In this document: one piece after another, positions 1 to 33,117 of the stretch
How positions within the stretch are numbered: position 1 is the stretch's first letter
How the letters are laid out: every line of letters starts with the position of its first letter
DNA from: Clostridiales bacterium
Lineage (GTDB): Bacteria; Bacillota; Clostridia; Lachnospirales; Lachnospiraceae
DNA: 33,117 bases
Direction of reading: 5' to 3'
Assembly (NCBI GenBank): GCA_012522735.1
Contig: JAAYJU010000161.1
Location: 1 to 33,117, forward strand
Translations under genes and position numbers: made by a program
Notes under the pieces: generated by a model
Told to the model about the DNA's origin: nothing
The model's database searches: none
Seen by the model: the letters and a program-made list of their open reading frames with translations, nothing else

Positions 1-56
1 AAAAAATTTTTAAAGATACAAAAAGTAAAAACATTACTCACTTTTTATAAAATAAT

Positions 57-98
57 AAAACTCTGGACTTCCCTATTTACATGGGTTTCCAGAGTTTT
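57..98. terminator. Bidirectional intrinsic terminator
   Basis: An 11-bp perfect stem (AAAACTCTGGA with TCCAGAGTTTT) is continued by an inner CCC/GGG pairing. It is flanked by T-rich sequence on both strands. It probably ends a gene lying to the left of the window and insulates the Big_2 gene at 297. Confidence 0.75.
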
Positions 99-193
99 CG
101 TCTCTTACAACTGTCAAAGACAGGATTGTAATAGATATCTTGTGATAAATCCACTTCTTATTTGTTTATTGTGCATATTTTCCTTTACATAGT

Positions 194-223
194 TTGTCAA
201 AGGTTACGATATTTTTGTATTTT
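194..223 (+). promoter_or_regulatory. Weak candidate promoter for the Big_2 protein gene
   Basis: TTGTCA at 194-199 is followed after 18 bases by TATTTT at 218-223. The -10 matches only four of six consensus bases, so this is tentative. The rest of the 99-296 stretch is AT-rich with no gene seen. Confidence 0.3.
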
Positions 224-296
224 ATTTACATATCCTACAGCCTATGTTAATATATTCCTATATCTATTCCTCACATTCATTGAATGGAGGATTCTT

Positions 297-1304
297 ATGA
301 CTCGTATTAAGAAAATCTTACTTTCATTTTTGCTATGCTTTATTCTACCATTTCTCGCATTTTCAGAGCACACAAAATATGCAGAAGCATCCAATTCATT
401 CTCCCTAGTATTTTTATCAAGCTATAAGAAAACAGTGAGTATTGGAGAAGACTTCTATATCATTGCCATAGCTACTAATGGTAAAATGCCCAAATGGACT
501 AGCTCTAGCTCACGAATTGCATCGGTCAACACCTACGGTAAGGTCACTGCCAAGAAAGAAGGAAATGCCACAATTACAGCAAAAGTAAGTGGTGGCGAGG
601 CCTCATGTAAGGTTACGGTGAGAAAAACCGAGATTTCAATCAGCAGTTCCGCCATATCCATTGAAGGAGGCGAAAGCTTTTTACTTTCTGCCAGATCATC
701 TACTAAAACTCCTATCATTTGGAAGAGCAGTCATAAAAGCATCGCCACAGTTGATGATAAGGGAATGGTTATTGCTATAAAGCCCGGTGAAAGTACTATA
801 ACGGCAACTGCTGACGGTAGTATAGCGAGCTGCAAGGTCAAGGTAAAATTCCCAACGATTAAATTGGATAAGAAAAAAGTAACCTTGTACAGGGGCCAAA
901 GCATAAAGCTTAGCGCTCATGTGTCATCCGGGGTAGAACCAACTTGGAAGTCTAACAAAAAAAGTGTGGCCACTATAAACCCTGATGGTACAATCTCTGC
1001 CATCAAGAATGGAAGCGCTACTGTAACCGCTACGGTAGATGGTGTATCAACGACCTGTGAGGTCATAGTTAAGAAGCCGGATATAGGCTTGGGCACCTAT
1101 GAGCTTACTATAAGAGTCGGATCGAATGAATTATTAAGTGCAAAGGTATCCTCAGGCAATAATCCGGAATGGTCAACCAGTAACCCCAATGTAGCCACTG
1201 TAGATTCCAAGGGACAAATAACCGGGATAAAAAAAGGGAGAGCTTACATCTATGCCAAGGAGGATGGAACCAAGGTAAGATGCACTGTATATGTAACTGA
1301 TTAA
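297..1304 (+). CDS. Secreted protein with four Big_2 (bacterial Ig-like) repeats
   Basis: The start at 297 is preceded by GGAGG with good spacing; the open frame runs further upstream but has no ribosome binding site there. The 335-residue product begins with a basic patch (MTRIKKI), a hydrophobic stretch and a likely signal-peptidase site near AEAS, so it is exported. The remainder is four Big_2-like repeats of about 75 residues, each with the W(S/K)SS..(I/V)A(T/S)V...G.(V/I)TA core and a closing (S/T/R)C.V strand with one cysteine. Big_2 domains in Firmicutes are surface adhesion or spacer modules. There is no sortase motif, SLH domain or catalytic domain, so retention at the surface is unexplained. 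It converges with the beta-helix gene, 24 bases away. Confidence 0.85.
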   Translation: MTRIKKILLSFLLCFILPFLAFSEHTKYAEASNSFSLVFLSSYKKTVSIGEDFYIIAIATNGKMPKWTSSSSRIASVNTYGKVTAKKEGNATITAKVSGGEASCKVTVRKTEISISSSAISIEGGESFLLSARSSTKTPIIWKSSHKSIATVDDKGMVIAIKPGESTITATADGSIASCKVKVKFPTIKLDKKKVTLYRGQSIKLSAHVSSGVEPTWKSNKKSVATINPDGTISAIKNGSATVTATVDGVSTTCEVIVKKPDIGLGTYELTIRVGSNELLSAKVSSGNNPEWSTSNPNVATVDSKGQITGIKKGRAYIYAKEDGTKVRCTVYVTD

Positions 1305-1328
1305 CTATTATTATGTGGGGAATAGATA

Positions 1329-3701
1329 TTAATTAATGTAGTATCTCTCTGTATCTCTATCATACACACCATAGGATTTATTGTATCGAATATAATTTTC
1401 TTGTACACGAATTAAGGTATTATCCTGCATAAGCTTGATATCCTCATAGGTAACATCATTATATGTAATGTCATACTGAGAACCTCCACCGCTATTTTTC
1501 CACGGTGATATCTGAATAGGTTTTGCAACATCTTCAAAGATATTCTTAGTAATAACAGGACGTATTACTCCACTGACATATATCGCCCTATCAGCATTAC
1601 CACCACCGTTAACCATGGATATTTTATTACCCTTTATAACAGGCTTAGACCAATTTATAATACGAATAGCATCTGATGAGGTGTTGCTTATGTTATTATC
1701 GATAATGTTTACATTCTCGTGATATTTCCCTCCGGAATATTTATGAGTTCCTATGGCTCGCTCCAGGTTATCAAATGTATTATTTCTAATATAAATATCC
1801 TCATTAGGAGTACAATCATGCTTGGTCCAAATGTGATTAAATCCTCCGGTGGTTGCATCAGGGGTATCAATATTGATCGCTTCTTTAATCCCGATTGAAG
1901 AGGCTTTGTGGTTTTTAAATATATTATCTTCAATTATAACATTCTGTGAAGCATCCAGTTCAATGAAGTGACCACTATACATATTCTGAAATGTTATTCC
2001 TGATATAGTTACATCCCTATTGTGCCCGAGAACAATACCCAGGGCATCCAATACATAGTTTAGGTCTATAATAGCTGTACCCTGACCAATGATTTTAATG
2101 TTTTTATCTCCATCATATCCACCATAAGCACCCTCTATTCTCGACTTTGAAGGTGAAGTTAATATAAACATTGGTGTAGCAAATGGAAAATCCTTTAGGC
2201 CTGTATCATCTGCCTTCTTTATTATAGCTCCATCTTTAAGCGTTATTGTTACATTAGAAGGAACATATAGCGAATTGGTGATATTATAGGTGCCTTTTTC
2301 AAGGGTTAAGCTTCCGCCGCCAATTTTCTCAAGATGTTCTAGATAGGACCTTATAACATAATATTGCTTGGTTTTGCTTGTATATGTATTGTAGGATAGA
2401 AACATATTCATAAGGGGTTCTGACTTAGGGTTAATAATAAAATCCTTAACTGACGCATCATACATCCCTAATCTCTCAGTGTCTTTTGAGAATTCATTAT
2501 ATGTTTTATTAAAGCGGATAAAATATTCCCCGGCATCTACTGCACTGTTGTTTTGCATATCCTCTTTATTCTTTTCACTTATTACATTATATGTAACCTT
2601 ATATTCACTTCCATATCCATTGTTCTTCCAGGGTGATATTTGAACTGGCCTATCTACTCTGGTAAATAAATTCTCCTTAATAGTAGGATTCTTAGCTCCA
2701 TAAAGCATAATAGCCCTAAGCACCTCATCCTTACCCCTAATATCTGAGAATTCGTTATTTTCTATACTAAAGCTTTCCCAATTTATTATACGTATTGCTT
2801 GATATTTTATATCCGATATGACATTCTCTCTAATAGTAATATTCTTATTATATTTATCCTCTGTATATTTTAGTGTTGCTATAGCACTCTCTAAGTCTTT
2901 AAATGTATTATTCTCTATGGTTAGATTACGATTTATTGTCTTGTCATTCTTACTCCATGTATAGGAGAAGGTCTTTGTCTTAGAATCAGGAACCTCTATA
3001 TTAATTGCAGGCCTATTCTTATACTCGGATGTTTTATGGTTCTTAAAAGTATTGTCCTTTATAGTTACATCCTCTGACGCTCCTATCTTAATCATATTTC
3101 CACCATACATATTCTGAAAGGTTATACCCTTAATGGTAATATTACTATTGTGTCCAATAACTATCCCAACTGCTTCCTTCACATAATTTAGATCTATAAT
3201 AGCTGTACCTTCACCACTTATGCTTATATTGGATTCTCCCTTATATTTTGTAGCAATAGAGCTTTTGACCAATTTGCTGGGAGAAATAAAATGAAAGATG
3301 GAGCTAGATGGAGTAAGTTTTTTGGAATCAGTACTATTTCCTTTAACCAGCTTAACACCGTCCTTTAAAACTATCTTAACATCAGATGGAACATATAATG
3401 TGTTAGTTATTACATACTTACCCTTCTTTAAGGTTAATGTTCCTCCACCATCCTTTTCAAGCTGCTCAAGATATGATCTTAGCAAATAATAATGCTTTGT
3501 TTTATCATTGTAGCTAGCATTTTTCTTGTAATTGTTCTTATATGGTGAATCTGAGGGCTTTATAGTGTAGGACTTTTTTGAAGCAGCTTCTGCCCTATTG
3601 ATAGTTTTGAAAGAAAAAGCAAAAGCAACTAACATAAGACAAATTATTATTAAATAGATGGGCATATGTTTTCTGGTTCTAATGTGATTATTAGCTTTCA
3701 T
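1329..3701 (-). CDS. Secreted tandem-duplicated right-handed beta-helix repeat protein
   Basis: This 790-residue product has an N-terminal signal peptide (basic start, hydrophobic residues about 15-33, cleavage near RAEA). It consists of two homologous copies, about residues 45-395 and 430-790. Each has a Y(Y/L)(L/V)(I/L)RSYLE.LEK.GGG entry motif, a pectate-lyase-like first coil (KG.Y.ITN.LYVPS), a run of N..I..N.F / D.T.K.N.F coils typical of parallel beta-helices, and an ending with (V/I)QISPWKN followed by a DTER motif. Such proteins bind or cleave polysaccharides; no catalytic residues can be assigned with confidence. The start is preceded by AGGAGG. It lies 33 bases downstream of the ABC half-transporter pair on the same strand and is probably co-transcribed. 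Confidence 0.85.
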   Translation of the reverse strand: MKANNHIRTRKHMPIYLIIICLMLVAFAFSFKTINRAEAASKKSYTIKPSDSPYKNNYKKNASYNDKTKHYYLLRSYLEQLEKDGGGTLTLKKGKYVITNTLYVPSDVKIVLKDGVKLVKGNSTDSKKLTPSSSIFHFISPSKLVKSSIATKYKGESNISISGEGTAIIDLNYVKEAVGIVIGHNSNITIKGITFQNMYGGNMIKIGASEDVTIKDNTFKNHKTSEYKNRPAINIEVPDSKTKTFSYTWSKNDKTINRNLTIENNTFKDLESAIATLKYTEDKYNKNITIRENVISDIKYQAIRIINWESFSIENNEFSDIRGKDEVLRAIMLYGAKNPTIKENLFTRVDRPVQISPWKNNGYGSEYKVTYNVISEKNKEDMQNNSAVDAGEYFIRFNKTYNEFSKDTERLGMYDASVKDFIINPKSEPLMNMFLSYNTYTSKTKQYYVIRSYLEHLEKIGGGSLTLEKGTYNITNSLYVPSNVTITLKDGAIIKKADDTGLKDFPFATPMFILTSPSKSRIEGAYGGYDGDKNIKIIGQGTAIIDLNYVLDALGIVLGHNRDVTISGITFQNMYSGHFIELDASQNVIIEDNIFKNHKASSIGIKEAINIDTPDATTGGFNHIWTKHDCTPNEDIYIRNNTFDNLERAIGTHKYSGGKYHENVNIIDNNISNTSSDAIRIINWSKPVIKGNKISMVNGGGNADRAIYVSGVIRPVITKNIFEDVAKPIQISPWKNSGGGSQYDITYNDVTYEDIKLMQDNTLIRVQENYIRYNKSYGVYDRDTERYYIN

Positions 3702-3734
3702 CCTGAGTACCTCCTAGTTTTGATTTGTATATGA

Positions 3735-5363
3735 TTAGAAATGAATTATGTGGTCCGCTATCTGTCTGGCAAGGACACGATGAGTTGCAAATATTATAGT
3801 TTGCCTTCCCCGTCTTTCTTTAAGTATTTCATAAATAATTCTCTCATTTTCCTTATCTACAGCTGCGGTCATCTCATCTAGTAAGAGGATATCAGTACCC
3901 TTATAGAATGCCCTTGCTAAAGCAAGTCTTTTTTGCTCACCGCCTGAAAATCTACTGTCATTATCCGTCATATAGGTATTAAATCCATCAGGAAGCTTCA
4001 TTATTACGTCATATAGCTGCGCGTCTTTTGCTGCCATCTTAACTCTGTCTATATCCACATTCCTATATTCACCGGCTATATTGGCTGTCACTGTCCCCTC
4101 AAAGAATAAGGGCTCTTGTGGTACATAGGCCATATTATTTCTTAAGCTACTAAGATTCCACTCTCCTATCTCCCTTCCAAAGACACTTATTGTTCCTTCC
4201 TGTGGCAGATAGATACCTTGACAAAGCCGAAGTAAAGATGTTTTCCCCGAACCGCTTTTTCCACTTAATATAGTAATACTGCCCTTAGGTATATCTGCAT
4301 CAAATCCCTTTAGTATTAGCTTATCACCATATCCAAAATATACTTGCTTAAATTCAAACGCATTAGAAATTCCGTTCCCAGCATTATCACCCTCGTAGCT
4401 ACCTGACTCTTCTTCCTCTAAATGGCTTGTAAAATCAATCACCCTCTCGGTACCAACCAGTATAATTTGAGCATCTGTTAATATTCGAGATATGCTAAAC
4501 ATCCATAGGGAATTCGATGCGATTTCCTTCTGCTTCATCATATCAGCTAATTCGTAATCTCCTGTCATAACAGAGCTACTTAAATTAAATAAAAGCATCC
4601 GTAAAAACACTTCTGAAGCCACATTGTTGATAGCTCCTAGTAACCCCGACACATCACCATATCTGATATTGCATTTCTCCATACTCTCTATAACCCTATT
4701 ATACCTGACTTTTAAGACTTCATCCATATCAAACATCCTGATATGAATTGGATTATCTAACAATTGTTTTAATGCTGCCGTAAAATCAGCACGTTTTCTT
4801 AGCATATCCTGATTAATTTGCTTCATCTTCTTAGAAAACAATATCCCGTATACAACCTTGATAATTCCAAAGACAGCTATTAATAAACCAATTATAGGGT
4901 CTATATTAAGAGCATATATCAGCCCTCCTCCTCCTGCAAAAAGAATATTAACAGGTATTGCAACCACATTTGCCAAATTATTAAATATACTGGAGATATC
5001 ACTGGTAAATGCATTTATTACTTCATCGCTATTTCTATAATTAAGATTTTCTACTTTTGACATTAGTATTTTCCTTACTATGTCAGACTGTAGTTCTTTT
5101 GCTGCATATAGGCATGCTTCCATTGTCAACATATTCCCTATAAAACCAATTATAATAACTAGTAAATAAGCGATTATCAGCTTACATATTTGTAATCCCA
5201 GTAAATCAGATTCCCTTGTTGTAAGAACACGAGTTATTCCTGCTATAAAATCAGCTATCACAAACATAGAAAGGTAGCTCACGATACCTTGAAGTAATAT
5301 ACCTAAGAAAAAAGAAATCTTTCTCCCTCTCATCCAGGAGAATGCATAGGTTAAGTTATTCAT
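3735..5363 (-). CDS. ABC exporter half-transporter (TMD-NBD), second subunit
   Basis: The 542-residue product is a fused membrane domain (about 320 residues, five or six hydrophobic helices) and ATP-binding domain. The NBD is intact: Walker A SGKSGSGKTS, Q-loop VPQEP, signature FSGGEQKR, Walker B DILLLDEM with the catalytic Glu, D-loop AAVD and switch His in ATHR. The start ATG at 5363 sits behind AGGGGG and overlaps the upstream half-transporter by 8 bases (ATGAATAA), so translation is probably coupled. Two different TMD-NBD halves side by side imply a heterodimeric exporter. The substrate is unknown; drugs, lipids or peptides are possible for the family. No peptidase C39 domain is present. 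Confidence 0.9.
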   Translation of the reverse strand: MNNLTYAFSWMRGRKISFFLGILLQGIVSYLSMFVIADFIAGITRVLTTRESDLLGLQICKLIIAYLLVIIIGFIGNMLTMEACLYAAKELQSDIVRKILMSKVENLNYRNSDEVINAFTSDISSIFNNLANVVAIPVNILFAGGGGLIYALNIDPIIGLLIAVFGIIKVVYGILFSKKMKQINQDMLRKRADFTAALKQLLDNPIHIRMFDMDEVLKVRYNRVIESMEKCNIRYGDVSGLLGAINNVASEVFLRMLLFNLSSSVMTGDYELADMMKQKEIASNSLWMFSISRILTDAQIILVGTERVIDFTSHLEEEESGSYEGDNAGNGISNAFEFKQVYFGYGDKLILKGFDADIPKGSITILSGKSGSGKTSLLRLCQGIYLPQEGTISVFGREIGEWNLSSLRNNMAYVPQEPLFFEGTVTANIAGEYRNVDIDRVKMAAKDAQLYDVIMKLPDGFNTYMTDNDSRFSGGEQKRLALARAFYKGTDILLLDEMTAAVDKENERIIYEILKERRGRQTIIFATHRVLARQIADHIIHF

Positions 5364-7080
5364 TATCTGACACCCCCTCATCTATCTCACCGGGTATGCC
5401 ATTATAAATTCTACCTTCCTTAAGATATAAGACTCTATCTGCCTTATAAATATCCTTATGTGAATTCCGTCTATGAGTAATCTCTCTATGAATAATCTCT
5501 CTATGAGAGATATAAAGTATGGCAGGCTTATGAGGAAGCTCCTTTAGCATAGATAGTATCCTGTCCTCTTCCTCTTCACCAAGTCCTGCTGCCACTTCAT
5601 CCAATAGTATAATTTCAGCCGTGGTTATAAGGCATCGTGCAAGTAAAATGCGTTGTCTTTCCCCTCCTGAGAGTAGAGACCCTCTTTCACCAACCTGAGA
5701 ATCAATTCCCTGAGGAAGACGATTTATTGTATCATCTAACTTAAGCTTATTAAGTATTTCTCTTACACTTTCTCTACTGATATCTTGCCTGAAGCAGGTT
5801 ACATTATCATATATTGAACCGTAAAACAGCACTGGTTCCTGAGGGATATAGCATATACGTCTCCTTAGAGTCTTAATAGGAATACTTCGAATATTGGAAC
5901 CAGATAGATATATGTTACCGGATATTGTTCTATAAAAGCCAGTTATCAGAGAAAAAATCGTTGATTTTCCGCTTCCGTTCTCACCGTATAGTAACACCGT
6001 TTCCCCTGGCATAATCTCAAAGCTTGTATTATTTAAAATCTCATCTCTTCCTTCATAGGAAAAGGATACATTTTCAAATTCTAAAGTAGCCAAGGAATGA
6101 GGAAGATTTTTAAATTCACCCTCTGTCCACTCCTCTTCAATGGGAATATTATAAACTTCATTAGTACGTTCCAAGCATACTAAAAGCTTTTGACCGTCTG
6201 CAAATAAGCTGGCTAAGCCTGATGGTAAACGAATTACCCCGTAGGCTAGAGCATAAAAGGATATTAACTGGCCTATATTCATTCGGTTGCTTAATACAAA
6301 ATAAGCGCCTGCTCCAAATAACAATAATATTGTAAATAGCCTTGTTGCCATCCCAAGAGATTGTGATATTGCCTTGTAGGTTCGTTCCTTCCTTCCTATT
6401 CTATATAGAAGGCTTTGTTCCTGCGAAAAACGACCAAGAAGCATATCCTCAAGAGCCATTGCCTTTATTAGTTCTCTTTGCGAAAAGCAAAAACTAGCTG
6501 TGGCAGCTATTCTTCCCATGATAATTTGATTTTCATTAGCATGCTTTTTTAGGGGCTTTATCAGCCTCTTATGTATCCATGTAAATAAAGGAATGATACT
6601 TAACAATATTAATGTAAGTAACCAATTTACAGATAGAAGGTATATAGTGGACATAATTCTTAGCACCTGTTGTGAGAAATTCATAACAACCCATGGTCTT
6701 AGTGCATCTGTTAAAGTATTTAGGTCATTTGAAATGACGGCTGTAAGTTCGTTTACATTATTTTTCTTCATCCAGGCAAAATCAATTGAAACCAGTCTAT
6801 CATATAAGCCTGTGCGAATATTAGCTAATGTCTTTTCCAATGCTCTGGCATAGCAGGCCTCCTTTATGTATATGGACACCATAAGCATGAGACTATACAA
6901 AAGTCCTAAAATCAATAGCTTAATAAGGCTATAGTCTACTTCCTTCGATGCTACATTAACAAATCTTCCTGTATTTGCAGCAAGAAAAATTCTACTTAAG
7001 CCTTCAATTATATTGAATATCATGGCTCCAATAAAAGTCCATAGTATAGTCCTTGTTATTGATCTTTTCAATAGGATCAT
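5356..7080 (-). CDS. ABC exporter half-transporter (TMD-NBD), first subunit
   Basis: The 574-residue product starts at ATG 7080, preceded by GGGGGG; an upstream GTG at 7131 has no ribosome binding site and lies inside an operator-like palindrome. An N-terminal six-helix ABC exporter domain is followed by an NBD with Walker A YGENGSGKST, Q-loop IPQEP, signature LSGGERQR and Walker B ILLDEV. The D-loop reads AAGLG instead of the usual SALD, losing the conserved Asp. After the switch His (ISHRE) there is a short repetitive insertion encoded by a 15-base tandem repeat. Partnered with the overlapping downstream gene, it should form a heterodimeric plasma-membrane exporter. Confidence 0.9.
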   Translation of the reverse strand: MILLKRSITRTILWTFIGAMIFNIIEGLSRIFLAANTGRFVNVASKEVDYSLIKLLILGLLYSLMLMVSIYIKEACYARALEKTLANIRTGLYDRLVSIDFAWMKKNNVNELTAVISNDLNTLTDALRPWVVMNFSQQVLRIMSTIYLLSVNWLLTLILLSIIPLFTWIHKRLIKPLKKHANENQIIMGRIAATASFCFSQRELIKAMALEDMLLGRFSQEQSLLYRIGRKERTYKAISQSLGMATRLFTILLLFGAGAYFVLSNRMNIGQLISFYALAYGVIRLPSGLASLFADGQKLLVCLERTNEVYNIPIEEEWTEGEFKNLPHSLATLEFENVSFSYEGRDEILNNTSFEIMPGETVLLYGENGSGKSTIFSLITGFYRTISGNIYLSGSNIRSIPIKTLRRRICYIPQEPVLFYGSIYDNVTCFRQDISRESVREILNKLKLDDTINRLPQGIDSQVGERGSLLSGGERQRILLARCLITTAEIILLDEVAAGLGEEEEDRILSMLKELPHKPAILYISHREIIHREITHRRNSHKDIYKADRVLYLKEGRIYNGIPGEIDEGVSDNE

Positions 7081-7131
7081 GGTTCCCCCCAGCCCATAGA
7101 TATTAAGTCCTGCTATGTAAGATTTTATCAC

Positions 7132-7160
7132 AAATTGGTCACTAGTACCAATTTATTCTA
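7132..7160 (-). promoter_or_regulatory. Exporter operon -10 element with adjoining operator-like palindrome
   Basis: A -10-like TAGAAT lies at 7160-7155 on the minus strand. Directly downstream, over the expected start of transcription, is an inverted repeat with perfect 8-base arms, AAATTGGT (7132-7139) and ACCAATTT (7147-7154), with ACTAGT in its spacer. This is the usual place for a repressor operator. No regulator gene adjoins it. Confidence 0.55.
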
Positions 7161-7199
7161 TCCATACCAGAGAATAATTTATTTTATTAAAATTACCCC

Positions 7200-7228
7200 T
7201 TGCTTTTTTTCTTATTCTATGTAATAAT
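7200..7228 (+). promoter_or_regulatory. Candidate promoter of the superoxide dismutase gene
   Basis: TTGCTT at 7200-7205 and AATAAT at 7223-7228 are 17 bases apart. Further down, AATTGT-TT-ACAATT at 7242-7255 is a small palindrome that could be an operator. The leader is about 85 bases long. Confidence 0.4.
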
Positions 7229-7321
7229 AAGTATACGATTTAATTGTTTACAATTTATTAATAAGAAAATATATTAAAACAAATAAGCACATAACATTTT
7301 ATATAAAGGAGGACTATTTAT

Positions 7322-7945
7322 ATGTTTAAACAAATCGAACTAAATTATAACTTTAATGACCTGGAGCCTCATATAGATGAGCTCACTATGAATACTCATT
7401 ATTCAAAGCACCACGCTGCTTATACTAATAACCTGAATGGGGCACTTGAGAAATTACCGCAGTTTAAGGATGCATCTATAGAGGATATATTGAAAAAGCT
7501 TTCAGATATTTCAGATGAAACTTTAAGAACAGCAGTTAGAAATAACGGCGGCGGTTATTATAACCATAATCTATATTTTGAAACCCTAAAGCCCGGTGGG
7601 AGCAAAAAACCTATGGGCGATCTAGCAAGTAGGATTGAAAAGGATTTCGGTGACTATGACTCTCTAAAAGAGAAGCTAACCTCTGCAGCGGTCGGAAGAT
7701 TTGGTTCAGGTTGGGCCTGGCTATCTGCCAATAAAAGCGGAGACCTACAGGTAACCTCCAGTCCGAATCAGGATAATCCCATTATGGATAACAAGGGATG
7801 GATCCCTATATTAGGAATTGATGTATGGGAGCATGCATATTATCTTAAATATAAGAATCTCCGTGGTGATTATATCAGCGCATTCTTTGAGGTACTTAAT
7901 TGGGATGAGGTTGCTGCAAACTATGCAAAGGTTAAATCAGCTTAA
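7322..7945 (+). CDS. sodA: Superoxide dismutase, Fe/Mn family (Mn-type signature)
   Basis: This 207-residue cytoplasmic enzyme converts superoxide to oxygen and hydrogen peroxide. The four metal ligands fall at H26, H82, D167 and H171, with the DVWEHAYY signature and Tyr34 intact. Two positions that separate Mn from Fe enzymes look Mn-like: Gly in NNGGGYYNH, where Fe enzymes have Gln, and Gln in the NQD segment at 149-151, where Fe enzymes usually have Ala. Metal use could still be cambialistic. AAAGGAGG precedes the start. The gene is monocistronic, followed by a strong terminator, and divergent from the exporter operon. Confidence 0.95.
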   Translation: MFKQIELNYNFNDLEPHIDELTMNTHYSKHHAAYTNNLNGALEKLPQFKDASIEDILKKLSDISDETLRTAVRNNGGGYYNHNLYFETLKPGGSKKPMGDLASRIEKDFGDYDSLKEKLTSAAVGRFGSGWAWLSANKSGDLQVTSSPNQDNPIMDNKGWIPILGIDVWEHAYYLKYKNLRGDYISAFFEVLNWDEVAANYAKVKSA

Positions 7946-7997
7946 TAGATTATATTGATATAAACCCTTTTTCATTTTACCAATCAACAGAAAATGA

Positions 7998-8035
7998 GGC
8001 TGTGGCGAATTTTACATATCGCTACAGCCCTTTTT
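7998..8035 (+). terminator. Terminator of sodA
   Basis: A 10-bp stem with one G-U pair (GGCTGTGGCG with CGCTACAGCC, 7998-8029) is followed by TTTTT at 8031-8035. It lies between convergent sodA and ridA and may act weakly on the minus strand as well. Confidence 0.85.
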
Positions 8036-8039
8036 CGCA

Positions 8040-8414
8040 TTATTCCACTATTGCTATTAATTCAACCTCAACCAAGACACCCTTGGGCAAGTCCTTAACT
8101 GCTACGCAGGACCTTGCAGGCCTACCTGTAAAATACTCGCCATAAACCTCATTAAATGCTGCGAAATCTCCCATATCATACAAGTAGCATGTTGTCTTAA
8201 AAACATTTTCTATAGATGTTCCTGCTTCATCAAGTAAAGCTTGCAGATTCTTCATAACCTGAATTGTCTGCTCCTTGATTCCACCTTCTACAACCTGACC
8301 GCTTTCAGGATCAATGGGAATCTGTCCCGATGTATATAATACTCCGTTAACTATTATAGCCTGGCTATAAGGTCCAATAGCCGCTGGTGCTTTTGTTGTA
8401 TTTATTTTCTGCAT
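8040..8414 (-). CDS. ridA: RidA family enamine/imine deaminase
   Basis: This 124-residue protein has full family length. It shows the YjgF/YER057c/UK114 pattern: A.GPYSQA near residue 15, YTSGQIPIDP, and the conserved arginine at about residue 100 in RSCVAV followed by LPKG and VE.E.IA. RidA proteins hydrolyse reactive enamine and imine intermediates released by PLP enzymes such as threonine dehydratase, acting as cytoplasmic trimers. The start follows AGAGGAG. It is a single-gene unit with its own promoter and a long leader holding an almost symmetrical hairpin. Confidence 0.92.
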   Translation of the reverse strand: MQKINTTKAPAAIGPYSQAIIVNGVLYTSGQIPIDPESGQVVEGGIKEQTIQVMKNLQALLDEAGTSIENVFKTTCYLYDMGDFAAFNEVYGEYFTGRPARSCVAVKDLPKGVLVEVELIAIVE

Positions 8415-8450
8415 AAGTAACTCCTCTTTTCTATTTAAGAATTTTAATTA

Positions 8451-8487
8451 CGTTTTATTATGACGAAAATTCGTGTCATATAAAACG
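8451..8487 (-). promoter_or_regulatory. Imperfect palindrome in the ridA leader
   Basis: CGTTTTATTATGACGAA (8451-8467) and TTCGTGTCATATAAAACG (8470-8487) are almost perfectly inverse, with small bulges. The element lies between the candidate promoter and the ridA start. In RNA it would be a long hairpin; as DNA it could be an operator. Confidence 0.5.
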
Positions 8488-8523
8488 AATAATTTCTCTT
8501 GGATTGATTCGCTTACTGTGAAT

Positions 8524-8552
8524 ATTATAATACAAAATTATGAATATGCAAA
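8524..8552 (-). promoter_or_regulatory. ridA promoter
   Basis: On the minus strand TTTGCA (8552-8547) is separated by 17 bases from a perfect TATAAT (8529-8524). Transcription would start about 100 bases before the ridA start codon. Confidence 0.6.
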
Positions 8553-8604
8553 GATAAGCTTATACTCTTAAAGCTTTCTTTAGTTCCATTGATTTATATA
8601 TTAC

Positions 8605-8610
8605 TATAAT
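8605..8610 (+). promoter_or_regulatory. Candidate -10 of the DMT permease gene
   Basis: A perfect TATAAT about 85 bases before the start codon. No good -35 is seen at normal spacing, so the assignment is weak. Confidence 0.3.
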
Positions 8611-8693
8611 TTTTCATAGACTATTACTTGGTTTTCGTATATAATAATACCGTTTTAACACTAGAAAATAAATTACTAATAAGGAGTCTAGAT

Positions 8694-9602
8694 ATGTGGT
8701 TTTTATTCGCTTTATTAACTACACTCTCATGGGGTGTTGCTGACCTTTTCTATAAAAAGGGAGCAGACAGCAAAGATAAATACTCTACTATGAAGATAGG
8801 AATTATGGTTGGTCTTGTAATGGGTCTTCATGCTATACTTTATATGCTTATTGAAGGGATAACATTTAATCCACTTGATATGGTAAAATACCTACCGGTA
8901 TCCTTCTTCTACATATTATCCATGCTAATTGGATACTTGGGACTCCGGTATATTGAGTTGTCCATATCCTCACCGGTACAAAATTCCTCGGGAGCTATAA
9001 CCGCTATCGTACTGATTATTTTATTTAATAAAATGCTTAGTGCTCTTGAAATCGCGGGAATCGTGGTGATAACAGCTGGTGTTATTGGTCTTGCTATTCT
9101 AGAAAAGAGATTACAGACTGCAGCACTTAAAGCAGATAATACTAAGGTGAATCCAAAATATCAGATTGGAGTCTTGGCTATAACCTTTCCAATCCTATAT
9201 GCCGTATTAGATGCCATTGGAACAATTGCAGATGGTATCTATCTAGATGAGCTTAGTTTAATAAGTGAAGATGCTGCACTCTTAGCTTATGAATTTACAT
9301 GGCTTTTGTATGCTATCATTGCCTTAATATATCTTACTGTCATAAAGAGGCAGAAATTCAATATATTTAAGGAGCCAATAAGGACTTCCGCAGCAGTATT
9401 TGAGACCGCGGGACAATTCTTCTATGTATTTGCCATGTCAAGTAATGCCGTTGTGACAGCACCCCTAATTGCATCATATAGTATCGTATCTGTTATACTA
9501 TCTAGAATCTTCCTAAAGGAAAAACTAAGCAAGCAGCATTACATCTTGATAATATTAGTTATGATTGGTATTGCGGTATTGGGTATAGCAGGAGAATTGT
9601 AA
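8694..9602 (+). CDS. DMT superfamily (EamA-like) permease
   Basis: The 302-residue product starts at ATG 8694 with AAGGAG seven bases upstream; an earlier TTG has no ribosome binding site. It is hydrophobic throughout, with about ten membrane helices in two homologous halves separated by a short charged linker (about residues 135-150). This is the EamA/DMT pattern seen in metabolite exporters and importers. Helix starts such as LTTLSWGVADLFYKKG and a C-terminal half ending in LIILVMIGIAVLGI fit the family. The substrate cannot be predicted. The gene stands alone between ridA and suf, with its own terminator. Confidence 0.85.
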   Translation: MWFLFALLTTLSWGVADLFYKKGADSKDKYSTMKIGIMVGLVMGLHAILYMLIEGITFNPLDMVKYLPVSFFYILSMLIGYLGLRYIELSISSPVQNSSGAITAIVLIILFNKMLSALEIAGIVVITAGVIGLAILEKRLQTAALKADNTKVNPKYQIGVLAITFPILYAVLDAIGTIADGIYLDELSLISEDAALLAYEFTWLLYAIIALIYLTVIKRQKFNIFKEPIRTSAAVFETAGQFFYVFAMSSNAVVTAPLIASYSIVSVILSRIFLKEKLSKQHYILIILVMIGIAVLGIAGEL

Positions 9603-9625
9603 AACCAAACGAAAAAGAAGACACA

Positions 9626-9655
9626 GGCTATCGGAAATTATTCGGTAGCCTTTTT
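9626..9655 (+). terminator. Terminator of the DMT permease gene
   Basis: GGCTATCG (9626-9633) pairs with CGGTAGCC (9643-9650) with one wobble pair, followed by TTTTT. Confidence 0.85.
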
Positions 9656-9670
9656 GATATATAAATTTAA

Positions 9671-9685
9671 TGATAAAGTTTATCA
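9671..9685. promoter_or_regulatory. Fur-box-like 7-1-7 palindrome upstream of suf
   Basis: TGATAAA-G-TTTATCA is a perfect 7-1-7 inverted repeat. It matches the Fur consensus TGATAATNATTATCA at 12 of 14 defined positions. It lies about 150 bases before sufC. A second small palindrome, TGATT-CA-AATCA, lies at 9721-9732. Confidence 0.45.
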
Positions 9686-9745
9686 CTTATCTTACCTACT
9701 TACATTAAAAAGAGAAATTATGATTCAAATCACATTTTATTTTTA

Positions 9746-9754
9746 TGGTATAGT
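9746..9754 (+). promoter_or_regulatory. Candidate extended -10 promoter of the suf operon
   Basis: TGG-TATAGT gives an extended -10 with five of six consensus bases, and no clear -35. Transcription would begin near 9761, leaving a leader of roughly 75 bases before sufC. Confidence 0.4.
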
Positions 9755-9837
9755 TTATAATTGCGACAGCAGCTTTATTGCCATTTATATATGAGATAAG
9801 AAAGTTCAATATAGATTATAATTTAGGAGATGAAATA

Positions 9838-10578
9838 ATGTCAGAACAAATGCTAATTATAGATAATCTAAAAGTTTCTGCGGGGGAAACAACTATCCTT
9901 AATGGACTTAACCTAAGTATTGGTATGGGTGAAGTCCATGTTATTATGGGCCCAAACGGAGCAGGTAAGTCAACCTTGGCTAATGTCCTTATGGGGCATC
10001 CAAAATATAATATCTTAGATGGTGACATCAAGTTTCAAGGTGTCTCTATCAATGATCTAAAGGCTAATGAAAGGGCAAAGCTAGGGATGTTCTTATCCTT
10101 TCAGTATCCCGAAGAAATTCCCGGTATAACAGTCGAAAATTTCTTACGTTCATCAAAAGCAGCCATCACAGATAAACCTCTTAAGTTTATGGAATTTCGT
10201 AAAGCTTTAAAGGAAAAGATGAATCTTTTAGAAATGAAGGATGAGTACGCCACTAGATTTTTAAATGAAGGCTTCTCCGGGGGTGAGAAAAAGAAAAGTG
10301 AAATCCTGCAGCTCTTAATGCTGGAACCAAAGCTTGCAATTCTTGATGAAACCGATTCAGGGCTAGATGTGGATGCAGTAAAAATCGTTGCTTCCGGGGT
10401 AAAACAGTATATGAATAGTGAGCATTCTGTAATAATTATTACTCATCATAATAATATTCTAGAATATCTAAAGCCAGATTATGTTCATATATTGATGGAT
10501 GGACAAATCTGCCACAGCGGTGACATTAACTTGATAAAAAAGATAGAAAAGGACGGGTACGATTCCTTTAGAGCCTAA
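9838..10578 (+). CDS. sufC: SufC, ATPase of the SUF Fe-S cluster scaffold
   Basis: This 246-residue cytoplasmic ABC ATPase drives conformational change in the SufBCD scaffold. It has Walker A GPNGAGKST at 38-46, a Q-loop (FLSFQYPEEIPG), the SufC-type signature FSGGEKKK, Walker B LAILDETDSGLD and an H-loop ITHH. The start at 9838 was chosen because AGGAG lies eight bases upstream; the open frame continues 20 codons further without a ribosome binding site. It is the first gene of sufCBDSU, with a 20-base gap to sufB. There is no iscR-like regulator gene in the operon. Confidence 0.96.
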   Translation: MSEQMLIIDNLKVSAGETTILNGLNLSIGMGEVHVIMGPNGAGKSTLANVLMGHPKYNILDGDIKFQGVSINDLKANERAKLGMFLSFQYPEEIPGITVENFLRSSKAAITDKPLKFMEFRKALKEKMNLLEMKDEYATRFLNEGFSGGEKKKSEILQLLMLEPKLAILDETDSGLDVDAVKIVASGVKQYMNSEHSVIIITHHNNILEYLKPDYVHILMDGQICHSGDINLIKKIEKDGYDSFRA

Positions 10579-10598
10579 TGTAAAAGGATGTGATTATT

Positions 10599-12083
10599 AT
10601 GAACAGTACTAATAATATAACAAAAGCTAAAAATATAGAGAGCTCCTTAAGTAAAACTGTTAATAGAAAAATGAATAACGAGAAGCAGAAAACCATTATA
10701 GACGACTTGGACCGCGGTATTTATGATATAAAGGATGAATTCGACTATGGTTTCAAGACCGAATCCGGCCTTACACCCGAGATTGTAAGAGAGATTTCCA
10801 GCAAGAAAAACGAGCCGACTTGGATGACAAAATTTCGTCTTAAGTCATTACAGATATATAATAATTTAGAAGTTCCCCCATGGGGTCCCGATATCTCTGA
10901 GCTTGATATAGATAATATTATTACTTATGTCAAGCCCAAAACTGATATGAAAACTAGCTGGGATGATGTCCCAAGTGAAATTAAGAATACATTTACCAGA
11001 CTTGGTATTCCACAGGCAGAGCATGCCTCCCTTGCCGGGGTCGGTGCACAATATGATTCCGAGGTAGTGTATCATAAGCTTAAGGAGAACTTACTTAAGC
11101 AAGGTGTGATATATACCGACATGGAGAGCGCACTTAGGGATTATGAAGAAGTTGTTAAAAAGTATTTTATGACCTGTGTTCCACCCAGTGACCATAAGTT
11201 TGCCGCTCTACATGGAGCTGTTTGGTCTGGTGGTTCATTTGTCCATATACCTGAAGGGGTGCATGTAGATATTCCTCTTCAATCTTACTTTAGGTCTAAT
11301 GCGCCAGGTGCAGGTCAATTTGAGCATACCTTGATAATTGTTGAAAAGAATGCTTCCTTACATTTTATTGAAGGCTGCTCTGCGCCAAAATATTCGGTCA
11401 ATAACCTTCATGCAGGCTGTGTTGAGCTTTTTGTAAAGGAAAATGCAAGGCTTAGATACAGTACAATTGAGAATTGGTCAAAAAACATGTTTAATCTTAA
11501 TACCAAGAGATGTATCGTAGAAAAGGATGGCTTAATAGAATGGGTGTCAGGGTCATTCGGTTCTAAGGTATCAATGCTCTATCCCATGAGTGTTCTAAAG
11601 GGTGAAGGTGCAAGATCAGAATTTACCGGAGTTACCTTTGCAGGTCATGGTCAGCATCTGGATACTGGGACAAAGGTTATTCATGCTGCTCCATATACCA
11701 CCTCAGTAGTGAATACTAAATCCATCTCTAAGGATGGAGGAAGTGCCGTATATCGTGGTTCTCTGAAGGTTTTAAAGAGTGCCCATCATTCCAAAGCGAC
11801 GATTTCCTGTGAATCTCTCATGATGGACAATATCTCAACATCAGACACTATTCCAGCCATAGCTCTGCTTAATGATGAAGTAGATATAGGCCACGAAGCA
11901 AAAATAGGCCGGATCAGTGATGATGCCATCTTCTATCTAATGAGTCGTGGTGTTTCGGAGGAAGAAGCTAGAGCCATGATTGTTAGGGGATTTGTAGAGC
12001 CCATAGCCAAGGAATTACCTCTTGAATACGCGATTGAAATGAACAATCTTATTAAACTAGAGCTTGAAGGGACCATAGGATAA
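10599..12083 (+). CDS. sufB: SufB, Fe-S cluster scaffold subunit
   Basis: The 494-residue protein is the main scaffold on which SufBC2D assembles Fe-S clusters. Family landmarks include the WM..FRLKSL segment near residue 70, PPSDHKFAALHGAVWSGGSF, GQFEHTLIIVEKNA, HFIEGCSAP with its Cys, the beta-helix core and the C-terminal DE.DIGHEA..G. .. MSRG..E.EA. motif shared with SufD. The ATG at 10599 follows AAGGATGTGAT, close to the ideal ribosome binding sequence. SufD starts 11 bases after it. Confidence 0.96.
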   Translation: MNSTNNITKAKNIESSLSKTVNRKMNNEKQKTIIDDLDRGIYDIKDEFDYGFKTESGLTPEIVREISSKKNEPTWMTKFRLKSLQIYNNLEVPPWGPDISELDIDNIITYVKPKTDMKTSWDDVPSEIKNTFTRLGIPQAEHASLAGVGAQYDSEVVYHKLKENLLKQGVIYTDMESALRDYEEVVKKYFMTCVPPSDHKFAALHGAVWSGGSFVHIPEGVHVDIPLQSYFRSNAPGAGQFEHTLIIVEKNASLHFIEGCSAPKYSVNNLHAGCVELFVKENARLRYSTIENWSKNMFNLNTKRCIVEKDGLIEWVSGSFGSKVSMLYPMSVLKGEGARSEFTGVTFAGHGQHLDTGTKVIHAAPYTTSVVNTKSISKDGGSAVYRGSLKVLKSAHHSKATISCESLMMDNISTSDTIPAIALLNDEVDIGHEAKIGRISDDAIFYLMSRGVSEEEARAMIVRGFVEPIAKELPLEYAIEMNNLIKLELEGTIG

Positions 12084-12094
12084 GGAGGAATACT

Positions 12095-13255
12095 ATGAAT
12101 AAAATAAAACATAACCCCATGAATAAGCTTCCTGTTATCACCTATCGCTGGCTTAAGCTTAATGATATAACCCTTGATATTCCATTTGAAAATAACATTA
12201 TTCCTTATAATAAGGAATATCTGAAATATAACAGGAATGATACTACAAGAGATAACAGAATAATAATAGATAAAATGAATCCTTCTGTGTTAGCAACATA
12301 TGATAGCAAGGCTAGAGAAAATGATGCCAGCCTACAGACCTATAAGACATCCGAATACGGTGTATCAAAAGAACTTGTGGCCGAATGTGAGAATTCTTAC
12401 AACTCTGGATTATTTATTGAGCTACCGGAAGCTATAACTATAGATGAGCCCATAAGGGTTGAATATTCTCTAGATAAAAGCAACCCTTCAGTAGTAGATT
12501 ATAATATCATCTATGCCGGGGCAGCTAGTAAGGCAACTATAGTTATAGATTATGCAACAGAAGATCAAACTGAAAGCTACCATAATGGTGCTATGAAGAT
12601 ATATGCCAAAGAGGGTTCTGATATAACAATTGTCAAAATACAAAGGATGAATGATATGTCACATCATTTTGATTCACATATAGCCTATGTTAGTCCTTAT
12701 GCAAGAGCTAAATTCATTCAGATAGAATTAGGATCCAAGCATAGTGTTACTAATTATATTGGCAGCATTAAAGAATCTGGAGAAGCTACTATCTCATCAA
12801 TATACTTTGGTGATGGTACTAGATTAATTGATTTAAGCTATCACATGAAGCATATAGGCAGAAGAAGCATCAGTAATATCCAGACCAAAGGCGCCCTTAA
12901 GGATTATGCCGTAAAAACATTTCGTGGAACTATAGACTTTGAGAAGGGAGCCAGTCAATCAGATGGCAGTGAAGAAGAATATGTTATACTTCTAGATAAG
13001 AATGTAACATCCAATGCCATCCCTCTTCTTCTATGTTCAGAGGATGATGTAAAGGGGCAGCATGCTGCTAGCGCCGGTAAGGTTGATAGCGATAAATTAT
13101 TCTATATGATGAGCCGAGGATTTACAAGAGAAGAAGCCATGAAAATGATTGTTGAAGCATCCTTTCAGCCCATTATTGAACATATACCCTTTGCTGATCT
13201 TCGTCAGCTTATAAGCGATGATATACATGGGAGGATAATAAATGAGAAACTTTGA
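12095..13255 (+). CDS. sufD: SufD, Fe-S cluster scaffold subunit
   Basis: The 386-residue protein is a paralogue of SufB and completes the SufBC2D scaffold. The N-terminal third is variable; the C-terminal two thirds form the SufBD beta-helix with (H)SVTNYIGSIKESGE, KTFRGTIDF..GA.QSDG and the closing SEDDVKGQHAAS / MSRGFTREEA motif. AAGGAGG precedes the start. The last 14 bases overlap the start of sufS, so the two are translationally linked. Confidence 0.94.
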   Translation: MNKIKHNPMNKLPVITYRWLKLNDITLDIPFENNIIPYNKEYLKYNRNDTTRDNRIIIDKMNPSVLATYDSKARENDASLQTYKTSEYGVSKELVAECENSYNSGLFIELPEAITIDEPIRVEYSLDKSNPSVVDYNIIYAGAASKATIVIDYATEDQTESYHNGAMKIYAKEGSDITIVKIQRMNDMSHHFDSHIAYVSPYARAKFIQIELGSKHSVTNYIGSIKESGEATISSIYFGDGTRLIDLSYHMKHIGRRSISNIQTKGALKDYAVKTFRGTIDFEKGASQSDGSEEEYVILLDKNVTSNAIPLLLCSEDDVKGQHAASAGKVDSDKLFYMMSRGFTREEAMKMIVEASFQPIIEHIPFADLRQLISDDIHGRIINEKL

Positions 13256-14471
13256 TATAGAAAAAATAAGAAATGATTTTCCTGCCCTGTCTAGGTATGT
13301 CCATGAAAAACCCTTGGTTTACCTGGACAATGCTGCTACTACCCATAAACCGCAGGTGGTACTTGACTCTGTCGCTGACTATTACAGGAGTTTTAATGCT
13401 AATCCTCACCGAGGAGCGCATTTTCTAGGAGTTACTGCCACCGAGTTATATGAAGCCTCCAGAGAGACAGTTAGAGATTTCATAAATGCCTCATCCAGCA
13501 ATGAAATTATATTTACTAAGAATGCTACAGAAGCCTTAAATCTCATAGCTTATTCCTATGGTATGGTCAATATTGAGGAGGGTGACGAAATAGTCCTATG
13601 TATATCAGAGCATCACAGCAATATCGTTCCTTGGCAAAATGTAGCTAAAAGCAAGAAGGCTAGCCTAAAATACATGTATCTGGATGAGAATCATACCCTT
13701 GATTTAAAGGAGGTATATAGGAAAATTACTGATAAAACAAAGCTAGTTAGTATCGCCCATATGTCCAATGTTCTTGGTACTATATATCCGGTTAAGGAAA
13801 TTGTAGAATATGCTCACCAAAAGGGTGCTGTGGTAGTCATAGATGGAGCACAAAGTGTCCCCCATATGAAGACCGATGTTAGGTATATTGATGCTGATTT
13901 TCTGGTATTTTCTGGTCATAAGCTCATGGGGCCCATGGGTATCGGTGTCTTATATGGACGGGAGGAACTGCTACTGGGGATGCCCCCATTTCTTATGGGT
14001 GGTGATATGATTGAATATGTGGAGGAAGAGACTACTACTTATGCCGAGCTTCCATACAAATTCGAAGCAGGCACTCCAAATGTTGGAGGAGCCATTGGGC
14101 TGGCAGCAGCTATAGAATATCTGAGTGAAATAGGCTTCGAAGCTTTGCATAAGCATGAGATAGAGCTTACCACATATGCACTAAAGAGACTAAAGGAACT
14201 TCCCTATGTCACTATCTACGGACACAAGAACCCTGAACAAAGGGGTCCGGTAATCTCCTTTAGTATGAAGGGCTGCCATCCCCATGATGTGGCTTCCATA
14301 GTGGATACCTATGGTGTGGCTCTTCGGGCAGGTCATCATTGTGCCCAGCCTCTGATGGCATATCTAAAGGCCCCGGCAAGCTCACGAATAAGCTTTTATA
14401 TATATAACACTATCCAAGAAATTGATATATTAATAGACAGTCTTAAGAAAGTAAGGAAGTGGTTTTTATGA
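13242..14471 (+). CDS. sufS: SufS, group II cysteine desulfurase
   Basis: This 409-residue PLP enzyme removes sulfur from cysteine and passes it to SufU. Visible features: YLDNAATTHKP at 27-37, SEHHSNIVPWQ around 122-132, IDGAQSVPH with the PLP-interacting Asp201, the Schiff-base lysine K227 in SGHKLMGPMG, and the catalytic persulfide cysteine C367 in RAGHHCAQP. The ending SRISFYIYNT is typical. It starts within the end of sufD behind GGGAGGA and overlaps sufU by ATGA. Confidence 0.96.
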   Translation: MRNFDIEKIRNDFPALSRYVHEKPLVYLDNAATTHKPQVVLDSVADYYRSFNANPHRGAHFLGVTATELYEASRETVRDFINASSSNEIIFTKNATEALNLIAYSYGMVNIEEGDEIVLCISEHHSNIVPWQNVAKSKKASLKYMYLDENHTLDLKEVYRKITDKTKLVSIAHMSNVLGTIYPVKEIVEYAHQKGAVVVIDGAQSVPHMKTDVRYIDADFLVFSGHKLMGPMGIGVLYGREELLLGMPPFLMGGDMIEYVEEETTTYAELPYKFEAGTPNVGGAIGLAAAIEYLSEIGFEALHKHEIELTTYALKRLKELPYVTIYGHKNPEQRGPVISFSMKGCHPHDVASIVDTYGVALRAGHHCAQPLMAYLKAPASSRISFYIYNTIQEIDILIDSLKKVRKWFL

Positions 14472-14902
14472 GTCTTGAGTCAATCTACACCGATATAATA
14501 TTGGAAAATAGTCGAAGCGACCATAACAGAAAGCATCTGGATTGTGCCAACTGTATAGAGCGGGGGCATAACCCAAGCTGTGGCGATGATATAGTTATTG
14601 AGCTAATTATTAAGGATGGCACTGTAGTGGATGCTGCCTTTACAGGAAGTGGATGTGCGATATCACAGGCATCTACCTCCATGATGATAGATTTGATTAG
14701 GAGTAAGTCTGTGGATGAAGCTAAGGTATTGGCAGATACTTTTCTTGCTATGATCAAAAAAATCATTGAAGAAGAAAGTGACCTGGAAATATTAGAGGAT
14801 GCTATAGCCTTTAAGAATATATCTAATATGCCTGCAAGAGTTAAATGCGCCGTTCTTGCCTGGCATACTCTAAAGGAAGCTATTAAAAGGAAACAGGCTT
14901 AG
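14468..14902 (+). CDS. sufU: SufU, Zn-dependent sulfurtransferase partner of SufS
   Basis: The 144-residue product has the IscU-like fold used in Gram-positive bacteria as a sulfur acceptor rather than a scaffold. The expected zinc ligands and acceptor cysteine are present: C38 and D40 in NPSCGDD, C63 in GSGCAIS and C127 in RVKCAVLAW. It also has the 18-20 residue insertion that separates SufU from IscU. ATG 14468 overlaps the sufS stop by four bases, with AAGGAAGTGG upstream. It ends the operon; a remnant gene on the other strand overlaps its last codons. Confidence 0.95.
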   Translation: MSLESIYTDIILENSRSDHNRKHLDCANCIERGHNPSCGDDIVIELIIKDGTVVDAAFTGSGCAISQASTSMMIDLIRSKSVDEAKVLADTFLAMIKKIIEEESDLEILEDAIAFKNISNMPARVKCAVLAWHTLKEAIKRKQA

Positions 14903-14937
14903 TCCAGCTTTGCTGGACATACCCTCCTCAAAGGGTA
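14902..14937 (+). terminator. Two tandem hairpins after sufU
   Basis: GTCCAGC-TTT-GCTGGAC begins at the sufU stop codon and is followed at once by TACCCT...AGGGTA. Neither has a T-run, so this may be a weak terminator or a transcript-stabilising 3' end. Confidence 0.4.
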
Positions 14938-15211
14938 CAGAAAGGTTAGCCTCCTGCTGTATATATGGAACAAGCTCATCTTTAAACTTATCCACCTCTC
15001 GTTTTTCTATCACAAGATATTCGGGCCCATATTCATTATTAATCTCATCAGTAAACTTGCATTCCAAGATAGCTTTACTTAGCATGGTAGTTTCAACACC
15101 TAGAGCTGCAAAATGCTCATCATTATACTCCACTTCCTTCTCATAAAACTCATCTGTTGTATCAAGAGTGTTTCTAATATAGGATATTGTATACATTGTT
15201 AATGCTGAACT
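14920..15211 (-). pseudogene. Remnant of an M3-family oligoendopeptidase gene
   Basis: The minus-strand frame reads IRNTLDTTDEFYEKE, then a helical stretch and LVPYIQQEANLS. This resembles the N-terminal helical region of clostridial M3B oligoendopeptidases, which run to about 560 residues; I recognise it from memory of the family. The HEXXH zinc site and nearly all the enzyme are absent. The frame is stopped just upstream (TAG at 15212-15214) with no ribosome binding site, and its other end runs into the 3' end of sufU, where similarity stops. It is best read as a deletion leftover between the suf and acid-sugar loci. It could instead be an unrelated small gene. Confidence 0.5.
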
Positions 15212-15223
15212 CTAGTCCCATTT

Positions 15224-15330
15224 TTGTTCGATTTTCTATATGTGAATTGGAACAAAAAATAAAACGAACAATAATAGAAAATTTATTGACTTTTTATATA
15301 AACATTTTATAATTTTAATAGTAAGAACAA
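15224..15330. promoter_or_regulatory. Repeated GAACAA elements around the deoR promoter
   Basis: GAACAA occurs at 15250-15255, 15266-15271 and 15325-15330, and inverted as TTGTTC at 15224-15229. TTTTCTAT (15232-15239) is also matched by ATAGAAAA (15274-15281). The sites flank the -35 and -10 elements, as expected for an autoregulating DeoR-type repressor. Confidence 0.4.
15286..15313 (+). promoter_or_regulatory. Promoter of the DeoR regulator gene
   Basis: TTGACT (15286-15291), a 16-base spacer, and a perfect TATAAT (15308-15313), about 65 bases before the start codon. Confidence 0.7.
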
Positions 15331-15379
15331 AATCAAACAATTATGATAAATATATAACATTTGAACAGGAGATATTAGG

Positions 15380-16126
15380 ATGCTTGCCGAAGAAAGAATT
15401 TCCAAAATTATCGGAATAATAAAGGAAAAGGGAACAGTACGGGTTGATGAGCTGGCAAAGGAGCTTGATGTCAGTCTTATGACAGTCCGTAGAGATCTTG
15501 AAAAGCTTAAAAACGAAGGCATTTTAGAGAGATGCCACGGAGGGGCAATCTTAAAAAAAGAAGTGTCCTATAAAGAAAAAAGAACATTACAAATAGATGA
15601 AAAGATAAAAATTGCACAAAGATGCGCAAGGATGGTTAGAAAAGGTGATACCGTCTTCTTAGATGCAGGAACAACTACCTATGAAATTGCAAAACAAATC
15701 TATGACATTCCTTCCATATCCATTATTACTAACGATATTGAAATTGCAAGGTTTTTGATTGACACGACCGTAAGGCTAATACTATGTGGGGGAACTGTTC
15801 AAAAGTCAACTTGTAGCATGGTTGGGGATTTTGCAATTCATATGATGGAAAATATGAGAACCGAAATAGCATTTATAGGAGCCGCTTCAATTGATGATGA
15901 TTTTAACGTATTAACACCCACTTCAAACAAAGCAGTCTTTAAGCGCACCGTCTGCAAATATACCAATCGTTCTTACCTAGCTGTTGACAGTACTAAATTC
16001 GGAAAACAGGCATTACTTAAGGTGAATCATTTATCAGATTACGTCGGGGTTGTAACTAACAAAATATTCAGCGAGAAAGAAATCGAAAAGATAAAAAAAC
16101 AAAACATTAATATTATATCTATATAA
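15380..16126 (+). CDS. DeoR/GlpR family transcriptional regulator
   Basis: The 248-residue protein has an N-terminal helix-turn-helix (ERISKIIGIIKEKG, then VDELAKEL.VS.MTVRRDL..L..EG.L.R.HGGA), the DeoR signature, followed by the sugar-phosphate isomerase-like effector domain with DAGTTT, TND and CGG motifs. These regulators usually repress sugar catabolic operons and are released by phosphorylated intermediates. Its position directly before the kinase, dehydrogenase and permease genes suggests it controls them, with a phosphorylated four-carbon acid as a plausible effector. CAGGAG lies upstream of the start. Confidence 0.92.
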   Translation: MLAEERISKIIGIIKEKGTVRVDELAKELDVSLMTVRRDLEKLKNEGILERCHGGAILKKEVSYKEKRTLQIDEKIKIAQRCARMVRKGDTVFLDAGTTTYEIAKQIYDIPSISIITNDIEIARFLIDTTVRLILCGGTVQKSTCSMVGDFAIHMMENMRTEIAFIGAASIDDDFNVLTPTSNKAVFKRTVCKYTNRSYLAVDSTKFGKQALLKVNHLSDYVGVVTNKIFSEKEIEKIKKQNINIISI

Positions 16127-16235
16127 AGAGGATAAATACTTAGTAATCGGAAACATAATAATAAAAAACAAAGTAATAAAGGGAGGATAATCCCTCCTGT
16201 TAGTACTGCTATAAAAATAAAAAATGAGGAGTGAT

Positions 16236-17546
16236 ATGAAAATGGCGCAGTGTATAGTGATTGCGGATGACTTGACCGGAGCCAATGCCACCGGCGTATT
16301 ACTGAAAAAATCTAACTATAACGCATATACTGTTTTAAACTCTGAGCGCTTGGATTTAAAGCTCTTATCGGATAGTGACTGTATTATATATCCCACCGAT
16401 AGTAGGGCAATCGAATCATCCATAGCCTATAATCGAGTTTATAATGTAGCTAAGCTATTGAAAAATGAAGATGTTAAGGTATATTCCAAACGTATAGACA
16501 GTACATTAAGAGGCAATTTAGGAAGTGAAACCGACGCTATTTTAGATGCTTTGGGTGAGGAATTTGTAGCGATTGTTGCTCCATGCTTTCCTGAAGCTAA
16601 TCGTATTGTTTCAGGTGGTTATATGCTAGTAAATACAGTTCCTTTGCATAAGACTGCCGCTGCAACAGATCCTAAGAATCCAGTGAAAACCTCCTCCGTA
16701 AGAGAGGTTTTTGAGAAACAGACAAAGTATCCGGTTACATCTCTCTTTATTGGCGACATAATGAAGGGAAAGGAACATCTAGCCGATAAAATCAGAGAAT
16801 TTAAGCTAAAAGGTATTAGGACTATAATATTCGATTGTATTTCCAAGGAGGATTTAGATGTTATTGCAAGTGGAGTTATTGAAAGCAAAGTTAAATTTGT
16901 TGCTGTTGATCCGGGTACATTTACAGCGGCCATTTCAAGAAAGCTTATTACTCCTAATGAGACCCAAAGTAAGAATAAGGTTCTAGCTACGATCGGTAGT
17001 GTAAATGAAGTAGCGAAGCAACAGGTGGACGAGCTCTTCCTGGCACAAAGATTTTATAATGTATATGTAGATACTAGAGAGCTAGTAGAAAGCGTAGACA
17101 GAAGAACCAAGGAAATATTTCGAGTCGTAGATGAAATTATAGATAACTGTGCTGATTATGAGGTATGTACAGTTATTGGCGATGGTATTATGCCTGAGAA
17201 TAGATTGGATTTAGACAGCTATGCCAGACGCTTTAATGTATCCACAGAGGATATCAGTAATTTCATTAACAATTCATTGGCTGAAATAACATATCAGATA
17301 TTAACTAAGAATTCAGACTTTAAAGGCCTTTATACCAGCGGTGGTGATATAACTGTTGCTATAAGTAAAAGATTTCAGACCTACGGTATTCGTTTGTTGG
17401 ACGAGGTTGTTCCCTTGGCCTCATACGGAGAGTTTATCGGTGGTGATTTTAATGGCTTAAATGTTGTAACAAAGGGTGGTATGGCCGGTGACAAGCATTC
17501 CTTAAATGAATGTATCCATTATTTGAAGGAGAAATTATACATGTAA
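16236..17546 (+). CDS. dtnK: Four-carbon acid sugar kinase family (DUF1537), probable D-threonate kinase
   Basis: The product is 436 residues if started at ATG 16236, or 434 from ATG 16242; both follow AGGAG, and a third upstream ATG overlaps that site. It has both family halves: the N-terminal IADDLTGANATG and KRIDSTLRGN motifs that bind the acid sugar, and the C-terminal nucleotide-binding SGGD.T and VTKGGMAGD motifs. DUF1537 kinases phosphorylate D-threonate, D-erythronate, L-threonate or related acids at the terminal hydroxyl. Pairing with a PdxA2-type dehydrogenase points to D-threonate (DtnK) rather than the Otn pathways, which use other dehydrogenases. The gene is 109 bases after the regulator. 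Confidence 0.85.
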   Translation: MKMAQCIVIADDLTGANATGVLLKKSNYNAYTVLNSERLDLKLLSDSDCIIYPTDSRAIESSIAYNRVYNVAKLLKNEDVKVYSKRIDSTLRGNLGSETDAILDALGEEFVAIVAPCFPEANRIVSGGYMLVNTVPLHKTAAATDPKNPVKTSSVREVFEKQTKYPVTSLFIGDIMKGKEHLADKIREFKLKGIRTIIFDCISKEDLDVIASGVIESKVKFVAVDPGTFTAAISRKLITPNETQSKNKVLATIGSVNEVAKQQVDELFLAQRFYNVYVDTRELVESVDRRTKEIFRVVDEIIDNCADYEVCTVIGDGIMPENRLDLDSYARRFNVSTEDISNFINNSLAEITYQILTKNSDFKGLYTSGGDITVAISKRFQTYGIRLLDEVVPLASYGEFIGGDFNGLNVVTKGGMAGDKHSLNECIHYLKEKLYM

Positions 17547-17643
17547 TTCTATAAGTGTATTGAAAACATAAAATGACATCTATAGTAAACACTAATAAGT
17601 ATATTACTTGAAAGTAATTATGACGAAAGGAAGGGTGAATGAT

Positions 17644-18648
17644 ATGAAGCCATTAATAGCGGTTCCGATAGGCGATCCAGCCGGAATTGGACCCGAAATT
17701 GTAGTAAAGTCAATTGCAAATAAAGATGTGTTCCAAGCTGCCCGTTGTATTATTATCGGGGATAAAAAGGTAATGGAGGATGCAATTGCATTTACAAAAA
17801 TACCATTAAAAATAAATATAATTAAGAAGCCCAGCGAAGGTATATTTGAAGAAAATGTAATAAATCTTATTGATTTAGACAATGTAAATATGAATGAATT
17901 AAAGCTTGGTGAGGTAAGTGGTATGTGTGGCAAGGCTGCTTATGAATATATAGCCAAAAGCATTGAGCTTGCCAACGCTAGAGAAGTAGATGCTGTTTCC
18001 ACCACACCGATTAACAAAGAATCCTTGAAGGCAGGCGGTATAGATTTTATTGGTCACACAGAGATATTCGGAGCATTAACAGGTACAGAGGATCCTTTAA
18101 CCATGTTCGAGGTTAGAGGAATGAGAGTCTTTTTCCTTACTCGTCATGTATCCTTAAGAGAAGCATGCGATTTGGTAACAAAGGATAGGATTAAGGATTA
18201 TGTAAAGAGATGTAAGGATGTCCTAACTACCCTTGGTGTTAAGGACGGTACCATGGCAGTTGCAGGCCTGAACCCCCATAGTGGTGAACACGGTCTCTTT
18301 GGAAATGAAGAGGTTAATCATGTTACTCCCGCTGTTGAAGAGCTTCGCGCAGAAGGTTTTGATGTTGTTGGTCCTATCGGTGCCGATTCAGTTTTTCATA
18401 TGGCATTACAAGGACGTTTTAACAGTGTCTTATCCCTATATCACGATCAAGGACATATTGCAACTAAAACCTTAGATTTTGACAGAACCATTGCGATCAC
18501 AGGTGGTATGCCAATTCTCAGAACATCTGTAGATCATGGAACAGCAATGGATATAGCAGGAAAAGGAATTGCAAGTGAAATAAGTATGGTAGAAGCTATT
18601 CTTTTAGGAGCAAAATATTCTCCCAATTTCGCAAAGCAATCTTTATAA
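17644..18648 (+). CDS. pdxA2: PdxA2-type 4-phosphoerythronate/D-threonate 4-phosphate dehydrogenase
   Basis: The 334-residue NAD-dependent enzyme belongs to the PdxA family. It shows [12 protein letters not shown] at the N-terminus, [16 protein letters not shown] with a metal His, [21 protein letters not shown] and [14 protein letters not shown]. In acid-sugar operons PdxA2 oxidises D-threonate 4-phosphate, which then decarboxylates to dihydroxyacetone phosphate. Location next to a DUF1537 kinase, rather than vitamin B6 genes, favours this over pyridoxine synthesis. ATG 17644 follows AAGGGTGA; an upstream TTG in frame lacks a site. A small inverted repeat, ATTACTT-GA-AAGTAAT, lies at 17603-17618 in the gap before it. 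Confidence 0.9.
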
Positions 18649-18674
18649 AAAAGTTATATGAAAGGAGAGGTATT

Positions 18675-20039
18675 ATGGACGTTTCAGGTTCACAGATGCT
18701 AATAGGTTTAGGTATCGGAATACTTGCACTTATTCTTATGATCCTAAAGACAAAAATCCATGTATTTTTGGCATTAATTATTGCAGCTGTAATCGTAGGC
18801 ATCGTAGGAGGTCTTGAACCATCTGCAACAATAGGCGCAATCACATCAGGCTTTGGAGGCACCTTAGGAAGCATCGGTATCATTATTGGATTTGGTGTAA
18901 TGATGGGTAAAATGCTTGAATTATCAGGAGCAGCGGAAAAAATGGCTTTAACCTTCCTAAAGCTGTTTGGCAAAGGACGTGAGGAATGGGCTCTTTCAAT
19001 CACAGGCTTCTTGGTATCCATACCAATCTTTTGCGATTCAGGCTTTGTTATCCTATCTCCACTTGCTAAGGCTCTTTCTCGTAAAACCAAAAAATCAATA
19101 GTAGCTCTATCAATTTCCCTAGCAGGAGGACTTGTTATTACTCACTCCCTTATTCCCCCGACACCCGGACCATTAGGTGTGGCAGGTACCTTTGGGGTGG
19201 ATGTAGGAAAGTTTATACTTTTGGGGATTGTATTATCTATTCCGATGGCAATTGCAGTTACCATATATGCCAAATTTATGAACAAGAAAATATACCAATT
19301 ACCTGGTGAAGAAGTCGATACTTGGGTAAGACCTGATTATCAGAAGCCGACCTATGAGAATGTATTTGATGAGAATCACAAGACCCCCTCTGCATTCTTA
19401 TCCTTCTTACCGCTTGTTGTTCCTATCGTGCTAATACTACTTAATACAGTTCTTAATGCATTGAAATTAACTGATGGATTTTATGCTGCACTTATCTTCT
19501 TAGGACAGCCTGTAATAGCTGTTGCTATAGGATTGCTGATTGCAATCTATACATTGACAGTAGGTCAAAAAAGAAAAGACGTTATTAATGAATTAGAGGA
19601 TAGTATGAAATCTGCGGGTATTATCATATTTGTAACCGGCGGTGGCGGAGCTTTAGGTCAGGTTATTAAGACAGCAGGCGTAGGTGATTATATTGCTGAA
19701 GGAATGGCTGCTACAGCAATTCCTATCATCATTCTTCCATTCATAATCGCGACATTGGTTCGTTTCGTACAGGGCTCCGGTACTGTAGCTATGATTACAG
19801 CAGCAGGAATCACAGCCCCCATAGTTGAAGCAGCAGGTGGAAATATGCTCTTAGGTGCATTTGCAGCTTGTATAGGCTCATTGTTCTTCTCGTACTTTAA
19901 CGATAGCTTCTACTGGGTAGTAAACAGATTAAGCGGTATCACGGAGACTAAAGAGCAGATACGTGTATGGTCAGTCTCTACAACCATAGCTTGGGCAGTT
20001 GGATTTATCGAGCTTTTAATCCTAAATATATTCATGTAA
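18675..20039 (+). CDS. GntP-family acid sugar permease
   Basis: The 454-residue protein has about twelve to fourteen hydrophobic helices and clear GntP family motifs: IHVFLALI, FG.TLG.IG.IIGFG.M.G, FCDSGFVIL, HSLIPPTPGP, a conserved FVTGGGGALG-like loop, RF.QGSGTVAMITAAG and FSYFNDSFYWVV near the C-terminus. Members import gluconate and related acids by proton symport. With the kinase and dehydrogenase upstream, a four-carbon acid such as D-threonate is the likely substrate. AAAGGAGAGG precedes the start and a strong terminator follows. Confidence 0.92.
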   Translation: MDVSGSQMLIGLGIGILALILMILKTKIHVFLALIIAAVIVGIVGGLEPSATIGAITSGFGGTLGSIGIIIGFGVMMGKMLELSGAAEKMALTFLKLFGKGREEWALSITGFLVSIPIFCDSGFVILSPLAKALSRKTKKSIVALSISLAGGLVITHSLIPPTPGPLGVAGTFGVDVGKFILLGIVLSIPMAIAVTIYAKFMNKKIYQLPGEEVDTWVRPDYQKPTYENVFDENHKTPSAFLSFLPLVVPIVLILLNTVLNALKLTDGFYAALIFLGQPVIAVAIGLLIAIYTLTVGQKRKDVINELEDSMKSAGIIIFVTGGGGALGQVIKTAGVGDYIAEGMAATAIPIIILPFIIATLVRFVQGSGTVAMITAAGITAPIVEAAGGNMLLGAFAACIGSLFFSYFNDSFYWVVNRLSGITETKEQIRVWSVSTTIAWAVGFIELLILNIFM

Positions 20040-20092
20040 TCTCTTGGGGTTATAGTAGATCTGTTGAATTATCACCAAAAATTATTATATTG

Positions 20093-20138
20093 AAAGGACT
20101 ACTTATATGGGTACAAGCCCATACAAGTAGTCCTTTTT
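20093..20138 (+). terminator. Terminator of the acid-sugar operon
   Basis: A stem of about 16 bp with one mismatch (GGACTACTTATATGGG, 20096-20111, with CCCATACAAGTAGTCC, 20118-20133) is extended by AAA/TTT and followed by a T-run. Confidence 0.9.
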
Positions 20139-20200
20139 AACATACGAGTGACTCGCGAAGCGTGGCACTCCTTGTTTGTCAAGTCAATAAATATCATAAT

Positions 20201-21724
20201 TTATACTATCATAGTAACATTGTTCTTACCAAGCTCCTTGGATTTATATAATGCGTCATCTACCCGCTTAAGTACATCATTATAATCTTGGTCCTTATGA
20301 GAAAAACAAGAAAAGCCCATGGAAATAGTAACATTAATTTCATTTTCCAAGTTTTTTATATCTAGTAATGATATCTTCTCTAGAATCTTTTCACCATATT
20401 CTGTAGCGCTTTCTATCTTTAGCCCCGGGTATATACCTATAAACTCATCTCCTCCCCAACGAATTATATGGTCAGAGCTTCTTATGAATCCCTTAATAGC
20501 ATTAACTGTTTCTATAAGAACTATATCCCCCGTGCTATGTCCATAGGTATCATTTATATTCTTAAAATTATCAATATCAAACATCATAATGGTAGGGTTT
20601 TCACCGGTTAGTTTATACTTCTTATAATATGAGTTTAGGATCTTCAACCCATATCTTCTGCTAAAAGCATTGGTTAAGACATCCATATTTATTTCCTTTT
20701 CCAATGACTTGGTCGAATTTGATAAACGCCTTTTATCAATCATATAGATCAATAGAAATCCAACTAATAGAACCACAAGAATATAAGATAAAAGCCTTAT
20801 AACTGCTTCGCTTGTTAATGAAAGTATTTCATTATTAATACTCTCTGTATAGTTATCAATATCCTTTAGATGGACCCCCATGGCTACTATCCAGTCATAG
20901 TCCTTATATAGCCTTGCATATGTAATCTTTTCTGATATCACTTCGTTATATAGCTCTTTAAAGTAATAATTGAAAAACAGCTCCCCGTTTTGCTTTATAC
21001 CTTCTAGCTCCTCCAAATATGGCTTATTTCCTTTAATATCCTCCATATCTGTTGATAGATAATATCCCTCGGTATCAACTAGATTCGGATGTATCCGTCT
21101 AATTGCATAATTTTCTCCACCTTCATAGTTGATTACCTCATTGACCCATATATAAGAATCATTTGAAAATCTACGACGTCTTATAACATCTCCGATTTCA
21201 GTTTTTACTATTTTATCGATATATTCCTTGCTTACACCAAATATACCCTCGATGTTATCCTTTTCTATAACTACATATGTAGATAATAAATCCTTCAAGC
21301 TTTCCAAAGTCTTGTCTATGGATTCTGTATGAAGTCCCAAAGGATCGTATAGTACTTCTTCCGTCTCTTTATTCCATAAGAATGGCGTCCATAAATCTGA
21401 ACTAATATCTTCATTAAATCTATCTATAAAGAAACCGACAAATTCTTCCTCAGGCAAATAGAGCTCCTCTTCTATTCTTCTTTTCCTAACATCTGTATTT
21501 CTCTTATAGCTTTCATACTTTGTTTCTCTTAACATATCCAGCTCAAGAAATACATTGTCAACTGTATCCTTTAGAAAATCCTTCTTCATATCAACTACAA
21601 TATTTTTTGTTTGCTCCAAAAAGATAAACTTAGTTTTATCGTAAGACAAAAGATGAAGGTATATAACAACTAAGCATATTATTATAGCCGCAACAAATGA
21701 TAAAATATTATATTTGTTTTTCAC
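20201..21724 (-). CDS. Membrane diguanylate cyclase with extracellular Cache sensor
   Basis: The 507-residue protein starts at GTG 21724 behind AAGGGGTG; an upstream TTG lacks a site. It has an N-terminal helix (about 8-26), an extracellular sensor of roughly 280 residues, a second helix (about 310-330) and a C-terminal GGDEF domain. The sensor carries YIWVNEV...HPNL and WIVAMGVHLKDI motifs typical of double or single Cache_2 domains that bind small ligands. The cyclase domain has DIDNFKNINDTYGH.TGD and an intact GGDEF at about 424-428, with an inhibitory RxxD site (RSSD) exactly five residues before it. It should make c-di-GMP with product inhibition. No EAL or HD-GYP domain is present. Confidence 0.92.
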   Translation of the reverse strand: MKNKYNILSFVAAIIICLVVIYLHLLSYDKTKFIFLEQTKNIVVDMKKDFLKDTVDNVFLELDMLRETKYESYKRNTDVRKRRIEEELYLPEEEFVGFFIDRFNEDISSDLWTPFLWNKETEEVLYDPLGLHTESIDKTLESLKDLLSTYVVIEKDNIEGIFGVSKEYIDKIVKTEIGDVIRRRRFSNDSYIWVNEVINYEGGENYAIRRIHPNLVDTEGYYLSTDMEDIKGNKPYLEELEGIKQNGELFFNYYFKELYNEVISEKITYARLYKDYDWIVAMGVHLKDIDNYTESINNEILSLTSEAVIRLLSYILVVLLVGFLLIYMIDKRRLSNSTKSLEKEINMDVLTNAFSRRYGLKILNSYYKKYKLTGENPTIMMFDIDNFKNINDTYGHSTGDIVLIETVNAIKGFIRSSDHIIRWGGDEFIGIYPGLKIESATEYGEKILEKISLLDIKNLENEINVTISMGFSCFSHKDQDYNDVLKRVDDALYKSKELGKNNVTMIV

Positions 21725-21765
21725 TTTAGCACCCCTTCTTTTATAGGTGATGTACAATATATAAG

Positions 21766-21794
21766 ATTGTATTATATAGAATAATTATAGTCAA
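21766..21794 (-). promoter_or_regulatory. Promoter of the diguanylate cyclase gene
   Basis: On the minus strand TTGACT (21794-21789), a 17-base spacer and TACAAT (21771-21766). The -35 begins just past the upstream gene's terminator. Confidence 0.65.
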
Positions 21795-21840
21795 CAAAAT
21801 AAAGCCATCACCCAAGTAATCTTATGGATGACAGCTTTAT
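21795..21840 (-). terminator. Terminator of the LamG/Big_2 gene
   Basis: A hairpin with outer stem ATAAAGC/GCTTTAT, a small internal loop and inner TCATCCA/TGGGTGA pairing is followed on the minus strand by TTTTG. Confidence 0.65.
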
Positions 21841-21913
21841 AACGGATTATATTTATGAGATATCTATTTATTAATATAGTGAATAGAATCCACCGGACAG
21901 GCCCTTATTATTA

Positions 21914-22510
21914 CTACTTTACAGTAACCTTATAGGTCTTGCTAATTGCACCATGAGTAATTGTTAATGTAGCTGAGCCCTTACCAACTGCCTTAACTAC
22001 ACCCTTACTGCTTACTGTAAACACCTTTTTGTTAGAGCTTTTATATGTCAAACCACTTGTTACCTTTGAGGTCTTACCGGTCTCAAAATATTTCCTAGAT
22101 ACAGCCAGTGTAACAGTATTACCCTTCTTCATTGATTTTATCTTATTTTGGTTATCCTTACTAGCTGATAAGCTGTCAACTTCCTTATAATCTGCTTCAA
22201 CTTCCTTAGCTGATAGTGTGTAGTTATAAAGCTTTAATTCATCCATTGAACCCACAAAGAAGTTTTCTCCGTCAGAGCCTATCATCAGATCTCCCAGACC
22301 ATGAGCCATATCATTGCCGTTATAATCGGAAACCTTTTCCTTCTTTACCATCTTACCGTTATAATAGAAACGTACTTCTTTGGTATCAAAGGTAATGCCA
22401 AGATGAACCCACTTATTCTTCATACTACTATCTCTAGCATATCTGAAGCCATTATGCCAAGTCTGATATTCAAAGGGTACATACTCAAAGTCAAAATATT
22501 CATGGGTCAT
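21914..22510 (-). pseudogene. C-terminal part of the interrupted LamG-LamG-Big_2 protein
   Basis: This 198-codon stretch is in the same frame as the N-terminal part at 22511-23563 and is separated from it by a single TAA codon followed directly by ATG. It holds the second half of LamG domain 2 (KWVHLGITFD, VRFYYNGK, FFVGSMDELKLYNYTLSAKEVE) and a C-terminal Big_2 domain (GLTYKSSNKKVFTVSSKGVVKA). There is no ribosome binding site before the ATG and no signal peptide, so it is unlikely to make an exported protein alone. It is either the tail of a gene broken by a nonsense mutation, or is reached by readthrough or reinitiation. Confidence 0.75.
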
Positions 22511-23563
22511 TTAAATACGATAATTAAGATCATCTGAATTTTCAGAAGTGCTTACACCCGGTCTATTTAGGACGGACATGATATTCTTATCATCAGTGGG
22601 CTTTATCCATCCGGTCACCGAAAAACCTTCGTCAAAATCAAGACTGATGTTATCAGCTACCTCAAGATAGGTTCCTTTCTTGAATGTAGCGGCTTTGCCG
22701 TTCTTACCCTCTACATAGGTTATCTTACCTGCAGCTAAATCTGCATCATTACCAAATTCTGATGAATCCTTATAGTCACCGTTGAATTTATAGTGAGCAA
22801 TCATGGCATCCTTCTGGGTAAGTAGCTCAGGGCTTTCTACTAAACCGGCATCATATAGAGCAAGAACTTCTTTAGCAGATAGTGAACGGTTATAGATTCT
22901 TAAATCATCCATATTGCCCTTAAAAAATGCATCTCCATACTCATCTAGGCCGATATAAAGCGCTCCTAAGGTAGCACTTGGCACTCCGGAAACATCCTGC
23001 TTCCTTAAAAGCACACCATTTTCATATATCCTTGCCTCGCTTCCGTCAAAGGTTGCAGTAAGAAGGTGCCATTTTCTTATATCAATAGATGCACCATCCA
23101 TTCTAAACTGATCTAGTTCAGAATCATCCTCATGAAGATAAAAGAGAGGCATATTATCCCCGTGCTCAAAAAGGTTATAAGGAACAGACCAATGATCATC
23201 ATCCTTATCCTTATAGACATAAGGCATTCTTTCATAGTCCTTTAGTGGAGTGACCTTGTATACCCATAAGGAAATAGTTAATTTACCCAGATCCAAGCTA
23301 TCACTATCGGGAATCTCAATATAACTCTTGCCATTAAATACTGCTGATTTACCGTGAATACCTTCCTCATAGCTAATCTTACCGTATTCACATGCAGCAT
23401 TATTACCTGTTCCAGAGGAATCTGTAAGGTCGTCGTCGAATTTCAGATGAACTACTAGCCCATCCTCTGCTGCCATAGCCTCTGACTTAAATACTAATCC
23501 GTTAAAAAGTGACAAACACATTACAATTGCCATTAGTAAACTAAAAGCTTTTCTTCTACTCAT
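22511..23563 (-). CDS. Secreted LamG-domain protein, truncated by an in-frame stop
   Basis: The 350-residue product starts at ATG 23563, with AAAGGA a little far (12 bases) upstream. A signal peptide (about residues 1-30, ending near SEAMA) precedes a full LamG/concanavalin-like domain (about 35-225: VVHLKFD..LTDSSG, SLWVY, WHLLTATFDGSEARIYENG, GNMDDLRIYNRSLSAKEV) and the first half of a second, which stops at a TAA in mid-fold. Read through, the protein would have 553 residues: LamG, LamG, Big_2. LamG domains bind glycans or protein ligands at cell surfaces. It lies 45 bases after the small LuxR gene and may share its transcript. Confidence 0.8.
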   Translation of the reverse strand: MSRRKAFSLLMAIVMCLSLFNGLVFKSEAMAAEDGLVVHLKFDDDLTDSSGTGNNAACEYGKISYEEGIHGKSAVFNGKSYIEIPDSDSLDLGKLTISLWVYKVTPLKDYERMPYVYKDKDDDHWSVPYNLFEHGDNMPLFYLHEDDSELDQFRMDGASIDIRKWHLLTATFDGSEARIYENGVLLRKQDVSGVPSATLGALYIGLDEYGDAFFKGNMDDLRIYNRSLSAKEVLALYDAGLVESPELLTQKDAMIAHYKFNGDYKDSSEFGNDADLAAGKITYVEGKNGKAATFKKGTYLEVADNISLDFDEGFSVTGWIKPTDDKNIMSVLNRPGVSTSENSDDLNYRI

Positions 23564-23608
23564 TATTAATCTCAATCCTTTCTTGTTTTCTTCTTAATAA
23601 TAGTTTTG

Positions 23609-23965
23609 TTACTCACTTCTTTCGCTACCTCTGTACTTAATGATTAGCTCTGCTCTGGAGTTTACTTTTAGTTTTTTATATATTGCCGTCATATGAGTGT
23701 TTGCTGTTGAGTATTTTATCGACAGCTCCTTAGCCGATTCCTTTAAGGTGTATCCCTCAAGAAGTAAATTAAACAAATCCGCTTCCCTCGGTGTTAACAT
23801 GCTGACTAGATTTTGCTTCTCTTTCTCTGTGTCATCCTTTGAACCTTCATAGACAGACCGGGCAAGCTCCTTGCTGCTCTTTTTTCTACTCTCCAATGAG
23901 ACATCAGTATCGCTCGTCCTGCCTTCCGTGCGCAGCATAGTTTTAAGTCTGTCAAACAGAGCCAT
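23609..23965 (-). CDS. Small LuxR-type helix-turn-helix protein
   Basis: The 118-residue protein has a charged N-terminal half with no recognisable domain and a C-terminal LuxR/GerE HTH (about 52-112: LTPREADLFNLLLEGYTL, LSIKYSTANTH, KLKVNSRAEL). It has no receiver or membrane domain. GGGGGTGG precedes the ATG, so it looks complete rather than a fragment. By eye about 30 of 55 HTH residues match the HTH of the 12-TM protein encoded just upstream, so the two are related. It probably controls nearby genes such as the LamG gene that follows. Confidence 0.85.
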   Translation of the reverse strand: MALFDRLKTMLRTEGRTSDTDVSLESRKKSSKELARSVYEGSKDDTEKEKQNLVSMLTPREADLFNLLLEGYTLKESAKELSIKYSTANTHMTAIYKKLKVNSRAELIIKYRGSERSE

Positions 23966-24087
23966 TAATCCACCCCCAAGCGCATTATCTGCGATATGAA
24001 ATATATATCTATGAGTAAATACATACTTCTATCTTATTTTCATTAAATTATGCTATATAGTCTATTCATTAATTATAATGAGAGCAC

Positions 24088-24118
24088 AAAAATACGCCTC
24101 ATTAGTTCTAATGAAGCG
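24088..24118 (-). terminator. Terminator after the 12-TM LuxR gene
   Basis: CGCTTCATTAG and CTAATGAGGCG form an 11-bp stem with one wobble pair and a 2-base loop, followed on the minus strand by TATTTTT. Confidence 0.75.
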
Positions 24119-24151
24119 TTGTATTATGTATATTATTAGTCATTATTCCAC

Positions 24152-25603
24152 TTATTCCTTTATATAATCCTTAAACAATATCATTAGTTCAGCACGGCTA
24201 TTAATGTCTAATTTACGATAAGCTGAGGTACAATATGTATTCACCGTCGAGTAGGCAATAGATAAAATTCCCGATATTTGTCTGAGTGTATATCCTTCTA
24301 ATAGAAGCTTACACACTTCTAATTCCCTTTTACTTAAATGATAGCCTGCAAATACATCCTTTTGTCTATTATCTATTTCTGTGCTGCCTGCATCCCTCAC
24401 CCAATCGTTATATTGCTGAGCCTTTACCAGACTTGGCGACAATATCAGGAACATCAATAGAAATGCAGATGCAACAATCGAGGTAATTGTTGAAAGCCGG
24501 GCTGTATCGACACTTGAAATCACATTTCCTATTACTACCCCTGAGACACCTCCGCATAATCCAATTAAAAATATTGATAGCTTTACATAATACATACTAT
24601 TATATTTTTTTCCAACGACAGCTAATATATAGTACATATTAATCATGCCAATAGTACCGCCGATACCCAGAAGAATCGCAAACACAATAAGCATTTGCGA
24701 GATATCGTCTACAAAAGCATTACAAATTAGTCCCATGGCTATAGTAGAAAAAGTAACATTATTAAGCCATATAAATGCTCTTCTATACAAGGCATTTAGA
24801 GCAAAATAAAGTATACAGCCAATTAGTCCCCCGACATAATACCAAAGGTGAACATCTACATGATTTTGTGCTCTTATATTTAAAATTCCCTTTCCTATTC
24901 CTTTGCATAGAATTGCTATTGCGCAATTGTTTAGCAAGGTCAGGTAAATCCTTGGAGTAATTTTCGGAGCCTCAATTAGCTCTTTCGAACAGTTCATCAG
25001 ACTACTCTTCTTAAAGAAAATCGTTGACAATAAAGCAGTCAGCAATATAGAAAATGAAACAATATAAACCCCAGATCTGGTTAATTTATCACCAAAATAT
25101 AAAATTTCAATTAGCATAAATAGGTTTATAAGTGCATTACTCAATAATACTGAATAGAACTTCTCAGTATTATTCATTACAAATACAAATGGAATCAGGA
25201 TACTTATATTAACTATGCCAAGAGTAATACCAAATATAGTTAATGAAGAAAGCTGGAGAGAGGTATTGCTTGTCAGCATAAATAAGCTCATGGCTGCTAT
25301 TATAAGTACAGCTCCAATTCTGGCTGTTTTAGCAAACCATTCCTTGCGTATAATTAATACAAAAAATGCGGACGAAAGAAGATTAATTGAATGAAGAATA
25401 CTCCGAACTCCTGAAGAAATTACATTCTCGGTGACCGGTGAGGCTGTCCACCATGTGGTAAATACTATTACCCATGCATAGTAAACAATCCATATAAAGA
25501 TATATGGTAGATTTGATTTCCTTATTGCTCTTACATCAACTACATTTCCAAGACACTTATCCTCTGCCCCTAATGTGCCAGAACTCTTCATAGAGCTAGA
25601 CAT
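24152..25603 (-). CDS. Twelve-helix membrane protein with C-terminal LuxR DNA-binding domain
   Basis: The 483-residue protein begins with a 30-residue cytoplasmic segment, then about twelve membrane helices (about 34-400) laid out like a major-facilitator permease, and a LuxR/GerE HTH at about 418-480 (LSKRELEVCKLLLEGYTLRQ, YSTVNTY, KLDINSRAEL). Such fusions occur in gut Actinobacteria and Clostridia; the membrane part is thought to sense a ligand or transport state and the HTH to act on DNA from the membrane, but few are characterised. GAGGGGG precedes the start. It is followed by the small LuxR gene, whose HTH is closely similar. Confidence 0.88.
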   Translation of the reverse strand: MSSSMKSSGTLGAEDKCLGNVVDVRAIRKSNLPYIFIWIVYYAWVIVFTTWWTASPVTENVISSGVRSILHSINLLSSAFFVLIIRKEWFAKTARIGAVLIIAAMSLFMLTSNTSLQLSSLTIFGITLGIVNISILIPFVFVMNNTEKFYSVLLSNALINLFMLIEILYFGDKLTRSGVYIVSFSILLTALLSTIFFKKSSLMNCSKELIEAPKITPRIYLTLLNNCAIAILCKGIGKGILNIRAQNHVDVHLWYYVGGLIGCILYFALNALYRRAFIWLNNVTFSTIAMGLICNAFVDDISQMLIVFAILLGIGGTIGMINMYYILAVVGKKYNSMYYVKLSIFLIGLCGGVSGVVIGNVISSVDTARLSTITSIVASAFLLMFLILSPSLVKAQQYNDWVRDAGSTEIDNRQKDVFAGYHLSKRELEVCKLLLEGYTLRQISGILSIAYSTVNTYCTSAYRKLDINSRAELMILFKDYIKE

Positions 25604-25744
25604 CTGATTTTCCCCCTCAGATGAATAATTTCAATCACTTATACGCTTGTAACTTGAAATACCTTTAGTTATTATATACTGACAAAAATAGCATATCATT
25701 TACTGGAATTTAGAACAAGTGATACTTTATATCTAGTGGTATAT

Positions 25745-26017
25745 TTAGGAACTGTAGTGCATATACCTTCCTGCCTGTATATCCCACATTTCATAATATT
25801 TGCCCTTAAGTTTAAGTAGGTCCTCATGAGTTCCCTCTTCTATGATTACTCCATTTTCCATCATATATATTCTATCTGTTCTTCTTGTAGTGGATAATCT
25901 GTGAGATATGAATATAACTGATTTATCATATGCCGCCTTATACATAGACTGATTAAATTGATATTCCGACATGGGGTCAAGAGCTGATGATGGCTCGTCA
26001 AGTAACAATATAATGTA
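25745..26017 (-). pseudogene. C-terminal remnant of an ABC transporter ATP-binding domain
   Basis: The frame begins abruptly at Walker B (ILLLDEPSSALDP) and continues through the D-loop, H-loop FISHRLSTTRRTDRIY and the usual C-terminal tail (GVIIEEGTHEDLLKLKGKYYEMW). Walker A, the signature motif and the membrane domain are missing, and upstream codons carry no homology. There is no ATG or ribosome binding site. It is the 3' end of a deleted ABC exporter gene. It is not part of the exporter pair at 3.7-7.1 kb, which is complete. Confidence 0.75.
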
Positions 26018-26031
26018 TATATTTCCATATC

Positions 26032-26064
26032 AAAATGCTCCCCATTAGTTTCCTAAGGGGAGCA
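26032..26064 (-). terminator. Terminator after the HMA chaperone gene
   Basis: TGCTCCCC and GGGGAGCA form an 8-bp stem with a 13-base loop, followed on the minus strand by TTTT. Confidence 0.7.
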
Positions 26065-26118
26065 CTTTTATCTATAATAAAGGGGGGAGGGGTTTATTAA
26101 TATTTATTACATAATTTC

Positions 26119-26346
26119 TTATTTTACATTGGATTTAAGAACCTCATAACCCATGTTGGTGATTGCACTTTCGATTTGATCTATTGCTAGCTTATCCTCA
26201 TCAAAGCTCACCTTCACTTTACTTGAGTTAAATAATACTTTTAATGAATCCATGTCGATGCCGTCTAATTTCTTAACTGCACCTTCAATCTTTTGCATAC
26301 ATGATGGACATGTTAAGGTTTCTAATTGAATTGTTGCTGCTTTCAT
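26119..26346 (-). CDS. HMA-domain metallochaperone (CopZ-like)
   Basis: The 75-residue protein is a single heavy-metal-associated domain with beta-alpha-beta-beta-alpha-beta layout and the metal-binding CPSC motif near residue 13 (TCPSCMQKIE). Such proteins carry Cu(I), Zn or other soft metals to P1B ATPases. ATG 26346 has GGAAGGAG at good spacing; an ATG two codons earlier is too close to it. The ATPase encoded just upstream lacks an N-terminal HMA domain, so this may supply that function in trans. It has its own FNR-box promoter and terminator. Confidence 0.88.
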   Translation of the reverse strand: MKAATIQLETLTCPSCMQKIEGAVKKLDGIDMDSLKVLFNSSKVKVSFDEDKLAIDQIESAITNMGYEVLKSNVK

Positions 26347-26402
26347 AATCATTCTCCTTCCAAATCTTGTTTATATTTAACTTTTTTCTTGTCTATGATT
26401 TA

Positions 26403-26444
26403 ATATTACCCTATTCCGTATTATAAAACCTTGATCTATATCAA
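26403..26444 (-). promoter_or_regulatory. FNR/CRP-type box and -10 upstream of the HMA gene
   Basis: A perfect TTGAT-N4-ATCAA palindrome lies at 26431-26444. On the minus strand TAATAT (26408-26403) begins 23 bases after its end, the spacing of a class II activated promoter. The palindrome with its AAAAC/GTTTT flanks could also form a weak terminator hairpin for the ATPase gene. Confidence 0.6.
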
Positions 26445-26477
26445 GTTTTATGATGTTTTTTGATACTAAAGATTGAT

Positions 26478-28349
26478 TTAGCTTCTTTTATTTCTAAGAC
26501 GATAGCGTAGTAGCCTCATACCATTAATGATAACTACTAAGATACTACCCTCATGTACTAGCATACCTATGGACATATTCATCCAGCTACTGAAGAAAAC
26601 GCTGGCAAGTAATACCAATACAACACCAATTGCTATGAAAATATTCTGCCTCATATTTCTGGATATTGCTTTTGTTAATCCAAGGGCAACGGGTAATCTG
26701 CCAAAATCCGAGTTCATTAAGACTACATCTGACGTCTCAATAGCTACATCTGTTCCACTTCCCATAGCGATACCTATATCTGCTAAGGCTAATGAAGGAC
26801 TGTCATTGACACCGTCTCCAACGAAAGCGACAATCTGGCCTTTTTCCTTAAGCTTCTTAAGATATTCGGCTTTATCTTCTGGGAGCATATTACCATGTGC
26901 CTCTGTAAGACCCAGCTCACGACTTACTACATCTACTGTTCCCTGGTTGTCACCAGATAGCATTACAAGGTTCTTTACTCCTAAATCCTTTAGTCTCTGA
27001 AGATCTTCCTTAACTCCCGGTCTAATCCGATCACGAATACCCATTAATACTATAAGCTTACCATCAACAGAAGTTAATACAAGAGAGTTACCATTCTTCT
27101 CAAAACTATCTACATCTTCCTTAGCCTTTCCATCCAATTTAACATTTTCTCTTTCCATTAAGGCTACATTACCTACAGCTACTCTGTGACCATTTACGGT
27201 GGCTACGATTCCACCACCCTTAACAACCTCCGTATTTTCAACAGTTGAGAATTTTGTGTCACCAATTTTCTTTAATACTGCCTTTGCCAATGGATGATCC
27301 GATTCTCTTTCAATACTTGCAAGATATCCCAATACCTCATCCACATTTTCAGTATAATATTCTGTCTCTGCTACAGCTGGATTTCCTTCTGTTAGTGTAC
27401 CGGTTTTATCAAAAATCATTGTATCAACACGGCTAAAATCATTTATTACTTCACTACCTTTTAGAAGTATACCATGTCGTGCTCCATTACCGATACCTGC
27501 AACATTAGATACAGGTACACCGATAACCAGTGCTCCAGGGCAACCAAGAACAAGAATTGTTATAGCCAGTTCAATATCTCTTGATATTAACCATACTACA
27601 AAGGCTAATACTAGGACTGCCGGTGTGTAATATTTTGAGAAACGGTCAATAAATCGTTCTGCTGCTGACTTTGAATCCTGAGCTTCTTCTACAAGTTCTA
27701 TAATTTTACCAAATGTCGTGTCTTCACCAACTCGGTCTGCCTGAATCTGAATAGTTCCATTCTCTAATATAGTACCGGCGAATACCTTAGACCCCTCTTC
27801 CTTGCCTACAGGAAGTGATTCACCTGTAATACTTGCTTCGTTAATATGACCTTCGCCTGATAAAACAGTGCCATCAACAGGGATCTTTGCGCCTGTCTTT
27901 ACTAGAAGAATATCACCAACATCTACATCATCGACTTCCACCTCTTCGAACTCCCCGTTTTCCATCTTCTTTAGTGCACTCTCCGGAGCCATCTCTGTCA
28001 ATGCCTTTATGGCTGAACGGGTCTTATTAAGTGTACGTAATTCTAAGAAGGCACCGAATAAGAACAGGAATGTAACTATAGCCGATTCTTCATAATTTTT
28101 TATAATAAAGGCTCCTATAACTGCAATCGTTACTAGGACATCTATACTTACTACTTTTACTCTTAAGGCCTGAATTGCTTGGATTGCTATAGGTATAACA
28201 CCTAATATAGATGCAATTATGAGTGCCCAGGTAAAGATGTTCATGTTGCCAGTAGTCCATTTAGTAATAAAGGCTACTGCGATTAATATTCCACTTATTA
28301 ATGTTATTTGATTTTTCCTACCTAATATATGGTTCAAATGCTTCTGCAT
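26478..28349 (-). CDS. P1B-type heavy-metal translocating ATPase with CPG motif
   Basis: The 623-residue pump has all P-type hallmarks: TGES at 175-178, the phosphorylated D314 in DKTGT, the P1B-specific HP at 352-353 and GDGVND at 511-516. There is no N-terminal HMA domain. The membrane metal-site motif is CPG (270-272, in LGCPGALVIG) instead of CPC, SPC or TPC, and the last helix has HEGS (599-602), similar to the P1B-4 HEG(G/S) element of Fe/Co/Zn exporters. Metal specificity is therefore uncertain: Fe(II), Zn or Cd are all possible. AGGAGG precedes the start. It is 99 bases after the RIC-like gene and probably co-transcribed with it. Confidence 0.9.
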   Translation of the reverse strand: MQKHLNHILGRKNQITLISGILIAVAFITKWTTGNMNIFTWALIIASILGVIPIAIQAIQALRVKVVSIDVLVTIAVIGAFIIKNYEESAIVTFLFLFGAFLELRTLNKTRSAIKALTEMAPESALKKMENGEFEEVEVDDVDVGDILLVKTGAKIPVDGTVLSGEGHINEASITGESLPVGKEEGSKVFAGTILENGTIQIQADRVGEDTTFGKIIELVEEAQDSKSAAERFIDRFSKYYTPAVLVLAFVVWLISRDIELAITILVLGCPGALVIGVPVSNVAGIGNGARHGILLKGSEVINDFSRVDTMIFDKTGTLTEGNPAVAETEYYTENVDEVLGYLASIERESDHPLAKAVLKKIGDTKFSTVENTEVVKGGGIVATVNGHRVAVGNVALMERENVKLDGKAKEDVDSFEKNGNSLVLTSVDGKLIVLMGIRDRIRPGVKEDLQRLKDLGVKNLVMLSGDNQGTVDVVSRELGLTEAHGNMLPEDKAEYLKKLKEKGQIVAFVGDGVNDSPSLALADIGIAMGSGTDVAIETSDVVLMNSDFGRLPVALGLTKAISRNMRQNIFIAIGVVLVLLASVFFSSWMNMSIGMLVHEGSILVVIINGMRLLRYRLRNKRS

Positions 28350-28448
28350 GTTTCTCCTCCTTATCTTACCATTTATGTTCTTCCAAAAAACCTTCTGGAA
28401 AATATCTCTGGTTTCTAATATTATTTTATCATTTGTGTCTATAACTAA

Positions 28449-28742
28449 TTATCCGTGGTATGCTTTGTCTATTTCAGAAAGCATATTATATACTGCCTCG
28501 TAGCTTTCACATACATCACCGGGTACAGAATAATTATCTGTAATCTCTCTTAGTTGCTTGAATTCATTATCCAATTCTGGTTTGTCGGCTCCTGCCTTTT
28601 TTACCTTTAGATTAATTTCCTCGAATACCTTGCGTACATCATGGAATTCTGGATGATTTGGTCCGTGTACTCTATCTACAATAGGTACATACTGCTCCAA
28701 GGTCTTTAGGTTTCTTTCATTTACTTTATTAAATGTCGTCAT
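28449..28742 (-). CDS. Small RIC/ScdA-like protein, possibly non-haem iron related
   Basis: The 97-residue product is helical. Its segment PIVDRVHGPNHPEFHDVRKVFEEI (residues 20-43) resembles the VHG..HPEL segment of ScdA/YtfE (RIC) di-iron proteins that repair Fe-S clusters after NO or oxidative damage. Only part of the usual histidine set is here (H26, H30, H34, H96), so a canonical di-iron site is doubtful. The start has a GTGAGGA ribosome binding site. It is first in the unit with the P1B ATPase, directly behind an FNR-type box, which fits a redox or NO response. The family call is by motif resemblance only. Confidence 0.6.
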   Translation of the reverse strand: MTTFNKVNERNLKTLEQYVPIVDRVHGPNHPEFHDVRKVFEEINLKVKKAGADKPELDNEFKQLREITDNYSVPGDVCESYEAVYNMLSEIDKAYHG

Positions 28743-28788
28743 ATTATTTTCCTCACTTTCAAATTGTTTTTGTTTGCTTTGTAACTAC

Positions 28789-28830
28789 ATTCTAACAAAG
28801 GTTATCATATAATAAATTGATGTAAATCAA
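28789..28830 (-). promoter_or_regulatory. FNR/CRP-type box with class II promoter geometry
   Basis: A perfect TTGAT-N4-ATCAA palindrome at 28817-28830. On the minus strand, 23 bases past its end, lies TGT-TAGAAT with the hexamer at 28794-28789, an extended -10. The box centre would sit near -41.5, as in activator-dependent FNR promoters. Confidence 0.7.
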
Positions 28831-28949
28831 GTTTTAAAAAATAATTTGGGTCTTTTTTTAAATATATTAAGATTATAATTAAAATAACAAAAAGGGCATC
28901 CCTTACAATACTGTTAATATTGTTAGCAGGCATCTGTAGATTAATTTGA

Positions 28950-28979
28950 TTGCATTATATGATTCGTTCATGGTAAAAT
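28950..28979 (+). promoter_or_regulatory. Candidate promoter of the CapA-like gene
   Basis: TTGCAT (28950-28955), an 18-base spacer and TGG-TAAAAT (28974-28979). Between this and the FNR promoter are two small hairpins (AAGGG-CAT-CCCTT at 28892-28904 and ACAATA/TATTGT at 28905-28923). Confidence 0.45.
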
Positions 28980-29040
28980 TAGTTAAAATATAAAGAAACC
29001 TTAAATAAGTAGTAGATAGTATTTTTACTAAGGAGAAAGA

Positions 29041-30303
29041 ATGAAGAATAAGAAAGCAATCTACTTTATTACTGTATTAGCATGCTTGCTAATCCTATCT
29101 ATAGTCTTTTTTATTTTAGTACAAAATAATAATTTACTCTCTGATCCAGATAGAGAGGCAACTGTATTAGGCGATTCACTTCTAATAGCAGCTGAAAGTG
29201 ATATTGAAGAAGCCAGTGAAAGTATTAATGATATTAATGAAGATACATATAATGAATCCATTACAGTGGATGCTTCTGAAGATATTAGCTTAGATGTAGC
29301 TGATGAGATTGACGAAAGTAGCTTAAATCAAGCAGATATATCTGATAGCGATACCATTGATATAGTAGATGAAGAAGAGATTATACCTGTGGATACATAT
29401 GATACTATCACCATAAGTGCAGCCGGAGATGTTACCCTGGGTAGGGATGAGAAGTTCGGGTGGGAAAGAACCTTTGACCATGAGCTAGAGCTACAGAAGG
29501 GAGATTATGGATATTTTTTTAGAAATGTAAAGGATATATTTGAGGCAGATGATTTAACTATAGTAAATCTTGAAACCACATTAACAACAGCTACAAAGAA
29601 GGCCGAAAAGAAATTTAGATTTAAGGCTGATCCTTCCTATGTGGAGATACTCAAGCAGGGAAATATTGAAGCTGTAAGTATAGCCAATAACCATACCCTT
29701 GATTTTCTTGATAAAGGTTATAAGGACACTTTGGAGACCTTAGATGAAGCGGGGGGTGGGTATTTCGGCTATGAACACAAATATATTACACAGGTTAGGG
29801 ATACAAAGATAGGCCTACTGGGTTACTATACTATGAAGGTAACGGATAAGCTTAAGGATGAGATAAAGCAAGCTATAGAGGAGCTTAAGAATGAAGGCAC
29901 TGATTTGGTTATTATTATGTTCCATTGGGGAATAGAAAGGGATTATTGGCCTAATTCGGTACAAAAGAAACTGGCTTATTTCTCTATAGACAGCGGTGCC
30001 GATTTGGTGCTTGGATGCCATCCCCATGTTCTTCAGGGTATAGAGGATTATAAGGGAAAACAAATTGTATATAGCCTAGCTAATTTCTGCTTTGGCGGTA
30101 ATAAGAATCCTGATGATAAGGATACTATGATTTATGTGCAAAGGTTTAACTTTAAAAATGGTGAGCTTATCTCACAGGAATACGACATAATTCCTTGTTC
30201 TATATCTTCGGTTAGTAATAGAAACAATTATCAACCTACACCTTTGGAGGGTAAAGAAGCTGATAGAGTCATGAAAAAGATTAAGAAATATAGTGATTTC
30301 TAG
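29041..30303 (+). CDS. CapA-family metallophosphatase-like surface protein
   Basis: The 420-residue protein has an N-terminal signal anchor (about 6-27), a long acidic linker rich in Asp, Glu and Ser (about 40-122) and a PGA_cap/CapA domain (about 124-390). Motifs include AAGDVTLGRD, VNLETTLT, SIANNHTLDFLDKGY, MFHWGIERDY and LGCHPHVLQGIE, which form the dinuclear metal site of this metallophosphatase-like fold. CapA was named for poly-gamma-glutamate capsule export, but capB and capC are absent here. It may act in cell-wall or polyglutamate metabolism. AAGGAGA precedes the start. Confidence 0.88.
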   Translation: MKNKKAIYFITVLACLLILSIVFFILVQNNNLLSDPDREATVLGDSLLIAAESDIEEASESINDINEDTYNESITVDASEDISLDVADEIDESSLNQADISDSDTIDIVDEEEIIPVDTYDTITISAAGDVTLGRDEKFGWERTFDHELELQKGDYGYFFRNVKDIFEADDLTIVNLETTLTTATKKAEKKFRFKADPSYVEILKQGNIEAVSIANNHTLDFLDKGYKDTLETLDEAGGGYFGYEHKYITQVRDTKIGLLGYYTMKVTDKLKDEIKQAIEELKNEGTDLVIIMFHWGIERDYWPNSVQKKLAYFSIDSGADLVLGCHPHVLQGIEDYKGKQIVYSLANFCFGGNKNPDDKDTMIYVQRFNFKNGELISQEYDIIPCSISSVSNRNNYQPTPLEGKEADRVMKKIKKYSDF

Positions 30304-30338
30304 AATTATTTCCTACCCCTTTTGATAGTTGTGAAGTA

Positions 30339-30378
30339 AAACAGCTTATATCATAAATTCGATATAAGCTGTTTATTT
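30339..30378. terminator. Bidirectional terminator between convergent genes
   Basis: A perfect 14-bp stem (AAACAGCTTATATC, 30339-30352, with its complement at 30361-30374) and an 8-base loop. T-rich sequence follows on both strands. Confidence 0.85.
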
Positions 30379-30422
30379 TAGATTTATATACTATGCTGGC
30401 ATCTAATTTTATTCAGATTATA

Positions 30423-30989
30423 CTATGATATCTTTTGTAACTTCTTACTGTGTTCAGCAACAACCTTTTTTAATAGCTCTATGTCAGCCTTCATTTCCTC
30501 ATGTTCCTTATTAGAGCTTTCATACCGAATAGCTGCAGGAAGATAGTTCTCGGCTAATAGCTTTATGGCAGGGCTAATTTCATTCTCTAAAGTAATATTT
30601 ATTTTATGTACTTCACTCTTCACTTCAACCATGTCAGTCTTCAGTACCGCTATATCGCTCTTCACTTCAACCATGTCAGTCTTCAGTACCGCTATATCGC
30701 TCTTCACTTCAACCATGTCAGTCTTCAATTCACTAACATCCGTCTTTAGTACCGCTATATCACTCTTCACTTCAATCATGTCAGTCTTCAATTCACTAAC
30801 ATCCGTCTTTAGTACCGCTATATCACTCTTCACTTCAATCATGTCAGTCTTCAAATCACTAACATCCGTCTTTAGTACCGCGATGTCACTCTTCATATCA
30901 GTAATATCACTCTTCATAGGTTCTAGTTGAACACTTAGCTTCTCATCCATCATATCAGATAAAGCTAACAACAATTCATTATTATTCAA
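30423..30989 (-). CDS. Heptad-repeat coiled-coil protein
   Basis: The 188-residue protein starts most likely at TTG 30989, behind AAGGGGTG; a GTG at 31013 is in frame but has no site. About residues 30-130 are near-identical repeats of 21 residues (VKSDIAVLKTDVSELKTDMIE) shortening to 14 residues (VKSDIAVLKTDMVE), all multiples of seven, giving a long uninterrupted coiled coil. A second helical region closes the protein. There is no signal peptide or membrane helix, so it is cytoplasmic. Function is unknown; similar proteins are common in Clostridia. The gene is a single unit with its own extended -10 promoter. Confidence 0.8.
   Translation of the reverse strand: MNNNELLLALSDMMDEKLSVQLEPMKSDITDMKSDIAVLKTDVSDLKTDMIEVKSDIAVLKTDVSELKTDMIEVKSDIAVLKTDVSELKTDMVEVKSDIAVLKTDMVEVKSDIAVLKTDMVEVKSEVHKINITLENEISPAIKLLAENYLPAAIRYESSNKEHEEMKADIELLKKVVAEHSKKLQKIS
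30621..30893 (-). repeat. In-frame 42- and 63-bp tandem repeats
   Basis: Two 42-bp units (30621-30704) are followed by three 63-bp units starting at 30705, 30768 and 30831. Units are nearly identical at DNA level, which suggests recent expansion by slippage or unequal exchange. Confidence 0.85.
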
Positions 30990-31020
30990 AGAATCACACC
31001 CCTTACTATGCACTAATTTG

Positions 31021-31029
31021 ATTATATCA
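31021..31029 (-). promoter_or_regulatory. Extended -10 promoter of the coiled-coil gene
   Basis: On the minus strand TGA-TATAAT gives a perfect extended -10, about 32 bases before the TTG start codon. No clear -35 is seen. Confidence 0.6.
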
Positions 31030-31095
31030 CATCCACAAATAACAAGTCTATCATATTATGGAACTATGTTGCCTTATGTATAAATACCAGTTCCG

Positions 31096-31145
31096 TCAAT
31101 ACTTTTTCATTAGAATCATCCTCCTTAAGTTTTAGTAACTTAAGG
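31096..31145 (-). other. Hairpin-embedded ribosome binding site with a 4-codon frame
   Basis: On the minus strand a perfect 9-bp hairpin (CCTTAAGTT with AACTTAAGG) runs into AAGGAGG, followed nine bases later by an ATG and a frame of only four codons (MKKY, stop at 31098-31096). It may be a leader peptide for the coiled-coil gene or the start of a lost gene. Confidence 0.35.
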
Positions 31146-31160
31146 ATAACACTTTTATAT

Positions 31161-31186
31161 AACAAAAAGGTCGCCTGGCAGGCGAC
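31161..31186 (-). terminator. Terminator of the lgt-deacetylase unit
   Basis: GTCGCC-TGCCA-GGCGAC hairpin (31186-31170) followed on the minus strand by CTTTTTG. The plus strand also has a short T-run. Confidence 0.85.
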
Positions 31187-31240
31187 ATTTTGTATATAGA
31201 CTATTGTTAATATCTCTAACTTATGCTATTAACTTTATTC

Positions 31241-32107
31241 TTATCCCTTATGCTGTCTTCCTGTGTGATCTATAGTAAATTCTCCTTTATGAATCAGCTG
31301 TGATATAGGTACCAGCTCATATCCCTTATCCTTAAGTCCAGTAATTACCCTTTCAAGAGCCTCCGGTGTATACTTAGCTCCGTTATGCATAAGTATGATT
31401 GAACCTTTACCGAGATTCTTGTGTTCGGTACACTTCTTGATGATACTGTCAGCGCCATAGTCCTTCCAGTCTAGGGAATCAACATCCCACTGTATAGTAT
31501 AATATCCACAATCTCTTGCAGTTCCAACTACCATATTATTATAATCGCCGTAAGGAGGCCTAAACATATCCATCTCTATTCCGGTTAGCTCCTTAATCCG
31601 TTTATGGGCTTTCATAATCTCGTCCTTGCACTGTTGTTCAGACAGCCTTGACATCTGCTTATGATTTTCGCTGTGATTGCCAAGGTCATGTCCTGCGGCA
31701 GCAATCCTCTTAACATCTTCAGGATATTTTCCCATCCATTCACCAGTCATAAAAAATGTAACCTTAACATCATGCTTGGCAAGGATATCCAATATGTTCT
31801 GTGTATCTTCATTCCCCCATGCGGCATCAAAACTTAATGCAACCTTATTATCATCTGTTGCCACACAATAAATCGGAAGATCTCTCTTCCTATTAATGTT
31901 TGATACAGTAATGGCATTAGGAAGTAATTTTACTCCAAGCCCTATTACTGCTAGTATACTTAGTACAATGATACCGATTTTTATAAATAAGGTAATATCA
32001 GATATCTGGTTATTATTATTGTCATTTTGATTATTCATAGCTTCACCAATCATATTTGTGTTACTATAATATATTGGTGGCACTAGGCAAATATGCGATA
32101 TGGGCAA
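31241..32107 (-). CDS. PdaB-like polysaccharide deacetylase, membrane anchored
   Basis: The 288-residue protein has an Asn-rich cytoplasmic start, one membrane helix (about 42-62) and an extracytoplasmic NodB domain. Motifs: SFDAAWG for motif 1, HDLGNHSENH for motif 2, RPPYG for motif 3, DVDSLDW for motif 4 and LMHNG for motif 5. Motif 1 lacks the second Asp that binds metal in classic NodB enzymes, as also seen in the sporulation protein PdaB (IY.V.TD..KVALSFDAAWGNEDT). It probably modifies peptidoglycan or another wall glycan. The TTG start at 32107 is favoured because AGGAG lies nine bases upstream, within the end of lgt, whose stop is two bases away. An ATG 23 codons later is possible. 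Confidence 0.85.
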   Translation of the reverse strand: MPISHICLVPPIYYSNTNMIGEAMNNQNDNNNNQISDITLFIKIGIIVLSILAVIGLGVKLLPNAITVSNINRKRDLPIYCVATDDNKVALSFDAAWGNEDTQNILDILAKHDVKVTFFMTGEWMGKYPEDVKRIAAAGHDLGNHSENHKQMSRLSEQQCKDEIMKAHKRIKELTGIEMDMFRPPYGDYNNMVVGTARDCGYYTIQWDVDSLDWKDYGADSIIKKCTEHKNLGKGSIILMHNGAKYTPEALERVITGLKDKGYELVPISQLIHKGEFTIDHTGRQHKG

Positions 32108-32109
32108 GC

Positions 32110-32877
32110 TTAAAATCTCCTAGGTTTAAAGAATAAATATAGTCCTAATGGGAGCAACAATATACTAATCAGTTGAGATGTTGACAAACTAAGTATTATG
32201 CCTCTTGAGATATCTCCTCGTAGGAACTCTAAGAAGAACCTCATTATTGAATAGTAAATAACATATAAGCCAATCACTTTTCCCGACTTTCTCTCACGTC
32301 TGGTATAAAGAATAAGCAATATGCCTGCTAGAATATTTAATACACTTTCAACTAATTGCGTTGGAAACATCGGGATGCCATTTGGAGCAGCTATAGAGTT
32401 CTCAAAAACAATATGAAGAGGTCCATCATAATGTATACCATAACAACAGCCTGCAAAGAAACATCCAATTCGGCCTATCCCGTGAATAATTGGAATTGAG
32501 GGTGCCATAAGATCCATTAGCATAATAAAATCTATCTTGTATTGTCTACAATATAAGTAATATCCAATTATAGCCCCGATTAATCCTCCATAAAATACAA
32601 AGCCACCAGACAGTACATTATACAAAACCTTAAAATTAGACATAATGAAATTCCAGTTTTTTATTAAAATTGGGGTTATTGTTATTATGTAAAGTAGCTT
32701 AGCACCTACTACTAGGCCTATACCCCCATAGCAGGAAGAGAATAGGACATCATCCTTGCTGATATTATATTTCCTACGCCTTAATATAGCAATCATGACA
32801 CCGATAAATATACCCAAGGTTATCATAAGTCCATACATAGCTATTGTCTTTCCAAAGATGGTTATAGTCGGTAACAT
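32110..32877 (-). CDS. lgt: Prolipoprotein diacylglyceryl transferase
   Basis: The 255-residue membrane enzyme moves a diacylglyceryl group from phosphatidylglycerol to the lipobox cysteine of prolipoproteins. It has about seven helices, the YGLMI segment near the N-terminus, SGGFVFYGGLIGA, the family signature HGIGRIGCFFAGCCYG with the key His and Arg, PTQLVES and the C-terminal MRFFLEFLRGD with a conserved Arg. GGAGG lies six bases before the ATG. It is coupled to the downstream deacetylase gene. Its leader contains two GGAGG/CCTCC hairpins and the end of a group II intron. Confidence 0.93.
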   Translation of the reverse strand: MLPTITIFGKTIAMYGLMITLGIFIGVMIAILRRRKYNISKDDVLFSSCYGGIGLVVGAKLLYIITITPILIKNWNFIMSNFKVLYNVLSGGFVFYGGLIGAIIGYYLYCRQYKIDFIMLMDLMAPSIPIIHGIGRIGCFFAGCCYGIHYDGPLHIVFENSIAAPNGIPMFPTQLVESVLNILAGILLILYTRRERKSGKVIGLYVIYYSIMRFFLEFLRGDISRGIILSLSTSQLISILLLPLGLYLFFKPRRF

Positions 32878-32918
32878 ACAAAACCTCCAAAAAAGATAAT
32901 AAATTTAAAGTAACATTT

Positions 32919-32937
32919 AACGGAGGTTTTAACCTCC
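32919..32937 (-). repeat. Leader palindrome copy 1, AACGGAGGTTTTAACCTCC
   Basis: The core is a perfect 7-bp inverted repeat (GGAGGTT/AACCTCC, 2-base loop). In the minus-strand RNA its AAAACCTCC arm is also complementary over nine bases to the lgt ribosome binding region (32888-32880). Copy 2 lies exactly 50 bp away. Confidence 0.65.
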
Positions 32938-32968
32938 CATGATTATCCATAAGTATTTTGCTGTACAT

Positions 32969-32987
32969 AACGGAGGATTTAACCTCC
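32969..32987 (-). repeat. Leader palindrome copy 2, AACGGAGGATTTAACCTCC
   Basis: It differs from copy 1 by one base over 19. It lies just inside the 3' exon of the group II intron. Confidence 0.65.
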
Positions 32988-33036
32988 ACAAAAATAGAGT
33001 AGAGAAATAATTGCTAAGAATTATTTCCCTCTCGTT

Positions 33037-33067
33037 GAACCGTACGTACGGGTCTCGTATACGGCTC
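33037..33067 (-). ncRNA. Group II intron domain V
   Basis: A 31-base hairpin pairing GAGCCGTA with TACGGTTC, with a short distal ACG/CGT stem. It is a few bases shorter than the commonest 34-base form but keeps the conserved lower-stem sequence. Confidence 0.8.
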
Positions 33068-33073
33068 TACAAT

Positions 33074-33117
33074 TTATATTCCAACTTTTCTTAGATAATA
33101 ATTTAAAGGATTGAGCA
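33074..33117 (-). CDS. ltrA: Group II intron reverse transcriptase/maturase, C-terminal end (partial)
   Basis: Only the last 13 complete codons before TAA are in the window: LNPLNYYLRKVGI. The YLRKVG ending and its position a few bases before domain V fit the C-terminus of intron-encoded LtrA-type proteins. The rest lies beyond the right edge. Confidence 0.6.
   Translation of the reverse strand, partial: LNPLNYYLRKVGI

Follow-up and report, generated by a model that had tools for sequence, protein, structure and literature searches.

The locus described here raises two questions: what a RIC-like protein, a P1B-type pump and a free HMA-domain protein might do together, and which regulator could act on the FNR/Flp-type boxes in front of their genes. 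The window, i.e. the whole stretch of DNA that was analysed, is contig JAAYJU010000161.1 (33,117 nt) of assembly GCA_012522735.1, from a Clostridiales bacterium (Lachnospiraceae). The features concerned are the following:

28817..28830, read on the minus strand: FNR/Flp-type box 1, TTGATTTACATCAA, an exact palindrome upstream of the RIC-like/ATPase unit
28789..28794, minus strand: -10-like hexamer TAGAAT, 22 bases after box 1
28449..28742, minus strand: RIC-like (mini-RIC) protein, 97 aa, with a weak TIGR03652 match below the cut-off and a confident model
26478..28349, minus strand: P1B-type heavy-metal ATPase, 623 aa (PF00122, PF00702, TIGR01525)
26431..26444, read on the minus strand: FNR/Flp-type box 2, TTGATATAGATCAA, exact, in the ATPase-HMA gap
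26403..26408, minus strand: -10-like hexamer TAATAT (4/6), 22 bases after box 2
26119..26352, minus strand: free HMA-domain metallochaperone-like protein with a CPSC motif (PF00403); a second in-frame ATG lies at 26346

Judged from the sequence, the RIC-like, CPG-type P1B ATPase and HMA genes are a true module. We propose that it is probably a Flp-activated divalent-metal efflux module, small, mobile and self-contained, for which iron(II) would be the likeliest metal.

An earlier note on this DNA had described two perfect TTGAT-N4-ATCAA boxes, one per unit, each 23 bases from a -10-like hexamer. Both boxes proved to be exact and, in both promoters, 22 bases lie between box and hexamer, the latter beginning 23 bases past the box. 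The promoters had also been called identical, which holds for the ten fixed bases but not for N4 or the -10 elements: TAGAAT before the RIC-like gene agrees with the consensus at 5/6 positions, and TAATAT before the HMA gene is weaker. In 100 dinucleotide shuffles of the window, exact boxes occurred at a mean of 0.12 compared with the two observed, and 1/100 shuffled windows reached two. When one mismatch was allowed, 5 matches were obtained against 3.5 expected, so that in a single window the exact sites alone are informative. Since one-mismatch boxes are this common by chance, one might suppose that the boxes merely happen to lie next to an ordinary metal operon. This explanation is extremely improbable and was rejected, given the excess of exact boxes in the window and the conservation of the box, its spacing and the second box when compared with shuffled controls.

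Conservation of the boxes and of their -10 spacing in relatives had been set beforehand as a test. Out of 115 RIC-type frames, 93 non-redundant loci were retained after removal of L087, L088, L102 and L193, which failed the strict VHGxxHxEF rule, of one locus with short upstream sequence and of 17 whose upstream sequence was over 80% identical to that of a retained locus. An exact TTGAY-N4-RTCAA box was present upstream of 50/93 loci (shuffles: mean 0.22, maximum 2). With up to one mismatch, a rule that admits some weak boxes (e.g. at L094 and L119), 73 loci had a box, one of which could not be scored for a -10. Among the 72 others, 63 carried a -10 element (at least 4/6) at gap 22, and the best other gap in the range 8 to 44 reached 27/72. 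Both the boxes and their spacing are thus kept in relatives. Furthermore, a second box (at most one mismatch) was found in the ATPase-HMA gap of 26/77 non-redundant loci (shuffles: mean 1.06, maximum 5), only where this gap was at least 80 bases long, and was accompanied by a -10 in 20 of these 26 loci. Nine exact TTGAY-N4-RTCAA boxes were seen in stretches taken from five plasmid records, and every one had TATACT, TATAAT or TATATT at gap 22.

A class II CRP/FNR-dependent promoter is marked by a box whose distance from the -10 is fixed and conserved, and the arrangement shared here is, as far as base patterns can tell, the geometry of a class II activator site near -41.5. CRP/FNR proteins can also repress, and a further -10-like TATAAT located 5 bases past box 2 would suit repressor sites at which Flp/FNR blocks the promoters until released by a metal or redox change. 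We hold this to be quite unlikely, as the -10 peak falls at the class II activator position, gap 22 (63/72, against at most 27 at the other gaps), where all nine exact plasmid boxes have theirs too.

The grouping of the three genes was followed from two sides. Among 34 genomes picked by the CPG DNA pattern alone, a RIC-type gene lay close to the ATPase in 28, and an HMA gene was present in 30. When 84,980 species genomes were scanned, relatives of the RIC-like protein were found to be encoded in 338 stretches; in the best 80 of these 338, picked by that protein alone, the CPG ATPase was found at 71, and of the nine other loci, six stop at a contig edge and three have no ATPase in view. The grouping is therefore kept in relatives. 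According to these surveys, the RIC-like, CPG-type P1B ATPase and HMA genes travel together across Bacillota, and the predicted module occurs in many bacteria that avoid oxygen as well as in some lactic acid bacteria. Different orders contain some copies that are nearly identical, which suggests recent transfer and a selectable advantage. An order-wide RIC search (25/344 genomes) returned mostly long RIC proteins.

As to the neighbourhood, 122 of the 165 listed neighbouring proteins were scanned (15 lay past a cut at 150 and 28 small or overlapping frames were dropped by eye). Among the families listed, only CRP/FNR (5) and LysR (4) occurred in more than three of them, and no recurrent iron family appeared among the 25 listed of 196 families. 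On Tetragenococcus plasmids, Dps genes are grouped with ric and HMA and sit after the same kind of box.

The contig of the window yielded no CRP/FNR gene, in agreement with the earlier note. Several occur elsewhere in the genome, including the candidate regulator:

contig 39, 13951-14673: Flp-type CRP/FNR gene, unlinked to the module in this genome

Its product matches PF13545 (68.7 bits) and has the recognition helix TTPETISRKL, a Cys near the N-terminus and a Cys at the column that we take to be C122 in FNR numbering; these CRP/FNR domains, FNR-type helix and Cys pattern are those of a Flp-type regulator. No obvious box was seen in the region upstream of this gene. Linked Crp/Fnr genes, which the earlier note had advised looking for, do exist near the module in some relatives, with Flp-type genes in view at 13/120 loci. 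Four further CRP/FNR-like genes near the module (L101, L120, L121 and L159) lack the E/Q-T/V-x-S/T-R helix. This helix was required by the pattern used to choose regulators L222-L243, in which it is therefore no independent evidence; the linked regulators were not chosen in this way.

A homologue of the regulator (E up to 1e-30) was encoded by 20/34 CPG genomes, compared with 3/34 genomes without the pattern. For the 27 of 34 CPG genomes having a mini-RIC (7 were left out), a hand tally based on one-mismatch boxes gave 17 genomes with both box and regulator, 5 with the box only, 0 with the regulator only and 5 with neither (p=0.003, uncorrected for kinship). In the 2.8-Mb genome, the whole pattern, TTGAYNNNNRTCAA-N22-TANNNT, has 4 matches, two of which are the window's promoters. 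The third falls inside the last part of a predicted frame and is followed, at a distance of roughly 100 bases, by a same-strand gene that by eye looks SAM-synthetase-like and may be an additional target; the fourth has no same-strand gene just downstream. Nine other exact boxes are present in the genome, 8 of them within predicted frames. Over 13 regulator-bearing module genomes, two of which had no full-pattern match, 15/24 matches were at the module, and five module genomes that lack the regulator had none; the regulon thus looks nearly private.

The genome also encodes, on contig 74, an FNR-like protein with C-x2-C-x4-C at its N-terminus and E-T-V-S-R in its helix, which could read the same box, and such a global anaerobic FNR might drive the module among many anaerobic genes. 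This is unlikely, since only 4 full-pattern matches exist in the genome, half of them at the module, and since the four closest linked regulators resemble the contig 39 protein (61-65% identity), not the contig 74 protein (29-35%).

The RIC-like protein has the predicted hemerythrin-like fold of RIC proteins: its model has a pLDDT of 95.5 and the top 12 Foldseek matches, with PDB structures, are all ScdA or YtfE, the best E-value being only 0.004. In 95 distinct homologues, H26, H30, E32 and C78 are invariant (95/95) and H34 is kept in 81/95; apart from H26, H30 and H34, no His occurs in more than 42/95. For YtfE, PMC9268430 gives H84, H129, H160, H204, E133 and E208 as iron ligands. These were mapped onto the mini-RICs via ScdA, using profile alignments that were weak: His is absent from the H129 and H160 positions in 95/95, it is present at the H84 position in 2/95, the E133 position is acidic in 64/95, and the mini-RIC stops before the H204/E208 stretch. 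The di-iron ligand set is thus missing and the TIGR03652 score (48.5 bits) is far below the equivalog cut-off of 204.7, on which grounds a canonical RIC was rejected. On this point the earlier reading is not supported as written: repair chemistry cannot be assumed without these ligands, and their loss weakens the argument for iron. Tetragenococcus plasmid records name the mini-RIC a di-iron repair protein in spite of the missing ligands. No ScdA_N domain was found in this genome.

The ATPase scores 566 bits with TIGR01525 (cut-off 346), as expected of a P1B heavy-metal ATPase, and contains CPG in the metal-site helix (TM4), VHEGS near the C-terminus, DKTGT and GDGVND; no HMA domain was found in it. 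The hallmarks of P1B-4 pumps are SPC in TM4 and His-Glu-Gly-Ser in the last helix. Across 24 aligned ATPases (15 picked by the CPG motif; nine not, namely that of the window and 8 found via the RIC-like gene), TM4 reads CPG instead of SPC in 24/24, while H599 and S602 are present in 24/24 and Glu in 23/24, with Gly or Ala between them. In a motif alignment, sCoaT (7qbz) has both SPC and VHEGS, and TM6 of the window pump matches the latter. In the tree, the CPG ATPases form their own clade and the single SPC/HEGS pump groups with CPC pumps instead; given this and the CPG motif, transfer of a substrate by analogy is weak. Foldseek ranked copper, zinc and sCoaT-type pumps alike for the ATPase model and so does not indicate a substrate.

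The HMA protein, which is conserved in relatives, has the features of a metallochaperone, with 48 bits for PF00403 (cut-off 24.8) and a CPSC motif. Cu(I) or Zn(II) is the metal usually associated with HMA proteins of the CxxC type. Other CPC-motif pumps and HMA proteins occur on contig 19 (two HMA domains and a small HMA gene) and contig 37; by motif, they would serve copper and zinc/cadmium. The module as the genome's copper-type locus was rejected, because a copper-type locus lies elsewhere, on contig 19.

The P1B pump and the HMA protein are consistent with the export role put forward earlier, as are the Dps genes found after the same kind of box on Tetragenococcus plasmids. The same Flp-controlled module could instead export zinc, cadmium, cobalt or copper, with the RIC-like protein serving as a general metal-binding adaptor, HMA and a TM4 cysteine being typical of Cu/Zn pumps. 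The RegPrecise authors file FlpA among the metal-homeostasis regulons of lactic acid bacteria and do not name iron in section 12 of PMC3616900. We regard this as possible, with a lesser chance than iron, since TM6 has His-Glu-x-Ser and neither the Asp of ZntA nor the copper-pump sequence, other CPC pumps with HMA proteins are present on contigs 19 and 37, and both Dps and the homology to RIC argue for iron. Iron(II) is proposed because TM6 matches the VHEGS of sCoaT, P1B-4 pumps such as PfeT, FrvA and PmtA export Fe2+ (PMC10654040), Dps lies beside ric/HMA, and a YtfE-Dps interaction has been reported (PMC9268430). Three RIC-like loci without a pump, the weak second -10 in the window, and the unlinked regulator gene with no obvious box ahead of it speak against the iron/Flp reading, as do the two regulator-bearing genomes lacking a full-pattern match, the Cu(I)/Zn(II) association of HMA CxxC proteins and the lack of a recurrent iron family among the neighbour families listed.

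Under the Flp-activated iron(II) efflux model, the contig 39 protein, through its E-T-x-S-R helix, would bind the boxes and switch on the two units once oxygen, redox stress or a metal surplus alters a cluster or metal site at its Cys-containing N-terminus. The HMA protein would carry the metal, most likely Fe(II), to the pump, itself devoid of an HMA domain, and the pump would expel it. The mini-RIC may bind or shield the metal through its invariant His, Glu and Cys, or pass it on, without a RIC-type di-iron centre. A bolder version is doubtful: the CPG pumps would be a new P1B subgroup exporting Fe(II), with an HMA-fold iron chaperone, a di-iron-less mini-RIC as adaptor and a near-private Flp sensing iron or oxygen via its Cys/His-rich arm. 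If true, the module would be the main physiological target of Flp proteins. The module is widespread, yet no metal assignment was found for its pump clade; its near-private box offers a concrete target for FNR-like Flp regulators, and it can be tested in cultured hosts, e.g. Tetragenococcus (such as T. osmophilus with pTO1) and Ligilactobacillus salivarius UCC118. In the listed stretch of plasmid pMP118 of the latter, regulator, HMA and ATPase genes are present and a ric gene is not.

Among known systems, the contig 39 protein resembles the Flp proteins (FlpA, FlpB, FlpS and L. casei Flp) in being of CRP/FNR type with a Cys near the N-terminus. The named proteins have E-T-x-S-R helices and TTGAT-N4-ATCAA sites, which are also present here. 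For FlpS, PMC5039431 names the arginine deiminase operon and further metabolic genes as targets, and for FlpA an unspecified metal regulon is given (PMC3616900), whereas the sites found here are largely at one metal module. The earlier note knew of no described system, a statement to be qualified in that FlpA already stands among metal-homeostasis regulons (PMC3616900); the literature covered, mostly outside subscription journals, showed no paper on a CPG-type P1B pump or on the three-gene set among the matches listed. With the P1B-4 ATPases (sCoaT 7qbz; PfeT, FrvA, PmtA), the window pump shares the P1B core without an N-terminal HMA and, with sCoaT, VHEGS in the last helix; ATP-driven metal export is predicted likewise. 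It differs by CPG in place of SPC in TM4, its separate clade and its linked HMA and RIC-like genes, and Flp-type control is proposed where titles cited in PMC10654040 place FrvA and PmtA under Fur/PerR. The mini-RIC resembles RIC/ScdA/YtfE (TIGR03652) in its predicted fold, in the VHGxxHP segment and in the C-terminal part as far as the Cys, but its 97 residues have non-His at the di-iron His positions and lack the last ligand helix. Finally, a free HMA protein beside a P1B pump recalls CopZ/CopA, although the window pump has neither an HMA domain nor the copper-pump motifs; this genome has a separate CPC pump on contig 19, which, with two HMA domains, stands beside a small HMA gene.

The two exact TTGAT-N4-ATCAA palindromes claimed by the earlier note are both present, where 0.12 would be expected by chance in the window. 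They accompany the three genes as follows:

28817-28830, palindrome: box 1, exact TTGAT-N4-ATCAA, before the RIC-like/ATPase unit
28742-28449, minus strand: RIC-like protein (mini-RIC), 97 aa
28349-26478, minus strand: P1B ATPase, 623 aa
26431-26444, palindrome: box 2, exact TTGAT-N4-ATCAA, before the HMA gene
26352-26119, minus strand: free HMA protein

In each promoter a -10-like hexamer (TAGAAT for box 1, TAATAT for box 2) follows the box after 22 intervening bases. A box of this kind centred near -41.5 is the class II activator geometry. The minus strand also holds an 87-aa frame resembling the C-terminal end of ABC exporter ATPases (25745-26008), probably a remnant, a 196-aa protein with repeated coiled-coil-like units (30423-31013) and, close to the window end, a group II intron match (RF00029, 46.4 bits, 32994-33069).

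When about 220 bases upstream of 93 non-redundant mini-RIC loci were compared with 200 shuffles, an exact TTGAY-N4-RTCAA was found in 50 loci (shuffles: mean 0.22, maximum 2), the strict TTGAT-N4-ATCAA in 26, and a box with at most one mismatch in 73 (shuffles: mean 5.1, maximum 11); the other 20 had no site in this stretch even with one mismatch. At a gap of 22 bases, 63 of 72 scorable sites match TATAAT at four or more positions and 51 at five or more, against 27 and 11 at the best alternative gap (27 bases). Both the box and its fixed distance to the -10 element, as put forward in the earlier note, are thus conserved in relatives. Of 77 non-redundant loci, 26 have a second box with at most one mismatch in the ATPase-HMA gap, and in 18 of them it is exact (shuffles: mean 1.06, maximum 5, and mean 0.03, maximum 1, respectively), and the -10 is kept in 20 of the 26. 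All 26 belong to the 46 loci whose gap is 80 bases or longer, and the 31 loci with a shorter gap have no such box; an HMA gene with space for its own promoter thus often carries the same switch.

The three-gene grouping is also kept. A CPGA(L)xIG DNA pattern, searched in 398 genomes of the phylum ignoring neighbours, matched in 34 (CPG genomes). Within the flanking sequence retrieved, a RIC-type gene lies close to the ATPase in 28 of them (27 mini-RIC, one full-length; 1.4 kb away at locus L100), and an HMA gene is present in 30. Three of the six missing RIC cases (L095, L109, L118) and all four missing HMA cases lie at contig ends; no RIC gene is found in the viewed surroundings of the ATPase at L115, L120 and L121. 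In the reverse direction, a scan of 84,980 species genomes for the RIC-like family gave 338 related stretches; 71 of the best 80 contain a CPG ATPase, and six without one stop at a contig edge. L188, L202 and L208 hold a RIC-like gene and no P1B ATPase within the stretch examined; a box nevertheless stands upstream of that gene. The order is RIC-ATPase-HMA in 90 of 111 CPG loci (overlapping sets, some duplicates), ATPase-HMA-RIC at L088 and full-length RIC-HMA-HMA-ATPase at L102. That the same partners recur in different arrangements speaks for a functional link between them. The family is scarce near the host: among 250 genomes from the same bacterial family as the window, 7 gave matches, of which only some were convincing. 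A second, longer RIC-like paralogue without a pump alongside (L025/L087; genome G055, contig 121) adjoins flavodoxin-like and ferredoxin-like genes, named by eye.

Globicatella (Lactobacillales), Enterococcus aquimarinus, Hathewaya (Eubacteriales), Fusibacter and others share, at 96.6-98.3% identity, a 2.4-2.9-kb stretch that covers the module wholly or almost wholly. The occurrence of near-identical copies (L206 at 5821-8730, L091, L092, L207, L213, L215-L217, L220) in different orders of bacteria points to recent horizontal transfer. Transposase-like frames, named by eye, lie upstream of the L206 module. Box-less copies in methanogen MAGs (L199, L204, L212) may be contamination.

A linked Crp/Fnr gene was sought in 120 relatives' loci (L086-L125, L141-L220), and 13 have a Flp-type gene in view: near-identical copies (L091/L092, L207, L215-L217, L220), L095, L102, L116, and the more distant L093, L104 and L125. 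Four other loci have a CRP/FNR-like gene without an E-[TS]-x-S-R-type helix. Replicons of Tetragenococcus, Ligilactobacillus, Leuconostoc and Acetoanaerobium also have Flp-type genes close to the module or to its HMA and pump genes. In the linked regulators the recognition helix reads E-[TS]-x-S-R and a Cys stands just ahead of VPIF; most have a Cys/His-rich N-terminus (not in Leuconostoc), and a Cys occupies the alignment column of FNR C122. The own genome encodes a close homologue on contig 39 (13951-14673; 61-65% identity to the four closest linked regulators) and a second FNR-like protein on contig 74.

Homologues of the regulator (E up to 1e-30) were found in 20 of the 34 CPG genomes versus 3 of 34 hand-chosen genomes without the pattern, from the same families where possible. 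Box and regulator tend to occur together: among 27 mini-RIC module genomes, 17 have both, five the box only (one of them 79% complete), none the regulator only and five neither (Fisher p=0.003, kinship ignored). The full pattern (box, 22 bases, TANNNT) gave 24 matches in 13 regulator-bearing module genomes, 15 at the module (one G946 box counted twice, once per direction); two of the 13 had no match. Five module genomes without the regulator had zero matches and three genomes without the CPG pattern had two altogether; a reversed control pattern matched seven times in the other 20 of these genomes and never in the own genome. On these figures, the Flp-type regulon looks nearly private. Against this count the position of the contig 39 gene, unlinked to the module, and the stretch upstream of it, which has no obvious box. 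The 2.8-Mb own genome has 11 exact boxes, and eight of the nine outside the module fall within predicted frames. It has four full-pattern matches, two being the module promoters. The third (L286, contig 17, 10413-10454) is within the end of a frame, and a SAM-synthetase-like gene (named by eye) about 100 bases beyond is a possible further target; the fourth has no same-strand gene just downstream.

The confident model of the RIC-like protein (pLDDT 95.5) has S. aureus ScdA and E. coli YtfE as closest structural matches. The iron ligands reported for YtfE are H84, H129, H160, H204, E133 and E208 (PMC9268430). Mapped through the ScdA alignment, itself weak, onto 95 distinct homologues, the H129 and H160 positions are never His and the H84 position is His in two; the protein terminates ahead of the H204/E208 stretch. 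Identity with the RIC di-iron protein, as annotated in Tetragenococcus plasmid records, was rejected on these grounds: with the predicted fold retained and the ligand positions lost, mini-RIC is derived from RIC but is not that protein. H26, H30, E32 and C78 are invariant (95/95), H34 is present in 81, and any other His in at most 42.

Three lines, namely the TM6 motif of the pump, RIC ancestry and Dps, point weakly to iron as the metal. Known HMA proteins prefer Cu or Zn, and the neighbour families listed gave no further hint. On T. osmophilus pTO1 (L281), HMA and ric genes stand in tandem repeat with Dps. Four exact TTGAY-N4-RTCAA boxes occur there, each with a -10 at gap 22: one ahead of a Dps gene, one ahead of the regulator, one ahead of the HMA-ric-HMA-ric-HMA-Dps run and one ahead of the ATPase; two further HMA genes have no box directly before them. 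T. halophilus pTHF has such a box, with the same gap, before HMA-ric-HMA-Dps. The runs behind these boxes are presumably co-transcribed. An interaction of YtfE with Dps has been reported (PMC9268430), the dpr gene changes in S. suis lacking functional flpS and FlpS is described as oxygen-dependent (PMC5039431), and the RegPrecise authors filed FlpA of lactic acid bacteria under metal homeostasis (PMC3616900).

In the RIC-selected set, every ATPase beside a RIC-like gene that reaches TM4 has CPGALVIG. When placed in an unrooted tree together with 19 further P1B sequences (18 distinct), the CPG pumps separate from all others with support 1.00. The lone SPC/HEGS pump, L265, clusters with two CPC pumps (0.89), so the common TM6 motif does not prove that the CPG pump would belong to P1B-4, whose members are reported to export Fe2+ under iron load (PMC10654040). 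Aligned to solved pumps, the module pump shares VHEGS with sCoaT, but its TM4 has CPG where sCoaT has SPC; ZntA differs in both places, with CPC and an Asp, and CopA has CPC.
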